Source: Lachnospiraceae bacterium
Lineage (GTDB): Bacteria; Bacillota; Clostridia; Lachnospirales; Lachnospiraceae
DNA length: 64,000 bases
NCBI GenBank assembly: GCA_015057025.1
Contig: SVFD01000002.1
Span: 248,001-312,000 of the forward strand
Reading direction: 5' to 3'
Below are positions 1 through 64,000 of the stretch, piece after piece (within the stretch, counting starts at the first letter, position 1; each line of letters starts with the position of its first letter). A program made the position numbers and the translations under genes. The notes beneath the pieces were generated by a model. That model was not told the DNA's origin and made no database searches. It saw only the letters and a list, made by a program, of their open reading frames with translations.

Positions 1-756
1 TTTAGGCATATAAAACTCCAATCTTGTAATAGGAAATTCATATAAAACCTCTTCTAAAAGTTTATTAATATCATCCTTTTTTAGCTGGGCACAATTTACA
101 GGAATTGCTTTCACATCATATTTTGTCATGATTTCATTCGCCACAGTCACCGCTTCCTCGCTATAAGGTCTGGAAGAATTTACAATAACAAGAAATGGCT
201 TATTTAAGTTTTTTAATTCTGTAATTGTACGTTCCTCTGCCGCCAAATAACTTTCTCTTGGCAGATCCGAAAAAGAGCCGTCACAAGTCACCACAAAGCC
301 TATGGTTGAATGATCATTAATAACCTTCTGTGTACCGGTTTCTGCCGCCTTGGTAAAAGGTATCGGCTGTTCAAACCAAGGTGTTTTTACCATACGTTCC
401 ATATCATTTTCCATATGTCCGCTGGCACCTTCTACCATAAAACCTACGCAGTCAATTAACCTGACTTTAATTTTTACATCATCCGATAAAGAAACCTCTG
501 CCGCCTCCTTAGGAATAAATTTGGGTTCTGTTGTTGTAATGGTTTTTCCTCCACTGCTTTGCGGTAATTCATCCTGCGCGCGCATTCTCTCATTATTATC
601 CGTCATATTAGGCAAAACAAGTAAATCCATAAAACGCTTAATAAACGTGGATTTTCCCGTTCTTACAGGTCCTACTACGCCGATATAAATTTCTCCTGCA
701 CATCTTTCCTGTATATCATGATAAAGATCAAATGTATCTGTATTATTTCTGTCCAT
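1..756 (-). CDS. spoIVA: SpoIVA, spore coat morphogenetic ATPase (N-terminal part)
   Basis: SpoIVA is the ATPase that polymerises on the forespore outer membrane and forms the base layer of the coat; it also takes part in cortex assembly. The gene runs off the left edge, so only the first 252 residues are present (the family is about 490). A Walker A motif, GPVRTGKST, lies at residues 29-37, followed by the TRAFAC-like segments RLIDCVGFMVEGA and TCDGS and the N-x-SRPYSEEA region typical of the family. The ATG at 754-756 has AGGAGG six bases upstream. A sigma-E-like promoter precedes it. The assignment is firm and shows that the organism is an endospore former. Confidence 0.95.
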   Translation of the reverse strand, partial: MDRNNTDTFDLYHDIQERCAGEIYIGVVGPVRTGKSTFIKRFMDLLVLPNMTDNNERMRAQDELPQSSGGKTITTTEPKFIPKEAAEVSLSDDVKIKVRLIDCVGFMVEGASGHMENDMERMVKTPWFEQPIPFTKAAETGTQKVINDHSTIGFVVTCDGSFSDLPRESYLAAEERTITELKNLNKPFLVIVNSSRPYSEEAVTVANEIMTKYDVKAIPVNCAQLKKDDINKLLEEVLYEFPITRLEFYMPK

Positions 757-782
757 AACCAACCTCCTGACGTTTCTGTTAC

Positions 783-812
783 AATATATGTCTTAGATTA
801 GTTGTATATGAC
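783..812 (-). promoter_or_regulatory. Candidate sigma-E promoter of spoIVA
   Basis: Read on the minus strand, GTCATATA at 805-812 is followed after 14 bases by CATATATT at 783-790. This closely resembles the sigma-E consensus (-35 ATATT-like, -10 CATACAAT-like, 13-15 spacing). It sits about 30 bases upstream of the spoIVA start. spoIVA is a known sigma-E regulon member in Bacillus; the assignment here rests on sequence resemblance only. Confidence 0.5.
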
Positions 813-816
813 ACGT

Positions 817-853
817 AAAAAAGATACTTCTACAATTTGTAAAAGTATCTTTT
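817..853 (-). terminator. Intrinsic terminator after the HAD gene
   Basis: AAAAGATACTT (819-829) and AAGTATCTTTT (843-853) form an 11-bp stem that can extend inward through TACAA/TTGTA. On the minus strand the stem ends in a run of T. It lies between the stop codon of the HAD gene and the spoIVA promoter. Confidence 0.75.
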
Positions 854-885
854 AAATGCATCATTATAAATTTTTATATATTCGT

Positions 886-1569
886 CTAATATAAAACATC
901 ATATAGTTCCTTTAAGGAATGAATTGTATAAGTCGGCACAATCTCACCATACTCCGGCATTTCAGGCACAATATGACAGGTATCAATACCAAAATCATGT
1001 CCGCCTTTAATATCCGAGCTCATAGAGTCGCCCACAATTATCATACTGCTTTTATCGGGACAACCAAGCTTTTCATAAACATATTGAAAAAATTCCCGAC
1101 TCGGCTTATTATAACCGATATCCTCTGATACAAAAACATTCTGAAAAAAAGGAAGCAACGTACTCTCCTGCAAACGAGGATGCTGAACAGCTGCAGTTCC
1201 GTTTGTTACCAGGCTTAAACGAAAATGTCTTCCAAGACGGGCACATACTTCATAAGCATCCGGCATTAAATCGTGGCCTTTCGATAATTCATTCTGATAA
1301 AACATTTCCATAGTATCATCTCCGGGATGTTTCACCCCAAAATGCTCACACATAATCTTGAAACGGCAATCTATTAACTCCGGCTTGGTTATTTCCTTAC
1401 GCTCCAGTCTTTTCCACAAACTATCATTTAATTTATCATAAAAATCAATACTCTCTTCATTTACCGGAAAACCATATTTTTTATATGTAACAATCAATGC
1501 ATTACGCTGTGCCGCCTTAAAATCAATTAAGGTCATATCCGCATCCATGAGAACATGTAAATACTTCAT
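886..1569 (-). CDS. HAD-family hydrolase, YjjG-type nucleotidase
   Basis: A 227-residue haloacid-dehalogenase phosphatase with all four motifs: DADMT at residues 9-13 (nucleophile Asp9 and acid/base Asp11), VTNGT, the NKPSREFF lysine segment, and GDSMSSD. The helical cap between motifs I and II and the overall length match the YjjG-like pyrimidine nucleotidase group, which dephosphorylates nucleoside monophosphates, sometimes non-canonical ones. The substrate cannot be read from sequence. It lies downstream of a gpsA operon with a weak hairpin between, and a terminator follows. Other HAD phosphatases such as phosphoglycolate phosphatase are less likely alternatives. Confidence 0.8.
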   Translation of the reverse strand: MKYLHVLMDADMTLIDFKAAQRNALIVTYKKYGFPVNEESIDFYDKLNDSLWKRLERKEITKPELIDCRFKIMCEHFGVKHPGDDTMEMFYQNELSKGHDLMPDAYEVCARLGRHFRLSLVTNGTAAVQHPRLQESTLLPFFQNVFVSEDIGYNKPSREFFQYVYEKLGCPDKSSMIIVGDSMSSDIKGGHDFGIDTCHIVPEMPEYGEIVPTYTIHSLKELYDVLY

Positions 1570-1588
1570 TTATTTTCTCCTTATAAAC

Positions 1589-1620
1589 ATATAGTGCACT
1601 CTCGAAAGATTGCACTATAT
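1589..1620 (-). terminator. Hairpin between the 82-residue gene and the HAD gene
   Basis: ATATAGTGCA (1589-1598) pairs with TGCACTATAT (1611-1620) around a 12-base loop. The T tract after it on the minus strand is poor (GTTTATAAGG), so it may be a weak terminator or a stabilising hairpin at the end of the gpsA operon. Confidence 0.35.
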
Positions 1621-1630
1621 ACATTACATA

Positions 1631-1879
1631 TTACCGTTTAGGAGGTTCATCCTCATCAAATTCAATTTGAAGAAAGAAGCCTCTGGGTGTATCCAAAATA
1701 TCACGTACAACACCTTCTCTGCTTTTTAAACGCTCATAATAAGCATAATTACCGGACATTGCTATTGCCGGTTCTGCCGTATAGTAATAGCTGGATGGCA
1801 GAACACCTTCTGTAATTTTAACCGTATCTCCTATGGAAACCAAATTTTCACGTTCCATTTTAAATTCCATTGTACGCAT
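1631..1879 (-). CDS. Small conserved-looking protein of unknown function
   Basis: An 82-residue soluble, acidic protein I cannot assign to a named family. It has a central stretch rich in aromatics (SSYYYTAEPAIAMSGNYAYY) and a C-terminal beta-like segment with a charged tail, and could be a small beta-barrel (SH3 or KOW-like) domain. The ATG at 1877-1879 is preceded by GGAGGTAACCGG, which fixes the start. It follows gpsA by 15 bases and is evidently the last gene of the der-plsY-gpsA operon. Confidence 0.7.
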   Translation of the reverse strand: MRTMEFKMERENLVSIGDTVKITEGVLPSSYYYTAEPAIAMSGNYAYYERLKSREGVVRDILDTPRGFFLQIEFDEDEPPKR

Positions 1880-1894
1880 CCGGTTACCTCCGTT

Positions 1895-2905
1895 TTATTT
1901 CCAAGCACCATCCATAATTTCAATTTTCTTATCACGAAGCATCAACTCTTTTACAGCCTGATCAGCTGACTGCCCCTCAAAAAGAACCGCATTTACCTGT
2001 TCAACAATAGGCATATCTACTTCATATTTTTGAGCAAGAGCCATTGCTGCCTTCGCGGAATGAACACCTTCTACCACCATCTTAACCTCTGCCATTGCCT
2101 CTTCCATGGTGTACCCACGACCAATCAGCATACCGGCCTTACGGTTTCTGGAATGCTTACTTGCACAGGTCACAATCAAATCACCCACACCGGAAAGACC
2201 ATAGAATGTTTCAAATTTACCACCCATAGCCATACCCAGACGTGCAATTTCATTAATACCTCTGGTAATCAACGCCGCTTTTGTATTATCTCCATAGCCC
2301 AAGCCATCCGCAATACCGGCAGCCAATGCAACTACATTCTTTAAAGCCGCGCCAATTTCAATTCCTAATACATCAGGACTGGTATACACACGAAATACTT
2401 CACTCATAAAAAGATTCTGAATATATTCTGCTGTTTCTTTGCTTTTAGCTCCTACAACAATTGTTGTAGGAATCTGACGTCCTACTTCTTCTGCATGGGA
2501 AGGGCCTGATAAAACAGCCACATCTGCATCCGGAAGTTCATCTTCTATTACCCCGGATAAAGTAGTCAATGTTTTTTCTTCAATACCCTTGGCAACATTC
2601 ACTACAATCTGACCTTTTTTTAAAAATTCTTTCATACGAGCCGATGTACTTCTTACAAAAGGAGAAGGAACAGCTAATACAAGCATATCCTTATCCTTCA
2701 TTGCAGCTTCCAAATCCACAGTAAAAATCATATCCGAAGGAAGTGCCACACCGGGCAACTTATCCTTATGTTCTCTTTCAGTCTGAAGCATTGTAATTTC
2801 ATCTTCCAATGCAGACCAAACGGTCACCTCGTTTCCATTGTTGTACAATAATTTTGCCAGTGCAATACCCCAGCTTCCTGCGCCGATCATACCGACTTTC
2901 GCCAT
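1895..2905 (-). CDS. gpsA: NAD(P)H-dependent glycerol-3-phosphate dehydrogenase
   Basis: Reduces dihydroxyacetone phosphate to sn-glycerol-3-phosphate, the backbone for phospholipid synthesis. The 336 residues have the normal family length. Visible motifs are the N-terminal Rossmann loop GAGSWG (residues 8-13), the VNVAKGIEE segment, the LSGPSHAEEV segment, the GAALKNVVALAAGI helix with the catalytic lysine, and GVGDLIVTCASKHSRNR near the substrate site. It lies directly downstream of plsY, which uses its product, so the two form a metabolic pair in one operon. Confidence 0.97.
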   Translation of the reverse strand: MAKVGMIGAGSWGIALAKLLYNNGNEVTVWSALEDEITMLQTEREHKDKLPGVALPSDMIFTVDLEAAMKDKDMLVLAVPSPFVRSTSARMKEFLKKGQIVVNVAKGIEEKTLTTLSGVIEDELPDADVAVLSGPSHAEEVGRQIPTTIVVGAKSKETAEYIQNLFMSEVFRVYTSPDVLGIEIGAALKNVVALAAGIADGLGYGDNTKAALITRGINEIARLGMAMGGKFETFYGLSGVGDLIVTCASKHSRNRKAGMLIGRGYTMEEAMAEVKMVVEGVHSAKAAMALAQKYEVDMPIVEQVNAVLFEGQSADQAVKELMLRDKKIEIMDGAWK

Positions 2906-2966
2906 ATCTGTAATCCTCTCTTATTTTAGAAATTATATTTATGTATTTTTTGTATCTTTGATTCTA

Positions 2967-3893
2967 TTATTTGTTTTCTTCCTTTATTTCTCCTGAATCA
3001 GCTGATACAACTTCGTTCTCATCCTTTGCAACTTCGTCTTCCTTGATTAGAACGGAATCATTTACATTCTCTTCTTCTGTTTTGACTTCCTCTGACAATT
3101 CAACCTGCTCTTTTTTATCCGGATTAATCACAGAAATTTTCTCAGTTTTATCTTCTTTTACATCTGCCTTAGCAAGTTCTTCTACGGTTTCTTCATCAGT
3201 TTCTTCTGTTTTTTCCTTACTAAGTTCACCGATTTCTCCGTCCTTTTTAGTCTTTTTGAGGATAGTCTGACGCTCCTCTCCCCTAATCAGACGCTTAATA
3301 TTTTCTCTATGCTGGAATAACGCAAGTGCAGTTAACAATGCAGCAACAATGTACATTTCAATCAATGCAGGCTGACTCATACCAAGCAAACCGCTCTGAC
3401 CAAAAATAATTAACTGAGCCATAAACCCTAAATACATAAAAATAGATGCCAATGAAACATAATGTGTCAGGAAAAAGATTCCGAAGAAAATAACAACTTC
3501 TGCCGGAATAATTCCCCAATAGAAGGAAAGAATCATAGCTCCTGAGCAGGCAATTCCCTTACCGCCTTTAAACTTCATATAAAAGGGATAATCGTGACCA
3601 AGAATCACACCTGCACCGGTATAAATTCTTAATAAATAATCCATATCAGGGAAAAACCAATGAAAAATCAACCATGTTAAAAGAATTGCAAAAAATGTCT
3701 TTAACATATCTCCTGCCAAAACAATGGCACCGGCTTTTCTTCCCATTACCCTTAATGTATTTGTTGTTCCTGCGTTTCCGCTTCCATGCTCCCTAACATC
3801 AATTCCTCTTGCCTTACCATAAAGATAAGAGGTTGAGATAGAGCCTAAACCATAACCAATCAGCAAACATAAAACTCTTGCCAGAATTGTCAT
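2967..3893 (-). CDS. plsY: Acyl-phosphate:glycerol-3-phosphate acyltransferase with acidic tail
   Basis: PlsY is the integral-membrane enzyme that transfers an acyl group from acyl-phosphate to glycerol-3-phosphate, giving lysophosphatidic acid. The three signature regions are present: GSGNAGTTNTLR (about residues 37-48), GHDYPFYMKFKGGKGIA, and the loop near the fourth to fifth membrane helix. The core ends near residue 205. It is followed by about 100 residues, highly charged and rich in Glu, Lys, Val and Asp, that are absent from typical 200-residue PlsY proteins and are probably a disordered cytoplasmic tail. The start codon overlaps the der stop by one base (TAATG), so translation is probably coupled. 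Confidence 0.93.
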   Translation of the reverse strand: MTILARVLCLLIGYGLGSISTSYLYGKARGIDVREHGSGNAGTTNTLRVMGRKAGAIVLAGDMLKTFFAILLTWLIFHWFFPDMDYLLRIYTGAGVILGHDYPFYMKFKGGKGIACSGAMILSFYWGIIPAEVVIFFGIFFLTHYVSLASIFMYLGFMAQLIIFGQSGLLGMSQPALIEMYIVAALLTALALFQHRENIKRLIRGEERQTILKKTKKDGEIGELSKEKTEETDEETVEELAKADVKEDKTEKISVINPDKKEQVELSEEVKTEEENVNDSVLIKEDEVAKDENEVVSADSGEIKEENK

Positions 3894-5230
3894 TATGAAT
3901 TTTCCTTCCTTTCCCTAATAATGAAATGCAACGGTGTTCCCTTAAATCCGAATGCATCCCTGATTCTATTCTCAATATATCTTGTATATGAGAAATGCAT
4001 TAATTCTTTATCATTTACAAAAATAACAAATGTCGGCGGCTTTACAGCAACCTGGGTAATATAGAACAATTTTAGTCTCTTACCCTTATCCGTAGGCGGT
4101 TGTTGCATTGCAACTGCTTCCATCATAATTTCATTTAATACACCGGTTGCTACACGTAAAGCATGATTCTCCATTACGGTATCAATCATTTCATAAAGCT
4201 TAGGCAGTCTCTGACCTGTTTTAGCAGAAATAAACATAATCTCCGCATAAGGCATAAATGCCAGCATATCACGGATTTCTGCAGTAAATTTATTAGTGGT
4301 TTTATCATCTTTTTCGATGGCATCCCACTTATTTACCGCAATGATAATAGCTTTACCTCGCTCATGAGCAATACCTGCTATCTTGGTATCCTGATCAGTA
4401 ACACCTTCCGTAGCATCAATAACCAGAACTACAACGTCCGCACGTTCCACTGCACTGACGGTACGGACAATCATGAAATGTTCGAGTTCTTCTTTAATTT
4501 TATTTTTACGACGTACACCTGCGGTATCAATCAGTACATATTCCTTACCATTATAAGTTACTTCCGTATCTACGGCATCTCTTGTAGTTCCTGCAATATC
4601 AGATACAATTACACGGTTTTCGCCAACCAATTTATTAATAATGGAAGACTTACCCACATTTGGCTTACCTACAATGGCAATCTTAGGTCTTTCATCCTCT
4701 TCTTCTGTAAAAGCATCTTCCGGAATATGCTCCATAACTTTATCAAGCATATCACCGATGCCCAATCTGTTGGCGGCAGAAACAGGAATCGGATCTCCAA
4801 TTCCCAAATTATAAAACTCATATACATCTGCCATGTACTTATCAAAGCTGTCAACCTTATTTACTACTAATAAAACAGGTTTTTTACTTCTTCTAAGCAT
4901 ATCCGCAACCTTAGCATCCGCATCCACAAGTCCCTGCTTTACATCAACAAGGAAAAGAATAACATCTGCTGTCATAATGGCAATTTCAGCCTGTTCCCTC
5001 ATTTGAGATAAAATAATATCTTTACTGTCAGGCTCAATGCCACCAGTATCAATCAATGTAAAATTTTTATCCAACCATGTTACGTCCGCATAGATTCTGT
5101 CACGGGTAATACCCGGCGTATCTTTTACAATGGAAATTCTCTCCCCTGCAAGCACATTAAACAATGTTGACTTACCTACATTAGGGCGTCCCACAACCGC
5201 CACTATGGGTTTCTTCTTTTTTCTAGCCAT
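3893..5230 (-). CDS. der: Ribosome biogenesis GTPase Der (EngA)
   Basis: Der has two tandem GTPase domains and a C-terminal KH-like domain and acts in maturation of the 50S subunit. G1 motifs are GRPNVGKST (residues 14-22) and, in the second domain, [13 protein letters not shown] and DTAG G3 motifs, and NKVD and NKWD G4 motifs, are also visible. The C-terminal portion has the KH-like region with [20 protein letters not shown]. Its 445 residues are the standard length. It sits between the DUF512 gene and plsY in an operon. Confidence 0.97.
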
Positions 5231-5302
5231 ATAAACCTTTCTTTCCGTATCTTATTATCACAATATCCGGACAATAAAATAATATTTATACATAAATAAA
5301 AC

Positions 5303-6721
5303 TTATTTCATATCAATATCAAGCACCTTATATAAAAATTCCTGACCGCTTGATTTTACAATATCTGTTTTTACTTGTAAAGCCTTTTCCACCGCAGAAA
5401 CTGTCACATCATCCAGAAATACATCTTCATTACACTTTAACATATTCTCAGGCAATAAAAGAACTTCTCCCAGTTCATTATTTTCCAACTGTGCAATCAA
5501 ATCGCCTCCCGTAATCAGTCCTGAAACGGTAATTTGTTCCCCAAAGAAATCATTACGGATTGCATAACAATTTATCTGTATCTTTGGGAATTCATGCATA
5601 ATCTTTGCAGAAAGCTCAGATAACATATCATAGGCCGATTTGCCGGTAGCGACACTGACTATACGCTTAGGCTTTACATCTTCGTCAACCACAAGCACCT
5701 CTGCTTCTTTTCTTTCTCCATATCCATATAATTTCAATTTCTTTGATAGAATAGAATCATACTCAGCTTCTTCTTTGATGTAATCGTACGCCTCTTCAAA
5801 TTCATTACGAAATAAGCGAAGCATGCCTACACCATTCTCAAGTTGTAAATAGCCATCATAGTTCTCTTCTGCCGGTAATTCTTCTTCTGCCAACAGATAC
5901 CACTCATCAGAAGCATGAACAAAATGTGTACCAAAAGCTGCCATACAATGCGCCTGCCAGCCATGAATCTGCACAAGTACCTGCTTTGCATCCTCCTTGG
6001 TAAAAGGCTTTAACGGATATAAACCTTCACGATACTTAGACAATCCCACCGGTACCACTGACACACTCTCCAAAACCGGAATATATTTCATTAATTGCTC
6101 AATGGAATAGTCTAACTCTTTTTTATCATTTACACCTTTACAAAGAACAATCTGTCCGTTCATGGTAATTCCTGCTTCAAACAGCCTGTCCGCCTTTTTT
6201 AAAGACTCTCCTGCAAAGCGGTTATTAAGCATTTTACAGCGAAGCTTAGGATTCATAGTTTGAAAAGAAATATTAATCGGTTCCAAATGAAAACGGATGA
6301 TGCGGTTAATATCTTCCTCTGACATATTGGTTAATGTCACATAATTCCCCTGTAAAAATGATAATCTTGCATCATCATCTTTAAAATACAGAGTTTCTCG
6401 CATACCGGGAGGCATCTGATCAATAAAACAGAAAATACATTTATTTGAGCAGGAACGATAATCATCCATAAACGCATTTTCAAATTCTATACCTAAGTCC
6501 TCGTCAAAATCCTTTTCGATTTCAACCTCTACCTCTTCTCCCTGTTTACTTAATACGGTAATAACCAATTCTTCCTCTTGTATCAGATAACGATAGTCAA
6601 GAATATCTTGGATTTCTTCATTATTTATTTTTAAAATCGTATCCCCGGGCTCCATACCGCATTCTTCAGCAATACTTCCCGGTAAAACTTCTTTTATAAT
6701 GTGTAAATTCTTTTTCTTCAT
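5303..6721 (-). CDS. DUF512 PDZ / radical-SAM-like iron-sulfur protein
   Basis: A 472-residue protein with an N-terminal PDZ-like segment (residues about 8-60, with PGSIAEECGMEPGDTILKIN), then a cysteine cluster CSNKCIFC (C-x3-C-x2-C) typical of radical-SAM-like 4Fe-4S sites, and a C-terminal DUF512 domain. Members of this family are usually found beside der in Clostridia, as here. The exact reaction is not established to my knowledge. A role in ribosome or RNA metabolism is inference from the der neighbour. It is the first gene after a divergent promoter shared with the prs side. Confidence 0.85.
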   Translation of the reverse strand: MKKKNLHIIKEVLPGSIAEECGMEPGDTILKINNEEIQDILDYRYLIQEEELVITVLSKQGEEVEVEIEKDFDEDLGIEFENAFMDDYRSCSNKCIFCFIDQMPPGMRETLYFKDDDARLSFLQGNYVTLTNMSEEDINRIIRFHLEPINISFQTMNPKLRCKMLNNRFAGESLKKADRLFEAGITMNGQIVLCKGVNDKKELDYSIEQLMKYIPVLESVSVVPVGLSKYREGLYPLKPFTKEDAKQVLVQIHGWQAHCMAAFGTHFVHASDEWYLLAEEELPAEENYDGYLQLENGVGMLRLFRNEFEEAYDYIKEEAEYDSILSKKLKLYGYGERKEAEVLVVDEDVKPKRIVSVATGKSAYDMLSELSAKIMHEFPKIQINCYAIRNDFFGEQITVSGLITGGDLIAQLENNELGEVLLLPENMLKCNEDVFLDDVTVSAVEKALQVKTDIVKSSGQEFLYKVLDIDMK

Positions 6722-6832
6722 TTCTTTTTTCCAAACTATAAATGCATCTTGTTTGTTTCTTTATTATCATAACCTTATATCATGCTTATTACATATTTCA
6801 ACAATGTTTCTTGCACATAATACACTTATTAT

Positions 6833-6861
6833 ATAATACACCAGTCCTTAAACTTTCTCAA
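6833..6861 (-). promoter_or_regulatory. Promoter for the DUF512-der-plsY-gpsA operon
   Basis: On the minus strand, TTGAGA (6856-6861) is followed by a 17-base spacer and TATTAT (6833-6838), a good sigma-A match. It lies about 110 bases upstream of the first gene and is back-to-back with the prs promoter. Confidence 0.6.
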
Positions 6862-6881
6862 GCAAAGATTGCAAGCTTTTC

Positions 6882-6910
6882 TTGACGTAATTTGTCAGCA
6901 ATGATATAAA
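6882..6910 (+). promoter_or_regulatory. Promoter of prs
   Basis: TTGACG (6882-6887), a 17-base spacer and TATAAA (6905-6910) form a strong sigma-A-type promoter about 80 bases upstream of the prs start. A second TATAAT at 6941-6946 lacks a convincing -35 element. Confidence 0.6.
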
Positions 6911-6988
6911 AGAAGTAACGCTTTTAAACAGGTTATTTATTATAATATAGTTAAATTATGAACATATTTTGAGAAAGGATTTACATAT

Positions 6989-8179
6989 ATGCCTAATTTA
7001 CTTGAACTTGAAAATGCCATGCCTGTGGCTCCGCTTAAAATTGTTGCCATGCCCGGCGCAAAACAGCTTGGAGAAAGAATTAACGAATATTTGGTTGCTT
7101 TTCGTAGGGAAATTAACAACGTTCACCGAAATGACCCTGCTTTTCAAGGTTATATCGAAGATAATTACCTTGTAAAATATCAGACGCCCCGTTTCGGTAG
7201 CGGTGAAGGAAAAGGTGAATTACTGGAATCCATCCGAGGTAAAGACTTATATCTTCTTGTTGATGTCTGCAATCACAGCCTGACCTACAGAATGCACGGC
7301 TATGTAAATCATATGTCTCCTGACGACCATTATCAGGATTTAAAACGTATTATTGCTGCAGCAACCGGTAAAGCACACAGAATCAATGTTATCATGCCTT
7401 TTATGTATGAAGGAAGACAACATAAAAGAAGCGGTCGTGAATCTTTAGACTGTGCTTATGCATTGGAAGAATTAAGTGCAATGGGTGTTAATAACTTTAT
7501 TACCTTTGACGCCCATGACCCCAGAGTGCAAAATGCCACTCCTCTCTGCGGTTTTGATAATTTCACACCGAATTATCAGTTTGCAAGAACTTTACTTAAC
7601 AATGAAGATGATTTAATTATCGATAAAGAACATACCATTGTAATCAGCCCTGATGAAGGTGCTTTAGACAGAGCCATCTACTTTGCTACCGTTCTCGGTG
7701 TAGATACAGGTATGTTTTATAAGCGTCGTGATTATACCAGAATTGTTAATGGTAAGAATCCCATTGTTGCTCATGAATTCTTAGGTGACAACATTGATGG
7801 TAAAGATGTTATTATTATTGATGATATGATTTCTTCCGGCGACAGTATGATTGATACCTCACGTCAGTTAAAAGAAATGAATGCAAGACGTGTATTTATC
7901 TGCTGTACTTTCGGTTTGTTTACAAATGGTTTGGAAGCTTTCGATAAGGCATATGAAAAGGGATATTTTGACAAAGTAATTACTACTAACCTTACTTATA
8001 CCCTTCCTGAACTTTTACAACGTCCTTATTATTTACAGGCTGATATGAGTAAGTTCACTGCTTCCATTATCGACTTTATGAATCATGATACTTCACTGAC
8101 ACACACCTTAACTCCTACGGATAAGATTCATGAAATTGTGAAGTTATACAATGCAAGAAAAGTTGATATTGAGTTTTAA
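6989..8179 (+). CDS. prs: Ribose-phosphate pyrophosphokinase (PRPP synthetase)
   Basis: Makes phosphoribosyl pyrophosphate from ribose 5-phosphate and ATP for nucleotide, histidine and tryptophan synthesis. The PRPP-binding loop VIIIDDMISSGDSM is present, as are the catalytic flexible-loop region KRRDYTRIVNGKNPI and the TFDAHDP metal/ATP segment. At 396 residues it is about 80 longer than the classical enzyme; the extra sequence lies mainly at the N terminus and in an insertion, a form I associate with Clostridia. AGAAAGGA lies upstream of the ATG. It is a single-gene unit with its own promoter and terminator. Confidence 0.93.
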   Translation: MPNLLELENAMPVAPLKIVAMPGAKQLGERINEYLVAFRREINNVHRNDPAFQGYIEDNYLVKYQTPRFGSGEGKGELLESIRGKDLYLLVDVCNHSLTYRMHGYVNHMSPDDHYQDLKRIIAAATGKAHRINVIMPFMYEGRQHKRSGRESLDCAYALEELSAMGVNNFITFDAHDPRVQNATPLCGFDNFTPNYQFARTLLNNEDDLIIDKEHTIVISPDEGALDRAIYFATVLGVDTGMFYKRRDYTRIVNGKNPIVAHEFLGDNIDGKDVIIIDDMISSGDSMIDTSRQLKEMNARRVFICCTFGLFTNGLEAFDKAYEKGYFDKVITTNLTYTLPELLQRPYYLQADMSKFTASIIDFMNHDTSLTHTLTPTDKIHEIVKLYNARKVDIEF

Positions 8180-8188
8180 AATATACAT

Positions 8189-8223
8189 AAATCCCTTGAT
8201 TCAATGTGAATCAAGGGATTTTT
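8189..8223. terminator. Terminator between prs and the DUF3169 gene
   Basis: AAATCCCTTGATTCA (8189-8203) pairs perfectly with TGAATCAAGGGATTT (8207-8221) and is followed by T residues on the plus strand. It terminates prs and can also serve the convergent minus-strand operon. Confidence 0.9.
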
Positions 8224-8257
8224 AGTGATGTAACTATATACACTCATTATTCATATA

Positions 8258-9142
8258 TTACTGCTTACCGGCATTCATGGCAGTTATGCTGTATGTAATA
8301 TTAGCCACAAAAGCAATAATCGCAATGACTGCAATCGGCAAAATACCAATTTCAAAAAACATAGCAGCACAAACAAAAACAACCATAAGAACTAATAGTG
8401 TAACATTTACTGTTTTCACGGTTTTATAACCTGCAATACCAATCTGCATACGCTCTGCTTCATCACAGCTTTCATACCAAACCTTATCAAACTTCATGTC
8501 GTAAACACTACCCTTTTTCTCAGGATTCATAAGTTTTGTCTGATTTACACATGCTTTCTGAATACCCAATCCTGCATATAAAGCAGCCATAAAAACAACA
8601 AGTATTACCAAACGTAAAACAGATGATAATACACTAGTCTCATCTGAATCTGATAAAGACATGCTTGCATACATTGCAAATCCAAAGAAAGCAAAATTCA
8701 CGTAATATAAAATGTTGGAATACATAAGACTTAAAGATAAATTACGGTCTGCAGTTTCATACTTCTCATCTTCATCAATATTACTCTTCCAAATTTTCTT
8801 TCCCTTACTGTAATAAACCAAGCCAATGATAAAAAACAAAATATCCAATACAATCATAAGTATAGATGCCGGCACCGTAAAATCTTTCTGTAACTGATTC
8901 CAAAAGTTCACAAATGACATACCGGAGCGTTCCAACAAAACAACTATAAATATACCGGCGGCACCGATAATTCCTCCTACAATACCGGAAATTACACAAA
9001 TCAAAATAAACTGTCCAATCTTTTTATTATCTTCCTGCTTAATTTCTGCTTTGCGTTCTTTTACTTCATTGCTTACGATATTTTTAACTGCATCATCTTC
9101 TTCATTTAACGCCTCTGCATTAACTTTAATATTATCCTTCAT
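8258..9142 (-). CDS. DUF3169 family membrane protein
   Basis: A 294-residue integral membrane protein with a charged cytoplasmic N terminus of about 45 residues and some six hydrophobic helices (around residues 47-70, 90-112, 145-165, 175-195, 245-265 and 268-290). The conserved-looking YDMKFDKVWYESCDEAERMQIGIAGYKT region before the last two helices fits DUF3169, a family often encoded next to a small XRE regulator, as here. No catalytic residues are evident and no function is known. It is the last gene of the CPBP-XRE-DUF3169 operon. Confidence 0.75.
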   Translation of the reverse strand: MKDNIKVNAEALNEEDDAVKNIVSNEVKERKAEIKQEDNKKIGQFILICVISGIVGGIIGAAGIFIVVLLERSGMSFVNFWNQLQKDFTVPASILMIVLDILFFIIGLVYYSKGKKIWKSNIDEDEKYETADRNLSLSLMYSNILYYVNFAFFGFAMYASMSLSDSDETSVLSSVLRLVILVVFMAALYAGLGIQKACVNQTKLMNPEKKGSVYDMKFDKVWYESCDEAERMQIGIAGYKTVKTVNVTLLVLMVVFVCAAMFFEIGILPIAVIAIIAFVANITYSITAMNAGKQ

Positions 9143-9220
9143 AACAAACTATCCTTTCACAAGCTGTTATTTGCATATGATTTTTATACTATATCTTTTT
9201 CGTTTTACTCAATTTCATTT

Positions 9221-9424
9221 CTAATCTTCTTCATATTGAAATGCTTCTTCTACCGTCACATCAAATACCTTAGCAATTTTAATCGCCAGCGTGACCGAGG
9301 GGGAATAATCCCCTCTTTCAATCAGACTTATGGTTTGGCGACTTGCTCCCACCAACTTTCCCAATTCCTGTTGGTTTATATTTTTACGTGCCCGTAATTC
9401 TTTTAATTTATTATATAATGGCAT
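9221..9424 (-). CDS. XRE-family (Cro/CI-type) transcriptional regulator
   Basis: A 67-residue, single-domain helix-turn-helix protein. The recognition region QQELGKLVGASRQTISLIERGDYSPS is a textbook Cro/CI fold, followed by LAIKIAKVFDVTVEEAF. The ATG at 9422-9424 is preferred over the in-frame GTG at 9433 because AGGGGG lies eight bases before the ATG. The protein has no effector domain, so it probably acts by simple operator binding. It is the likely reader of the inverted-repeat array in front of the CPBP gene, which would make the operon autoregulated (inference). Confidence 0.88.
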   Translation of the reverse strand: MPLYNKLKELRARKNINQQELGKLVGASRQTISLIERGDYSPSVTLAIKIAKVFDVTVEEAFQYEED

Positions 9425-9445
9425 AATTGCCACCCCCTATTTTTA

Positions 9446-10525
9446 TTACCTGATTGCCATAAGTATCATAGAGACATAATATTGTGCGAATAAAAACAGG
9501 CAGAAACACCAAAACAATATCATACCCCATGAGAATACACCTTTTCCAAACTGGCATCCTTTGGAAATTCCGTAAGGACTGGGATTCAAACGGAATTTTT
9601 TCAAAAATACAAAGAATAATATAATTCCGGTCAAAGCAAGAATACCAAGGAATCCCATCCATGCCAGGAATGCAAACATAGCAATTAAAGCTTCAATCGT
9701 TGCAGGATCACCGGCCATAGCATTATTCATATAATTCGGATCCAATAAGAGTTCATATTTTTCCAGATACATCTGTACTAAATAAAGATTAATAACCGAT
9801 GTTGTTAAATTAATTGTCATATGCAAAGCAATTGTGTACCAAACCTTACCGGTTTTAACATAAATGAATGCCCAAAACAGACCAAGTCCTGTTGCAAAAA
9901 ATACCTGTGCAAAATTACCGTGGAACATACCAAACATAAGACCTGATAACATAACTGCAAGGAATTCACCATATTTTACTACTCTGTCAATTAATAATTT
10001 TCTAAAAATAAGTTCCTCAAAAATAGGTGCTAAAATACCAACTGTTAAAATTCTCCAAAACGGATTAGAATCCAACATCATATTGGCAAGTGCATTGGTT
10101 TCATCAGCATTCACACCAAAAGGTACGGTTAAAATAGTATTAATAACCGAACCGATTATACTACCAACACCACAAATTCCGGCACCGATTAAAACACAAA
10201 GAATCCACTTCCAAAAGCCCATCTTCTTTTTCTCAATCTTTGTAATCGGCATTTTATGAGTTAGCAATAAAACGAAGGGAAATCCAATCACATACATAGG
10301 TAAAATAATCTGCATAAATTGTGCCCATGATTTATCATACATGCTTTCGGGCAATAAGACAGAATATACAACCTGAAGAAGGGTTACTACCACTCCAAAT
10401 AAAGCATACTTCCAGCCTATCTTGGCAGCTGTTTTCTTCATTTCTTTCATTCCGCCTGCCATATCAGGCTCTGCATTCTGTACATTTTCGGTTACAACCG
10501 AATCCATAACCATGTTTTCTTCCAT
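9446..10525 (-). CDS. CPBP family intramembrane metalloprotease
   Basis: A membrane protein of 359 residues with about eight hydrophobic helices and the full CPBP/Abi motif set: EELIFR (EExxxR), FGMFH (FxxxH) and HMTIN (HxxxN). These residues form the presumed metal-dependent active site of the family that includes Rce1 and bacteriocin-immunity proteases. The ATG at 10525 has GAGGAG eight bases upstream; the GTG at 10543 used in a longer reading overlaps that site. It is the first gene of the operon behind the five-site operator array. The substrate is unknown; defence against peptides or membrane-protein processing are both possible. Confidence 0.85.
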   Translation of the reverse strand: MEENMVMDSVVTENVQNAEPDMAGGMKEMKKTAAKIGWKYALFGVVVTLLQVVYSVLLPESMYDKSWAQFMQIILPMYVIGFPFVLLLTHKMPITKIEKKKMGFWKWILCVLIGAGICGVGSIIGSVINTILTVPFGVNADETNALANMMLDSNPFWRILTVGILAPIFEELIFRKLLIDRVVKYGEFLAVMLSGLMFGMFHGNFAQVFFATGLGLFWAFIYVKTGKVWYTIALHMTINLTTSVINLYLVQMYLEKYELLLDPNYMNNAMAGDPATIEALIAMFAFLAWMGFLGILALTGIILFFVFLKKFRLNPSPYGISKGCQFGKGVFSWGMILFWCFCLFLFAQYYVSMILMAIR

Positions 10526-10561
10526 TATCGTGTCTCCTCTCACATATTACACATTTTAATT

Positions 10562-10690
10562 TGACAGTTTTCTTTTGCAGTTTGACGTCTTTTATTTGCA
10601 ACTTGACAACTTTACTTGTCATTCACAATATATCATTGACAAAGAAAGTTGTCAATACCTTTTTATAAAAAATGACAAAAAAAATTGTCA
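10562..10690 (-). promoter_or_regulatory. Five-site inverted-repeat operator array
   Basis: Five 18-bp sites share the pattern TGACAA-N6-TTGTCA: 10562-10579 and 10583-10600 (degenerate right halves TTTGCA), and 10604-10621, 10637-10654 and 10673-10690 (perfect). The first three start exactly 21 bases apart, two helical turns. Site 4 covers the -35 element of the CPBP operon promoter and sites 1-3 lie downstream of the expected transcription start. Site 5 overlaps the terminator of the sensor kinase gene and may be coincidental. A dimeric repressor bound here would block transcription; the XRE protein of the same operon is the obvious candidate. Confidence 0.75.
10627..10655 (-). promoter_or_regulatory. 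Promoter of the CPBP-XRE-DUF3169 operon
   Basis: On the minus strand, TTGACA (10650-10655, consensus -35), a 17-base spacer, then TATATT (10627-10632). The -35 element and spacer are embedded in operator site 4. Confidence 0.75.
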
Positions 10691-10712
10691 CACCGTAAAA
10701 AGCGTGACAATT
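10676..10712 (-). terminator. Terminator of the sensor kinase gene
   Basis: AATTGTCAC (10683-10691) pairs with GTGACAATT (10704-10712) and, on the minus strand, runs into eight consecutive T residues. It lies 24 bases after the kinase stop codon. Confidence 0.85.
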
Positions 10713-10735
10713 CTTTAATCATCTTATTTCTCATC

Positions 10736-12040
10736 TTATTTCTTTGGCAATAATATCTTTGTTTTAAACCATTCATCCCCTGCCTCATTTTCAAGGTTCC
10801 CGGAATATTTTGTAAGAATTTCTTTTACATTTCCAAGACCGATACCATGATTTTTTATATCTTCTTTTGTGGTCATTAATACTCCTTCTGTATATACAAT
10901 TTTATGATTGAACGAATTCAAAATGACGATCATGCAATATTCCTCACTATGAGTTACTTTTACATGAATCTCCCTTTTTCCTTCACATTGTTCTGCTGCT
11001 TCAATAGCATTATCAATCAAATTTGAAAAAATAATACATAAATCTGCCGGCTTCATATAAGAAATCCCGTTAAGACATCCTTCAAAACCAAAATCTATGC
11101 CTTTTTCCTGCATGCTTAACATTTTAGGAGCAAGAATCATATCAAGTGTCTCGTTGCCGGTAGTCACTTTCCATTTAGACATATCTGTCTTGCCTGACAA
11201 TTCATCAAAATATGCTTTTGCTTCTTCTACATCTCCCTGCTCTAACAGTCCTTGCATCACTATCATATGATTTTTCCAATCGTGACGAAACTTGGATATT
11301 TCTTTATTTTCTTTTTTATATTCTTTAAAATATTCATACTCCGCATCAAACTGTTGTTTATAATTTTCAGATATATACTGAAAATGTTTAGCTCTTTTAC
11401 GGTAAGCAATGGCATATACAAGAGCCGCATTTAACACTAATACAAACAAAACCCATGCGATATTTAATGCTCTGTCATCAAAAGTGTCCTGTAACATCAT
11501 AAGAATATCCGCAGAATACGAACCGAAAACGCAGAATAAAACCAGTATAATGCCTTCCCACAATGACAAGGTGACATAAACAGACTTCTTTCCCACAAAG
11601 TGCTTTAAAAGAATCAGAACAATAAAAAATGAAATATCCGAAACTATCCAAAGAGGTGTAATAAATATGTTATCCAACATATAACCGTAACGATTCCATC
11701 CAAACAACACTTCAATTAATTCGAAATTCATCCCCCACTGCATATATACCAAAACAGCCGGAACGGACAGTAATAATGCCTTAAAGCGTTTCTCTTTGGC
11801 ACAAATTACAATCGCAGTTGCATAAAATAAATATTCCAATATAGCTATAATACTTTTAGGCGGTTCAATCACATAACATAAAAAAATATAATATGCAATA
11901 AAAACAAGACCTAAAATCAAAAAATGCTTCCAATTGCTTTTCATCGGAATACCAAATGGTACTTCAACTATCAAAATCAGGTCATACAAAACCAGCAAAT
12001 CCACAAAAACACAGCAAAACGAGAGGATATTGTCAATCAT
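10736..12040 (-). CDS. Sensor histidine kinase, AgrC/GHKL type
   Basis: 434 residues: about six N-terminal membrane helices (residues 1-205), a coiled-coil linker, a phosphoacceptor segment FRHDWKNH and a GHKL ATPase domain with NLIDNAIEAAE (N box) and GIGLGNVKEI (G box). This architecture belongs to the HPK10 group, whose members sense peptides or membrane signals and pair with LytTR regulators. The start overlaps the regulator stop by four bases (ATGA). The ligand is unknown, and no AgrD/AgrB-like genes are visible nearby. Confidence 0.9.
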   Translation of the reverse strand: MIDNILSFCCVFVDLLVLYDLILIVEVPFGIPMKSNWKHFLILGLVFIAYYIFLCYVIEPPKSIIAILEYLFYATAIVICAKEKRFKALLLSVPAVLVYMQWGMNFELIEVLFGWNRYGYMLDNIFITPLWIVSDISFFIVLILLKHFVGKKSVYVTLSLWEGIILVLFCVFGSYSADILMMLQDTFDDRALNIAWVLFVLVLNAALVYAIAYRKRAKHFQYISENYKQQFDAEYEYFKEYKKENKEISKFRHDWKNHMIVMQGLLEQGDVEEAKAYFDELSGKTDMSKWKVTTGNETLDMILAPKMLSMQEKGIDFGFEGCLNGISYMKPADLCIIFSNLIDNAIEAAEQCEGKREIHVKVTHSEEYCMIVILNSFNHKIVYTEGVLMTTKEDIKNHGIGLGNVKEILTKYSGNLENEAGDEWFKTKILLPKK

Positions 12041-12765
12041 TGCAATAAACCTCCCTCTATATACTTCATAAAAGCACTGCGAAAAGCACTTTCTTTTCTT
12101 CTGCTTAACGGAATCTTATCTCCGTTTGATAATATAATACTACCATTGCTAGTGCTTTTATGATAACGCAGATTAATCAGATATTTTCGATGTACCCTAA
12201 AAAATCCATAATTTTCAAGCATTGTTTCATAATCCTGCAAGCTGCCGCGATTTAAATGCTTTTTTGTTTTTGTATGAACCACAAGATATTTATCCTCTGC
12301 GCTGATATAAAAAATGTCATTTACCGGTAAACATATCTCTTCCTTTACATTTTTCACAATAATATATTTATTACGTTTTCTTACTTTCTCCGTATCAATA
12401 AGGATTTTACTTATCTCTTCCTTTGACGGCGGTTTTAATAAATAGCGGCAAGCTCCGGTTTCATAGCCTTCAATAGCATACTGTTCAAATGCCGTCAAAA
12501 ACACAAGACGAATTTCCGGCATCTCTTCTTTTAGAATCTTACCTAATTCCACTCCATTTACTCCCGGTAATTCAATATCAGAAAAAAGAAGATTGGGCAT
12601 AATTTCCCCAGTCTCCTTTTTTTTGCGTAAATCATCCAGAAGTTTCTGTGCATTCTCAAAACTTCGAATTTCAATATGTATATTATTTTCTTTTGCACAT
12701 TCCATAAGAAGCTTTTCTATGGAAACTGCATGCTCTTTTATATCTTCACACAGATAAACCTGCAT
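12037..12765 (-). CDS. LytTR-family response regulator
   Basis: A receiver domain (LCED acidic pocket at the N terminus, phospho-acceptor in FSDIELPG, switch threonine in LTAFE, lysine in LLKPP) is joined to a C-terminal LytTR DNA-binding domain (INDIFYISAEDKYLVVHT to VHRKYLINLRYH). The start is uncertain. Receiver domains normally begin at the MQVYLCED methionine (12765), which is used here; an in-frame ATG at 12807 would add 14 residues but has no visible ribosome site. The partner kinase is immediately downstream. Target genes probably include the neighbouring anchored binding protein (inference). Confidence 0.88.
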   Translation of the reverse strand: MQVYLCEDIKEHAVSIEKLLMECAKENNIHIEIRSFENAQKLLDDLRKKKETGEIMPNLLFSDIELPGVNGVELGKILKEEMPEIRLVFLTAFEQYAIEGYETGACRYLLKPPSKEEISKILIDTEKVRKRNKYIIVKNVKEEICLPVNDIFYISAEDKYLVVHTKTKKHLNRGSLQDYETMLENYGFFRVHRKYLINLRYHKSTSNGSIILSNGDKIPLSRRKESAFRSAFMKYIEGGLLQ

Positions 12766-12851
12766 TTTATCGTACCATTTCCCGTATATATTATTATAGA
12801 TATCCATACAAATTTCATTTTAAAATATTTTGTTGTATATAGCAATAAAAT

Positions 12852-12866
12852 GCGACAAACGGTCGC
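12852..12866 (-). other. Short GC hairpin ahead of the regulator gene
   Basis: GCGAC-N5-GTCGC followed by ATTTTATT on the minus strand, between the stop of the binding-protein gene and the response regulator. It may be a weak terminator or a regulator site. No clear promoter could be defined in the 90-base gap. Confidence 0.3.
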
Positions 12867-12897
12867 AAAAATATGATAAACGGCAATTATAGCTTAT

Positions 12898-15120
12898 TTA
12901 TGAATCCTGTTCCTTCATATAGATATTAATTCTTGACTGTATACTCTCACATACAGCAGCCGCACTTTTTTGTCCTGAATAGAAGCCCTTTGCTTCTTCC
13001 GTAATAATTTCCCAAATCCATGCATCTTCGCCAATATAAATAACACAATGCTCCAAGCAAGCATCCATCATTGGTATAACATCTAAATCTGCCGGTCCAA
13101 TCACAATATCTTCTTCTGCCATACCAAATACCACATTGGAAGAATAGGGATAAATGGTTCCTACCACTTCATTTTCATAAATTTCTTCACTGGTAATAAC
13201 CTTATACATTTCCTCCCAAACGTCATTACGCATCGGGAATAAACCTCCCGGATAACAATATTTTATCTGATACTCATAAGTCAGGAACTGTCGCACAAAT
13301 TCCCATGCAACATCCTGATGCTCACCCGTCGCACCAATTCCCAACACCTTTGTCGGGCGAAGATATAATTGTTCTTTATTACCATCCAAATTTCCCATCA
13401 GACAAAGCTTACCGCCTCTATCCATATCATTATAATGAGAAATTACACACAAATCATAAAAACTTATATTATATGAAATAAATCCTCTTTGTTGAAGCAC
13501 GTCCATAAATGTCATCGAAAAACTCTCGTCATATGACGGAAACTGTGCAGATGATTCTAATATACCCTCAAACAAACCATCGCTAAAATTACAACTCTGT
13601 CCGGTTTCGTTGATTAATTTATCTTTATTTGCATGATATAAGTAAAGTAACATTTCTTCCCGATAAGAAGTCTCCGTATTCTCTTGCATCAGAGTTTTTA
13701 TTACTTCCTCATTCCATTCGCCTCCATATTCTGAAATTCTACTGTCGTCCACTAAAAATGTCTGAATATAAAAACCAGGTATAATCACAGGAAGCTCACC
13801 GTTTACTTCACATGCATTCAATATTTCATCACGAAAATCTTCACGCGAAAATTCTTCATCAGCATCAATAAATGGATATATATCTGCCAACATATCTTTT
13901 TCAACCAAGGTAAAATAATCTATGGTTTCCAAATCATACAAATCAATTTTTTTACCGGCCATAATATCCTGTAAAAGTGCCTGCATAGGATTTTCTTCAT
14001 TACCATAAGCCAATACTTCAATGCGGTATTGTGTATTACTAATATTAAATTCCGCTACCTCCTGGGGTATGCTTATAGAATCCGACAAGGTTGCAAAATA
14101 CAACACTTCTCTTTCATCAGTCTGAACAAACTCTTTAGGCATGGTTTTAATTACAATAGGGCCTACATTCAATAAGTTTACATATGTATACAGGATTCCA
14201 TCTTTCATATAAGTTGTTTGATATAAATTATACTCAAGATTTGCCATACTGAATAACGGTACTCTATTACCGGTTTCAAAATCATATCCGTATACTATAT
14301 TCTGCCAATCATAAATAAAATCAAATTCTTCCGTTTCCGCACAGGCAAATATATCATTTGCTTTTATTTTATCCAAATTGGCTTCGTAAGGATGATTATC
14401 TTCTAAAATTACAATTTCCTTATCATGCGCCAAAAGTGTATATCCGGATACTGTTTTAATCATATTAACATAATTTCCGTATTCTTCGGTAGATAACAAT
14501 TCACCGTCTTTATTGATAACATACAAGTATTTTGTTTCATCTATTGCTGCTTCATGTGTTAAAATATATAGGTTACCATCTGCCCCTTCCTCTATTTGAT
14601 AGTATCCGTCAAGAATATTCTCCTTAGAAAAAGCTACAGAATGCAGAAGTTCTCCTGATTCATTATAGGAATTTAATATCCACTCATCAGAAATTGTTTC
14701 CTTATTTTCCATATTTATTAATGTGTGGCTTATCAGACAATAATATTTATTTTCAGTACCTTTCCCAAAAGCACTGATAGACCAATATTCTTTACGATTT
14801 CCTTCCAATTCACTACTCAACATAGTAGGTTGCGATATGGACACCAATTCCGAAATGGGTGTTTCATTTAAATAATCTAAAAAAACCAAATAATTCTGTC
14901 CGCTTCCTTCCAAGTCATATGCATATCCGTAAAGTTTTTCTCCCATTACACTTCCAGTCGGACTTAACCCCATAGTATATTGAACCGTTGTTACCTCTTG
15001 TCCATATTCATCAAGTGTTTGAACATCCTTATCCTGAGAGGTAATATAAAAAATCAATAATGAAATAATAATCACACAAATGGCCATGATAATAATTACT
15101 TTTATGACATTCTTCTTCAT
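12898..15120 (-). CDS. Membrane-anchored solute-binding-like protein, large
   Basis: 740 residues: an N-terminal uncleaved-looking helix (residues about 8-30) with no lipobox cysteine, then about 300 residues of short beta-rich repeats resembling a propeller (motifs such as YVINKDGELLSTEEYG), then from roughly residue 335 a family-1-type extracellular solute-binding domain (MQALLQDIMAGKKIDLYDL, ELPVIIPGFYIQTFLVDD, WEFVRQFLTYEYQ and a PMRND segment). Binding proteins of this class usually work with ABC permeases, but none is encoded here. The gene lies 90 bases upstream of the two-component genes on the same strand, so an accessory ligand-sensing role is plausible. Function is inferred from fold only. 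Confidence 0.7.
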   Translation of the reverse strand: MKKNVIKVIIIMAICVIIISLLIFYITSQDKDVQTLDEYGQEVTTVQYTMGLSPTGSVMGEKLYGYAYDLEGSGQNYLVFLDYLNETPISELVSISQPTMLSSELEGNRKEYWSISAFGKGTENKYYCLISHTLINMENKETISDEWILNSYNESGELLHSVAFSKENILDGYYQIEEGADGNLYILTHEAAIDETKYLYVINKDGELLSTEEYGNYVNMIKTVSGYTLLAHDKEIVILEDNHPYEANLDKIKANDIFACAETEEFDFIYDWQNIVYGYDFETGNRVPLFSMANLEYNLYQTTYMKDGILYTYVNLLNVGPIVIKTMPKEFVQTDEREVLYFATLSDSISIPQEVAEFNISNTQYRIEVLAYGNEENPMQALLQDIMAGKKIDLYDLETIDYFTLVEKDMLADIYPFIDADEEFSREDFRDEILNACEVNGELPVIIPGFYIQTFLVDDSRISEYGGEWNEEVIKTLMQENTETSYREEMLLYLYHANKDKLINETGQSCNFSDGLFEGILESSAQFPSYDESFSMTFMDVLQQRGFISYNISFYDLCVISHYNDMDRGGKLCLMGNLDGNKEQLYLRPTKVLGIGATGEHQDVAWEFVRQFLTYEYQIKYCYPGGLFPMRNDVWEEMYKVITSEEIYENEVVGTIYPYSSNVVFGMAEEDIVIGPADLDVIPMMDACLEHCVIYIGEDAWIWEIITEEAKGFYSGQKSAAAVCESIQSRINIYMKEQDS

Positions 15121-15164
15121 ACATTACCTCCGATTCTTTTCTTTGATTTCAATATAATCCAATC

Positions 15165-15213
15165 ATATAAAAAAAGCAACCGAAGAAGTTGATTCACTCC
15201 TTCGTTTGCTTTT
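15165..15213 (-). terminator. Terminator of tyrS
   Basis: AAAAGCAACCGAAG (15172-15185) pairs with CTTCGTTTGCTTTT (15200-15213) with one mismatch, followed on the minus strand by a run of T. Confidence 0.85.
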
Positions 15214-15270
15214 ATCTGCATGTGCTTGCATATTAACCAGGTTTTAGCACCTTATCTTAGTACTAATCGA

Positions 15271-16494
15271 CTACACTAAAATCTTACAGAAGTTCTTTTT
15301 ACCACGTCTTACAATAAACTCACCTGCGCCGATTTCTTCCTTGGTATAAGTTTTCTTGATGTCAGTTATCTTTTCGTCATTTACGGCCACACCACCCTGC
15401 TCAATAGCACGACGACCTTCGCTTCTGGTAGGAACCAGTTTTGCACTAGCCAAAATACCAATCAAGTCGATACTTCCGTCTCTGTAGTCTTCTTCCTGTA
15501 AGGTGTAAGTGGGCATATTCGCGTTGTTTCCACCGCCACCAAATAATGCTTTGGATGCTTCCTGCGCCTTCTGTGCCTCTTCCTCACCATGAATCATCTT
15601 GGTAAGTTCGAATGCAAGAATCTCCTTCGCAGTATTTAACTGGCTGCCTTCCCAGTCATTCATCTTATCAATTTCTTCTAAAGGTAAGAAAGTAAGCATA
15701 CGAATGCACTTAAGTACATCTGCATCTCCGATATTTCTCCAGTACTGATAGAATTCAAAAGGTGACGTCTTGTTCGCATCAAGCCAAACAGCACCCTTCT
15801 CTGTTTTACCCATCTTCTTGCCTTCTGAATTAAGAAGTAAAGTAATGGTCATAGCATATGCATCTTTACCCAACTTACGACGGATAAGTTCTGTACCGCC
15901 CAGCATATTGCTCCACTGGTCATCACCGCCAAACTGCATATTACAACCATACTTCTCATACAACATAAGAAAGTCATAGCTCTGCATAATCATATAGTTA
16001 AACTCTAAGAAGCTTAATCCCTTCTCCATTCTCTGCTTATAACATTCTGCGGTAAGCATTCTGTTAACAGAGAAATGAGGACCCACTTCTCTTAAAAACT
16101 CTACATAGTTTAAATCAAGTAACCAATCTGCATTGTTTACCATCATAGCCTTACCATCAGAAAAGTCAATAAACTTACTCATCTGCTCCTTGAAGCAATC
16201 GCAGTTATGCTGGATTGTTTCCTTGGTCATCATTTTACGCATATCAGACTTACCGGAAGGGTCACCAATCATACCTGTACCGCCACCGATTAAGGCAATG
16301 GGCTTATTGCCTGCCATCTGAAGACGCTTCATTAAGCAAAGCGCCATAAAATGACCTACATGAAGACTGTCTGCAGTCGGGTCAAAACCAATATAAAAAG
16401 TTGCCTTACCATTATTGATAAGCTCTTTAATTTCTTCTTCGTCAGTCAACTGAGCAAGCAAACCTCTCGCCTGCAACTCGTCATAAATTGTCAT
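15271..16494 (-). CDS. tyrS: Tyrosyl-tRNA synthetase
   Basis: A class I synthetase that charges tRNA-Tyr. The HIGH-type motif is HVGH in [12 protein letters not shown], the KMSKS-type motif is KMGKT, and a C-terminal S4 RNA-binding domain ([19 protein letters not shown]) is present. The start was placed at the ATG of MTIYDELQ (16494) because GGAG lies nine bases upstream; the longest reading (16572) would extend through the promoter. That gives 407 residues, normal for the family. A consensus promoter and an 80-base leader precede it; the leader is too short for a T-box. Confidence 0.96.
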
Positions 16495-16580
16495 TTTCAT
16501 ATTCTCCGTTTCTTTTATAAAAATTAATATTTTACAATGTTCAACATACCATGGCAAAATGCCAATACACACTGTCCCAT

Positions 16581-16609
16581 ATTATAAAATTGCTTGCAAT
16601 TTTTGTCAA
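16581..16609 (-). promoter_or_regulatory. Consensus promoter of tyrS
   Basis: On the minus strand, TTGACA (16604-16609), a 17-base spacer and TATAAT (16581-16586): a perfect sigma-A match in the gap after the DUF4015 gene. Confidence 0.85.
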
Positions 16610-16662
16610 TCTTCACACTGCATATTTATTGTAATAGTTCTATGAAACATATATCTGTCATT

Positions 16663-18066
16663 CTATTCCGGCAATTCTTCACTCCCAGCCTCTTCTGCCG
16701 ACATCAAACTCTCATCCGGTAAAAGTGCATCCTTCGTATAATAATTAGATGCATTCCATAGAATCCATTCCGTATATCCGGCATCATAAACCGCCTGAAT
16801 CTGCGCACGAACTTCTTCAGCACCATATTTATGATATGGTTTTATCCAACTTGCAGTAAAATCCTGAAGCCAGGGTCTGACTATAGGCCGTTCACCTTCC
16901 GGAAGAGTTGAAAGACTATTTCCCGAAGCATTCAGGGCCCCGGTTATCATTTCATAAGGAGCACTGTTGGGATATTGCTGTCCGTATACCCCTGAAGCAT
17001 AATGTGAAGGATATATCATAGGGCAAACCACATCCAGATTGCCACTTATGGCAGCATAATCCTGTCCTACAATTCCGCTGTCATATTCATTATCAATAAT
17101 GGTTCCGAACACATCTGCCGAAATAATCACACCAAGGGGCGATAGTTTACTGTACACATACTCGGTAAATTGCGTAATTATCTCTGTTTTGGATACAGTG
17201 GCAGAATCTTCGCCATAATTGACTTCTCCTGCTTTAATTTCCGTAGAAAACCTTACATAATCAAACTGAATCTCATCAAAACCGTCCTCGGCCGCACAGG
17301 TTGCAACCTCAACCAGATAGTCCCATACTTCCCGATTATACGGATTCACCCACGCAAGACCGCTATTATCATAATATACGCTTCCGTTAGTCCGATGTAC
17401 ACTCCACTCCGGCTTCGCCTTCGCAATAAAAGGATCGCGAAATGTAACTATTCTGGCAATAACATAGATACCTTTATCATGCAAGGTTTGAACAAGCGCA
17501 GGCATATCTTTTACATACTTTACCGTAGAGCCTAATGTTTCAACGGTTTCACTACTCATAGAATAGGTAATAAAACCATCATCATTTTTGACATCAATTA
17601 CGACAGTATTTAACTCTGTCTCTTCCACCAACTGAATGATATCATTCATTCTCTCATGTCCGGCTACAGGTCCGGTTACGTATATTCCTTTTACCGCAGG
17701 TGGTGCCTGTTTTGCAACTGCAAGCATCTTACCTTCCGGGGTCACCAAAGATGCCAGATAATCCTTTAGTTCTTCTTCATTTTCCGGCAAGACCTGTAGA
17801 ACGCCTTCCTGACTGTCCTCATTTTCTTCTAATATGTTGTCTGCATTTTCTATATTAACATTATTCTCTTCCTTATTTCCTGAAGCTATGACTTCTTCTA
17901 ATGTCTCTAAGTGAAATAATGTCTTTATATCTGTAATAAAATCCGCAGATTCATTATTGTAATAATATCCAAACAAAAAGCATGCACTAAAAAGTACAAC
18001 AATTCCTACAACCAAAGGAATTACATGTCCTACCCGTATTTTTCTTTTTTTATTCCCCTGTGTCAA
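16663..18066 (-). CDS. DUF4015 putative glycoside hydrolase, membrane-anchored
   Basis: 467 residues with a basic N terminus, a membrane helix at about residues 14-33, a Glu/Asn-rich spacer, then a TIM-barrel-like DUF4015 domain from about residue 120 (VKGIYVTGPVAGHERMNDII, VVIDVKNDDG, WVNPYNREVWDYL, FDEIQFDYVRF, ISADVFGTI, PMIYPSHY). The acidic residues in DEIQFDYVRF and DVFG sit where catalytic residues lie in related GH families. The product is probably exported and acts on a cell-envelope or extracellular glycan; substrate not known. The Ser/Glu-rich C terminus is short. Confidence 0.8.
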   Translation of the reverse strand: MTQGNKKRKIRVGHVIPLVVGIVVLFSACFLFGYYYNNESADFITDIKTLFHLETLEEVIASGNKEENNVNIENADNILEENEDSQEGVLQVLPENEEELKDYLASLVTPEGKMLAVAKQAPPAVKGIYVTGPVAGHERMNDIIQLVEETELNTVVIDVKNDDGFITYSMSSETVETLGSTVKYVKDMPALVQTLHDKGIYVIARIVTFRDPFIAKAKPEWSVHRTNGSVYYDNSGLAWVNPYNREVWDYLVEVATCAAEDGFDEIQFDYVRFSTEIKAGEVNYGEDSATVSKTEIITQFTEYVYSKLSPLGVIISADVFGTIIDNEYDSGIVGQDYAAISGNLDVVCPMIYPSHYASGVYGQQYPNSAPYEMITGALNASGNSLSTLPEGERPIVRPWLQDFTASWIKPYHKYGAEEVRAQIQAVYDAGYTEWILWNASNYYTKDALLPDESLMSAEEAGSEELPE

Positions 18067-18113
18067 TTATATCATCTCTTTTCTCATGTATATTACTAAA
18101 ATATATCAGAGAA

Positions 18114-18464
18114 TCAACAATAAGCAAAAGCATTCCGAAACCACTGAATTTCTTTTCCGCAAATTGCGATTACATCAAAACGCATAGGTGTAAAATCTCC
18201 AATACCGTGTTTCATCCTATAATAATCAGCCACTCTACATATAGTATGACATTTCTTAGTAGAAACAGCTTCAGCAGGACTACCTTTTCTTATATCTTTA
18301 CGGTACTTTACTTCAAAAAACACCAAATATTCCCCATCATATCCAATAAGGTCAATCTCACCGAATCGATTTCGAAAATTGTGCTCTATAATACGTACTC
18401 CCCGGACTTTTAAATATTGGTCCGCTATCATCTCGTATTCTGTTCCGGTCTGTCTCTTGTTAAT
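18114..18464 (-). CDS. YraN / UPF0102 family nuclease-like protein
   Basis: A small restriction-endonuclease-fold protein with the family signature NFRNRFGEIDLIG and FFEVKYRK (catalytic-like E-x-D and E-x-K), followed by the SPAEAVSTKK and FDVIAI segments. A longer reading from 18548 lies inside the upstream gene and reads nonsense before NKRQTGTEYE. The natural start matching the family N terminus is an ATT at 18462-18464, seven bases after GGAGG, just past the upstream stop codon. ATT is a rare start (known in infC). With it the protein is 116 residues, the usual length. It follows ylqH in the rnhB-ylqG-ylqH row. Confidence 0.82.
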   Translation of the reverse strand: MNKRQTGTEYEMIADQYLKVRGVRIIEHNFRNRFGEIDLIGYDGEYLVFFEVKYRKDIRKGSPAEAVSTKKCHTICRVADYYRMKHGIGDFTPMRFDVIAICGKEIQWFRNAFAYC

Positions 18465-18465
18465 A

Positions 18466-18765
18466 TTACTTCCTCCTCTGATCCAATTCCTTCTGCCGAA
18501 TCTTATCCATTGCATCCACAAAAACAAGAATTTCGGCAACCACCTCATATAATTCCGGTGGTATCATTTCACCAATCTCCAATCGGGATAAAGTATCTGC
18601 CAGCTTATCATCCCGATGAAGCGGCACATTTGCTTCTTTTGCTTTTTCTATAATACGTTCAGCCAAAGCCCCCTGCCCCGAGGCTATGACCTTCGGCGCA
18701 TCTTCACTTGGATTATACTCCAATGCAATGGCTTGTTTTCTTTTTGTTTTTTTGTCCTGCATCAT
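18466..18765 (-). CDS. FlhB-like C-terminal domain protein (YlqH type)
   Basis: 99 residues that match only the cytoplasmic C-terminal domain of FlhB/EscU export-switch proteins (AIALEYNPSEDAPKVIASG, PLHRDDKLADTLSRLEIGEMIPPELYEVVAEILVFV). The autocleavage motif NPTH of true FlhB is replaced by NPSE, so it probably does not self-cleave. It is the counterpart of Bacillus YlqH, next to a FliK-like YlqG as there. Full-length FlhB is encoded separately in the flagellar operon, so this is a stand-alone partner of unclear function. Confidence 0.85.
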   Translation of the reverse strand: MMQDKKTKRKQAIALEYNPSEDAPKVIASGQGALAERIIEKAKEANVPLHRDDKLADTLSRLEIGEMIPPELYEVVAEILVFVDAMDKIRQKELDQRRK

Positions 18766-18790
18766 TACCCCTCTTACATCGTCATAAAAT

Positions 18791-20629
18791 CTAAGCTCTT
18801 ACATCAAAACGGTATACTGCAACTGCATTTTCTGCTCTTTTTTCTTCTACAGATATTGACTCTGTCACCGGTAAAATATCTTCTTTCAAAGATGAGGCTT
18901 CTTTAACCTTCATCTGTGCATTCAAATTATAGCCACGACGCTCTAAACGCTCGCTTAACATATCAATATGCTCTGCAATAAAGTCTAATGTCTCTTCATT
19001 TTCCAAACAAAAATCCGTAGTAACATTTTTATCCTGCATTTTAACATATACATCTACAGCACCTAAATGCTGCATATTTAAATGCAAAGCCGCACTTACG
19101 GTATCTTTACCGCTTGCAAGACTCCTTTTATCTGCATAAACATATAAATCACCGGTTGCAGACTGACCGTTCATTTTCAAAGGAAGCTGTACATACGGCA
19201 TAAATTGATTTAACTGATTCAAAAAATCCACATTCTCCTGAAACTGTTGCAAACTCTGTGACAAAACAGAACTTTCAGATAAAGAATGTGACATGGATTG
19301 AATAATGGAATTCACCTGATTATTTATGCGATTGTAAAAATCAGAAATATTTTTACCACTTTCTACTTCCATTGGGTCTAAAAGCCATGCACTTTGCAAT
19401 TCTTTTCCCATTAACTTAGTAAAACCCTGATTATCCCATAACCTGGCTGCAACAGAAGCATCTTTATCTGCCAATTCTGTTTTCATCATTGCAAACAATT
19501 CATGCATGGGAAGGTTTCCCTGTTTAACAGCGGCAACCGCTTCCTTTGAAAAACCGGATTGTTCCAAAACCGTTGCAAGCTCTGTATACTCTGCCTTTGT
19601 TAAGATTCCGGATAATATTTTATCATTTTCACTTAAAAAATTAAGGGTATCTCCCGCTTCTGCAGTAATCCCTTGTGTAGTCCCATTTAATCCTTCTTCG
19701 CCATCAACAAGAGTATGTATCTGATTCTGCGGATTCATTGCCTCTTCTAAGGCAGCCAAAGCTTTATCCATGGCTGTTTGCGGTGTATTCTCTGCATTTG
19801 TATTCACTAATGCTTGTTCGTTTTCTACTGCTACACCTACAGTCTCCGTCATCTGACCGGTTACCGCACTTTTATCAGACATACTTTCCGTTAAAACCTG
19901 CGAATTTTCTGCTTGTAATCCCAATTCGTGTTCTGCAATCAAAGATACCAGCTCCTGAGTTACAATCATAGCTTTTGAAGCATCCCCATTGGATGCCATA
20001 CTCTTTAATTCAGCAGGTAATTCATGAATCAGTTCATTAATCGTACTTGCTACGCGTTCTTCATAATTTACCAAAGCCTGAAACTGCTCCACATTCTGGG
20101 GTGTTGTCTCCATACCTATTTTATGCATATGAACAAGTAAAGACTGGTCCGTTTCAGGAAATTTTAATATATCATGATATACGTTTTGAAGTGTCTGGGC
20201 ATCTATGGGCATACCTTCTTTCATTAGTCCGGAAATCATCTGTGCCGACTGACCGTTCTGCTGAATTCCCGCGGCCTGCAAAGCATTCTGTGCTAATTGT
20301 TCCTGGGCAAGATTAGTAAAAAGTGCTCTTAATGCAATCTGTCCATTACTGTTATTGCTGACTTCAAACATCATCTTTTGGCCGACTGCGATATTCATAC
20401 TTTGTTCCAGTTTTGCTGTTACAACTGCATTATCAGCTATTTTGATTTCCACTTCACTGCCGTTTACGGAAACAACCTCACCCTGTAATGTCTCTCCGGG
20501 TGCCATGCTTTTTAAAGCTGTCATTCCTTTATCCAACTGAATTTGGGCAGAGCTTGAAACACCGGAAGAATCCCCTACCGGTGCCGAACCAGTTCCATAT
20601 GAAAGTAAATTGGATAAACTAAAACCCAT
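18791..20629 (-). CDS. FliK-like hook-length-control domain protein (YlqG type)
   Basis: 612 residues, rich in Gln, Ala, Glu and Ser. The N-terminal part has a small beta domain (GETLQGEVVSVNGSEVEIKI). The C-terminal part, from about residue 480, has a Flg_hook-like pattern (PYVQLPLKMNGQSATGDLYV, LHLNMQHLGAVDVYVKMQ, DMLSERLERRGYNLNAQMKV), the domain FliK uses to signal to FlhB. With the FlhB-like gene next to it, it reproduces the Bacillus ylqG-ylqH pair outside the flagellar operon. A separate fliK occurs at 60654. Its job is unknown. Confidence 0.78.
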   Translation of the reverse strand: MGFSLSNLLSYGTGSAPVGDSSGVSSSAQIQLDKGMTALKSMAPGETLQGEVVSVNGSEVEIKIADNAVVTAKLEQSMNIAVGQKMMFEVSNNSNGQIALRALFTNLAQEQLAQNALQAAGIQQNGQSAQMISGLMKEGMPIDAQTLQNVYHDILKFPETDQSLLVHMHKIGMETTPQNVEQFQALVNYEERVASTINELIHELPAELKSMASNGDASKAMIVTQELVSLIAEHELGLQAENSQVLTESMSDKSAVTGQMTETVGVAVENEQALVNTNAENTPQTAMDKALAALEEAMNPQNQIHTLVDGEEGLNGTTQGITAEAGDTLNFLSENDKILSGILTKAEYTELATVLEQSGFSKEAVAAVKQGNLPMHELFAMMKTELADKDASVAARLWDNQGFTKLMGKELQSAWLLDPMEVESGKNISDFYNRINNQVNSIIQSMSHSLSESSVLSQSLQQFQENVDFLNQLNQFMPYVQLPLKMNGQSATGDLYVYADKRSLASGKDTVSAALHLNMQHLGAVDVYVKMQDKNVTTDFCLENEETLDFIAEHIDMLSERLERRGYNLNAQMKVKEASSLKEDILPVTESISVEEKRAENAVAVYRFDVRA

Positions 20630-20640
20630 GTCATACCTCT

Positions 20641-21402
20641 TTATATAAAATTACCGATAAAACTTTTTCTGTGAATCGGCGTCGGACCCTGTTCTTTTAA
20701 TGCATCTATGTGCTTCTGTGTGCCATAACCTTTATTTGATGCGAAATCAAAACCGGGATATTTTTTATCATACTCAACCATCATACGATCTCTGGTAACT
20801 TTTGCAACAATACTTGCTGCAGCAATGGAAACGCTCTTGGCATCACCTTTTATAATCGGAACCTGTTTGATATCAACACCCGGAATGGTAACTGCATCAT
20901 TTAATAACACATCCGGCTTCACTTTTAAATTGGCAATTGCATCACGCATTGCCTCATATGTAGCCTGTAATATATTAATTTCATCAATGCGTCCGGCATC
21001 TCGCATACCAATACCAACCGCCACGGCTTCTTTCATGATAATATCATATAACTCTTCTCTCTTTTTTTCGGAGAGTTTCTTCGAATCATTTAGATACAAT
21101 ATTTGGGAATTTGACGGTAAAATGACTGCACATGCAACTACCGGTCCTGCAAACGGACCTCTGCCCACTTCATCAATCCCGCAGACATAACCAAACTTTT
21201 CATATTCGTACTCGTATTTTTTGAGCAATTCTGTTCTTTTTATTTCCTTATCAATTGCATCTACAGCCTTCTTCGCTTTATTTACAAGCGCAATTACGCC
21301 GCTTCTATCATCATTTTTATATTCTTCCATAAACTGAAGATATTCTTCTTTGCTTTGTACTTCTGCCAAAGCTTCCTTAATACTTCCGATACTTTTTGCC
21401 AT
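20641..21402 (-). CDS. rnhB: Ribonuclease HII
   Basis: Removes RNA primers and misincorporated ribonucleotides from DNA. The active-site motif GIDEVGRGPFAGPVVACAV starts near residue 75; the other acidic residues lie in NDSKKLS, LLNDAV and SIVAKVTRDR. The 253 residues include the N-terminal extension of about 70 residues seen in Firmicutes RnhB. It lies 11 bases before the ylqG start. Confidence 0.96.
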   Translation of the reverse strand: MAKSIGSIKEALAEVQSKEEYLQFMEEYKNDDRSGVIALVNKAKKAVDAIDKEIKRTELLKKYEYEYEKFGYVCGIDEVGRGPFAGPVVACAVILPSNSQILYLNDSKKLSEKKREELYDIIMKEAVAVGIGMRDAGRIDEINILQATYEAMRDAIANLKVKPDVLLNDAVTIPGVDIKQVPIIKGDAKSVSIAAASIVAKVTRDRMMVEYDKKYPGFDFASNKGYGTQKHIDALKEQGPTPIHRKSFIGNFI

Positions 21403-21474
21403 TTCTTTTTCACTTTCGTTTCTTATATAAACTTCTGCCTATATTATTTTTATAATTTAAGTAAAACCTATACC

Positions 21475-22014
21475 TTACTCGTGTTCAACGAAACCAATTT
21501 GGTCAAAAGGATAAATTCTCACCCAAGCTCTACCGATGATTTCATCCTTTTTAATATTTCCAACCATATAATCCCTACTGTCTAAGGAATCATTTCGATT
21601 ATCGCCTAACACAAAATATTCATCCGCCCCCAAAGTAAGCGGTTCCGATGCTTTACCGGCACTTAATATTGCTTCCTTGCCAAAATCCTCTTCCAGCAAA
21701 ATATTGTCGATATAAATTTTTCCTTCTTCGTCTATGTAAACTGTTTCACCCGGCAATCCAATAACACGTTTCACTAAATATACTTTTGAATCATAATGTG
21801 CCGGAAATACAATAACATCAAAACGCTCCGGTTCACTAAAACGATAAGAAATTTTATCAACAATCAGATTATCACCGTGAAACAAAGTATTTTCCATACT
21901 TTCACCGTCAACCACGGTACGCTGTCCGATAAAAGTGACAATAAATAAGGATATCAATAAAGCAATCAATAATACCAGACTGAATTGCACTGCCTCTTTT
22001 AAAAATTTTTTCAT
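21475..22014 (-). CDS. lepB: Signal peptidase I (first copy)
   Basis: A 179-residue type I signal peptidase with one N-terminal membrane helix (residues about 8-30), the catalytic serine in GESMENTLFHGD, the catalytic lysine in YLVKRVIGLPGE, and the GDNRNDSLDSR box. It cleaves signal peptides on the outer face of the membrane. It lies two bases after rbgA; a second copy lies upstream of rbgA. Confidence 0.95.
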   Translation of the reverse strand: MKKFLKEAVQFSLVLLIALLISLFIVTFIGQRTVVDGESMENTLFHGDNLIVDKISYRFSEPERFDVIVFPAHYDSKVYLVKRVIGLPGETVYIDEEGKIYIDNILLEEDFGKEAILSAGKASEPLTLGADEYFVLGDNRNDSLDSRDYMVGNIKKDEIIGRAWVRIYPFDQIGFVEHE

Positions 22015-22016
22015 GA

Positions 22017-22859
22017 TTATTCAGGCCTCTCTAAAGTAATCTTTCCTAATTTTCCTCCACGAAAATCATCCATAATTAAGTTAGATGCTTTACGAATATC
22101 TAATTCCTCACCTTTTAAGAAACATTTTCGTGCTTTGGCAATATCGTACAATACCTCTTGGCTGTCCTTTTTTTCTTCTATTTCATATCTTAAAGTAAGA
22201 AGTCCCGGATATTGCTCCTTCATAATGTCAATAAGTGCTATTGCCAATTCATCCATTTGCAAAACTTCATCATTGATAGAACCAATCAAGGCTAAATACA
22301 AACCAATCTGCTGATCCTCAAATTTAGGCCACAAAATTCCGGGAGTATCCAAAAGCTCCAAGGTTTTATTCATACGAATCCACTGTTTCCCCTTGGTAAC
22401 ACCGGGCTTATTACCGGTTTTGGTACAAGCCTTTCCTGCAAAAGAATTAATAAATGTTGATTTGCCCACATTAGGAATTCCTACTACCATTGCACGTACA
22501 GGACGATTTAAGATGCCCCTTTTACGGTCTCTTTCGATTTTTTCCTTACACACTTCCTGAACGGTCTTTTCAATCTGTTTGATTCCGCTGCCACGTTGAG
22601 AATTCACTTCTACCACAAAAAAACCTTTTTTCTTAAAATAATCCATCCACTCAGCATTACACTTAGGGTCAGCCAAGTCTGATTTATTTAAAAGAATCAG
22701 GCGAAACTTATTCTTTCCAAGTTCATCGATGTCCGGATTACGGCTCGCCAAAGGCGTTCTTGCATCCACCAGTTCTATAATCAAATCAATTAATTTAATA
22801 TTCTCCTGCATCATACGCTTTGCTTTTGTCATATGACCGGGATACCACTGTACTACCAT
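22017..22859 (-). CDS. rbgA: Ribosome biogenesis GTPase RbgA (YlqF)
   Basis: A circularly permuted GTPase needed for late 50S assembly. The G4 motif NKSD comes before the G1 motif GIPNVGKST and the G3 motif DTPG, the hallmark of the permutation. The N terminus has QWYPGHMTKAKR and DARTPLASRNP; the C-terminal helical ANTAR-like part includes DFRGGKLGKITLE. Its 280 residues match the family. It sits between two lepB copies. Confidence 0.96.
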   Translation of the reverse strand: MVVQWYPGHMTKAKRMMQENIKLIDLIIELVDARTPLASRNPDIDELGKNKFRLILLNKSDLADPKCNAEWMDYFKKKGFFVVEVNSQRGSGIKQIEKTVQEVCKEKIERDRKRGILNRPVRAMVVGIPNVGKSTFINSFAGKACTKTGNKPGVTKGKQWIRMNKTLELLDTPGILWPKFEDQQIGLYLALIGSINDEVLQMDELAIALIDIMKEQYPGLLTLRYEIEEKKDSQEVLYDIAKARKCFLKGEELDIRKASNLIMDDFRGGKLGKITLERPE

Positions 22860-22873
22860 TTTATTTCCTCTTT

Positions 22874-23464
22874 CTACTTAATAAATCCGATTCCTACATC
22901 TTCTTTTGCAAGACAAAACCATGCCCTGCCTATAATATAATCGCGATGTACTGCACCAATATTACCGGAACGGCTGTCTTCACTGTTATTGCAATTATCT
23001 CCAAGCACAAAATATTCATCTTCTCCAAGAAGGTAAGGTTTTTCTGCCAATCCCGCCGTTTCAATCTTATCAAAGGTATATTCATCTAACAACTCACCGT
23101 CAATATAAATCTGTCCATTGCGAATCTGTACGGTTTCTCCAGGTAGCCCAATCACTCTTTTCACATAATAATGTGAGTTTTCATTACCATTAGGTTGAAA
23201 GACAATAACATCTCCCCTGCCCGGTGAAAATAACAGATAGGAAACTTTATTTATAAAAATTTCCTGACTGTTATATAATGTAGGTTCCATGGATACACCA
23301 ATCATACTTGTGCGCATTCCAAAAAGTAAAACAATCACAAATGCCGCAAAAGACACCGAAAAAATCCAGAACACATAGCTAAAAATTTCTTTCCATGTTC
23401 CGGGTTTCATTTTTTCTTTTCGCTCATAAAAAGATAAACCTTTTCTCCTGCGTCTTGCTACCAT
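22874..23464 (-). CDS. lepB: Signal peptidase I (second copy)
   Basis: A 196-residue paralogue of the adjacent signal peptidase. It has a basic N terminus (ARRRRKGLSFYERKEK), a membrane helix at about residues 28-48, the catalytic serine in GVSMEPTLYNSQE, the lysine in YYVKRVIGLPGE, and GDNCNNSEDSRSGNIG. GGAG six bases before the ATG supports the start. The two copies probably arose by duplication or recombination around rbgA and may differ in substrate choice. Confidence 0.94.
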   Translation of the reverse strand: MVARRRRKGLSFYERKEKMKPGTWKEIFSYVFWIFSVSFAAFVIVLLFGMRTSMIGVSMEPTLYNSQEIFINKVSYLLFSPGRGDVIVFQPNGNENSHYYVKRVIGLPGETVQIRNGQIYIDGELLDEYTFDKIETAGLAEKPYLLGEDEYFVLGDNCNNSEDSRSGNIGAVHRDYIIGRAWFCLAKEDVGIGFIK

Positions 23465-23584
23465 AATTTACTCCGATACTTAAACATAATTTCACAAATA
23501 CATTATACCTCAAGCATAAAAATTCTACAAGTAATGATGCCCTAAACTCTTATTATATAAATTTAATTCAACATTTCCACGAAA

Positions 23585-23616
23585 CAAAAAAAGAGCAGTC
23601 CCATTGGGAACTGCTC
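23585..23616 (-). terminator. Terminator of rplS
   Basis: GAGCAGT (23593-23599) plus CCC pairs with GGG and ACTGCTC around a short ATT loop, ending in a T-rich tract on the minus strand. It lies directly after the rplS stop codon. Confidence 0.9.
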
Positions 23617-23622
23617 ATAAAA

Positions 23623-23970
23623 TTATCTGATTTTTTCTTTGACTTTAGCCTTCTTACCAACGCGGTCTCTTAAGTAGTTAAGCTTAGCTCTTCTTACCTT
23701 ACCTTCGCGTACGATTTCAACCTTCTCTACGTTAGGTGAATGCATAGGCCATGTCTTTTCTACACCAACACCGTTAGAAAACTTTCTAACTGTGAAAGTC
23801 TGACGGTTGCTACCGCCCTGAATCTTTAATACGGTACCTTCGAAAACCTGAATTCTTTCGCGGTTACCTTCCTTGATTTTACCGTGTACTCTTACGGTAT
23901 CACCAACGTTAAATGCAGGAACTTCAGCTTTTAACTGTGCCTGTTCGATCTCTTTAATAATTTCGCTCAT
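23623..23970 (-). CDS. rplS: 50S ribosomal protein L19
   Basis: 115 residues with the L19 signature [22 protein letters not shown], the [18 protein letters not shown] core and the basic C-terminal [21 protein letters not shown]. It lies at the interface of the two subunits. AAGGAGG lies upstream. The gene has about 100 bases of leader after the ABC gene and its own terminator, so it is probably a separate unit. An L19 autoregulatory leader may lie in that gap, but I could not recognise it. Confidence 0.97.
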
Positions 23971-24073
23971 TTTATAAGCCTCCTTCTTTTCATCGGACGT
24001 TCTTGATACCGAATTTGGTAGCAGCGGACCATCTCTTTACTTCGCAACAGATATAATCTAACATAAAATTATG

Positions 24074-26101
24074 TTAATTGCAAGCATTTTTTTCTCTCTT
24101 TAATAATAAAATACCCAATAAAGTGAAGACAATTCCGATTCCGAGCAAAATAAGCATGTCTCCCGCGCTATAAACTTCTTCTCCAAGGATAGGAATCTTC
24201 ATTATAAGCTCCGGATAATACTGGAATACTACCGACAAACCATTATTAATAAAATGCATCAGTGCTCCAACCCAGATACTGCCGGACTTATATGCCACAT
24301 AGGCCAATCCGATGCCCATCATGGTTCCTCCGATAAACTGTAACAGATTCATATGATAAGCACCAAACAAAACAGCTGAAACTACTATAGCAAGCCATGG
24401 CTTCCACTTATCTTTTAAAGTACCGAATAAAAAGCCTCTAAACGCAAACTCCTCTGCAATAGCGGGACAAATCCCCACCACAATAAAAGCAGATACGAAA
24501 CCTGCATCAATAATTATTGAATTTAATGCTTCTGATGTTTCCATCAGCCCCGGAAACCATTCCAACAGACTAACTAATACCACCTGCTCCAATAACCAGA
24601 TACCGAACCACATGGAAATTCCGCCAAAAATATGTTTGATTTTAGGAGATTTCAAAGAAAATAGTTTCTTAAAATCAGCCTTCATATACCAGGCATAAAA
24701 TACAGGAACCGCAAGAATAATCAACTGCACAAGTCCGGTTCCCCAAATTCCAAGTCTGAATACCAATGAAGAGCTTAAATAAATCATTAATAACAAAAGC
24801 AAGCCAAACATCAAAATAGTATCACCTAAACCCGGCATTTGGTTTTCTTTCATATTAGAACGCTTCTCTAAGAACTTAATTCCTCTGAATCCTTCACCGA
24901 ATAATACATCTTCGCTGGAAAAGAGTTTTGACATCAACATTACAGCCGCAACGCTGTATACGATATTGGAAACCAAAACCAAAATAATATTGGTCCAGTC
25001 AAACTGCAATTCAAACACTGCTTTTATAAATAAGGCAACATTCACAATCGGTATCAGTGCAGTTTTTGTTGTCAAAGTAAGATTCGGTAACATTCCTGCC
25101 ATGGATGCAAACATAAATACAAGAAGTATAGGTGTACTGTAATTATTTGCCTCTTTAAAACTTTTTGCAAAAATACATATACTTAAACAAACGGCAGATG
25201 CAAACATTGCAAAAATAGGCATGCAAACCAGCAATGCAATTACCGAAGGCACAAACTGTAACAGATTCATATCCCCGAATGCGGTATTGGCAAGCTGCAT
25301 GGAATTATACATATAGATTCCAACCAAAAACATAGATAAAAGGTTTAACAATGCAGACATGACCGCAATGGTAGAAACTGCCATAAATTTACTGAACATC
25401 ATTTCACTGCTTTTAATCGGCAGAGTCATCATGGTTTCTAACGTACCACGTTCTCTCTCTCCTGCCGTCACATCAATTGCCGGATAAATTGCCCCCATAA
25501 GTATACTTGTAATAAGCATAAAAGGAATAATATAGCCAAATATGGAACCGGTAGACTCTTCAATGGTAGCCACATTTCGATTACTTACCACAATCGGATT
25601 TAATACTTTTTCATAATCTTCAAACTGTTCTTCAATTAAATCATTACGTAATCCGTCTCTGTATCCCCTTAATATTTCTTCCGCATAATCACTTGCCGAA
25701 ACAGAATCTGCTACCGAAGAAAAATATCCTACCTCAAAAGAAGTTCTTCCGTCTTCTGTTTCTGAAACACTGATAAAAGTATCTATTTCTTTTGCATTTA
25801 AAGCATCCTCACAGGCCTGTAAACTATCATAAACGGATACTTCAAAGAAATATTCATATTTATCCTTATCATCCAATAATAATTGCTGAATTGTTTCTGC
25901 TTCCACACACTGTACAATACCCACCTGATATGTCTTCTCAAGACTTTCTTTCGATATGTTGCTCATAATAAGCATCATTCCAAGCATCATACAAGGATAC
26001 AAAAACAGCGGCACCAAAACCATGATAATCATAGTCTTTTTATCACGGAAAATATCCAACATTTCTTTTTTATAAAGAGAAAAAACCGTCTTTTTATTCA
26101 T
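24074..26101 (-). CDS. ABC-2 permease fused to a CPBP intramembrane protease
   Basis: A fused protein of 675 residues. The N-terminal half is an ABC-2/NatB-like permease: one helix at the start, a large extracytoplasmic loop (about residues 50-175), then five helices including the DVTAGERERGTLETMMTLPI coupling motif. The C-terminal half is a CPBP domain with EEFAFR, FGAYH and HFINN (EExxxR, FxxxH, HxxxN). The ATG at 26101 overlaps the ATPase stop by eight bases and has GAGGAGG upstream; the longer reading from 26143 lies inside the ATPase. Export of sodium, a peptide or a lipid is possible; the substrate is unknown. Confidence 0.88.
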   Translation of the reverse strand: MNKKTVFSLYKKEMLDIFRDKKTMIIMVLVPLFLYPCMMLGMMLIMSNISKESLEKTYQVGIVQCVEAETIQQLLLDDKDKYEYFFEVSVYDSLQACEDALNAKEIDTFISVSETEDGRTSFEVGYFSSVADSVSASDYAEEILRGYRDGLRNDLIEEQFEDYEKVLNPIVVSNRNVATIEESTGSIFGYIIPFMLITSILMGAIYPAIDVTAGERERGTLETMMTLPIKSSEMMFSKFMAVSTIAVMSALLNLLSMFLVGIYMYNSMQLANTAFGDMNLLQFVPSVIALLVCMPIFAMFASAVCLSICIFAKSFKEANNYSTPILLVFMFASMAGMLPNLTLTTKTALIPIVNVALFIKAVFELQFDWTNIILVLVSNIVYSVAAVMLMSKLFSSEDVLFGEGFRGIKFLEKRSNMKENQMPGLGDTILMFGLLLLLMIYLSSSLVFRLGIWGTGLVQLIILAVPVFYAWYMKADFKKLFSLKSPKIKHIFGGISMWFGIWLLEQVVLVSLLEWFPGLMETSEALNSIIIDAGFVSAFIVVGICPAIAEEFAFRGFLFGTLKDKWKPWLAIVVSAVLFGAYHMNLLQFIGGTMMGIGLAYVAYKSGSIWVGALMHFINNGLSVVFQYYPELIMKIPILGEEVYSAGDMLILLGIGIVFTLLGILLLKREKNACN

Positions 26102-26885
26102 CGTCCGTTTCCTCCTCTTTAATAAGACTGCGGAAGGTATCACGCAAATTATTGGTACAGGTCTGCTCCATTAACTCCTCCGGTGTTCCCGTAGCAATTA
26201 CTTTGCCCTTATACAACATAACAATTCTGTCACATAGATACTGCGCTTCTTCCATATAATGAGTAGAATAAAGGACTGTTTTATTCTTCTCCTTCTCCTT
26301 TTTCATAAAAGAAACAATTGCTTCACTGCTGATAATATCAAGCCCCAAGGTAGGTTCATCAAAAATATAAACTTCCGGATTATGAATCAGACAACGGGCA
26401 ATATTCGCACGCTGTGTCTGACCGGTTGATAGCTTCTCAATACGGTTATCTCCAAAACTTTCCATATCCAGCACTTGAAAGATTTCATTGATACGCTTCT
26501 CGCAGGTTTCTTTATCAAGACCATAAATATCGCCTAAAACTCTTAGCATTTCTCTTGTACTTAAACGCTGATAAAGCTTGGTATTTCCTGATAAATAACC
26601 GATTTTTTGCTTCTTTTCAATTACCGATGTTACTTCCTTACCTTCCAAATCCGTAAGATATACATCACCTTCCGTAGGTGTCATTAAATTTCCAAGCATA
26701 CGAAGAACCGTGGTTTTGCCGGCACCATTAGGACCCAATAAGCCAAGGATTTCTCCGGGTTTAGCCTCAAAATCCACATGATCCACCGCATAAAATTCTT
26801 CTTTGGTAGCACTGTTTTTCTTCATTCCCTTTTTCTTTGCAATATTTCTTACAAATACTTTACACAAACCTTTTGCTGCAATCAT
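26094..26885 (-). CDS. ABC transporter ATP-binding protein (NatA-like)
   Basis: A 263-residue ABC ATPase that powers the adjacent fused permease. Walker A is GPNGAGKTT, the signature is LSTGQTQRANIARCL, Walker B is VYIFDEPTLGLD, and the H-loop is STHYMEE. The N-terminal strand carries an insertion rich in Lys before the A-loop aromatic residue. The start was put at the ATG at 26885 (MIAAKGLCKVF) because GGAG lies six bases before it; the next ATG upstream is 26897. Confidence 0.94.
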   Translation of the reverse strand: MIAAKGLCKVFVRNIAKKKGMKKNSATKEEFYAVDHVDFEAKPGEILGLLGPNGAGKTTVLRMLGNLMTPTEGDVYLTDLEGKEVTSVIEKKQKIGYLSGNTKLYQRLSTREMLRVLGDIYGLDKETCEKRINEIFQVLDMESFGDNRIEKLSTGQTQRANIARCLIHNPEVYIFDEPTLGLDIISSEAIVSFMKKEKEKNKTVLYSTHYMEEAQYLCDRIVMLYKGKVIATGTPEELMEQTCTNNLRDTFRSLIKEEETDDE

Positions 26886-26924
26886 ACTACTCTCCATTCA
26901 GTATGTTCCAATAAAATCTATGGG

Positions 26925-27716
26925 TTATTTTTCTTTAACGTTTTCCTCATCAGCATTTGCATTCTTTTTACGACGTTTCTTTTTCGGCGGATGCTCTCTT
27001 AAATACGCTTCCAGTTCTTCCATATACTTTTCATGCATATCAGGCCGTTTTATCTTGGTTCGCTCTACAGACTGTTCCAAACGCCACTTTGCAATATTTG
27101 CATGATGTCCGCTAAGCAAAACCTCCGGCACTTTTTTATCATGCCAAACTTCCGGTCTGGTATACTGAGGATATTCCAATAGATTCCCTGCAAAAGACTC
27201 ATCATTCGCAGATTCATCATTGTTTAAAACACCCGGAATCAATCTTGCAACAGTATCAATTACAACCATTGCCGGTAATTCTCCGCCTGTCAAAACGTAA
27301 TCACCGATGGATAATTCATCCGTCACGATTTCTTCCAGAACTCTTTCATCGATTCCCTCATAATGTCCGCACAGAAAAATCAATTCCTCTTCCTTTGCCA
27401 ATTCCTGGGCAATCTCCTGCTTAAAAGTTCTTCCCTGCGGTGTCATAAAAATAACTCTCGGTGTCTTTTTGTTATTTTCTTCATGTTCTTTTACCAATGC
27501 TTTATAAGCATCATAAACAGGCTGTGCCTGCATTAACATTCCTGCACCGCCTCCATAAGGATAATCATCAACCTTATTATGCTTATCCAATGTATAATCA
27601 CGGATATTAATTGCATTCACAGATAAATATCCGGCTTCTGCAGCTCTTTTTATAATACTGTTATTTAATCCCTGTTCAATCATTTCCGGAAACAGGGTCA
27701 GTATATGAAATTTCAT
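26925..27716 (-). CDS. trmD: tRNA (guanine-N1)-methyltransferase
   Basis: Methylates G37 of tRNAs with S-adenosylmethionine and prevents frameshifting. It is a SPOUT knot enzyme; the motifs FHILTLFPEM, CGHYEGIDERV, SIGDYVLTGGELPAMVVID and the C-terminal LLSGHHANIAKWR are all present. The last 25 residues are an extra lysine-rich tail (PPKKKRRKKNANADEENVKEK) that is longer than usual. It follows rimM, its usual partner. Confidence 0.97.
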   Translation of the reverse strand: MKFHILTLFPEMIEQGLNNSIIKRAAEAGYLSVNAINIRDYTLDKHNKVDDYPYGGGAGMLMQAQPVYDAYKALVKEHEENNKKTPRVIFMTPQGRTFKQEIAQELAKEEELIFLCGHYEGIDERVLEEIVTDELSIGDYVLTGGELPAMVVIDTVARLIPGVLNNDESANDESFAGNLLEYPQYTRPEVWHDKKVPEVLLSGHHANIAKWRLEQSVERTKIKRPDMHEKYMEELEAYLREHPPKKKRRKKNANADEENVKEK

Positions 27717-27792
27717 GTATATTCTCCGTTTCGTTGTCTTAAAACATAGTTTTTCTTACAACATAATTTTTCGCAAAGCATTATTCCATCTG

Positions 27793-28302
27793 TCAATCAA
27801 GCAGACCGTCCATTACATGTACCAGCACTTCACCGGCTTCCATGTCTACATTCAAAATACATTCTTTAATTGCAGGCAGTAAAACCTCTTTGCCGTCTTC
27901 CGTTTCAACAATATAAACATCATTTGCGTCGGTCTGCAAAACATCTTTTAATGTACCTAAAATTTTATCTTCGTCCGTTATAACTTTAAGACCGATTAAA
28001 TCTGCGATAAAATATTCATCCTTACGAAGCTTAACAGCATGCTCCCTGTCTACCAAAAGACTTTTATTACGATACTGTTCTACTTCATTTATGTTATTAA
28101 ATTCTTTAAATTTAAGAATTACAAACTGCTTAAAAAACTTAACGGATTCCGGGTGTAAAATTATTTTTTCCTTGCCGGTATCCAGATACACCTCTTTCAT
28201 TTTTTTAAAGCGGTTAACATCATCCGTTGTGGGAAACACTTTCACTTCTCCCTTAATACCATGAGTGGATGAAATCACTCCAACCTGCAAAAAATCTTCC
28301 AT
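27793..28302 (-). CDS. rimM: Ribosome maturation factor RimM
   Basis: A 16S rRNA processing factor that binds protein S19 and assists 30S assembly. The N-terminal RimM domain (VGVISSTHGIKGEVKVFPTTDD) and the C-terminal PRC-barrel (YFIADLIGLKVITDED, EDGKEVLLPAIKECILNVDMEAGEV) are present in 169 residues. The ATG at 28302 is preferred over one at 28320 because AAAGGAG precedes it. Confidence 0.96.
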   Translation of the reverse strand: MEDFLQVGVISSTHGIKGEVKVFPTTDDVNRFKKMKEVYLDTGKEKIILHPESVKFFKQFVILKFKEFNNINEVEQYRNKSLLVDREHAVKLRKDEYFIADLIGLKVITDEDKILGTLKDVLQTDANDVYIVETEDGKEVLLPAIKECILNVDMEAGEVLVHVMDGLLD

Positions 28303-28320
28303 ATTCTCTCCTTTTATCAT

Positions 28321-30195
28321 TTATAAAATCAAACCGAATAATGCCGCAAACGCAACTGTAACGACAGAAGATACCGCCGTTGCCCAGTAAAAAATCTTTG
28401 TTTTTTGATCTGCAGCTTCGTTTCTTCCCGTTTTCCAGAAAAACAAAAGATAAATCACTGACATAACACTACCGAGCCAGAACATAATAGATGCCGTTTT
28501 CACCAAAGACATCGGTGCATATGACATACTCATAATCGCCATATATGCAAAATAAAGACCAAATACGGTTGTATTTAAACATTGAATAACATGATATTTA
28601 TAAAACTTATCTTTTTTTCTCTCATCTTTATTTATCTTACGCATCACAAATTCAAATAAAGCAATAACCAATGCAACAGAAGAATAAAAATATGCTAACA
28701 GCATAATAAAAAAGGTAGCAACTTGTGCAAAATACTTAAATGTTGAATATGTGACGTAATCCTGATTCGGAGTCATAATAACGGTAGTTCCGTCAGGATA
28801 AGCATGTATATTGGCCAATTCGCCATTTCCCATTACCGCATGACTATCGTCTACAAATGATAACAAAACTTCATCATTTAACATGGGCAATACCAATTGC
28901 TTCTCTTCGTTGAGTGTTACATACAAAGCTCCCAATACGGAGGTAAACTGTAATCTTCCGTCTATAATCGAATTGCCTAATACATAAGTTCCTTCATACA
29001 CTCTCAATCCGCTTAAATCAGATTCCACTTCGTATTGTGGCGCACCAAAAACAATTTCTTCCAAAGAATTCAACAAAGTCATTTCATTGAATTCATTTGT
29101 CATATAAGTTAAACAAGTCCTCGTCTCCGGCTCCATATATACCACAGCCATCTGAGTCATGGAATTACCTTTCATTCCATATACATCCTGACCAAAACGA
29201 TATATAAACATGCCATGGGCAATTCTTGCTTCATCAGATTCCGTATAATTTAAAGTGGTATCAAATAGGGTTTCTGCGGTTTCTTTTTTATCAAACAAAC
29301 GGGAAGTTTCATCCTGCAACAACAGCTCATTGGCAAAGCAATGGAAGTCATCCATTGTTCCCGTTACCATACCTGCCGGATACATGGGCATACAATAAAC
29401 AGAATTCGGAATCATAATATCGCCCTGATATGACTTAACTGTTTTTCTGGCATTCATAACCCATTCATTATCTGATAAATCAGGTAATAATGCTGTATGT
29501 TCCATTTCAAGAGGTATAAAAATATTCTCTTTTACATATTCTGCATAGCTTACACCTGACATATATTCCACAACATAGGCAGCCAAAGCACAAGGCCAAT
29601 CTGATTGTGCAACCACGCTACCGGTTGCATATATATGCTCAGGAATTGTATCTGAAAGCGTCTCTGCCAGAGAGGAATACTCCACATTCGAAGAAACATA
29701 TCGTTCGGAAAGATTATCCTGTAAACCGGAGGTATAATTCATTAAATTCTCCATACTGATTGCCATAGGCTCCAGTTCATCTTTTAAGTCACCCTCCGGA
29801 AGATAATTTGCAATATTTTCCTGCATATTGATAGTTCCGTCTTCTGCAAGCTGTAAAACACTTACCCAGATAAGTAACTGCGAAACGCTTCCCCATTCAA
29901 AAACGGTTTCTTCTGTTACGGCAATATTATTTTCTTTATCAGCATATCCAAAGTCCTTCATATATAGGCTTTCACCGTTCACCGTAATTCGAATGGCACC
30001 ACCTGCTGCATTTAACGAGATTTCCTCTGAAGTTCCTGTAACTATCTCATCTATTAAAACCGCCATGTCTGATGCCTTTAACCCTGACGGTAAAACAGTC
30101 TCGCCTTGAGCATGTACACATATCGGACTGACAAGAATAATAACAGATAAAACAAGCCCAATTATAAAAGTCAATCCACTTTTTATTTTATTCAT
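28321..30195 (-). CDS. Class C beta-lactamase-like protein, probably inactive
   Basis: 624 residues: a signal peptide (about residues 8-29), a serine beta-lactamase/penicillin-binding-like domain (residues about 45-390) and three or four C-terminal membrane helices (about 495-620). The fold is recognisable from the helix FEWGSVSQLLIWVSVLQLAEDG and NYTSGL, but the SxxK motif reads SVSQ, with glutamine in place of lysine, and the Tyr-x-Asn position reads QSDWPCALAAYVVE without the expected Tyr-Ser-Asn. The protein is therefore probably a dead enzyme with a binding or regulatory role on the membrane surface. It lies directly upstream of rimM, probably by chance. Confidence 0.75.
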   Translation of the reverse strand: MNKIKSGLTFIIGLVLSVIILVSPICVHAQGETVLPSGLKASDMAVLIDEIVTGTSEEISLNAAGGAIRITVNGESLYMKDFGYADKENNIAVTEETVFEWGSVSQLLIWVSVLQLAEDGTINMQENIANYLPEGDLKDELEPMAISMENLMNYTSGLQDNLSERYVSSNVEYSSLAETLSDTIPEHIYATGSVVAQSDWPCALAAYVVEYMSGVSYAEYVKENIFIPLEMEHTALLPDLSDNEWVMNARKTVKSYQGDIMIPNSVYCMPMYPAGMVTGTMDDFHCFANELLLQDETSRLFDKKETAETLFDTTLNYTESDEARIAHGMFIYRFGQDVYGMKGNSMTQMAVVYMEPETRTCLTYMTNEFNEMTLLNSLEEIVFGAPQYEVESDLSGLRVYEGTYVLGNSIIDGRLQFTSVLGALYVTLNEEKQLVLPMLNDEVLLSFVDDSHAVMGNGELANIHAYPDGTTVIMTPNQDYVTYSTFKYFAQVATFFIMLLAYFYSSVALVIALFEFVMRKINKDERKKDKFYKYHVIQCLNTTVFGLYFAYMAIMSMSYAPMSLVKTASIMFWLGSVMSVIYLLFFWKTGRNEAADQKTKIFYWATAVSSVVTVAFAALFGLIL

Positions 30196-30319
30196 CTTAT
30201 TTTCTCACTTTCATAAAATTCTCTAAGACTTATAAATAACTTTAATTGATAGCTTAACGTATCATTCACTAACGCTCATTCTATCATAAACTTGAGATGT
30301 GGTAAATATATGAAATCAC

Positions 30320-30351
30320 TAAAAAATAAGCGATATCCTTACGGATACCGC
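30320..30351 (-). terminator. Terminator of the ylxM-ffh-rpsP-khpA operon
   Basis: GCGATATCC (30330-30338) pairs with GGATACCGC (30343-30351) with one G-T pair, followed by TTATTTTTT on the minus strand, just after the khpA stop codon. Confidence 0.85.
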
Positions 30352-30359
30352 CCTTTTCT

Positions 30360-30587
30360 TTAAACAATATCTACATCAACTCTCAAGTCATCCTTGGTGG
30401 ATGCAGCTTTTACAACACAACGAATTGCCTTAGCAATACGTCCCTGCTTACCGATTACCTTACCCATGTCAGAAGGTGCAACATGAAGTTCAATTTTTAC
30501 ATTCTTGCCTTCAATCTTTTCTTCTACGGTTACTTCATCGGGATTATCAACGAGAGCTTTTGCAATTACCTCTACTAATTCTTTCAT
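30360..30587 (-). CDS. khpA: KH-domain RNA-binding protein KhpA (YlqC)
   Basis: A 75-residue single KH domain with the GxxG loop in VIGKQGRIAKAIRCVVKAA. It binds RNA, usually with KhpB, and affects cell size and sRNA regulation. In this operon position (after rpsP) it is universal in Firmicutes. Confidence 0.95.
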   Translation of the reverse strand: MKELVEVIAKALVDNPDEVTVEEKIEGKNVKIELHVAPSDMGKVIGKQGRIAKAIRCVVKAASTKDDLRVDVDIV

Positions 30588-30618
30588 AATCCACCTCCAA
30601 AAGTGTTATGAGAAGTTA

Positions 30619-30864
30619 TTATTTCTCAATACCTGCAAGCTTGAAAATCTTGCTAACAACTTCTGTAGGCTGAGCACCGTTTGCAAGCCACTTCTTTGCA
30701 AGTTCTTCATTTACCTTGAATTCACTGGGATCTGTGTTAGGATTGTATGTGCCGATTTCTTCGATGCACTTACCATCTCTGGGTGATCTTGAATCTGCTA
30801 CAACGATTCTGTAAATAGGGTTTCTCTTGTATCCCATTCTTCTTAATCTGATTTTTACTGCCAT
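30619..30864 (-). CDS. rpsP: 30S ribosomal protein S16
   Basis: 81 residues with the standard S16 N terminus [24 protein letters not shown] trimmed to the family pattern, and [13 protein letters not shown]. It binds 16S rRNA in the lower body of the 30S subunit. GGAGG lies upstream, and the gene lies 47 bases after ffh. Confidence 0.97.
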
Positions 30865-30911
30865 TTTTCTTTACCTCCAAATGTGTAACTATAAAAAATT
30901 GTTATTATATG

Positions 30912-32261
30912 TTAAAAAGGAAAACGCATTCTTCCTCTTTTACCACGTCCACCCATCATACCGGGAAGCTGTTTCATCATCTTCTGGGACTGTTCAAACT
31001 GTTTGATAAAACGGTTTACTACCGCTATATCAACACCTGCGCCCTTCGCAATACGATGTTTTCTCTTGGGATTTAAAATCTTCGGATTTGCTCTCTCCTG
31101 AGGCGTCATGGATAAAACAATGGCTTCCATTCTTGCCATCTGTTTTTCATCAATCTGACCTTCCAAATCCGCCGCAGATACTCCCATGTTAGGCATCATT
31201 CCAAGGATTGCGGAAAGACCACCCATCTTTTTCATCTGCTTCATTGACTCAAGATAATCGTTGAAATCAAATTTGCCCTTCTTCATACGGGACATCATTT
31301 CTTTCTCTTTATCTTCGTCAATATCAATATTTTCCTGTGCTTTCTCAATTAAGGTAAGCACATCACCCATACCTAAGATACGGTTTGCCATTCTGTCCGG
31401 ATAAAACTGTTCCAAGTCGGAAAGCTTCTCACCCATACCAACGTATAAAATCGGTTTGCCGGTTACTGCTCTTACTGAAAGAGCTGCACCACCTCTGGCA
31501 TCACCATCCATTTTGGAAAGAACAACGCCGTCCACACCAATCTGGTCATTGAACTCGCTGGCCACATTTACTGCATCCTGACCGGTCATGGCATCCACAA
31601 CCAAAATCGTCTGATGCACTTCTACATTGGCCTTAATAGCTTTTAACTCTTCCATCATATCACTGTCTACATGCAAACGTCCTGCAGTATCCAGAATTAC
31701 AATGTTGTGACCGTTTTTATTGGCATGCTCAATCGCCGCCTTAGCTATATTCACAGGACTGTGACCGTCTCCCATGGAGAAGAAATCAACGCCCTGATTT
31801 TGGGCATTTAACTCCAATTGCTTAATCGCTGCCGGACGATATACGTCACAGGCTACCAACAATGATCTCTTGCCTTTCAACTTCATCTTACCTGCAATCT
31901 TTGCAGTAGTGGTTGTTTTACCGGCACCCTGAAGACCGCACATCATAATGACGGTAATTGCTTTACCGGGCTGTAAGGCAATTTCTGTGGTTTCACTTCC
32001 CATTAAAGCAATCATCTCTTCATTTACGATTTTGATTACCATCTGTCCGGGATTTAAACCATTTAAAACCTCTTCACCTACCGCGCGTTCCTCTACGGAT
32101 TTCATAAACTGCTTTACCACACGGAAAGATACGTCAGCTTCCAAAAGAGCCATTTTGACTTCTTTTAAGGCTTTCTTAACATCTTCTTCTGTAAGACGAC
32201 CTTTTTTTCGTAAGCCCTTAAAGACATTTTGAAGTTTATCGGTTAAGCTTTCAAAAGCCAT
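30912..32261 (-). CDS. ffh: Signal recognition particle GTPase Ffh
   Basis: Binds signal sequences and delivers nascent membrane proteins to FtsY. N domain (residues 1-90), G domain with GLQGAGKT at residues 109-116, DTAGR and SKMDGDARGG motifs, and a methionine-rich M domain from about residue 300 that ends in the basic RGKRGRMRFPF. 449 residues, normal length. It follows ylxM with one base between. Confidence 0.97.
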   Translation of the reverse strand: MAFESLTDKLQNVFKGLRKKGRLTEEDVKKALKEVKMALLEADVSFRVVKQFMKSVEERAVGEEVLNGLNPGQMVIKIVNEEMIALMGSETTEIALQPGKAITVIMMCGLQGAGKTTTTAKIAGKMKLKGKRSLLVACDVYRPAAIKQLELNAQNQGVDFFSMGDGHSPVNIAKAAIEHANKNGHNIVILDTAGRLHVDSDMMEELKAIKANVEVHQTILVVDAMTGQDAVNVASEFNDQIGVDGVVLSKMDGDARGGAALSVRAVTGKPILYVGMGEKLSDLEQFYPDRMANRILGMGDVLTLIEKAQENIDIDEDKEKEMMSRMKKGKFDFNDYLESMKQMKKMGGLSAILGMMPNMGVSAADLEGQIDEKQMARMEAIVLSMTPQERANPKILNPKRKHRIAKGAGVDIAVVNRFIKQFEQSQKMMKQLPGMMGGRGKRGRMRFPF

Positions 32262-32262
32262 T

Positions 32263-32619
32263 TTATAACTCCTCTAAAATTTCATTGGATATCTTGCGAA
32301 TTTCTCCGCTTTTTACTTTCATCTGCTCTATATCTTCCAGAGCATCCATCTCATCCAGCACCTTATGAATCTCACCGGCACTTGATTTTATCTTCATAAA
32401 CTTCTCTACCAAATGAAGCTTATTCTCATAATCGTTTAAAATCTTATCGCAACGTTTCAGCAAGTCATGTACGCCCTGACGACTAATTTCATACTGCTCT
32501 GCAATCTCGCTTAAAGACATATCATTGAAAACCGCCTCTTCATAGATAGCTTTCTGGTGCTCTGTTAGAAGTTCACCATAAAAGTCGTATAACATGCCTC
32601 TTTCCACGATTTTTTCCAT
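32263..32619 (-). CDS. ylxM: YlxM / UPF0122 DNA-binding protein
   Basis: A 118-residue protein with a sigma-like helix-turn-helix (YEEAVFNDMSLSEIAEQYEI and SRQGVHDLLKRCDKIL) and a C-terminal coiled coil. It accompanies ffh in Firmicutes and is thought to modulate SRP. The ATG at 32619 has AGGAG seven bases upstream; a longer reading from 32655 has none. Confidence 0.93.
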   Translation of the reverse strand: MEKIVERGMLYDFYGELLTEHQKAIYEEAVFNDMSLSEIAEQYEISRQGVHDLLKRCDKILNDYENKLHLVEKFMKIKSSAGEIHKVLDEMDALEDIEQMKVKSGEIRKISNEILEEL

Positions 32620-32689
32620 GATAGTTCTCCTAATTGACGGTTGTTTCCCATCCACTTAACGGGCATAATTATCCCACAACCTTGCTAAT

Positions 32690-32736
32690 CATATAACAAA
32701 AGAAAAGCTCTGTCAAGTATTTTTTCTTGACAGAGT
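32690..32736 (-). terminator. Terminator downstream of hairpin element 1
   Basis: CTCTGTCAAG and CTTGACAGAG form a 10-bp stem within 32707-32736, with a T-rich tail on the minus strand. There is no gene end close by on this strand. The upstream gene already has its own terminator at 33239-33269, so this one fits an independent minus-strand transcript covering element 1. Confidence 0.65.
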
Positions 32737-32800
32737 GTGAAATAATTTGTATTGGATGTAAGGAGAATTGGATAAGAGGATTGGATTAACGGACGCAATA

Positions 32801-32931
32801 AGAAGATTGGTATTTGCGTTTTCCGGGACGCTCTCGCTTGATTGTCCTACGCAACGGTACATAAGGTTGTAAAAAACACAACCCAAGTACCGGCGAGTAC
32901 AAACACCCTTCAAACTGCAAATACCAATCCT
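32801..32931 (-). repeat. Structured hairpin element, copy 1
   Basis: Read on the minus strand: outer arm GATTGGTATTTGC (917-929 side) and its perfect complement at 32805-32817, a GGG/CCC pair, CTCGC/GCGAG, then a core hairpin CGGTAC-TTG-GGTTGT-loop-ACAACC-TTAT-GTACCG at 32855-32892. The core and the segments after it (GTTGCGTAGG and GCGTCCC) match copy 2, which lies in the opposite orientation. No ORF of real protein character covers it. It may be a non-coding RNA or a non-autonomous mobile element. Confidence 0.75.
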
Positions 32932-32940
32932 CCCCTTGCT

Positions 32941-33085
32941 GTGCTATGAAAATGCAAATGATTTTATGTCTTATTTATTATATTGTTTTTCAGGTAAAAC
33001 TGATGAACCATAACCGTATAAATTGTTGCTATCTTATTGACTCAACAAAGTACATTCTTGACCATTCTCTTATTTATTAGTACAC
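32941..33085. other. AT-rich gap between the two hairpin elements
   Basis: 145 bases without a gene or repeat. On the minus strand there is a TATAAT-like box near 32979-32986 with a weak -35 region, a possible promoter of the copy 1 transcript. On the plus strand a TTGACC occurs near 33058, upstream of copy 2. Neither is convincing alone. Confidence 0.3.
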
Positions 33086-33226
33086 AGGCTGGGATTTGTA
33101 TATATCCATTAAAGGGCTTTTGTGTTCGTCGGTACTTAGGTTGCGTCCTTTGCAACCTTATGGTACCGTTACGTAACACAACAGAGTGGAAACGTCCCTG
33201 AAAGGGATATATACAAATCCCAGCCG
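33086..33226 (+). repeat. Structured hairpin element, copy 2
   Basis: A long nested hairpin. The 21-bp outer arms at 33087-33107 and 33205-33225 are perfectly complementary. Inside are AGGG/CCCT, TTGTGTT/AACACAA (33120-33126 / 33175-33181), CGGTAC/GTACCG (33130-33135 / 33163-33168) and AGGTTGC/GCAACCT (33138-33144 / 33152-33158). The core is nearly identical to copy 1 in reverse orientation. The outer stem has different sequence but the same pairing, the sign of a structure kept by selection. Confidence 0.78.
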
Positions 33227-33238
33227 TCCTCACCCCCC

Positions 33239-33269
33239 AAAAAGAAAGGGACGAATTTACATTCGCCCC
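33239..33269 (-). terminator. Terminator at the end of the fla/che operon
   Basis: GGG-CGAAT (33248-33256, with one mismatch) pairs with ATTCG-CCC (33261-33269), followed by TTTCTTTTT on the minus strand. The hairpin overlaps the last codons of the MltG-like gene. It ends the long minus-strand flagellar/chemotaxis transcript. Confidence 0.75.
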
Positions 33270-33865
33270 GCTAAAATCTCCGCTATCATATCCCAATCTG
33301 CAGTTTTAGGAATTTCATGCGCTCCGGTCTGAAGAATTTTATCATAACCGTTTGCACATAAAAAATCATCATACATCTGGGCATCTTCCACCAATCCGGC
33401 AGCTTCCAGTTTCACACTGACCGTATCGGAACCGTCTCCGGAACCCACTTCAATAATAACAAACTCCTCGACCTCTTCACTTGTTTCTTCTTGTGAATTA
33501 TCTTCTTCCGATGCAACCTCAGAAGATGAGTCCGAAACTGCTTCACTGTTATTTTCAGATGTAACTTCTGAAGTATCCGTTTCAGAATTCGAAACACCTT
33601 CATCCTCGGAAATATTCTCAGATACATCTTCTATAGAATCCTGTCCTGATGTTTCAGCAAGATTTTCTTCACTAACACTTTCAGACTCTGTTTCGCTTGA
33701 AAGTTGCGAAAGCGTTACGCTTTCTACCATTCCAAGTTCTTTTGCTCTCGCTATAATTTCTTCATCCGTAAGGTTCTCTTTTCCGCCACCGGCAAGCATC
33801 AACACTGCCGCTGTCACAGCAATACCGATACCGAGACCTCTCAGATAGTATTTTAACTTCATAAG
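33257..33865 (-). CDS. Membrane-anchored Ser/Glu-rich protein with MltG-like end
   Basis: 202 residues: a membrane helix at residues about 5-26, a short DEEIIARAKELGM segment, a low-complexity Ser/Glu/Asp/Thr linker of about 90 residues, and a C-terminal module (VSVKLEAAGLVEDAQMYDDFL, then GYDKILQTGAHEIPK) that resembles the LysM-like part of the endolytic transglycosylase MltG. The catalytic MltG domain is absent. The ATG at 33865 has AGGAG nine bases upstream. The protein probably reaches into the cell wall; function unknown. It is the last gene of the fla/che operon. Confidence 0.68.
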   Translation of the reverse strand, partial: LMKLKYYLRGLGIGIAVTAAVLMLAGGGKENLTDEEIIARAKELGMVESVTLSQLSSETESESVSEENLAETSGQDSIEDVSENISEDEGVSNSETDTSEVTSENNSEAVSDSSSEVASEEDNSQEETSEEVEEFVIIEVGSGDGSDTVSVKLEAAGLVEDAQMYDDFLCANGYDKILQTGAHEIPKTADWDMIAEILAGRM

Positions 33866-33884
33866 AATATACTCCTGTTTTTCT

Positions 33885-34787
33885 TTAGCTTTGCTGATAT
33901 AAATCAATTACCAGCTTTACTTCACCCACACCCAAGCCTAATTCCTTAGCAATTGCAACATTGGACTTTCCTTCATTATGCAAAGCAAGAATCTTTTCAT
34001 TATGATTGCCTTGTCCTACTCCACCTGAAAAGGTAGGCATGGAAATATTATCTTTCTTTGCCGATATCTTAGTTGTACTTTTCTTTTTCGTTGCAGGCTT
34101 CTTTTCTTTTATATCTGACTCAGATTTCTTATCTGCTTTAGCCACATCCTTATTGGCAATCTCTGCAATAATTTCATCCTCGCTCTTTCCTTTTTTCTCT
34201 GGAAAAAGTTCTGCATAAATTTCATCTACACTGGTTTCTTTGCCATCCAAAATCACAGTACCGTTTTCAGTCACTTCATAAGCCGTGTCATCTGCACCGG
34301 TTTTACTGCCTGCCTCTGCTCGTTCTACTACACTAATAGCTTCTTTTACACTCATAACGGCTTCTTTGGCCTGATTCACTTCGTGTACTGCCTTCTTAGC
34401 TTCTTTGGTAGACTGTTCCATACTTGCAACCGTACTCTTAATGTTATCGTGTTTATCATTTAACATGGAATACAAAAATACTGCTTCTTCATGATTTTTA
34501 TTGATATCCTGTAAAACAGTATCCGAATATTCATTGACAGCCATGATTTTTTCATTGGAAACACGTTCTAAGTTTCTTTCTGCCTTCTCAACGGCTTCCG
34601 CAACTGTTTCATCTACACTTTCAGTCAACTTCTCTTTGGCGCTTTTAAGCTGCTCATCTACCATTTTTTGTATCTGTTCGCGTTGTTTCTTCTCATCATT
34701 TTTATCACTGTTTTTTTCCGGAAGAATAAAGCTAACGATAAAAACAATAATTCCGCCCAACAGAAATACTATCTGCAACCAGTTCAT
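33885..34787 (-). CDS. DUF6115-like membrane coiled-coil protein (SwrB-like position)
   Basis: 300 residues: a membrane helix at residues 3-23, a basic segment, a long coiled coil (about 30-170), a low-complexity Lys-rich linker, and a C-terminal helix-turn-helix-like module NEKILALHNEGKSNVAIAKE. The same layout and the position downstream of sigD recall Bacillus SwrB (YlxL), an activator of flagellar export assembly. The similarity is by architecture and location. Confidence 0.7.
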   Translation of the reverse strand: MNWLQIVFLLGGIIVFIVSFILPEKNSDKNDEKKQREQIQKMVDEQLKSAKEKLTESVDETVAEAVEKAERNLERVSNEKIMAVNEYSDTVLQDINKNHEEAVFLYSMLNDKHDNIKSTVASMEQSTKEAKKAVHEVNQAKEAVMSVKEAISVVERAEAGSKTGADDTAYEVTENGTVILDGKETSVDEIYAELFPEKKGKSEDEIIAEIANKDVAKADKKSESDIKEKKPATKKKSTTKISAKKDNISMPTFSGGVGQGNHNEKILALHNEGKSNVAIAKELGLGVGEVKLVIDLYQQS

Positions 34788-34801
34788 TTGTTTAAAACTC
34801 C

Positions 34802-35116
34802 TTAGATTCTCATATCAAAGCCGGTGGTCTGCTTTAAAACCACAGTACCATCCTCTTTCTTTTTATCTTTTTTATTACGGTTTTTATTCTCCTGATAGGA
34901 GCCGTTCCCCTTTTCTTTCGCATCATATCGATATTCATGATATTCTGCATTATCCGCCTGATTAACCTGCTGATTCTGATCCTGTACCTTTTTCTGTACA
35001 TTCACCTGAATATTACTTTGATCAACCATCGGCTTATTATCTTCATTCTGCTTAAAAAGAGAAATATCCTGGGAACGGGTAACCATACCTGTCATTTCTA
35101 TAGGTCCGATTGCCAT
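34802..35116 (-). CDS. Small hydrophilic protein of the flagellar operon, unknown
   Basis: 104 residues, strongly charged and rich in Gln, Asn and Lys. It starts with MAIGPIEMTGMVTRSQDIS and has a distinctive DNKPMVDQSNIQVNVQKK stretch and a Lys-rich C-terminal half ending in TTGFDMRI. No known domain is visible. It is between the FapA-like gene and the SwrB-like gene with 14-base gaps, so it is co-transcribed with the distal flagellar genes. Function unknown. Confidence 0.65.
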   Translation of the reverse strand: MAIGPIEMTGMVTRSQDISLFKQNEDNKPMVDQSNIQVNVQKKVQDQNQQVNQADNAEYHEYRYDAKEKGNGSYQENKNRNKKDKKKEDGTVVLKQTTGFDMRI

Positions 35117-35130
35117 AATATTCTCCTTTC

Positions 35131-36717
35131 TTACAATGCCATCATTCTGACTTCTCCGCCGGATTTTACGAACTTACAATAGCGATAATCCTGCTTTACA
35201 ACCGTAGACAAATCATTAAAAGCTATTTTTGTTCCGGCAAAAACAGTATCTTTTACTACAACTTTTGCCGCTGTTTCATGACACAGCAGCTCGTCAATTT
35301 CGTCGTATTCTTTCATATCACTGTCAATTTTTTGTTGTAACTGCTTAAAAGCAATTGCCATTTCCTGAATGTACTTTAACTGGTCTTTTGACATTTTAAC
35401 ACCGGCAGCCAACTTCTGATTGGATGCTAATAATACAGGTTGTAATTGCTTCATACTCTTTTGATTATTAGCAATCTGCTCCTGTAATTCCTGATAACGT
35501 ACTTTAATTGCCGGATTAACACCTAATTCCAAGACAGTGTCCGCACCCATTTGTGAGCCTAATGTCTTTGCACTGATTAAATTGGTTGCACAGACGGTAG
35601 AACCGGAAATCAAACCTTTCTTTCCGCCAACATTTACTTCCGTACCTGCTAAAACCTTTGCATGAAGGATTACTTCCGTCTCCACAAATCCTTTGGCTGT
35701 AACCTCTGCATTTTCAATATATTTAGAAATAATATTACCGCCGGCTTTCAGTACGGCCTTTCCCATACCATTCACGCCTCTGGCAATGGTAATATCGCCT
35801 CCGGCTTCCAGTGTTGCGCCTTCCACAACACCCATAATTTCAATATTTCCTTTGGCTCTTACGGTAAAGTTAGAGCACACATTACCGGAAATTTTGACTG
35901 TACCTTCATAATTAATATCACCGGTGGAATTATCAACATTCTCTGCAGTATACACGTCAGAGACAAATATCTTATCATCAACTAACGTAACATGACCATT
36001 AACCTCACAATATGCTTCCGTACGGTCTTCATTTACGTAAATATTACGTCCGTATTTCAATTTAAGACGTTTTACGTCTCTGGGCTTCACCTGCTCGCCA
36101 CAGACATTAATGCCGTAATCACCCGGATCTTCCTTGGTTAACCGGGCAAGCAAATCGTCTTTTTTAACATGATTCATGGTATTCAAATTAAAAAAGTCTA
36201 CACTACCATCTTCATTTAAAGTAGGTCTTGCTCGCAAATCCGTTTTAAAAAAATATTCAATCGAGGCATCCGTACCATGACGCACCGGCAAACCATTTGC
36301 GATAATAATATCTGTACAATATATTCTTTTTGCAAGATATGCATTTATTACATCATCATCAATACCATAATTTACACCTGCATTGTGTAAGTCTGCATAA
36401 ATATCATCTTTCTCTAACTTAAAACCCTGAACGGAAGAAGGATAAAAACGAACACTGGCTTCCATCTTATTGGACGCAATATTAACAACCATCATTTCAC
36501 GCTCCTGATAGCGTTTGACAGCATCCAATTGAAATACACCCTTATCGGTAATTGACTGCACCTTACGATTTAATTCAGTGATTTCATAACTTATTCCTTT
36601 TTTCTGCAGATATTCCGCTAATTCATTAATATTAACGGGTTCTCCACCATTCGTGGCTGCATATATCCGAAGAAAAGTTCCTTCCGGACGCAAATCCAAC
36701 TGAAAAAATCCGTTCAT
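35131..36717 (-). CDS. FapA (DUF342) family polymer-binding-like protein
   Basis: 528 residues with the two-part DUF342 architecture: an N-terminal region and a right-handed beta-helix marked by repeats such as GDINYEGTVKISGNV, AKGNIEIMGVVEGA, AGGDITIARGV and AGGNIISKYIENAEVTAKG, then a C-terminal coiled coil (QEQIANNQKSMKQL). In Clostridia this family commonly occurs after sigD in the flagellar operon. The biochemical role is not established. Confidence 0.85.
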   Translation of the reverse strand: MNGFFQLDLRPEGTFLRIYAATNGGEPVNINELAEYLQKKGISYEITELNRKVQSITDKGVFQLDAVKRYQEREMMVVNIASNKMEASVRFYPSSVQGFKLEKDDIYADLHNAGVNYGIDDDVINAYLAKRIYCTDIIIANGLPVRHGTDASIEYFFKTDLRARPTLNEDGSVDFFNLNTMNHVKKDDLLARLTKEDPGDYGINVCGEQVKPRDVKRLKLKYGRNIYVNEDRTEAYCEVNGHVTLVDDKIFVSDVYTAENVDNSTGDINYEGTVKISGNVCSNFTVRAKGNIEIMGVVEGATLEAGGDITIARGVNGMGKAVLKAGGNIISKYIENAEVTAKGFVETEVILHAKVLAGTEVNVGGKKGLISGSTVCATNLISAKTLGSQMGADTVLELGVNPAIKVRYQELQEQIANNQKSMKQLQPVLLASNQKLAAGVKMSKDQLKYIQEMAIAFKQLQQKIDSDMKEYDEIDELLCHETAAKVVVKDTVFAGTKIAFNDLSTVVKQDYRYCKFVKSGGEVRMMAL

Positions 36718-36730
36718 TCAAATTCCTCCG

Positions 36731-37501
36731 TTAGAATTCCTCCAACACTCCTACATATTTACCAAGCTTAGTCTTCATTTTCTGAAGTCCTTTGGTATGT
36801 AATTGTGATATTCTTGACTCTGAGACTTCCAAAACATTACTGATTTCTTTCAAAGTCAATTCTTCATAATAATATAAAAGAATTACTTTTCGTTCTTTTT
36901 CGGTAAGAAGTTCTAAAGCATCCATAAGCATTTCTTTCAATTCTGCCTGCTCCATTACCTTTTCCGGTGCATCAAAATGTCTTGAAACATTTGCTTTTTC
37001 ATTAGAAATATCGGTCCCCATTTCCAGATATTCATTCAACGAAACAACACTGGTAACTTTCATCTGTGACTGCCATTCACAATATTCATCATCACTGATT
37101 CCCAAAGCAATAGCAATTTCATTATCCGTTGCCGGTCTTCCCATAGTACTTTCAATCTCTTTCATCGCCGCATCAATTTGACGCTGTCTTTGACGTACCG
37201 TTCTTGGAATCCAGTCCATTTTACGAATCTGGTCTAAAATAGCTCCTCTAATTCGTAAACTTGCGTATGTCTCAAACTTAACTTCTTTTCTGGAATCAAA
37301 TTTATCAATTGCGTCAATTAATCCAAAAATACCATAGCTTACCAGGTCTTCATACTCAACATTATAGCCGAGATACATACTAAGACGCCCGGCTACTACC
37401 TTTACAAGCGGAGCATATTCCAATATAATTTTTTCTCTGACTTCTGATGATTTCGTACGCTGATAATCATCCCATAGCCTTTTTCTATTCAGTTCATCCA
37501 T
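36731..37501 (-). CDS. sigD: Flagellar/motility sigma factor SigD (FliA/WhiG family)
   Basis: 256 residues. Sigma region 2 (YEDLVSYGIFGLIDAIDKFD and VKFETYASLRIRGAILDQIR), region 3 (MGRPATDNEIAIALGI) and region 4 (LTEKERKVILLYYYEELTLKEI and VSESRISQLHTKGLQKM) are clear. It directs RNA polymerase to late flagellar promoters (TAAA-N15-GCCGATAT). A FlgM anti-sigma factor is not in this window. Confidence 0.96.
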   Translation of the reverse strand: MDELNRKRLWDDYQRTKSSEVREKIILEYAPLVKVVAGRLSMYLGYNVEYEDLVSYGIFGLIDAIDKFDSRKEVKFETYASLRIRGAILDQIRKMDWIPRTVRQRQRQIDAAMKEIESTMGRPATDNEIAIALGISDDEYCEWQSQMKVTSVVSLNEYLEMGTDISNEKANVSRHFDAPEKVMEQAELKEMLMDALELLTEKERKVILLYYYEELTLKEISNVLEVSESRISQLHTKGLQKMKTKLGKYVGVLEEF

Positions 37502-37560
37502 GTAACGTCCTCCGCAACAAATGCTGCTTTCTGTTTCCCTTTATACCCATATTTTAAATA

Positions 37561-37821
37561 CTATTTCGAATTATCCTTCACTTTACTTTCTTCTTTCTGG
37601 ATTACTTCTCCTTCACCATCTTCCTCTTCCTTCTTTTCCTTAGGCGGACAATCCATAATAATCTTCATGGCAATCACACCCAAAACATAAAAGATAAGCA
37701 AAACAGCCAAGAGAATTAATAACATAATATATGCCTCAACCCTTAAAACATATAAAGTAATGCTCGTTATTGCGCCTGCAAGAAGTGTTACAAACGCAGG
37801 TAATAATCTGATTCTTTTCAT
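37561..37821 (-). CDS. Small two-helix membrane protein
   Basis: 86 residues with two membrane helices (about 5-24 and 30-55) and a strongly acidic/basic C-terminal tail (PPKEKKEEEDGEGEV and KEESKVKDNSK). I do not recognise a family. It lies between cheD and sigD, 16 bases from cheD, and belongs to the chemotaxis transcript. Its position fits a small accessory protein of the motility operon. Confidence 0.65.
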   Translation of the reverse strand: MKRIRLLPAFVTLLAGAITSITLYVLRVEAYIMLLILLAVLLIFYVLGVIAMKIIMDCPPKEKKEEEDGEGEVIQKEESKVKDNSK

Positions 37822-37837
37822 AAATAGTCACCTTTCG

Positions 37838-38323
37838 CTAAATAACAACTTCATCTCTTCCTACAGAACGAATAACCAATTCTCCGTTTTGCGGATCAAA
37901 AATTATGGTTCGACCATAATTTTTTCCGGTATCTTCTGCTAAAATAGGGATATTTAACTCCTTAAGCTTTGCTTTGCTGGCCTCTACATTTTGTTCACCC
38001 ACTCTTACCATATCAGATTTGTTCTGAAAAGCAAACATTTGGGCTCCGCCCGCAATTTTAGCAACCATTCGGCTACGGGATGCCCCCTGTAATACCATTT
38101 GGCGCACCAATTCCTCAATACCGGTATCCGCGAACTTATAGATATTAGAATTATTTTTAATTGTTTTACTATTTGGTAGCATGACATGGGCAAGACCGCC
38201 AATCTGTGTAATCGGATCACGTATTGCCACACCTACACAGGAACCCAGCCCTAATGTGGTAATTTTATCCGGGCTTTTACATACATTCAAATCTGCCATG
38301 CCAACTTTAATCGTCTGACTCAT
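37838..38323 (-). CDS. cheD: Chemoreceptor glutamine deamidase CheD
   Basis: 161 residues. The catalytic cysteine is in GLGSCVGVAI, the histidine in GGLAHVMLP, with the conserved threonine further on. It deamidates receptor glutamines and stimulates CheC, encoded upstream, linking adaptation with CheY-P hydrolysis. Confidence 0.95.
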   Translation of the reverse strand: MSQTIKVGMADLNVCKSPDKITTLGLGSCVGVAIRDPITQIGGLAHVMLPNSKTIKNNSNIYKFADTGIEELVRQMVLQGASRSRMVAKIAGGAQMFAFQNKSDMVRVGEQNVEASKAKLKELNIPILAEDTGKNYGRTIIFDPQNGELVIRSVGRDEVVI

Positions 38324-38344
38324 TTAACAACCTTTCAGCAAAGC

Positions 38345-38950
38345 TTACATGCCAAGCGCAGATAAAATTTTATCATAAGAATCCAAATCGGGAACCAGAA
38401 TAAAATAACCATCCAATCCCTCAAAAAACTGTGTCTGAATTAAAAGCAGTTTATCTCCCATAGTTCCAAACTCAATAGCAGGTACACTAAGAATCGCCCC
38501 GGCCATATCAATACTTAACGCTGGTACTGACGGATAAATAACAAGCTGTGTTAACATTGACAAAGAATTCAGATACGATGCCGTAATAATATTGCCGATT
38601 TCTTTCAGTGCTGACTGTTCCATCTCACTTAATTCTTCACCGGTTACTTCCATGCCCATAAGCTTAGAAATTAGTTTTCTTGCCGAATCCTTATTGAGTA
38701 AAAACAGAATGCTTCCTGTGATATCACCTTCAACCATTAGGTAAATACCAGCCATAATCTGTTCTTCTCCGCCCATAATGGTTCCTACCTCGGAAAATTC
38801 TAACAACCGAACCTGTGGTACAGCCATATCAACCTTACAACCAAGCATCTGGGCCAAAGCCGTTGTAGCATTACCGGCACCAATATTACCGATTTCTCTT
38901 AATACATCATAAAATTCCTGATTCAAATTATCTAAATCAATTCTGGACAT
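38345..38950 (-). CDS. cheC: CheY-P phosphatase CheC
   Basis: 201 residues with two copies of the phosphatase signature: EIGNIGAGNATTALAQMLG near residue 20 and LKEIGNIITASYLNSL near residue 125 (Glu and Asn catalytic pair in each). It lacks the FliN-like end of FliY. It lies between cheW and cheD, as in Bacillus. Confidence 0.95.
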   Translation of the reverse strand: MSRIDLDNLNQEFYDVLREIGNIGAGNATTALAQMLGCKVDMAVPQVRLLEFSEVGTIMGGEEQIMAGIYLMVEGDITGSILFLLNKDSARKLISKLMGMEVTGEELSEMEQSALKEIGNIITASYLNSLSMLTQLVIYPSVPALSIDMAGAILSVPAIEFGTMGDKLLLIQTQFFEGLDGYFILVPDLDSYDKILSALGM

Positions 38951-38965
38951 ACAATTATGCCTCCA

Positions 38966-39415
38966 TTAGTTCTTTTCAGCTACAACCTCATTTACATCCA
39001 AAAGCGAAATCAGATTGTCGCCATCTTTTCCTACTCCCAACAAAAAATTCTGTGTAGGATCAGAAGGATCACGATATACCTTTTCTGTCAAATCATTCTG
39101 AAGTGTAACCACTTCTCTTACCTCATCAACAATAAGGCCAACGTAACTTCCGTCAAGTTTAATAATAATAATACGGAATTTCTTTGTTTCTTCTACTTCT
39201 TCCATACCCATCTTTAAGCGAAGACTGAATACGGGAATTACTTCACCACGCAGGTTAATAACACCCTTAATATATGCAGGAACTTTAGGAACTCGGGTAA
39301 TGCTCTGCATTCTTACAATATTATCGATATGTTTAATATCGATGCCAAACATTTCATCACCCATTTTTATTTTTATGTATTGTGTTGTATCTTTTAACAA
39401 AGCGATTTCGTCCAT
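38966..39415 (-). CDS. cheW: Chemotaxis coupling protein CheW
   Basis: 149 residues of a single CheW domain (KIKMGDEMFGIDIKHIDNIVR, YIKGVINLRGEVIPVFSLRLKMG, IIKLDGSYVGLIVDEVREVV). It couples receptors to CheA. It lies 60 bases after cheA. Confidence 0.95.
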   Translation of the reverse strand: MDEIALLKDTTQYIKIKMGDEMFGIDIKHIDNIVRMQSITRVPKVPAYIKGVINLRGEVIPVFSLRLKMGMEEVEETKKFRIIIIKLDGSYVGLIVDEVREVVTLQNDLTEKVYRDPSDPTQNFLLGVGKDGDNLISLLDVNEVVAEKN

Positions 39416-39475
39416 TTCTTACCTCTTTCTACTGATTATTCACTCAGTTCTTATACACTCTTTGCAACAGTTTTA

Positions 39476-41545
39476 CTAAATCAATGCGTTTGCATCAAGA
39501 ATTAATGCAACTTCACCATCGCCTAAAATGGTAGCACCACTGATTAACTTGCACTTTCCGATAAATTTACCCATAGACTTAATAACGATTTCCATCTGTC
39601 CGAGCAAATCATCCACAACCAGACCTGCAAGACGATCGCCTTTCTTAGCAATCAATACAGTCATTTCTTCATCCGGTCTGCGTGTACTTTCCACATCAAG
39701 AACCTGATTTAATCTAACAAGAGGAATTACCTTGCCTCTTAAGTGAATCACTTCTTTACCCTGTACGGTTCTGACTTCTGAAGGTTCAATGCTTTCAATT
39801 GTCTGAACAGCACCAAGAGAAATAGCATATTTTTCGCCACCTACAACAACCATAAGCGCTTGAATAATAGCCAGTGTCAAAGGCAGACGAACAATAAATG
39901 TACTACCTTCTCCAAGTTTTGTCTTAGTTTCAATTTCACCGCTTAAGGCTTCAATTTTGCTCTTAACAACGTCAAGACCTACACCACGTCCGGATACATC
40001 GGATACGGTCTTTGCAGTAGAGAAGCTGGGAAGGAATAATAAATCAATAATATCCTTATCTGCCATGGTTTCCGCTTGTTCTGCAGTAATGGTTCCTCTC
40101 TCGATTGCTTTATTCTTAACCGCTTCAACGTCAATACCGTTACCATCGTCACCAACTTCAATAACTACGTTATTACCATCCTGATAAGCATTCAAGAAAA
40201 TAGAACCAACTTCTGATTTACCACGTGCCTTACGTACTTCTGCGCTTTCCAAACCATGGTCAGCAGAGTTACGAAGTAAATGCATCAAAGGATCACCAAT
40301 TTCGTCAACTACGGTACGGTCAAGTTCTGTTTCTTCACCTGTCATGTAAAGTTCCATCTTTTTATCTAATTTCTTAGAAAGGTCTCGAATCATTCTGGGG
40401 AACTTACTTACAACGCTTTCAATAGGCACCATTCGAACCTTCATAACCGACTCGTGAAGATTTGTGGTTACACTCTCTAAATATTCAATCTGCTCATTAA
40501 ACGCAAGATTTGAAGAACCAACCTCATTTGCAGCAACACTGACAAGAGAGTTCTTGGAAATGATAAGTTCACTTACCAAATTCATTAAAACATCCAGTTT
40601 TTCAATATCTACACGAACGGTACGTGTTGCAACCGGCTTACCGACTGCCTTCTTTTCTCCGGCTTTAGCAGGTGCTGCAGTCTTTTCATCTTTTACTGCA
40701 ACCTTAGTTTCTGACTTCTTGGCAACTGCTGTTGTTTTAGCAGGCTCAGTAGCTTCCAACTTAATTTCCTCTCCAATAGCCTCTTCTATTTCAGATACAT
40801 ACTTAATTGCATCAATCACCTTCTGTAACGGATGTTCTGTTAAGAAAATAATGCTGAAATCATTCTCAAATCTTTCATCTTCAATATCCTGTGCGGAAGG
40901 AACAGAAACAATAACATCGCCCAGTTCTTCCAATGCTTTAAATACCAAAAATGCACGTGCAGCCTTCAAAATACAGGTTTCCTGTACATATACACTGATA
41001 CCGTATGCATGAATATTTTCTTTTGCAGCCTCTTCAATAACATGACGTTCCACATCACCAATCTTAATGTCACGCCACTTTTCTTTCTTGGAACCGCCGC
41101 TTGCAGCTTTTTCTTCTTTCACCTCAGCTTTGGGTTCTTCCTTTGCCGCAACAGCACCACCCTTGGTTTCAAGAATAACATTTAAAGCCTTAATGAGATG
41201 TTCATTATCATTAGTACCCTCATCCGCATTCTCCTGAATGGTTGCAAGATACTCTTCCAAAGCATCCAGACACTGGAACAATATATCAATCATGTCTGCA
41301 TTTACTTTAATTGCACCGTTACGAACCTCAGAAAAAACATTTTCCATGTCATGAGTCAAAGTTTGCATTCTCTTGTAACCCATTGTACCTGCCATACCCT
41401 TTAATGAGTGTGCAGCACGGAAAATCTCATTTACGGTATCCATGTTCTCCGCATCCTGTTCCAAGGCCAGAATCTGTGTATTCAAATTCTGAAGGTGTTC
41501 TCGTGTTTCATCAATAAAAATGTCTAAATACTGGCTTACGTCCAT
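39476..41545 (-). CDS. cheA: Chemotaxis histidine kinase CheA
   Basis: 689 residues in the usual five domains: Hpt with phospho-acceptor His46 (AAHSLKGMAGTMGY), P2 CheY-binding domain (about 155-250), a Lys/Ala-rich linker, dimerisation helices (about 310-375), HATPase (NSADHGLESAE, GDDGNGID, DVSGRGVGLDVV) and a C-terminal CheW-like domain (VVVGGEKYAISLGAVQTIE). Four bases separate it from the cheB stop. It phosphorylates CheY and, where a receiver is present, CheB. Confidence 0.97.
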   Translation of the reverse strand: MDVSQYLDIFIDETREHLQNLNTQILALEQDAENMDTVNEIFRAAHSLKGMAGTMGYKRMQTLTHDMENVFSEVRNGAIKVNADMIDILFQCLDALEEYLATIQENADEGTNDNEHLIKALNVILETKGGAVAAKEEPKAEVKEEKAASGGSKKEKWRDIKIGDVERHVIEEAAKENIHAYGISVYVQETCILKAARAFLVFKALEELGDVIVSVPSAQDIEDERFENDFSIIFLTEHPLQKVIDAIKYVSEIEEAIGEEIKLEATEPAKTTAVAKKSETKVAVKDEKTAAPAKAGEKKAVGKPVATRTVRVDIEKLDVLMNLVSELIISKNSLVSVAANEVGSSNLAFNEQIEYLESVTTNLHESVMKVRMVPIESVVSKFPRMIRDLSKKLDKKMELYMTGEETELDRTVVDEIGDPLMHLLRNSADHGLESAEVRKARGKSEVGSIFLNAYQDGNNVVIEVGDDGNGIDVEAVKNKAIERGTITAEQAETMADKDIIDLLFLPSFSTAKTVSDVSGRGVGLDVVKSKIEALSGEIETKTKLGEGSTFIVRLPLTLAIIQALMVVVGGEKYAISLGAVQTIESIEPSEVRTVQGKEVIHLRGKVIPLVRLNQVLDVESTRRPDEEMTVLIAKKGDRLAGLVVDDLLGQMEIVIKSMGKFIGKCKLISGATILGDGEVALILDANALI

Positions 41546-41548
41546 CTC

Positions 41549-42160
41549 TTATACCCCCACATTTAATATAATTTCATTTGCTATGTATTTTAAATCAACA
41601 GATTTATGTTTCATTTTATGTTTCTCTATACTGCCCGGCATTCCGTATACCACACAGCTCTCTTTATCTTGGATTATAACCTTAACCGTCTTCTTGGTTT
41701 GAAGATATTCAATGCCTTCCGTACCATCGGCTCCCATACCGGTCAGTACAACACATATAATTTCTTCATATCCGCAATCTGCAAGAGATTCATACATATA
41801 ATTTGCACAAGGTCTTACTCCCTCCCGATAGGGTTCATCGTGCAAATGTATCTTATGTACACTGCCTTCTTTACAAACCTCCATGTGCCATCCTGCCTTC
41901 GCAAGATATACATGTCCGTTCTGTAATATATCTCCCTCTTCAGCTTCCTTTACTTCCAATTCACTTAAGGAATCCAATCGTTCTGCCAAAGTCTGTGTAA
42001 AACCATCCGGCATATGTTGAACAATTAATACCGGTGCCTTTAAATCTTTCGGAAGTTTAGGAATAACTTCCTGTAAAGTTCTGGGACCTCCTGTAGAGCA
42101 GGCAATTGCAACAATTTTACCGGTTTTACGGGGCGTTTTGTAATTGTATGTTACGATAGG
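41549..42160 (-). pseudogene. cheB: CheB methylesterase domain, receiver domain missing, start lost
   Basis: The region encodes an intact CheB catalytic domain: ACSTGGP (serine), VQHMPDGFT (histidine) and GMGADG (aspartate), about 195 residues. The usual N-terminal receiver domain of about 120 residues and a linker are absent: the space upstream is occupied by a plus-strand gene. In the same frame, a TGA at 42161-42163 precedes the catalytic domain and no ATG, GTG, TTG or CTG lies between it and ACSTGGP; only ATC (42155-42157) and ATT codons do. Upstream of the TGA an ATG at 42202 opens a 13-codon ORF in frame. It could be expressed by a rare start or readthrough, or be a pseudogene. The shorter ORF from 42013 would lack the catalytic serine. 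Confidence 0.6.
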
Positions 42161-42202
42161 TCATTCACCTTCTTCTTGGGTTACTTTATGGGCGAACTTC
42201 AT

Positions 42203-42452
42203 ATGTATCTACTTATAGCCCATTTTACAGTTGATATTATATCACATACTTTTCTTCACATGCGTGCATAGTAACTATTTATGTTTTATTTTATCACTTT
42301 TTCCATAAAAAATAAAGATATATTATATGTAAATCAATCTGTATTTTGAATATATGTATATTTAATTTAAACAATATGAATAGGAACCGAATAAAACGCA
42401 AATGAATATCTTATATTAAAGTAATTATTTGCCTATCGGCAGAAAGGACGAT
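42203..42452. other. AT-rich divergent region between cheB and the ferritin-like gene
   Basis: About 250 bases with no gene on either strand. It holds the extended -10 for the minus-strand block and, for the plus-strand gene, TAAA (from 42366) followed after 14-15 bases by ACCGAATAA, which is close to but not identical to the SigD -10 pattern GCCGATAT. The start ATG at 42453 has AAAGG five bases upstream. Confidence 0.35.
42236..42241 (-). promoter_or_regulatory. Extended -10 promoter for the cheB-cheA-sigD block
   Basis: On the minus strand, TGATATAAT (extended -10, TATAAT at 42236-42241) has no good -35 element. The expected start lies about 27 bases before the short ORF at 42202. It could drive the chemotaxis genes after the ferritin-like gene separated them from the flagellar operon. 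Confidence 0.4.
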
Positions 42453-43796
42453 ATGTCAAATTTTAATCCCTTTGAAGAAAGGCCCATGTCCATAGAAAAA
42501 ACATTTATGGATTGGTGCATGATGGATCCAAAGCCATATAACAAATATGATACAGATCCTTATACAAAAACCCGTATTATTTTAATGAATGGTACAGAAT
42601 TTGAGGCTCAATGGTTTTCAAGAAACTTTTCACGCCATTGCGACGATAATGATTTGAGACGCGAACTGGCTTTAACACGTCGCATCGAACAACAGCAACA
42701 GAAGCGAATCTCCTGTCTGCGTCCCAGAAACGAAACCATTTTGGAAACTACAATAGCCTATGAGCAGTTAGCTGTAGATTTAACTGCAGTCCTTGCCAAA
42801 ATGGAATGTGATTGCAACGTAAAGAACGCTCTCAACTTTGCTCTGTTGGAAGACTTTGATCACCTATATCGTTATTCAAATCTTTTGGATTATGAATATG
42901 GCACAGATCCTCAAAAGCTAGTTGGCGGATACACGGAAATTATGCCTGCACGCCCTACTATTTCAGAACACAGGCATCCGGTTGATTCCATTTTTAAACA
43001 TGTTTGCAATAAAAAATCAGACCTACAAACAATATTAAATATCAATATTATCACAGCAGCCGAACAACAGACCATGAATTATTATATGAATGTGGCTCCT
43101 TTATACAGCAACTCCGATTTAGGAAGACGACTGTATCAGGAAATCGGTATGATCGAAGAACAACATGTATCCCAATATGAAAGTTTGAAAGACACCAATG
43201 CAACATGGTTAGAAGATTTATTGATGCACGAATATACTGAATGTTATTTATATTATTCCTGCATGCAGACGGAATGCGACCGTTATATCCGCCGTATTTG
43301 GGAAGAATGTTTCATCCAGGAAATCGCACATCTCCACAAGGCAAAAGAACTTTTATGGAAATATGAAAAGAAAGATTGGCAGCAGGTAATTCCCAATGGC
43401 AACTTCCCTTCCGTTTTACAACTTGGTCCCAACATTGAGTATGTTCGCAATATTATTGCTACTACCACAGGAAATACACAACGCAAAGAATGTGTCGTAC
43501 CCTTAAAAGATTTAGAAGACAGCGCACCGTTCTTCTATTATCAGTCCGTTGTCAATAATAATGTACCTAATGTAGCAAGTCATGTAACTATATCAAAACG
43601 TATTTTAAACAAAGGAATGGATTACAGATACGAGGTTGCTAAACATCCCATTAAAATTCTGGAGGACCGCAAATGTGATAACACATCACTTGCTCGGATA
43701 CCTTGTGACACGCCGGATTCTACGTCTGTCTGCGGCAATACTGCGCAGAATTGCGATTGCACTACCGACACATGCGCCGGTTCCATTACATGGTAA
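42453..43796 (+). CDS. Large ferritin-like (two-bundle) protein with Cys-rich tail
   Basis: 447 residues. Two ferritin-like helical bundles can be inferred from E-x-x-H type motifs: LLEDFDHLYRY near residue 130, IEEQHVSQYE near 245 and EIAHLHKAKELL near 300, each with partner glutamates upstream (ETTIAYEQ, HEYTECYLYYS). The C-terminal 40 residues carry many cysteines (CDNTS, CDTP, VCGNTAQNCDCTTDTCAG), possibly a metal-binding tail. No rubredoxin domain is present. The start at 42453 follows AAAGG; an earlier ATG at 42429 lacks a site. It is the only plus-strand gene inside the fla/che cluster and looks inserted there. Confidence 0.7.
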   Translation: MSNFNPFEERPMSIEKTFMDWCMMDPKPYNKYDTDPYTKTRIILMNGTEFEAQWFSRNFSRHCDDNDLRRELALTRRIEQQQQKRISCLRPRNETILETTIAYEQLAVDLTAVLAKMECDCNVKNALNFALLEDFDHLYRYSNLLDYEYGTDPQKLVGGYTEIMPARPTISEHRHPVDSIFKHVCNKKSDLQTILNINIITAAEQQTMNYYMNVAPLYSNSDLGRRLYQEIGMIEEQHVSQYESLKDTNATWLEDLLMHEYTECYLYYSCMQTECDRYIRRIWEECFIQEIAHLHKAKELLWKYEKKDWQQVIPNGNFPSVLQLGPNIEYVRNIIATTTGNTQRKECVVPLKDLEDSAPFFYYQSVVNNNVPNVASHVTISKRILNKGMDYRYEVAKHPIKILEDRKCDNTSLARIPCDTPDSTSVCGNTAQNCDCTTDTCAGSITW

Positions 43797-43823
43797 TAAA
43801 AATATACCGCTAAATTTCTGAGT

Positions 43824-43868
43824 AAAAAGGCTCTTGCAAAACAGTTTTCTGCTTGCAAAAGCCTTTTT
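43824..43868. terminator. Bidirectional terminator between ferritin-like and PilZ genes
   Basis: AAAAAGGCTCTTGCAA (43824-43839) pairs with TTGCAAAAGCCTTTTT (43853-43868) with one mismatch, giving T tracts on both strands. It ends the plus-strand gene and also the fliI-to-PilZ transcript coming from the other side. Confidence 0.85.
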
Positions 43869-43871
43869 ATC

Positions 43872-44609
43872 TTAACTATCTCTTTGTCTTTTCTTTCGCT
43901 CTTCTTCAAAAATATAACGAATATTTTCTTCGCGTTCTCTCGGACTAATATACATAAAACGGACACGTTGTTCATATTGTCCCGGATTATTTTCCAACCG
44001 CTTACAGCTTAATAGCTCACCGGCAATACACAGCCTTTTATTTCCGCTTTCTCTTCTAAGCACATAATTGCAAACCACAATCGTTTTAGGCTCAAAAGGT
44101 GTTGCCGATGTAAAACGCAAACCGCCACCGCTCAAGTCAACAATTACCGCTTTATTTCCTTTTATATCCTCATCTGCCAAAAATTCACCGTTTTCATCAA
44201 TGCCTCTTTTCTCTTCGTCAGACAATTCCCGAACTTCCATATCAAGCATACACGGAAAACGATAATATTCCCGACGCTGGTATTTTTGCAACGGACTGGT
44301 AAGTTTCATTTCAAGCAAATACAAAGATCCGTTTTTATAACGGTTACTCACCTTTGCATCACACTGAAACAAGCCTCTTGAAGTAAAAAAATGAATATGA
44401 TACTCGCCGTTTACAGGCAACAGTACCAATTTTGTTTGCTCAATAGGCATAAAAATTTCCAAACGGTCTTCGCCGATTACGTCTACTACTTTAGATTCGT
44501 AAATTTTCTTTTCCGAACCATTATCATGTAATACTCGTTCAATGGCTTCTAACTCAATCCTGGCTCCGGGCGATATGAATTTAGATAACAAAAATTCCTG
44601 TTCAATCAT
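43872..44609 (-). CDS. PilZ-domain protein, YcgR/YpfA-like flagellar brake
   Basis: 245 residues: an N-terminal YcgR-like beta domain (FISPGARIELEAIERVLHD) and a C-terminal PilZ domain with the c-di-GMP signature RREYYRFPC followed by VDLSGGGLRF (D-x-S-x-x-G). It would link c-di-GMP level to motor speed. The ATG overlaps the flhG stop by four bases. Coupled to flhG, it is the last gene of the upstream flagellar transcript. Confidence 0.9.
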   Translation of the reverse strand: MIEQEFLLSKFISPGARIELEAIERVLHDNGSEKKIYESKVVDVIGEDRLEIFMPIEQTKLVLLPVNGEYHIHFFTSRGLFQCDAKVSNRYKNGSLYLLEMKLTSPLQKYQRREYYRFPCMLDMEVRELSDEEKRGIDENGEFLADEDIKGNKAVIVDLSGGGLRFTSATPFEPKTIVVCNYVLRRESGNKRLCIAGELLSCKRLENNPGQYEQRVRFMYISPREREENIRYIFEEERKKRQRDS

Positions 44610-45484
44610 GTCGTCTTCTTACCGGCTACGATATGTGAAAAAAATGCAGCCATTCCTCTCTTCTGAATTTTTTGATCTATTTCTTTGTTCATCAATATTG
44701 TCGCAATTTTTTCATAAGCCAAAGTCGACTTTGCTTTCGGATTCTCCAAAGAAACCGGTTTTTGTTGCATTACTGCGTTTGACAACTCCATATCCTGAGG
44801 TATACTTCCTAAAAATTCCAATCCAAGATTCAAATATTTGGAAACAACCACATTCAATTTATTAAATAGTGTTTTTCCTTCCTGTTCCGAACCAACACGA
44901 TTGGATATCACCTTAATTTGTGAATGTTCATTGGAAAATCTAGGATGCCTGCTTAATGCCTTTAATAAGGAATACGCATCTGTAATGGAAGTAGGCTCCG
45001 GTGTAGTCACAAGAAGAATTTCACCGCTTGCTACCAAAAATTCTAACACCGCGTCAGAAATTCCGGCTCCTGTATCAATGATAATCACATCTGCCATTGC
45101 ATCCAATTGAGCCAAATTTTTAATAATATAGGTTAAATAATCTCTGCTCAAATCAGACATGCCAACAATACCGGAACCACCGCTGATAAAACCTACTTCA
45201 CCGGGTCCCCAAGTAATAATATCACTCATACTCATACCCTTATAGATTAAATCATACAAACTGTGTTTCGGTACTGCACCAAACATAATTTCAATATTCG
45301 CCAAACCGAAATCTGCATCTAAAATAATAACTTTCTGCCCCATTTTACGGAACTGAACTGCAAGATTAATGGCAGTATTGGATTTACCCACACCACCCTT
45401 TCCGCTGGTTACTGTTATAACCCGGGCCAAAGGGCGCTGTTGGTTTGCTTTAATGATATTTCGTAACTGTTGCGCCTGGTCCAT
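44606..45484 (-). CDS. flhG: MinD-like ATPase FlhG (YlxH)
   Basis: 292 residues. The deviant Walker A SGKGGVGKSNTAINLA is followed by DADFGLANIE and IIDTGAGISDAVL. It sets flagellar number and placement with FlhF, encoded just upstream. Its N terminus (MDQAQQLRNIIKANQQRP) resembles the FlhF-activating motif DQAxxLR, so it can stimulate FlhF GTP hydrolysis. Confidence 0.95.
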   Translation of the reverse strand: MDQAQQLRNIIKANQQRPLARVITVTSGKGGVGKSNTAINLAVQFRKMGQKVIILDADFGLANIEIMFGAVPKHSLYDLIYKGMSMSDIITWGPGEVGFISGGSGIVGMSDLSRDYLTYIIKNLAQLDAMADVIIIDTGAGISDAVLEFLVASGEILLVTTPEPTSITDAYSLLKALSRHPRFSNEHSQIKVISNRVGSEQEGKTLFNKLNVVVSKYLNLGLEFLGSIPQDMELSNAVMQQKPVSLENPKAKSTLAYEKIATILMNKEIDQKIQKRGMAAFFSHIVAGKKTT

Positions 45485-45504
45485 ATGTCCCTCTGCTTTC
45501 TCTA

Positions 45505-46731
45505 CTACTTCCCGCCTAATAATTTTTTGACAGTACTTTGTGCATTAAATGTCTCAATGTCATCCGGAACATTCTGTCCGCACGTTATATAGGACATTGC
45601 CGCTCCTGTATATATTTTTACATTTAAGAGATTTCCATACTCCGATGTTTCATCTAATTTTGTAAAAATAATCTTATACTCAAACATCTTCTTATATTTA
45701 TCTGCAATGCTTAAAAGATCTTTGTACTTGGTTGTAGCAGATACTACCAAATATACCTCTCTTTCTGCCTTCCCCTCTGCCGCTTTCACAAAATCAGCCA
45801 TATCGTCACGTTGTTTATCATTATTCTGTGAGTGTCCGGCCGTATCTACTAAAATATAATCATATGAAGCAAAATCCTTGATTGCATCTGAAATTTCATC
45901 TGCAGTATATATGACACGGAAAGGTACTTCCAGAATATTGGCGTAAGTACGAAGTTGTTCCGTTGCCGCGATTCGATAAGTATCTGCTGTCAATAATGCG
46001 ACCTTTTTCTTTTCTTCCACAACAAATTTTGATGCAATTTTCGCAATGGTTGTGGTCTTGCCTACGCCGGTAGTACCTACAAAAAAGACCATTTTCGGCC
46101 CGTTTTCTGCCGGTACAATACATTCCGCTTTTCCAAAACGTAAAATCATTCTCTGATAAACATTTGAAAGAATATGCTCCATAGGCATATTGGGTTTTAG
46201 TAATTTGGACACCTCATCTAATATGGAATCTGCATATTTTGCATCTACTTCATTCTCTAACAAGGTTTCACGAATCAGTGAAAGAACAGCTGTTGTTTTA
46301 TCCTGTCCCGTTTCCTCTTCTACCTTCTCCTCTTTACTCTCTTTATACTCCTCTTTATCCTCTGCAGTTCTTACCGTCTCTTCTCGACGTTGAATCTGCT
46401 GCTCAAGCAAAGAATGAAGGCTATCAAGTTTTTCTTCTAAAATTCTTTCTTCCGTCTTTGCAGATATTGCCTTCCCCGACTCTGTATTTACTTTTGTTTC
46501 CGGACTTTTTTTCACAGAAGCAGTTGAGACATCCTTTTCCTTTCGGATAAGCACTTCACTTTCTTCCTCTTTTGCAACGGTAATTTCAACATATGATTGT
46601 TTAAAAATCTTTGAAAAGCCTTTGGGTTTTACGGTTTTAACATTCATTAAAACAACGCCTTCCCCAAGCTCTTTCTTAGCGTTTTCCATTGCTTCTGCTT
46701 CTGTTTTTCCCTGATATTTTTTAATTATCAT
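45505..46731 (-). CDS. flhF: Flagellar SRP-type GTPase FlhF
   Basis: 408 residues: a B domain at the N terminus (MIIKKYQGKTEAEAMENAKK), a Glu/Lys-rich linker (about 85-145), N and G domains with VGTTGVGKTTTIAKIAS, DTYRIAATEQL and DTAGHSQ. FlhF recruits early flagellar components to the membrane. It overlaps flhA by four bases. Confidence 0.95.
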   Translation of the reverse strand: MIIKKYQGKTEAEAMENAKKELGEGVVLMNVKTVKPKGFSKIFKQSYVEITVAKEEESEVLIRKEKDVSTASVKKSPETKVNTESGKAISAKTEERILEEKLDSLHSLLEQQIQRREETVRTAEDKEEYKESKEEKVEEETGQDKTTAVLSLIRETLLENEVDAKYADSILDEVSKLLKPNMPMEHILSNVYQRMILRFGKAECIVPAENGPKMVFFVGTTGVGKTTTIAKIASKFVVEEKKKVALLTADTYRIAATEQLRTYANILEVPFRVIYTADEISDAIKDFASYDYILVDTAGHSQNNDKQRDDMADFVKAAEGKAEREVYLVVSATTKYKDLLSIADKYKKMFEYKIIFTKLDETSEYGNLLNVKIYTGAAMSYITCGQNVPDDIETFNAQSTVKKLLGGK

Positions 46732-48764
46732 GCTACTGTCACCATCCCAACAGATTGTAATTCGACATCAGATTCAATTTCATTATATGAAATCACAATT
46801 AAATCCTTGAAATAATCTTCGGACAATTTTTTAAAATACATACGAACAATGGGCGAAGTAAGAATAATCGGATTTTTGCCGAGACGCTCTAATTTTTCAG
46901 TCTCTGTTTCCACGCTCTTCATAATCTTTTTCGTCTTCTCGGGATCCAACGTTAAATATGCTCCCTGCTCTGTCTGCTTTACACTTCCCATAATTTCCTG
47001 TTCCAGTTTAGGGTCTAACGTAACCACGCTGGTAGTCTCGTTCGCAGGAAAATACTTACCTGAAATAGCACGTTTCAAGCTCTGTCTCGCATATTCCGTT
47101 AAAATATCCGTATCTCTTGTGGTTGTTGCATGGTCAGCCAAAGTCTCAAAAATAGTAAGCAAATCTCGAATAGAAATACCCTCGCTTAATAAATTTTGCA
47201 AAACCTTTTGTACCTCACCTAAACCAAGCAATTTAGGCACCAATTCATCCACAAGTACAGGATTGCTTTCTTTAAGATTATCTACCAAATGCTGAACATC
47301 CTGTCTTGTAAGCAGCTCTGCCAAATGATGTCTGATAATTTCAGTCAAATGAGTTGCTATAATAGACGGCGGATCAACAACGGTATATCCGGAAGCCTCC
47401 GCACGTTCTCTTTGTCCTTCCGTAATCCAAAGCGCCGGCAGATGAAACGAAGGTTCGAAAGTAGGAATACCCGTAATTTCCTCCGTCACATATCCCGGAT
47501 TCATTGCCATATAGTGGTCAAATAATATTTCCCCTTCGCTTACCTGTATACCTTTTATCTTAATAATATATTGATTAGGATTCAACTGGATATTATCGCG
47601 CAAACGAATAATCGGAACTACTGTACCAAGCTCAAGAGCAATTTGTCTACGAATCATAACCACTCGATCAAGCAAGTCTCCTCCTTGATTCACATCAGCA
47701 AGCGGAATAATACCATAACCAAATTCCAATTCGATAGGATCCACCTGCAGAAGCGAGTTGACATTCTCCGGCTTACGAATTTCGGAAGCTGCAACTTCTT
47801 CCTGGTCTACCTCAGCCTCTATTCCGGCTGTTTCCAGTGAATTAGCCATCATACGTCCTACAATAATAAATACAGCACCAAATCCCACATATAAAATCAA
47901 ATTCAAAGGTGTCAAAACACCAAGTGCCATAATCGTAGCACCTACAAGGTACATAACTTTCGGCACACCAAACAACTGTTTTACAAGCACATTACCAAAG
48001 TCTGCATCCTTGGAGCCCTTGGTAACCAAAATACCGGTAGCAAGCGAAATCATAAGTGAAGGAATCTGGCTTACCAGACCATCGCCGATAGTAAGAATGG
48101 TATAATGCTCTAAAGCAGTCATAATATCCATTCCCTGCATCAACATACCGGTCAGGATACCACCGATAATATTTACCACCGTAATAATCAAACCTGCGGT
48201 AGCATCTCCTTTTACATACTTAACCGCACCATCCATAGAGCCAAAGAAACTTGCCTCTTCCTGAATTTTATCACGGCGCTCCTTCGCTTCTTCATCCGTA
48301 ATAGCTCCGGTATTTAAATCCGCATCAATCGCCATCTGTTTACCGGGCATCGCATCCAAGGTGAAACGTGCAGTTACTTCAGCAACACGTTCAGAACCCT
48401 TGTTGATAACCATAAACTGTACCAAAATTAAGATGATAAAAATAACAACACCAATTACCAAATTACCACTACCTACAAAGCTACCGAAGGTAGAAACGAC
48501 ATTTCCGGCTTCACCGGTTGATAAAATCAATCTCGTAGAAGATACATTTAATGCAATACGAAAAATGGTCGTAAACAGCAATATCGTAGGGAAGAAGGAC
48601 ATGTCCAAAACTTCCTTGGCAAACATACATCCAAATAAAATCACAAAAGAAGTTGAAATATTCAAAGTCATTAAAATATCCAACATCCAGCTTTCCAAAG
48701 GTACAATTAACATGATAATCGCAGCCAGCAAATATAACGCCACACCAATATCCGCTTTTTTCAC
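46728..48764 (-). CDS. flhA: Flagellar export gate protein FlhA
   Basis: 678 residues with seven to eight N-terminal membrane helices (to about 310), the FHIPEP signature (GSERVAEVTARFTLDAMPGKQ) and the large cytoplasmic export domain (PELEFGYGIIPLAD-like start, PPSIIATHLTEIIRHHL, QDVQHLVDNL). The GTG at 48764 has AAGGAGG eight bases upstream and is used; a GTG three codons earlier overlaps the site. Confidence 0.95.
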   Translation of the reverse strand: MKKADIGVALYLLAAIIMLIVPLESWMLDILMTLNISTSFVILFGCMFAKEVLDMSFFPTILLFTTIFRIALNVSSTRLILSTGEAGNVVSTFGSFVGSGNLVIGVVIFIILILVQFMVINKGSERVAEVTARFTLDAMPGKQMAIDADLNTGAITDEEAKERRDKIQEEASFFGSMDGAVKYVKGDATAGLIITVVNIIGGILTGMLMQGMDIMTALEHYTILTIGDGLVSQIPSLMISLATGILVTKGSKDADFGNVLVKQLFGVPKVMYLVGATIMALGVLTPLNLILYVGFGAVFIIVGRMMANSLETAGIEAEVDQEEVAASEIRKPENVNSLLQVDPIELEFGYGIIPLADVNQGGDLLDRVVMIRRQIALELGTVVPIIRLRDNIQLNPNQYIIKIKGIQVSEGEILFDHYMAMNPGYVTEEITGIPTFEPSFHLPALWITEGQRERAEASGYTVVDPPSIIATHLTEIIRHHLAELLTRQDVQHLVDNLKESNPVLVDELVPKLLGLGEVQKVLQNLLSEGISIRDLLTIFETLADHATTTRDTDILTEYARQSLKRAISGKYFPANETTSVVTLDPKLEQEIMGSVKQTEQGAYLTLDPEKTKKIMKSVETETEKLERLGKNPIILTSPIVRMYFKKLSEDYFKDLIVISYNEIESDVELQSVGMVTVA

Positions 48765-48841
48765 GTATTGCACCTCCTTCTTTCGCTAATCTATTTCTAT
48801 GCTTTTTACACTTCCGTTCTCTTCTGTCTTTTCTGTTTAGA

Positions 48842-49951
48842 TTAAATTTTACCCTGCATCTTATATACCATAGCAAGGATATCTGCTACTGCTTTATATA
48901 ACTCCGGCGGTATTACCGCTCCCAGTTCCACATTATAATAAAGCATACGGGCAAGAGGTTTATTTTCAACAATTTCAACTTTATTCTCTTTGGCCACCTC
49001 TTTGATTTTGGCAGCCAAATGGTCACTTCCCTTTGCCACTACATAAGGTGCATCATAAAGGTCCGCATCGTACTTGATTGCAACTGCAAAATGTGTCGGA
49101 TTTGTAATAACAACATCTGCCTTGGGTAAGTCCTGCATCATTCTTCTCTGCGATGCCTGCATCATTCGCTGACGGATTTTTCCTTTAATCTTCGGATCAC
49201 CTTCTGCCTGCTTGTATTCATCTTTAACTTCCTGCTTGGTCATCTTCATATCTTCTCTAAACTTCCACTTCTGATAAAACCAATCCGCAATGGCAATAAC
49301 CAGATATACAAGAGATATTTTAATTCCAAGATTAATCACAATATCGCCCATAAGCGCAATTGCCTGCTCGATAGGCATATCATAGAGAATAAATAAATCT
49401 CTCCACTCATTTTTCAGAGTAGAATATGCAACCCAAATAATCAGCCCTATTTTTAAGACCGCTTTTAACAATTCAATCAATGCATTTAACGAAAAAAACT
49501 TTTTAAAACCATTAATCGGATTCAATTTACTTAATTTAGGCTTTAAAGGTTTTGATGTAGGGCGCCACTTTACCTGATAAATTTCAATAATAAAACCGGC
49601 AACCAATGCTGCTCCTGCAAATGGTAACATCATCAATAACATCTTCAACATGGTTTCTCTGAAAATAATCATAAAATCCCATGTAGAAATCTGTCCCGCT
49701 ACCATGCTGGTAAAATCCGGAATTTTATTATAAACCAGCGTAAACAATTCCATGAACTGCGAGCCCAACATTCCGACCCATAATTTTAACATTAAAAACA
49801 TGACAAGAAGACCGATACCAAGACCTAATTCCTTACTCTTGGCTACCTGACCCTCTCTTCTTGCATCTCTTAATTTTTTAGGAGTGGCCTGTTCGGTTTT
49901 TTCACCGCCCGGTCCCTCTTTGGCAAATAACTGCAAATCATAGGAAAGCAT
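48842..49951 (-). CDS. flhB: Flagellar export switch protein FlhB
   Basis: 369 residues: four membrane helices (about 35-215), then the cytoplasmic domain with the autocleavage motif in VITNPTHFAVAIKYD and ARMLYYNVELGAVIPPELYKAVADILA. It switches the export apparatus from hook to filament substrates. The ATG at 49951 overlaps the fliR stop by one base (TAATG); the longer ORF reading upstream (to 50173) is the fliR gene in another frame. Confidence 0.96.
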   Translation of the reverse strand: MLSYDLQLFAKEGPGGEKTEQATPKKLRDARREGQVAKSKELGLGIGLLVMFLMLKLWVGMLGSQFMELFTLVYNKIPDFTSMVAGQISTWDFMIIFRETMLKMLLMMLPFAGAALVAGFIIEIYQVKWRPTSKPLKPKLSKLNPINGFKKFFSLNALIELLKAVLKIGLIIWVAYSTLKNEWRDLFILYDMPIEQAIALMGDIVINLGIKISLVYLVIAIADWFYQKWKFREDMKMTKQEVKDEYKQAEGDPKIKGKIRQRMMQASQRRMMQDLPKADVVITNPTHFAVAIKYDADLYDAPYVVAKGSDHLAAKIKEVAKENKVEIVENKPLARMLYYNVELGAVIPPELYKAVADILAMVYKMQGKI

Positions 49952-50733
49952 TACATCATTCCCTCCACAAATGCCACTATCATTTTCTTCATCTGTGTAA
50001 AAATTAAACTTGCCGCATCCGGTAAAAGTCCTACCGTAATAAATAAAATGGTGAGCCCGGTTAAAACCTTTAGCTGAATTCCCACCGCAAACATATTCAT
50101 TTGAGGAGCCACCTTTGCTAAAATACCCAAAATTGCATTTAATAGCATAATAGTACAAAATACCGGAAGACAAATACGCATTCCGATAATCATATAATCG
50201 CCCAAAAACTGAACAAAAGAAGATAATAAGCTATCAAAATTAAATTGAACCATACCAACCGGTATCAAAATGAATGTTTCCGCCAATGCACTGATAAAAT
50301 ACTGATACATACCGGTAATCATCATCAAAAGCATAACCATGTTCTGATAATACACACCGGTTAAAGTTGCACTTTCTCTCGTAGTCGGGTCCATCTGATT
50401 TGCCATTGCAAAACCCATTTCCATATCAATGACTCGCCCGGCAAATAATACAATACTCGTACACAAATTTGCCCCAAGACCAATAATCAACCCCGCTGCC
50501 GCTTCTTTTAATATTACCGTAGCCATATCCCACACTGATTCAAAAACAATATATACATGTGGCTCGGTCATATAATACAATAAGATAGATATAAAAAAGC
50601 CCAATCCGATTTTTACTCTACGAGGTGTATTCTGCATCGAAAAAAACGGAGCAATAAATACAAATGAAGTTACTCTCGTCATAATTAACAAGAAATATTC
50701 CAGTTCTTCTATTGGAAAAGTAAAATCAATCAT
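49951..50733 (-). CDS. fliR: Flagellar export gate protein FliR
   Basis: 260 residues with six or seven membrane helices (LEYFLLIMTRVTSFVFIAPF, AAAGLIIGLGANLCTSIVLF, GMAFANQMDP-like loop with MGFAMANQMDPTTR). FliP, FliQ and FliR form the export gate core. The gene lies four bases after fliQ. Confidence 0.95.
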   Translation of the reverse strand: MIDFTFPIEELEYFLLIMTRVTSFVFIAPFFSMQNTPRRVKIGLGFFISILLYYMTEPHVYIVFESVWDMATVILKEAAAGLIIGLGANLCTSIVLFAGRVIDMEMGFAMANQMDPTTRESATLTGVYYQNMVMLLMMITGMYQYFISALAETFILIPVGMVQFNFDSLLSSFVQFLGDYMIIGMRICLPVFCTIMLLNAILGILAKVAPQMNMFAVGIQLKVLTGLTILFITVGLLPDAASLIFTQMKKMIVAFVEGMM

Positions 50734-50737
50734 AGCA

Positions 50738-51007
50738 TTACCTTATGTATAAACTGAAATTCTGCCATAAATCCGTCATAAATGTAACCATATTTTCAAG
50801 CATCCACCCACCAAGAAGCATTAACCCCAAAAAAATACCAAGGATTTTGGGTACAAAAGTCATGGTCTGCTCCTGAATGGACGTAACCGTTTGAAAAATA
50901 CTGATAACCAGACCTATTACCAAAGAAATAAGTAAAACAGGGGTTGCCGTAATAATAATTGTAAACAATGCATCCTTTGCAATTGTTACTACTTCAGCAG
51001 TTGTCAT
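50738..51007 (-). CDS. fliQ: Flagellar export gate protein FliQ
   Basis: 89 residues, two membrane helices (TIIITATPVLLISLVIGLVI and ILGIFLGLMLLGGWML) around the family segment SIFQTVTSIQEQTMTFVPK. The ATG at 51007 is chosen because AGGGG is eight bases upstream; two other ATG codons at 51025 and 51013 lie too near or have none. Confidence 0.95.
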   Translation of the reverse strand: MTTAEVVTIAKDALFTIIITATPVLLISLVIGLVISIFQTVTSIQEQTMTFVPKILGIFLGLMLLGGWMLENMVTFMTDLWQNFSLYIR

Positions 51008-51051
51008 ACTCATTTCCCCTTTCACTAATCTCTTTTAGAAATACCTATACT

Positions 51052-51888
51052 CTAATAAAATGTTTTAACCAAATTCACAATAACAAGATTCCATCCGTCC
51101 GCTAATACAAATAAAAGAATCTTAAACGGCATGGAAATCGTAGTAGGCGGCAACATCATCATACCCATACTCATAAGGACGGATGCTACTACCATATCAA
51201 TTACAATAAACGGGATATATATTAAAAATCCAATTATAAAAGATGTTCTAAGCTCGCTTACAATAAAGCTTGGTATCAAGACAGATGTAGGCACATCCTC
51301 AGGAGTTCCATCCCATTCATTGCCTGAAATTTCCATAAATACACTTACATCCTTACTTTGCGTCTGCATATACATAAATTCACGCAAAGGTTCCATTCCT
51401 ATTTCTAAAGCTTCTTCTTCCGTAATCAAACCTTCATCTAACGGCTTAATTGCATTTTCATTTATTTCCGTAAAAATAGGTCCCATAATGAAAATCGTCA
51501 GAAAAATTGCAATACCAATCAGTACCTGATTGGGCGGTGCCGTTTGTGTTCCCAATGCCGAACGCGTAAAATGCATAACAATAATAATTCTCGTAAAAGA
51601 AGTCAGCATAATAAGCGCTGCAGGAAGGAAAGAAATCAGAGTAAGAATAATTAAGATTCTTAAAGCACCATTGATGGTTCCGTTACTCTCATCCAATGTG
51701 ATTTCCAAAGAAGCCTGCCCATCCGGATCCGGTACTTCCGGCACTTCCGGTTCTTCAATTGTTACATCCGGCAAATCCGTAATCTCTGCTGCATGTACTG
51801 TTTCAGTTGCAGAAATACACAATATGCCCACCATAAACAGCAGGCATATTACAGTTACGATTTGTCTTTTGAATTTAATAATCTTCAT
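51052..51888 (-). CDS. fliP: Flagellar export gate protein FliP
   Basis: 278 residues: a cleavable signal peptide (cut near ATETVHA), a short loop with acidic repeats (EEPEVPEVPDPDG), then four membrane helices with the FliP patterns LTSFTRIIIVMHFTRSALG, PPNQVLIGIAIFLT, PSFIVSELRTSF and the C-terminal VDMVVASVLMSMGMMMLPP. Confidence 0.96.
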   Translation of the reverse strand: MKIIKFKRQIVTVICLLFMVGILCISATETVHAAEITDLPDVTIEEPEVPEVPDPDGQASLEITLDESNGTINGALRILIILTLISFLPAALIMLTSFTRIIIVMHFTRSALGTQTAPPNQVLIGIAIFLTIFIMGPIFTEINENAIKPLDEGLITEEEALEIGMEPLREFMYMQTQSKDVSVFMEISGNEWDGTPEDVPTSVLIPSFIVSELRTSFIIGFLIYIPFIVIDMVVASVLMSMGMMMLPPTTISMPFKILLFVLADGWNLVIVNLVKTFY

Positions 51889-51899
51889 AGTCCAATCGC

Positions 51900-52268
51900 C
51901 TATTTCTTAAATTTCGTACTTTTGGCATTTTCTAAAAGTTGCTTAAAATCCATCTTTGGAAAATTACTATCTTCCTGAATATGAATTTCATCCTCGCTTA
52001 TTTCACCCAGTAAAGTAATGGTATCCTTACCAATGGCAATGGTATAAACATGGTTCCCCACACGAATAATCTGAATATATTTATTCTGTGTTATCTTAAA
52101 TGTTTCCAGCACTTGAATATTGCCGGACATCATTTTCCCTTTTTGATACGAGGCAACCCAGCGCGTTGTAAAATATGTAAGCGCCAATACACCAATGAAA
52201 ATAATAAGTACAGTAAGGAACTGAGCAAAGCTGTTAATTCCCGTACTACCATCCAAAGCCAATAACAT
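51900..52268 (-). CDS. fliO: Flagellar biosynthesis protein FliO (FliZ-like)
   Basis: 122 residues: one membrane helix (about 15-33) and a small cytoplasmic beta domain (NIQVLETFKITQNKYIQIIRV, GKDTITLLGEISED). It aids assembly of FliP. The sequence is poorly conserved in general; the position between cheY and fliP decides it. Confidence 0.88.
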   Translation of the reverse strand: MLLALDGSTGINSFAQFLTVLIIFIGVLALTYFTTRWVASYQKGKMMSGNIQVLETFKITQNKYIQIIRVGNHVYTIAIGKDTITLLGEISEDEIHIQEDSNFPKMDFKQLLENAKSTKFKK

Positions 52269-52270
52269 TT

Positions 52271-52633
52271 TTATCCAACTACTTTCTTAACAGCCTCAAG
52301 AACACGATCCGCCTGGAAAGGCTTAACAATAAAGTCCTTAGCTCCTGACTGAATCGATTCAATAACCATAGCCTGCTGACCCATGGCAGAACACATAATA
52401 ACATGTGCGCCTGCATCTGCAGCCTTAATTTCTTTTAACGCCTGAATTCCATCTTTCTCAGGCATAGTAATATCCATCAATACCAAATCAGGCTTTAATT
52501 CATTATACTTTTCAACAGCCTTAGCACCATTTTCAGCTTCTCCTGCAACAGTGTAACCATTCTTTGTAAGAATGTCCTTAATCATCATACGCATAAAAGC
52601 CGCATCATCAACGATTAAAATGTTTTTTCCCAT
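52271..52633 (-). CDS. cheY: Chemotaxis response regulator CheY
   Basis: 120 residues: a single receiver domain with Asp9, Asp10, phospho-acceptor Asp54 (LVLMDITMPEKDG), a switch serine (MCSAMG) and lysine (IVKPF). CheY-P binds FliM and FliY and alters motor rotation. It lies two bases before fliO and after fliY, an arrangement typical of Firmicutes. Confidence 0.96.
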   Translation of the reverse strand: MGKNILIVDDAAFMRMMIKDILTKNGYTVAGEAENGAKAVEKYNELKPDLVLMDITMPEKDGIQALKEIKAADAGAHVIMCSAMGQQAMVIESIQSGAKDFIVKPFQADRVLEAVKKVVG

Positions 52634-52653
52634 AGTTTTTTCTCCCTATCAGA

Positions 52654-53883
52654 CTATTTTATAATTTCAGTAACACGAATACCGAAGTTTTCTTCAATTA
52701 CTACTACTTCACCCTTTGCAACGAACTTTCCGTTTACCAAAACGTCAATAGGTTCACCTGCAATCTTATCTAATTCTATGATTGTTCCGGGTGCAAAATC
52801 CAGAATTTCCGCAATTGATTTCTTGGTACGACCAAGTTCAACCGTTACTTCCAGAGGAACATCCATAATCAATCCCATATTCTCCTGTGCTACAGGCTGT
52901 GGTGCCTGAGTTGAGAATGTTTGGAACTGTGCCGGTTGCACATTAACCGGTGCCATCTGCGGCATCATGGGCTGCTGATACATCGGCATTCCCATCTGCG
53001 GCATCATGGGTTGTTGATACATTGGCATTCCCATCTGTGGCATCTGCTGATATGCTGACATGTCAGGCTGCGGCGCCGGTATAGGTTGCACCTCCGGTAC
53101 AGGCATAGGCGCCGGTGTAGGCGTCGGTACCGGAGTTGGTGCCGGTATTTCTTCTTTAACCGGTTCTTCTGCCATTCCACCCATCTGCTGATTAATAAAT
53201 GTTTCATATAATGATCTTGCAAATTCGATAGGATACAACTGCAAAATTGTACTATCTACCAAATCTCCAATCTGCATTCGGAAAGCAATCTTTACAAAAG
53301 TATCTGTTAAAAATCCCGCAATATCTTCTGCATTCTTAAACTCGTTTAGGTTAATCAAACTTGCCTGTGGCGGACTGATATCAATCATCTTACCAAGCAT
53401 TGATGATAAAGAAGTTGCTGACGAACCCATCATCTGATTCATCGCTTCCGAAATCGCACTTAAATGCAATTCCCCAAGCTCTCCATCCGTATTGGTTCCG
53501 TCTCCACCCATCATCAGGTCTGTAATTATTTTTACATCCTGTTCCTTAAGTATTAAAATATTGGAACCATCTAATCCTAAAGTATATTTGATTTGAATAA
53601 ATACGCAGGGTTTTTCATAATCATCAATAAGTGTATCCCAAGTAGCTAAAGTAACTACAGGTGTTGTAATATTAACTTTTCTGTTTACTAAGGAAAAGAG
53701 TGTGGTTGCGGAAGTACCCATACTAATGTTGGCAACTTCACCAATGGCATCTTTTTCGATATCTGTCAGGATATTTTGGTCTATTTCCGTCGTTCCGGCA
53801 CCCGAATCAGAAGAAGCACTATCGGATAAATCCATTCCGTTTAATAATGCGTTTATCTCGTCCTGAGACAAAATTCCGTCCAC
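52654..53883 (-). CDS. fliY: Flagellar switch phosphatase FliY
   Basis: 409 residues. The GTG at 53883 begins MDGILSQDEINALL, a CheY-binding motif. A CheC-like domain follows with two phosphatase signatures (AIGEVANISMGTSATTL, AISEAMNQMMGSSATSL). Then comes a Pro/Met/Gln-rich linker (about residues 245-330) containing a 39-base tandem repeat (residues about 281-310), and a C-terminal FliN domain (VELGRTKKSIAEILDFAPG, VLVNGKFVAKGEVVVIEENFGIRV). It dephosphorylates CheY-P at the switch. Confidence 0.95.
   Translation of the reverse strand: MDGILSQDEINALLNGMDLSDSASSDSGAGTTEIDQNILTDIEKDAIGEVANISMGTSATTLFSLVNRKVNITTPVVTLATWDTLIDDYEKPCVFIQIKYTLGLDGSNILILKEQDVKIITDLMMGGDGTNTDGELGELHLSAISEAMNQMMGSSATSLSSMLGKMIDISPPQASLINLNEFKNAEDIAGFLTDTFVKIAFRMQIGDLVDSTILQLYPIEFARSLYETFINQQMGGMAEEPVKEEIPAPTPVPTPTPAPMPVPEVQPIPAPQPDMSAYQQMPQMGMPMYQQPMMPQMGMPMYQQPMMPQMAPVNVQPAQFQTFSTQAPQPVAQENMGLIMDVPLEVTVELGRTKKSIAEILDFAPGTIIELDKIAGEPIDVLVNGKFVAKGEVVVIEENFGIRVTEIIK
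52953..53040. repeat. 39-bp tandem repeat in the FliY linker
   Basis: Two in-frame 39-base copies (starting 52953 and 52992) and a truncated third (from 53031) encode 13 residues rich in Met, Pro and Gln (for example MPQMGMPMYQQPM). Three silent or near-silent differences between the copies show they are not newly duplicated. Confidence 0.85.
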
Positions 53884-53887
53884 TGAT

Positions 53888-54871
53888 TTATTCCTCCTCT
53901 CTTATTACTGAAGTAACCTTTAAAGCATACTTTTCGTTGCTCTCTCCGGCTACCGCGGTAAATTTTTTGATATTTCCAACGTAAACCTCCAATGCACTGT
54001 CTACGTTTGTATCCAATCGTATAATATCGCCCACCTGCAAACCGGCAAAGTCATTAACGGTTACAGAACTGCGACCTAAAAGTGCCTTTACGGGAACATC
54101 TACACGTTTTAGCATGCTCTGCAAATATTCGTCGTAGGTTTCATCCGAATCTCTGGTCATGGTCGAGAACCAGAATTTTGTATTTAAGTTATCTATGATG
54201 TCTTCCAGTGTAATGTAAGGAAGAGACACATTCATAAATCCTTCTACATCACCGATTTTAATATTAAGAGTAACAATAGCAATCATTTCATTTGGTGCTA
54301 TAATCTGTGCAAACTGCGGATTTGTCTCAATCCTCTCCAGCATCGGATTGACTTCTACTACGTTCTTCCACGGTTCACGCAATAACTGCATACAAATTAC
54401 CATGATTTTGTCAAGAATAGATAACTCAATTTCCGAAAAATCTCTGGTTTTCTCCAATGCCGTACCTTTACCGCCTAACATACGGTCTACGATGGCATAA
54501 CCAAGATTCTCCGTCATTTCAATAATGATATCACCGGGTAATGGTCTGAAATTAATAACAGCCAAAATAACCGGATTAGAAAGTGCATTGGAAAACTCAG
54601 AAAAAGTAACAGTTTCCGAACTTGCCACATTTACCTGCACGTTCTTTCTTAAATAAACCGGAAGATTTGTAGATAATAATCTTCCATAATGTTCAAAAAT
54701 AAGTTCCAGTGTTCGAAGATGTTCCTTGGAGAACTTTGCGGGACGCTTAAAGTCATAATTCTTGACTTGTATCTCCGCCGACTGATCTTTAATCTCATCA
54801 ACATCGATTTCGCCACTGTTCAATGCTTTTAGTAGGTTGTCTATTTCGCTTTGCGAGAGTACATCAGCCAC
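53888..54871 (-). CDS. fliM: Flagellar motor switch protein FliM
   Basis: 327 residues, from a GTG at 54871 with AGGAGG eight bases upstream. The N-terminal CheY-binding helix is LSQSEIDNLLKAL; the middle domain (FSEFSNALSNPVILAVINFR) and a C-terminal FliN-like domain (VPVKALLGRSSVTVNDFAGLQVGD) follow. It forms the C ring with FliY and FliG. Confidence 0.96.
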   Translation of the reverse strand: MADVLSQSEIDNLLKALNSGEIDVDEIKDQSAEIQVKNYDFKRPAKFSKEHLRTLELIFEHYGRLLSTNLPVYLRKNVQVNVASSETVTFSEFSNALSNPVILAVINFRPLPGDIIIEMTENLGYAIVDRMLGGKGTALEKTRDFSEIELSILDKIMVICMQLLREPWKNVVEVNPMLERIETNPQFAQIIAPNEMIAIVTLNIKIGDVEGFMNVSLPYITLEDIIDNLNTKFWFSTMTRDSDETYDEYLQSMLKRVDVPVKALLGRSSVTVNDFAGLQVGDIIRLDTNVDSALEVYVGNIKKFTAVAGESNEKYALKVTSVIREEE

Positions 54872-54925
54872 AAGTCCACCTCCTGTCTTTCTTGGTTTTA
54901 CCGTCTTACCGGACTGTTTTTGGAC

Positions 54926-55444
54926 TTACTGGAACATGATATCACTAAAAGAAACATCAAAAACGAAATCCGAACCACCGTACTTAGCCTGAACACGCTC
55001 CAATATTTCCCCACGAATCTCATCCTGATTTGCTCTTGCTTCGTCCATTGTGTATTCCTGGAATACTTCACTTACAATACTCTTTAAAATAAGCTCATTA
55101 TCCCCAATGGTTACACCATATTTCTTATAATCTTTATGTTTCGAATCCATAGAAAAGAATACTGTAACCGAGCAAAAATGGCGTTCCCCATCCGTTCCCG
55201 GCTGTAATTCAACCATCATTTCTTCTGAAATGGAATATGTCACAATATTTTCAATCGGTACATCATTTTCTTTGGCTTCACTTTCTGTTCCACCCAACTC
55301 AATATCTAAAACCTGGGCAACATCTGTAACAATTGCCGCCGTTTTTTGATTCGTACTTACCACACTAAACATGGTAATCGCACTGAGTACAACATTAATC
55401 AGTGTACAACCCAATATCAAAATGGATATAAAATTTTTTTTCAT
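54926..55444 (-). CDS. fliL: Flagellar basal body-associated protein FliL
   Basis: 172 residues: a membrane helix at about residues 5-25 and a periplasmic/extracellular stomatin-like domain (IVTYSISEEMMVELQPG, CSVTVFFSMD, ILKSIVSEVFQEYTMDEAR). It stabilises stators at the motor. It sits between motB and fliM. Confidence 0.9.
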   Translation of the reverse strand: MKKNFISILILGCTLINVVLSAITMFSVVSTNQKTAAIVTDVAQVLDIELGGTESEAKENDVPIENIVTYSISEEMMVELQPGTDGERHFCSVTVFFSMDSKHKDYKKYGVTIGDNELILKSIVSEVFQEYTMDEARANQDEIRGEILERVQAKYGGSDFVFDVSFSDIMFQ

Positions 55445-55464
55445 GATATCCCTCCGGTTCCGTG

Positions 55465-56265
55465 TTACTGGGAACTCAATGTGTTATATATCTTAATTTC
55501 TACCCTTCGATTCAAAGCTCTTCCCTCCGGTGTAGAATTATCCGCAATCGGAACATATTCTCCTCTTCCGGAATATTTTACATGTGCAGGATCTATTGTG
55601 GTATTCTCCATCAAATAATGAAATACCGAAATTGCTCTCGCACTACTTAATTCCTCATTATTGGAGTACTTAAAACCATTCATGGGTACATTATCCGTAT
55701 GACCCTCGATTTCAATCGTTCCTTCTGCATAACGTTCCAATATAACTGCAATCTGTGCCATGACTGCCATAGACTCTTCCTTCAATTGTGCATCGCCCGA
55801 ATCAAACAATAACGATCCGTTCAATGTCAACTGAACATACTGTGAATTAAAAGTCACTCCTATTTCATCATCCAAACCACTTTCTGACAAAGCCTCTTCC
55901 ACTTTTTCAGCAAGTTCTTCGGATTCTGCCAGTTTCTGTGCTTCCAGTTCATCTAAAGCATCCGTAATGGTTTCATCTGATTCATTAGGTCGTCCCACAC
56001 TATGCAGATAATCATCCAGTTCATTTAACTGACTGACACCATTACTTATAAGCATCCCATCTCCTACTGCCTGACCACCGTTGGAAAAAATACTAAAAGT
56101 ATCCGAAAACGACGCTGCAACCAATTCAAACTTTTGCGCATCAACAGTAGACATGGAAAACAAAAGCACAAAGAAGCACAACAACAGGTTCATAAGATCA
56201 CTAAACGTCGCCATCCAAGCAGGAGACCCCGGTGAAGCCTCTTCAGCTTTACGCTGTTTTGCCAT
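55465..56265 (-). CDS. motB: Flagellar stator protein MotB
   Basis: 266 residues: one membrane helix with the critical aspartate region WMATFSDLMNLLLCFFVLLF, a plug and linker, and a C-terminal OmpA/peptidoglycan-binding domain (IEIEGHTDNVPMNG, SSARAISVFHYL, PEGRALNRRVEIKIY). The ATG at 56265 follows GGAGG by eight bases; the GTG at 56274 falls inside motA. Confidence 0.95.
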   Translation of the reverse strand: MAKQRKAEEASPGSPAWMATFSDLMNLLLCFFVLLFSMSTVDAQKFELVAASFSDTFSIFSNGGQAVGDGMLISNGVSQLNELDDYLHSVGRPNESDETITDALDELEAQKLAESEELAEKVEEALSESGLDDEIGVTFNSQYVQLTLNGSLLFDSGDAQLKEESMAVMAQIAVILERYAEGTIEIEGHTDNVPMNGFKYSNNEELSSARAISVFHYLMENTTIDPAHVKYSGRGEYVPIADNSTPEGRALNRRVEIKIYNTLSSQ

Positions 56266-56266
56266 C

Positions 56267-57058
56267 TTATTCACCTCCCTCTTCTTCTCCCGTATTCATA
56301 CGTTCTGCAGGAGCAAGGAAAGATTTTAACTTTTCTTCTATTACTCTGGGATTCTCGCCGGCCTGAATGGAAAGCAATCCCTCAATCATAATTTCTTTTA
56401 ACATAATTTCCTGTGCGTTATATGCCTTTAACTTATTGGCAACAGGAGTACATATCCAGTTTGCAAGAATAGAACCGTATAATGTTGTAATCAAAGCTAC
56501 CGACATTGCCGGTCCGATTGCTGATGCATCTGACATATTCTGTAACATAAGAATAAGACCTATCAAGGTACCAATCATACCCCAAGCAGGTCCCGCCGAA
56601 CCCAAATCCTGCCAAAAACTAATTTTCTTTTTATGGCGTTCTTCTGTACTAACCAATTCCGTTTCCATAATTGCACGTACAAGTTCAGGATCTGTTCCGT
56701 CAACAATAAGTAAAATGCCTTTTTTTAAAAAATCATCATCTAATTCGCTTGCCACTTCTTCCAAAGATAGAAGACCTTCTTTACGAGCGACATTAGACAA
56801 ATCAATAATCTTTGTAATCATTTCCGGGATATTCTGTGCAGGGGTCTTAAAAATTAAAAGAAAACTTTTCAGTCCTGCTATGTAATCCTTCATGGAATAA
56901 GCAGCCATGGTAGTAAAAAACGCACCACCAAAGGTAATCAGGACAGATTTGAAATCCCAAAAATATTTAATTCCGGCAACACCATCGTCTCCTGTCAAGA
57001 TACCCAACAGCATCATGGCAAAGGCGACAACGAGTCCAATAATCGAAGCCAAATCCAC
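56267..57058 (-). CDS. motA: Flagellar stator protein MotA
   Basis: 263 residues with four membrane helices and the MotA signatures GILTGDDGVAGIKYFWDFKS-like N loop, a cytoplasmic loop with the charged residues RKEGLLSLEE and SAGPAWGMIGTLIGLILMLQNM. The start is GTG at 57058. It conducts ions with MotB and turns the rotor. Confidence 0.95.
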   Translation of the reverse strand: MDLASIIGLVVAFAMMLLGILTGDDGVAGIKYFWDFKSVLITFGGAFFTTMAAYSMKDYIAGLKSFLLIFKTPAQNIPEMITKIIDLSNVARKEGLLSLEEVASELDDDFLKKGILLIVDGTDPELVRAIMETELVSTEERHKKKISFWQDLGSAGPAWGMIGTLIGLILMLQNMSDASAIGPAMSVALITTLYGSILANWICTPVANKLKAYNAQEIMLKEIMIEGLLSIQAGENPRVIEEKLKSFLAPAERMNTGEEEGGE

Positions 57059-57081
57059 TGCTACTCACCACTCATTTCGCA

Positions 57082-57267
57082 TCAATTTGCAAAAATATCC
57101 TTTCTATACGATTTTACTAAATTTTTCACGTCTTGTCTACTTTCTTTTACAATTATTTTCTTTCCGGTAACTAAAGAAATGACAGTGTCGGGAGTTTCCT
57201 CCACAACCTCGATTAATTGGTCATTTACAAGGATTTTTGTGCCGTTTAATCTGGTTAATTCAATCAT
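57082..57267 (-). CDS. flbD: Flagellar FlbD-like protein
   Basis: 61 residues beginning MIELTRLNGTKILVNDQLIE, with TPDTVISLVTGKKIIVKES, the small FlbD family commonly located before motA in Firmicutes. It is not the two-domain Caulobacter FlbD. Role unknown. GGGGGAG precedes the ATG. Confidence 0.92.
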   Translation of the reverse strand: MIELTRLNGTKILVNDQLIEVVEETPDTVISLVTGKKIIVKESRQDVKNLVKSYRKDIFAN

Positions 57268-57363
57268 AATTCTCCCCCATTTCCATTTATTACCTGAAAA
57301 TATTATCTAAAACACGAAAAAGCCTACAAATTATTATTTATAGGACTATGCACCACTATATAT

Positions 57364-57392
57364 AGTATATCATACATTCTTGTAATAAACAA
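57364..57392 (-). promoter_or_regulatory. Promoter for flbD-motA-motB onward
   Basis: On the minus strand, TTGTTT (57387-57392), a 17-base spacer and TATACT (57364-57369) with TG two bases upstream (extended -10). The -35 element is part of the T tract of the preceding terminator. Confidence 0.5.
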
Positions 57393-57421
57393 CCAGAGGA
57401 CTATGAAAAATAGTCCTCTGG
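57387..57421 (-). terminator. Terminator after flgE
   Basis: CCAGAGGACTA (57393-57403) pairs perfectly with TAGTCCTCTGG (57411-57421), an 11-bp stem with a 7-base loop. On the minus strand it is followed by TTGTTTATT, a moderate T tract. It would reduce read-through from the fliI-fliK-flgE part into flbD. Confidence 0.65.
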
Positions 57422-57434
57422 ATATAAATTTTAA

Positions 57435-59402
57435 TTATCTCTTAAGATTTACAAGTTCTTCCAATAAAGTATCAGAAACTGTAATAATACGGCTGTTCGC
57501 CTGGAAACCACGCTGGGTTGTAATCATCTCGGTAAATTCAGCCGAAAGGTCAACGTTACTCATTTCCAAAACACCGGTTGACATGTATCCGCCGCCTGCA
57601 GTTACATCCACACCAATACCATCAAATTCACCTGAGTTCAAAGTTGCACTGTAAAGGTTATCTCCTTCCTTCTGCAAACCGGAAGCATTAGAGAAAGACG
57701 CTACTGCAATCTGTCCAAGAAGTCTTGTCTGACCGTTATCATAAGATGCATAAATCATACCATTATTCTGGATAGATACGCCTGACAATTCACCAAGCTT
57801 ACGTCCGGAACCAAGCCCCTGCTTATCACCGGAAACCATACCGATGGTAGAGGTCTTATTATTGTTGAACATAGATGATGCAGTCCAATCAATGGTTACA
57901 TCGCTAAAATGTGTCAAATCAACAGGATTACCAAGAACATCCACTGTATTCGCCGCAAAATCAAGCACTGCAGTATCGGCACCGTTAATAGATTTAAATT
58001 CACCTGTTGCAGTATCATAAATCAAGGTGTTTCCTGAAAGAATGGTTGTTGAAGTAATCTGCGCCTGGCCATCAGGAGCTACCATAAATTCATAAGTAGT
58101 ATTTTCCTTAGATGTATCGACACCATATGCTTCTTCAATCGTAATTTCTTTGGTAAAATTAGTACCGTCATATGTGGTATTTCCTTCTACAGTAAATTCC
58201 TGTTCAAACGTAAATGAAACATTACCATCAGCATCCAATGTTGCATCAAAGTTCTGAAGCCCGGTTTTATTAAGCACCGTTGCCCAATCAGCATCCGTAT
58301 CAGAAGTTAATCTATATTCGGTTCCGGCCTCATCTTTGTAATAATAATAATTTCCGTTTGTTGCATCTGTTACATAAATCAAATCAAACGCTTCTTCCAA
58401 ATCATCTTTAGAAAGTGTTCCTGCACCATTCATCATTATCTTATCACCAGCTGCATAATCACCGGTTGCAACTGAATCATCCACTGTATATGTAATTCCA
58501 CTTACCCTGTTTGCATCATAATCCGAGAAAGTTTCTGAATAACCGGATTTCTTGAAATATTTATTATTTACTGCATCATATGTTACTTCATCCAACAATG
58601 TAGCTAATGTAGTTTCTTCCAACACCTTTTCCTGACCAAAGGTAGCAATGTCTTTGATACTTCCTACATTATAGCGGTCCTTTAATGATTCATTTGTTGT
58701 TCCATCAAGGATATCCGTTAATTCAACAGTATACTGTCCTTCTTCTTCCAGATTCTTAATCGCAAATTTTGCTGTATAAGAATATCCTAATCCATCATAG
58801 ATGCTTACGCTGATTACTTTACCGTCTGCCGAAGCTGCATTGGTATCATTTTTATCAAGAATACCTGAAACATAAGCCTTAGTCGTTGCTTCAGGGGGAT
58901 ATGTTAAGTTATCAGCACTCATAATTCTTAAAGGTTCAACAATATCCTGCTTAATTGTCTGAGTTACAGGGTCAACGCCCCAACCCATAACATTATAACC
59001 ATTTGCTGTCATAGCAAGGTTACCTGCTGCATCCACATAGAAAGAACCATCTCTTGTAAAATAGTTATTCATACCATCATTCACAATGAAGAAAGAGTCA
59101 CCGGTAATTCTGATATCAAAAGGATTACCTGTCGTCTGTGTTGCACCCGCAGTTGTGATTGCGGTAGAAATCGCACCGCTTGTTACACCAAGACCAATCT
59201 GTTTTGCGTTAACACCGGCTGTACCTGTTGTTTCGTTCGGTCCTGAAGCAGCCTGTGTTGTCTGATACATTAATTCGCTGAATGTAATAGACTGAGATTT
59301 GTATGCAGTTGTATTTACGTTTGCAATGTTGTTACCAATAACGTCCATCTTAATCTGGTGGGTCTTTAAACCTGCTACACCAGAATATAATGCTCTCATC
59401 AT
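57435..59402 (-). CDS. flgE: Flagellar hook protein FlgE
   Basis: 655 residues, longer than enteric FlgE because of an extended variable D1/D2 middle. The N terminus MMRALYSGVAGLKTHQIKMD and NIANVNTTAYKSQ, and the C terminus with DLSAEFTEMITTQRGFQANS, are the coiled-coil ends of rod/hook proteins. Asn/Asp/Thr-rich middle domains carry several repeats of DAVNNKYF and TYTVDD type. Likely the hook subunit, since flgD precedes it. Confidence 0.94.
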   Translation of the reverse strand: MMRALYSGVAGLKTHQIKMDVIGNNIANVNTTAYKSQSITFSELMYQTTQAASGPNETTGTAGVNAKQIGLGVTSGAISTAITTAGATQTTGNPFDIRITGDSFFIVNDGMNNYFTRDGSFYVDAAGNLAMTANGYNVMGWGVDPVTQTIKQDIVEPLRIMSADNLTYPPEATTKAYVSGILDKNDTNAASADGKVISVSIYDGLGYSYTAKFAIKNLEEEGQYTVELTDILDGTTNESLKDRYNVGSIKDIATFGQEKVLEETTLATLLDEVTYDAVNNKYFKKSGYSETFSDYDANRVSGITYTVDDSVATGDYAAGDKIMMNGAGTLSKDDLEEAFDLIYVTDATNGNYYYYKDEAGTEYRLTSDTDADWATVLNKTGLQNFDATLDADGNVSFTFEQEFTVEGNTTYDGTNFTKEITIEEAYGVDTSKENTTYEFMVAPDGQAQITSTTILSGNTLIYDTATGEFKSINGADTAVLDFAANTVDVLGNPVDLTHFSDVTIDWTASSMFNNNKTSTIGMVSGDKQGLGSGRKLGELSGVSIQNNGMIYASYDNGQTRLLGQIAVASFSNASGLQKEGDNLYSATLNSGEFDGIGVDVTAGGGYMSTGVLEMSNVDLSAEFTEMITTQRGFQANSRIITVSDTLLEELVNLKR

Positions 59403-59483
59403 AATATTTGACCTCCCAATCGTTATTTTGACGTTTTCGTTTCTTCTGTCAGTCAGAAACGTTAGCCTCCTTGTAAGGTCCGG

Positions 59484-59885
59484 CTATGCAATTACTGCCC
59501 CGTCAATATTTGTAAAAATGTTTCCTCTGGCTTCTGTCTGATCTAATGCCGTAACAACCGTTTTATTCGGTACATTTACGATAAAAGCTAATTCATCTAC
59601 AATCACCAGAGAGTCTTTGATGCCTTTCTGACCTGCATTTCTGGCACCTTCCTGTAATCGTTCCATCTGTGCTTCGGATAATTCAATATTTCTGTCAATC
59701 AATCTTCCTGCCGCATGTTTGGAAAATTTCAGTTCCGTGACCTGTTGTTCTGCTTCCGTTGTCCGGCTCAGAACTTCTTGGAATGATAATCCCGTTCCGA
59801 TTTGTTGTCTCGGAATTGTTTTATTTACGGGAAGTTGTCCGTTTACCTGTAGGTTTGAAAGGAATTGACTGTTTTCAATCTTCAT
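59484..59885 (-). CDS. TIGR02530-type flagellar operon protein
   Basis: 133 residues. The segment FSKHAAGRLIDRNIELSEAQ and the C-terminal LVIVDELAFIVNVPNKTVVTAL match the flagellar operon protein family placed between flgD and flgE in Firmicutes. Function not established. It has no membrane segment or signal peptide. Confidence 0.85.
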   Translation of the reverse strand: MKIENSQFLSNLQVNGQLPVNKTIPRQQIGTGLSFQEVLSRTTEAEQQVTELKFSKHAAGRLIDRNIELSEAQMERLQEGARNAGQKGIKDSLVIVDELAFIVNVPNKTVVTALDQTEARGNIFTNIDGAVIA

Positions 59886-59903
59886 CCTTATCCCTCCTTG
59901 GAA

Positions 59904-60641
59904 TTATTCGGTTACGGTTCCCTCCGCATTTTCAGCACCTTCTTCTGCATCACCTTTATTCTCATTCTTAGCCGCTTCGTTCTTTGCAGCCTCTTCTGCT
60001 GCAGCCAGAAGTTCATTTAATTTACTTACGTACTCGCTAATTAATTTTTCTTTTTCTTCACCAAGCATTTCTACCTGATAATCTGTCATCGTAGCGTATG
60101 TATTATAAATGTTAAGAATGGAAGTTGCATCATTTAAGGTTACCTGTTCAATCTTCGGAAGTTTCTCAAGTTCTTTGTTAATGGTTGAAATTGCTTCAAC
60201 GCCTGCCTGGTATTCATCATCCACAATCTGTACAACATCGTCTACGGAATAAAGTGTACCATCGATGCTGACATATGCTTTGTTGCCCTGGTAACTTACA
60301 GATTCTACCTGACCCTGTATGGTAGTTGTCTTTCCGGAATCGGAAGTACTTTCTACGATTACTTCTTTACCAACCATTTCAGATGCTCTGGAAAGTGTCA
60401 TATTTGCACTCATATTCTGCATCTGTTCCAACTCTGAGAAGGTTGCGTACTGTGAAATATACTCAGTATTTGATGTAGGCTCTAAAGGATCCTGATATTT
60501 CATCTGCGCTACCAGTAACTGTAAAAACGCTTCTTTATCCATTGAGTTTGCGGATGCTGAAGAAGTTTTTGTTTCTTTTTTCGCAATTTGAGATGTATTT
60601 GTTACTAATTCTCCATCTACAAAAGGTGCTGCTAAACTCAT
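59904..60641 (-). CDS. flgD: Flagellar hook cap protein FlgD
   Basis: 245 residues. The N-terminal motif DKEAFLQLLVAQMKYQDPLEP and SNTEYISQYATFSELEQM is diagnostic. A middle beta region (VGKEVIV, IQGQVESVSYQGNKAYVSIDG) follows. The last 75 residues are an alanine/glutamate-rich coil longer than usual. FlgD caps the growing hook. Confidence 0.94.
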   Translation of the reverse strand: MSLAAPFVDGELVTNTSQIAKKETKTSSASANSMDKEAFLQLLVAQMKYQDPLEPTSNTEYISQYATFSELEQMQNMSANMTLSRASEMVGKEVIVESTSDSGKTTTIQGQVESVSYQGNKAYVSIDGTLYSVDDVVQIVDDEYQAGVEAISTINKELEKLPKIEQVTLNDATSILNIYNTYATMTDYQVEMLGEEKEKLISEYVSKLNELLAAAEEAAKNEAAKNENKGDAEEGAENAEGTVTE

Positions 60642-60653
60642 ATGTCGTTCCTC

Positions 60654-62018
60654 CTATGCCTTAAAATCTACTGTATTTCCGTCTGCTTCCATCATTTCTG
60701 CTACGAGTTGCTCTTCTTCTGTCAACTCTTCTTCTGTCCAATCTCCGTTTAAATTAATACTTCGGGTTGAACTTTTTCTTGCCTCAGCCTGTGCCTGATT
60801 GTTTTCTTCATTACTCTGCTGCATATTCTGGTTAAAAGCGTGACTCTCAACGGTTACTTCTACTGCATCAACTTTAATGCCCTGTTCCGCGAAGTTTTCT
60901 TTTAACTGAATCATCTGCATTTCCAAAGCTGCCTTTACTGCTTCATTCTGTACTACGAACTGCGCTGTAACATTGCCTTGTTTAGAACTCAAATGAATGC
61001 TTACTGTGCCAAGGTTTTCGGGATTCAACTGCATTTCAACCTCGGCAATACCGGGTCTGATATTTGTCTTAATGAATTCCCCGATTTGATCGTAAATCTC
61101 TTGTGTACTAAGATTTCCGCCTGTAATATTCTGACTAAAATCTGTCGTTGTCTGATTTACTGTCTGTGTGTTATTCAACTGGAAATTACTTTCTGCCGCT
61201 ACCTGCTGGTTATGATTTGTGTTCTGCTCGTTTCCTTTGTTTCCTGCTTCACTTTCTTTTCCGTTCGGTGTGGTTGCATCTTTTACCGAATTCACGTCTT
61301 TAGTGCTTGTTTCTGCATCTGCTTCGCTATCTGCCGGCTGTTTGCCTTCAATTGTATCAGCATTTTCAGCTTCATCGGTCTCACCTGTAATATTCTGCAT
61401 ATCTGTTTCATCTGCAGATACTCCCTGTGATACTACTTTCACCTTCGAAAACTGTTCTAATACCTCTTTCATTTCAACATCCGTTAACTGATTTTCATTT
61501 TGTACCTGTTCCAAAAGTTCTCCGGCTACTGCATTCAAATCCTGCAAGGTCTGATATGCGTCTGCATTGGTAAGCAGTTCAATTGATGTAGAAATCTGTT
61601 CAACCTCCATCACCAAAGCTGTCATGCCTTCCTGTGTGAATAAAGATGCATCCGTAAGTCCTAAAGTTTCCATTACCGCTTCCAACTCTTCCACCGTAAT
61701 GTCAAGTTTTTCAGCAATTTCTTCCTTCAACTCTTCTGCCGCCGCTTCCAGTTCTTTTTCTACAACTTCCATATCCTTTGGTTCATTGGAAACTTCTTCT
61801 GTCCTTTGTTCTCTAAGCTTATCTGCTGTTTTAGATACGCTCATGTTTTTTTCTGTAACAGAAGTTTTAACCGTTTCCTGTGGTCCCGCACCTTCGGATT
61901 TACCTGCCGCTGTCTGAAAAATACCTGCGAATTCGCCGGTCTGTGTTTCGGTGTTGCCTGCGTTGCCACTAATATTGGCAATCATTTCTCCCAGTTGTGT
62001 TACTGTTGCACTGGTCAT
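60654..62018 (-). CDS. fliK: Flagellar hook-length control protein FliK
   Basis: 454 residues. The N-terminal two-thirds is a low-complexity, Glu/Gln/Asn/Thr-rich ruler region. The C-terminal Flg_hook domain (IRPGIAEVEMQLNPENLGTV, HLSSKQGNVTAQFVVQNEAVKAALE, GIKVDAVEVTV) lies at about 310-410. A further FliK-like protein is encoded at 18791. Confidence 0.92.
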   Translation of the reverse strand: MTSATVTQLGEMIANISGNAGNTETQTGEFAGIFQTAAGKSEGAGPQETVKTSVTEKNMSVSKTADKLREQRTEEVSNEPKDMEVVEKELEAAAEELKEEIAEKLDITVEELEAVMETLGLTDASLFTQEGMTALVMEVEQISTSIELLTNADAYQTLQDLNAVAGELLEQVQNENQLTDVEMKEVLEQFSKVKVVSQGVSADETDMQNITGETDEAENADTIEGKQPADSEADAETSTKDVNSVKDATTPNGKESEAGNKGNEQNTNHNQQVAAESNFQLNNTQTVNQTTTDFSQNITGGNLSTQEIYDQIGEFIKTNIRPGIAEVEMQLNPENLGTVSIHLSSKQGNVTAQFVVQNEAVKAALEMQMIQLKENFAEQGIKVDAVEVTVESHAFNQNMQQSNEENNQAQAEARKSSTRSINLNGDWTEEELTEEEQLVAEMMEADGNTVDFKA

Positions 62019-62105
62019 CCAAACTCCTCCTTCCTTATGAATTTTTCAAGGTTCTTCACATATATACAGACATTTTTATCAATGTCTCATGTGCAATCAT
62101 ATAAT

Positions 62106-62132
62106 ATATCGGTTAAAAAGCTTTTTTTCTTA
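62106..62132 (-). promoter_or_regulatory. Possible SigD promoter before fliK
   Basis: On the minus strand, TAAG (62129-62132) and ACCGATAT (62106-62113) are separated by 15 bases. SigD prefers TAAA-N15-GCCGATAT, so two bases differ. The -35 overlaps the stop codon of the MotE-like gene. It would give an extra late input for fliK, flgD and flgE. Confidence 0.3.
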
Positions 62133-62999
62133 ACTCTCAGGCTCCATAATTTTTGTAATTCTTGCCGCCACTTCCGGATCCATTACACCAAGAATTTTAC
62201 CTCGGTCATCCGGTTGCATTGCTCCAAGAATTTTAGCCGCCAAATCCAGGTCATCTGTCATTGCTTCAAAAATACCGGCTGCCTCTTTCGGTTTCATCTC
62301 AGAATAAGCTTGAGCATATTCTTCAATTTCCGCATCATAATTTTCCTGTGTTACCACTTGCTGATAAATCAATTCCGCAGTTTCCGGATCCATGCTCTCA
62401 TAATATTCCATAAAAGCTTCTACGCCCGGCCCCTTTTCACTGTACACAACTTCCTCGTAAAACTCAGTCTTAATACGCTGAAATTCCACTTGATTATCCT
62501 CGAAAGTCTGAAGTCTCTCCACTTCAGCTGTCAAAGCAGCAATCTGCTCTTCCTGTGCTTCAATGGTGCTTAACTGTTCATCAATCTGACCTTCATAATA
62601 CTGAATCTGATCCACCGCTTCCGATAAACTTCCGTAACCATAATAGCTTTCTGTATCATCCGTCTCCGTGATACTGTCTGCCGGCAAAATTTTATTCAAT
62701 ACCGGAATATCTTTAATTACAGGCGCCACTATATTAGTTCCGATACCGCACACATCTAATTTAATCAAAAGAACCGTAATCCCCAACCAGATAACAACCA
62801 ATAAAAGCGTAACAAAAAAAACACCGACATTGCTGCCCGCAGAGTCAGAATCCAATTCTGCCTCTTGTGCTGCCAGTTCCTTCGCGCGCCTTTTCGCTTC
62901 TTTTTTTTGTTGTTTTTTCTCAGCCTCCAGCTTTTTACGCTCAGCTTTGATTCTGTCGCGTTCTATTTTATCTTGTCTTTCATCATCACGAACTGCCAT
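62130..62999 (-). CDS. MotE-like / MgtE-N-domain flagellar operon protein
   Basis: 289 residues: a basic, charged N-terminal coil (DERQDKIERDRIKAERKK, EAEKKQQKKEAKRR), one membrane helix (about 68-90), a coiled coil (about 130-170) and a C-terminal MgtE-N-like repeat (YYESMDPETAELIYQQ, YSEMKPKEAAGIFEAMTDD, AAKILGAMQPDDRGKILGVM, DPEVAARITKIM). It resembles MotE/YlxF-type proteins that sit beside fliJ and act at the periplasmic side of the motor. The ATG at 62999 has AAAGGAAG upstream. Confidence 0.82.
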   Translation of the reverse strand: MAVRDDERQDKIERDRIKAERKKLEAEKKQQKKEAKRRAKELAAQEAELDSDSAGSNVGVFFVTLLLVVIWLGITVLLIKLDVCGIGTNIVAPVIKDIPVLNKILPADSITETDDTESYYGYGSLSEAVDQIQYYEGQIDEQLSTIEAQEEQIAALTAEVERLQTFEDNQVEFQRIKTEFYEEVVYSEKGPGVEAFMEYYESMDPETAELIYQQVVTQENYDAEIEEYAQAYSEMKPKEAAGIFEAMTDDLDLAAKILGAMQPDDRGKILGVMDPEVAARITKIMEPES

Positions 63000-63012
63000 A
63001 AGACACTTCCTT

Positions 63013-63459
63013 TCATTGAGCATTTCTTGCCGAGCGATAACTGTTTAGTTGGTCAATCTCTTTGCTCTCCGCTCTGTTTTCTTCTAACATAAACTCTTCA
63101 AAAGCATGCTCTTTTAATTTTTCATAGGTTCTGGTTTGAGCTCTTGCCTCCATCATACGTCTGGTTGCAGCATCCACTGCTTTTTGTGCTACATTCACCG
63201 CCAGTCTCTGTTCTTTTTCCAGTTCTTTTGTATACTCTATCGCATTTTTATTATCCAAAATTTCCTGCACATTAATTGCTTCATTGCGCAATTTAATACC
63301 ATAAGCTATATAATCATCCTTACGCTTTATGATTTGCTCCAAAAGTTCCTGTTCTTCCGTTAGCTTTTGCTGCGCCTGAGCAAATTCAATTTTGGCCTGG
63401 TCCTCAAGCTTTGCTTTCATATCCAATATACTCTGCATACGAAATCGAAAAACTGACAT
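63013..63459 (-). CDS. fliJ: Flagellar export chaperone FliJ
   Basis: 148 residues forming an almost continuous coiled coil (FRMQSILDMKAKLEDQAKIE, AQQKLTEEQELLEQIIKRKD, QKAVDAATRRMMEARAQ). FliJ connects the ATPase FliI to the gate FlhA. It lies 23 bases after fliI. Confidence 0.92.
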   Translation of the reverse strand: MSVFRFRMQSILDMKAKLEDQAKIEFAQAQQKLTEEQELLEQIIKRKDDYIAYGIKLRNEAINVQEILDNKNAIEYTKELEKEQRLAVNVAQKAVDAATRRMMEARAQTRTYEKLKEHAFEEFMLEENRAESKEIDQLNSYRSARNAQ

Positions 63460-63482
63460 TTTAAACCTCTTTTATAAAATAC

Positions 63483-64000
63483 TTATCCAAAAAGCTCTCT
63501 CATCAAATCCAACGTTTCTTCATACGTATATTTTTCATCCGTCATCTGACACAGGAAACCGTTTACCTTGTTTATATATGCAATCGCCTCATCAATGGCC
63601 GGATTACTGCCTTTTTTGTACGCACCGATGTTAATCAAATCCTCTGCATCATTATAGGTCGCCATAATTCCTTTGATACGGGATGCAAGGCGCTTCTGTT
63701 CCTTATCCGTAATCATGGACATACAGCGGGAAATAGACTGTAATACATCAATAGCCGGATAATGATTTTTATGAGCGAGCTTACGATTCAACATAATATG
63801 ACCGTCCAAAATACTACGTGCCGTATCCGTAATCGGTTCATTAAAATCATCACCGTCAACCAATACGGTATAAAGTCCGGTAATCGAACCTTTTTCATTG
63901 GTTCCAGCTCTCTCTAATAACTTAGGCATTTCCGCATATACGCTGGGGGGATATCCCCTTGTCACCGGCGGTTCACCGCTGGCAAGCCCTATTTCTCTCT
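63483..64000 (-). CDS. fliI: Flagellar export ATPase FliI (C-terminal part)
   Basis: The gene runs off the right edge; 172 residues remain, starting with REIGLASGEPPVTRGYPPSV. The segments SVYAEMPKLLERAGT, GSITGLYTVLVDGDD, EPITDTARSILDGHI, LNRKLAHKNHYPAIDVL and SISRCM are shared with F1-like type III export ATPases. The Walker A is beyond the window. It drives unfolding and delivery of export substrates. Confidence 0.94.
   Translation of the reverse strand, partial: REIGLASGEPPVTRGYPPSVYAEMPKLLERAGTNEKGSITGLYTVLVDGDDFNEPITDTARSILDGHIMLNRKLAHKNHYPAIDVLQSISRCMSMITDKEQKRLASRIKGIMATYNDAEDLINIGAYKKGSNPAIDEAIAYINKVNGFLCQMTDEKYTYEETLDLMRELFG

Follow-up and report, generated by a model that had tools for sequence, protein, structure and literature searches.

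A dispersed structured repeat of Lachnospiraceae, probably of the MITE kind, seen as an inverted pair of hairpin elements

RESULTS

Two inverted copies of one element

The window, the whole 64,000-nucleotide stretch of DNA analyzed here, belongs to the genome of a Lachnospiraceae bacterium (G000; G001, G006, G013, G015, G020, G030, and similar handles denote other sampled genomes). The gap between two of its open reading frames, 32263–32655 and 33257–33907, both on the minus strand, is occupied by two copies of one element lying head to head: copy 1 at 32801–32931 on the minus strand and copy 2 at 33086–33226 on the plus strand. The spacer between them, 32932–33085, was compared with the same locus in G006 and G001. 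A preliminary description of this DNA had reported two homologous, oppositely oriented hairpins here, and the folds bear this out. Copy 2 (33080–33232, plus strand) folds with −74.7 kcal/mol (z = −9.15) and copy 1 (32795–32938, minus strand) with −62.1 kcal/mol (z = −7.53), in each case with 0 of 200 shuffles as stable, and the two copies with short flanks have a mean column identity of 80%. The opposite strands of copy 2 and copy 1 fold too (z = −8.80 and −5.52, respectively), as is the case for any long inverted repeat.

The 15 copies that were read, 13 of which were aligned, share one plan. A variable outer stem (P1) leads to a GGG/CCC stem that closes a three-way junction, and the junction carries a small GNRA-type hairpin (GTGGAAAC at 33186–33193, plus strand, in copy 2; GCGAGAGC at 32830–32837, minus strand, in copy 1) and a long arm. 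Along the arm come CGC/GCG, interrupted by a 2-base bulge, then CGGTAC/GTACCG, then an internal loop (TT/TAT), and last the apical stem. The bulge (YT) and the internal loop are identical in all 13 aligned G000 copies, and one pair of the mini hairpin is C-G in copy 1 and U-A in copy 2. The conserved core, from the three-way junction to the apical stem, lies at 32820–32915 (minus strand) in copy 1 and at 33107–33203 (plus strand) in copy 2, as defined by the alignment and by matches to the covariance model described below (G000:C8:280820–280915, 106.7 bits, E = 6.4e-24, and G000:C8:281107–281203, 102.6 bits, E = 7.4e-23). The outer stem of the window copies is 13 bp long, and the four differences between the copies are all compensated; these, like the previously quoted core and GGG/GTCCC pair, can be read in the sequence and the folds. 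Outside the outer stem, copy 1 has a 5′ end motif ACAGC (32938–32942, minus strand) and a 3′ end motif GCGTCC (32791–32796, minus strand), and by eye the same motifs also stand outside some other copies. A separate small AT-rich hairpin (CTCTGTCAAG ... CTTGACAGAG, 32708–32736) lies upstream of the 32263–32655 reading frame and is retained in G001 and G006 with small changes.

Copy number, taxonomic spread, and genomic context

A covariance model was built from 13 of the first 15 copies, excluding two with odd tips. It finds 38 matches in G000 at E ≤ 0.01, and 39 down to E = 0.03; since the core recurs so often, the hairpin pair is not a product of chance. Of the 39 matches, 23 are 89–97 nt long and 16 are 102–109 nt. 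At E ≤ 0.01, G001 has 54 copies and G006 has 42. Among 61 relatives sampled, 29 genomes match, namely, 27 of 31 from the same genus, 2 of 6 from the rest of the family, and 0 of 24 from other families. The core is present in 111 of 299 sampled Lachnospiraceae genomes (110 of 298 genera; these family-wide counts score at most 14 matches per genome), and all 11 matching genomes in a class sample of 391 are Lachnospiraceae. Of the three guesses in the preliminary description, that of a Lachnospiraceae interspersed repeat is thus the one supported. A pattern scan of named genomes returned at least 118 stretches, and among the 80 matches listed, 41 are labeled Lachnospiraceae. Some pattern matches are on contigs filed as Muribaculaceae, Bacteroides, Gastranaerophilales, and Selenomonadaceae, which we suspect to be misbinned Lachnospiraceae.

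Neither the window nor 10 element loci gave a match to Rfam covariance models at the gathering score; three weak matches (E up to 5) were not over element cores. Carriage by phages or plasmids was rejected: blastn against plasmid and phage collections gave no match to the element, and the core pattern matches three contigs of a viral collection. The titles and abstract openings of the papers listed (top-ranked entries where results were many) contain nothing on this repeat family, and it appears not to have been described so far in what is a major gut lineage.

The copies lie between genes, with only 1 of 39 examined G000 copies inside an open reading frame of at least 110 aa. At the 118 listed loci, the orientation relative to the left gene is the same in 55 cases and opposite in 42, and relative to the right gene it is the same in 54 and opposite in 58. 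Neighbor proteins at these loci form no cluster of more than 10 loci, and cis-regulation via a fixed neighbor was rejected accordingly. For the retron named among the earlier candidates, in which a reverse transcriptase gene would lie next to the RNA, this lack of a recurrent neighbor is the observation at hand. A partnership with the Rpn-like nuclease was also rejected: 5 of 1,126 ORFs match it, including the query itself and one gene counted twice in overlapping loci. No leading-strand bias is seen by GC skew (51 of 106 loci), and no upstream sequence common to 15 copies was seen.

Mobile units with the same core in other genera

Thirteen copies were aligned from genome G241, which belongs to another genus. 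Twelve of them form units of about 225 bp bounded by recognizable terminal inverted repeats of 18–19 bp (TAGGTAATTGCGAAACTCT/AGAGTTTCGCAATTACCTA); the thirteenth has lost these repeats. Among 45 units with ends of the TAGGTAATTGCGAAACTCT/AGAGTTTCGCAATTACCTA type from G241, its genus, and G148, exact target duplications of 9–13 bp were found at 15 and not at the other 30 (up to 3 bases trimmed per end), compared with 7 of 1,980 mismatched flank pairs that reach an 8 bp duplication in the control. Eleven of the 45 units with these IS1182-type ends are shorter than 140 bp and cannot accommodate the core; exact duplications flank some of these as well. Units of about 42–50 bp, barely more than two facing terminal repeats, occur at loci L403, L405, and L421 and in G365.

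The G241-type ends also delimit two insertion sequences (1.77–1.79 kb) found on viral-collection contigs; their transposases have 485 and 507 aa. The transposase of locus L383 matches DUF772 (E = 1.1e-12) and scores 68.4 bits with the IS1182 model (NCBIfam NF033551), against a cut-off of 270; by these scores, the putative enzyme is a distant IS1182 relative and not a family member by the NCBIfam cut-off.

A second type of unit occurs in G219, where the initial part of the alignment matches in four copies. The three copies compared at length share 283–316 bp with the ends GGGTGTCAAAAGCCCTTA/TAAGGGCTTTTGACACCC (slightly altered in two of them), which are unrelated to those of G241, and all three have 8 bp duplications by eye, one with a mismatch. 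These 8 bp duplications suggest that the type may be IS256-like. The exact G219 end pattern was found in 0 contigs of the viral collection. The same core is thus carried by miniature transposons of at least two kinds, those of G241 and of G219. The 2-base bulge is also present in the G241 copies, and some G241 elements have extra or double tips. The tips are branched at L367 and L353 (G241), and one element has two copies of the tip CTTRGCGAG...CGAGCYTAG.

Ends, mobilizers, and age of the copies in the window genus

ACAGC and GCGTCC are the only end motifs seen on G000-type copies. The IS1182-type end motif is no closer to 39 G000, 54 G001, and 35 G006 elements than shuffled motifs are, and such ends were rejected for the G000 copies; the exception is one side of the G006 element C6:116525, which has the motif with one mismatch. 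No target duplications were recognized at copies in G000, G001, or G006. DDE_Tnp_1 (PF01609) is absent in all four genomes searched, G000 included, and was discarded as a mobilizer. An IS1182-like transposase is missing in 15 of 16 genomes, G000 among those without it, and present as a fragment in the remaining one. No living mobilizer was therefore found. We file the G000 copies as MITEs by the homology of their core only and infer their mobility from relatives in other genera, where short units, multiple copies, terminal inverted repeats, and target duplications, with no transposase gene, were found in the G241 and G219 types.

The preliminary description had named an IS200/IS605 origin among its candidates. 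The conserved tips and bulge do resemble the ends of such elements, and Y1 transposase (PF01797) is found in 17 of 31 genomes of the genus, including the element-rich G001, G013, and G015. However, there are 0 matches to PF01797 in G000, G006, G020, and G030, all of which are also element rich, and Y1/RAYT was rejected as the mobilizer. IS200/IS605 elements transpose as single strands without terminal inverted repeats or duplications, whereas relatives of the element have both, and no strand bias was seen. Descent from an IS200/IS605 or REP/RAYT-type single-strand transposon is consequently very improbable, and this part of the earlier proposal is not supported.

Sixteen of the 39 G000 elements have a counterpart in G001 or G006 whose flanks match on both sides (54 of 54 G001 and 35 of 42 G006 elements were used in this comparison), and many G000 copies are thus old.

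Covariation and G-U pairs

In the 13-copy alignment, 95.4% of the cells pair and double-sided changes are seen at 16 of 29 pairs; its covariation score is 0.430 versus 0.165 in shuffles, and 0 of 500 shuffles reach it. A larger alignment (A3) of 112 rows holds matches from 100 of the 118 listed loci, retrieved with a pattern in which part of the core, with the bulge, is fixed, and fitted to the model. In it 91.3% of the cells pair, 25 of 29 pairs covary, and the score is 0.494 versus 0.143. Further pair types show no excess over shuffles in the 13-copy or the 112-row alignment (159 and 420 of 500 shuffles, respectively, reach the observed value). The GNRA-type loop is present in 79 of the 112 rows; 31 rows were not parsed by the expression used, and 2 have other loops. 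Further copies were thus found in the host and its relatives, the stems covary beyond shuffles, and Rfam gave no match, so that none of the three refuting outcomes named in the preliminary description came true.

G-U pairs make up 42 of 2,802 standard pairs (1.5%) in A3, compared with 19 of 188 (10.1%) in tRNAs from the same material, a control of only nine genes. Free folding of 128 elements gives G-U shares of 2.5% for outer-stem pairs and 6.8% for core pairs, and because of the latter value the G-U argument is weaker for the core.

The changes themselves were followed in 22 orthologue pairs, hand-picked from 33 (those omitted were mainly cross-matches among lipoprotein units). Of 552 stem pairs of P1, 402 are unchanged and 7 are gapped. 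Changes on both sides led to a Watson-Crick pair in 53 cases, to G-U in 1, and to no pair in 12, and changes on one side gave 56 mismatches, 14 G-U pairs, and 7 Watson-Crick pairs. G-U thus accounts for 14 of 70 one-sided changes to G-U or mismatch in P1 and for 21 of 70 in the core, where about 26% is expected from the flanks (980 transitions and 891 transversions). The pooled divergence is 0.193 for P1, 0.147 for the core, and 0.173 for the flanks, coding parts included. At C11:419550 the arms reach 0.42 and the flanks 0.18, and 11 of 26 stem pairs have changed on both sides, all still paired; a rule that arms evolve faster than flanks was rejected, as it is true at some loci only.

Selection on RNA should favor G-U intermediates, while template switching need not, and the outer stem therefore looks DNA-like; the core is less clear. 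The few G-U pairs and the one-sided changes, which show no clear excess of G-U, fit pairing at the DNA level better than selection on RNA. Template switching in replication has been reported to create and maintain hairpins (PMC8794818). In addition, because the element has jumped as the passenger of transposons in relatives, its covariation alone does not prove that it is a regulatory RNA. Selection on the core is nonetheless needed to account for the conserved loops, as the interior of a plain MITE needs no conserved structure.

These data bear on two alternatives. If the element were a structured regulatory RNA, made by read-through or as its own transcript, the fold would act on mRNA stability or a protein partner and RNA pairing would be selected. 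The strong covariation, the conserved GNRA-type loop, which is typical of RNA, the 6.8% core G-U in free folding, and the location of all but 1 of 39 copies outside ORFs of at least 110 aa agree with this, as does the proposal that the NEMIS and ERIC MITEs act as RNA (PMC2229807). However, the comparison with Rfam yielded no known family, the copies show no clear orientation preference to the left or right gene, 15 of them lack a common upstream sequence, the G-U share in the alignment is far below that of the nine tRNAs, and G-U is not clearly enriched among one-sided changes. We consider a regulatory RNA unlikely. The selection on folded RNA suggested earlier is weakly supported: the stems covary as was stated, but G-U pairs are rare, one-sided changes are not clearly biased to G-U, elements lie in either orientation, and no neighbor cluster exceeds 10 of the 118 listed loci.

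The second alternative is that the folded module is selected as DNA, with the core of one strand being the ligand of a host protein of replication, the nucleoid, or repair, and that it was captured by unrelated miniature transposons. This would account for the same core within two kinds of transposon ends, the low G-U share in the structural alignment, the bulge and internal loop constant in 13 of 13 G000 copies, with the bulge in G241 too, and the extra or double tips of some G241 elements. Against it stand the lack of any known protein partner, the even leading-strand distribution (51 of 106), and the 11 of 45 units with IS1182-type ends that are too short for the core, some with exact duplications. 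We regard such a folded-DNA module as rather unlikely.

The window locus in relatives

At the window locus, G001 has kept copy 2, while copy 1 reads by eye as a core-less relic, and no gene lies between them. G006 (C13) has a similar relic together with a lipoprotein gene of 258 aa (minus strand) and an adjoining ORF of 313 aa (C13:80756–81697, L310), which is presumably Rpn-like; a partial form of the Rpn-like ORF matched no Pfam family. Lipoprotein genes of about 240–270 aa also lie between inverted (−,+) pairs at three other G000 loci (C12:89514–90731, C12:98808–100085, and C13:61695–62987; L046, L216, and L033), and such genes occur at one locus each in G001 and G006. A Pfam scan of the lipoproteins at C12:89.5k and in G006 gave no family match. 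Because G006 keeps a lipoprotein gene at the window locus and like units exist at three G000 loci, the window pair is best read as the putative remains of a unit whose lipoprotein gene is gone. Between the same outer genes, the cargo can differ: where G000 has the lipoprotein gene of C12:89514–90731, G001 (C39:4635–7836, L305) and G006 (C7:17781–20882, L306) have a two-gene unit that looks MecI/MecR1-like by eye.

It might be suggested from this difference in cargo, and from the lipoprotein genes inside (−,+) pairs at three G000 loci and one locus each in G001 and G006, that the elements are boundaries of exchangeable gene units, the inverted pairs letting cargo swap by recombination through the hairpins. 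However, among 10 G000 neighbors within 5 kb (hand count), 6 are (−,+), 4 are in the same direction, and 0 are (+,−), which is a weak excess; of the 39 elements, about half stand without a neighbor in that range; and the flanking hairpins are not of one type. As an account of the element, such a boundary role is improbable.

DISCUSSION

The window hairpins are probably old copies of a MITE-type DNA repeat that is non-autonomous, dispersed in Lachnospiraceae, and built of modules as the pneumococcal and S. suis BOX repeats are; the scheme that we propose takes in the core, its mobility, template switching, and the gene units. The constant part would be the core of about 90–109 nt, folded as a three-way junction at the head of a long outer stem. 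As seen in other genera, the core is flanked by terminal inverted repeats, its insertions are marked by target duplications, and transposases acting in trans would spread the DNA, with lineages differing in the ends used. In the window genus, an earlier burst of a similar kind may have placed about 40 copies between genes, after which the mobilizer would have been lost. Hairpin-templated strand switching would then copy changes from arm to arm and keep the stems complementary, assisted by selection for the folded core. Finally, as the comparison at the window locus indicates, and perhaps as a general rule, inverted pairs may bracket small gene units.

A bolder interpretation sees in the core a folded module that stands on its own, is under selection to bind a host factor in the form of single-stranded DNA (or RNA), and has repeatedly been captured by unrelated miniature transposons across Lachnospiraceae. 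We hold this possible but doubtful. If it is true, the loops would be fixed, the stems would turn over as matched pairs, the tips would multiply in some lineages, and the passenger, rather than the transposon, would be the evolving unit.

The 13-copy model can be used for annotating the repeat in gut Lachnospiraceae, where one structured core is housed in miniature transposons with different ends. The results also advise caution, as strong covariation of stems, the usual proof of a functional RNA, is accompanied here by a scarcity of G-U pairs and by arms that turn over in a paired manner at orthologous sites. The elements are a good natural test of the maintenance of hairpins by template switching.

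Several known systems can be compared with the repeat. The REP/REPIN and RAYT systems (PMC3116915, PMC2817692) likewise involve many intergenic palindromes per genome, but the Lachnospiraceae hairpin is far longer, and Y1 transposase is absent from G000, G006, G020, and G030. With the IS1182 family the repeat is linked by the G241-type ends, which match those of the two 1.77–1.79 kb insertion sequences, whose transposase is distantly IS1182-like; in contrast, the elements have no transposase, that transposase scores under the cut-off, and the G000 copies are without these ends. The Correia/NEMIS, ERIC, and RUP elements are similar, by their description (PMC2229807), in being short, in having no transposase gene, and in their stable folds, and they have terminal inverted repeats and target duplications, which are found here in the G241 and G219 types. 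The Lachnospiraceae core differs from what is related there in spanning 110 of 298 sampled genera and in having two kinds of ends. The BOX repeats of Streptococcus pneumoniae and S. suis are dispersed in Firmicutes, modular, and extensively structured; in S. suis the same middle modules lie between different end modules, and mobilization via an insertion sequence with similar ends has been proposed (PMC3049150). No tandem boxB arrays were seen in the Lachnospiraceae repeat, and the host family is different, but it is likewise dispersed, structured, and modular, and in this comparison, by description only, it seems closest in style to BOX (PMC3049150).
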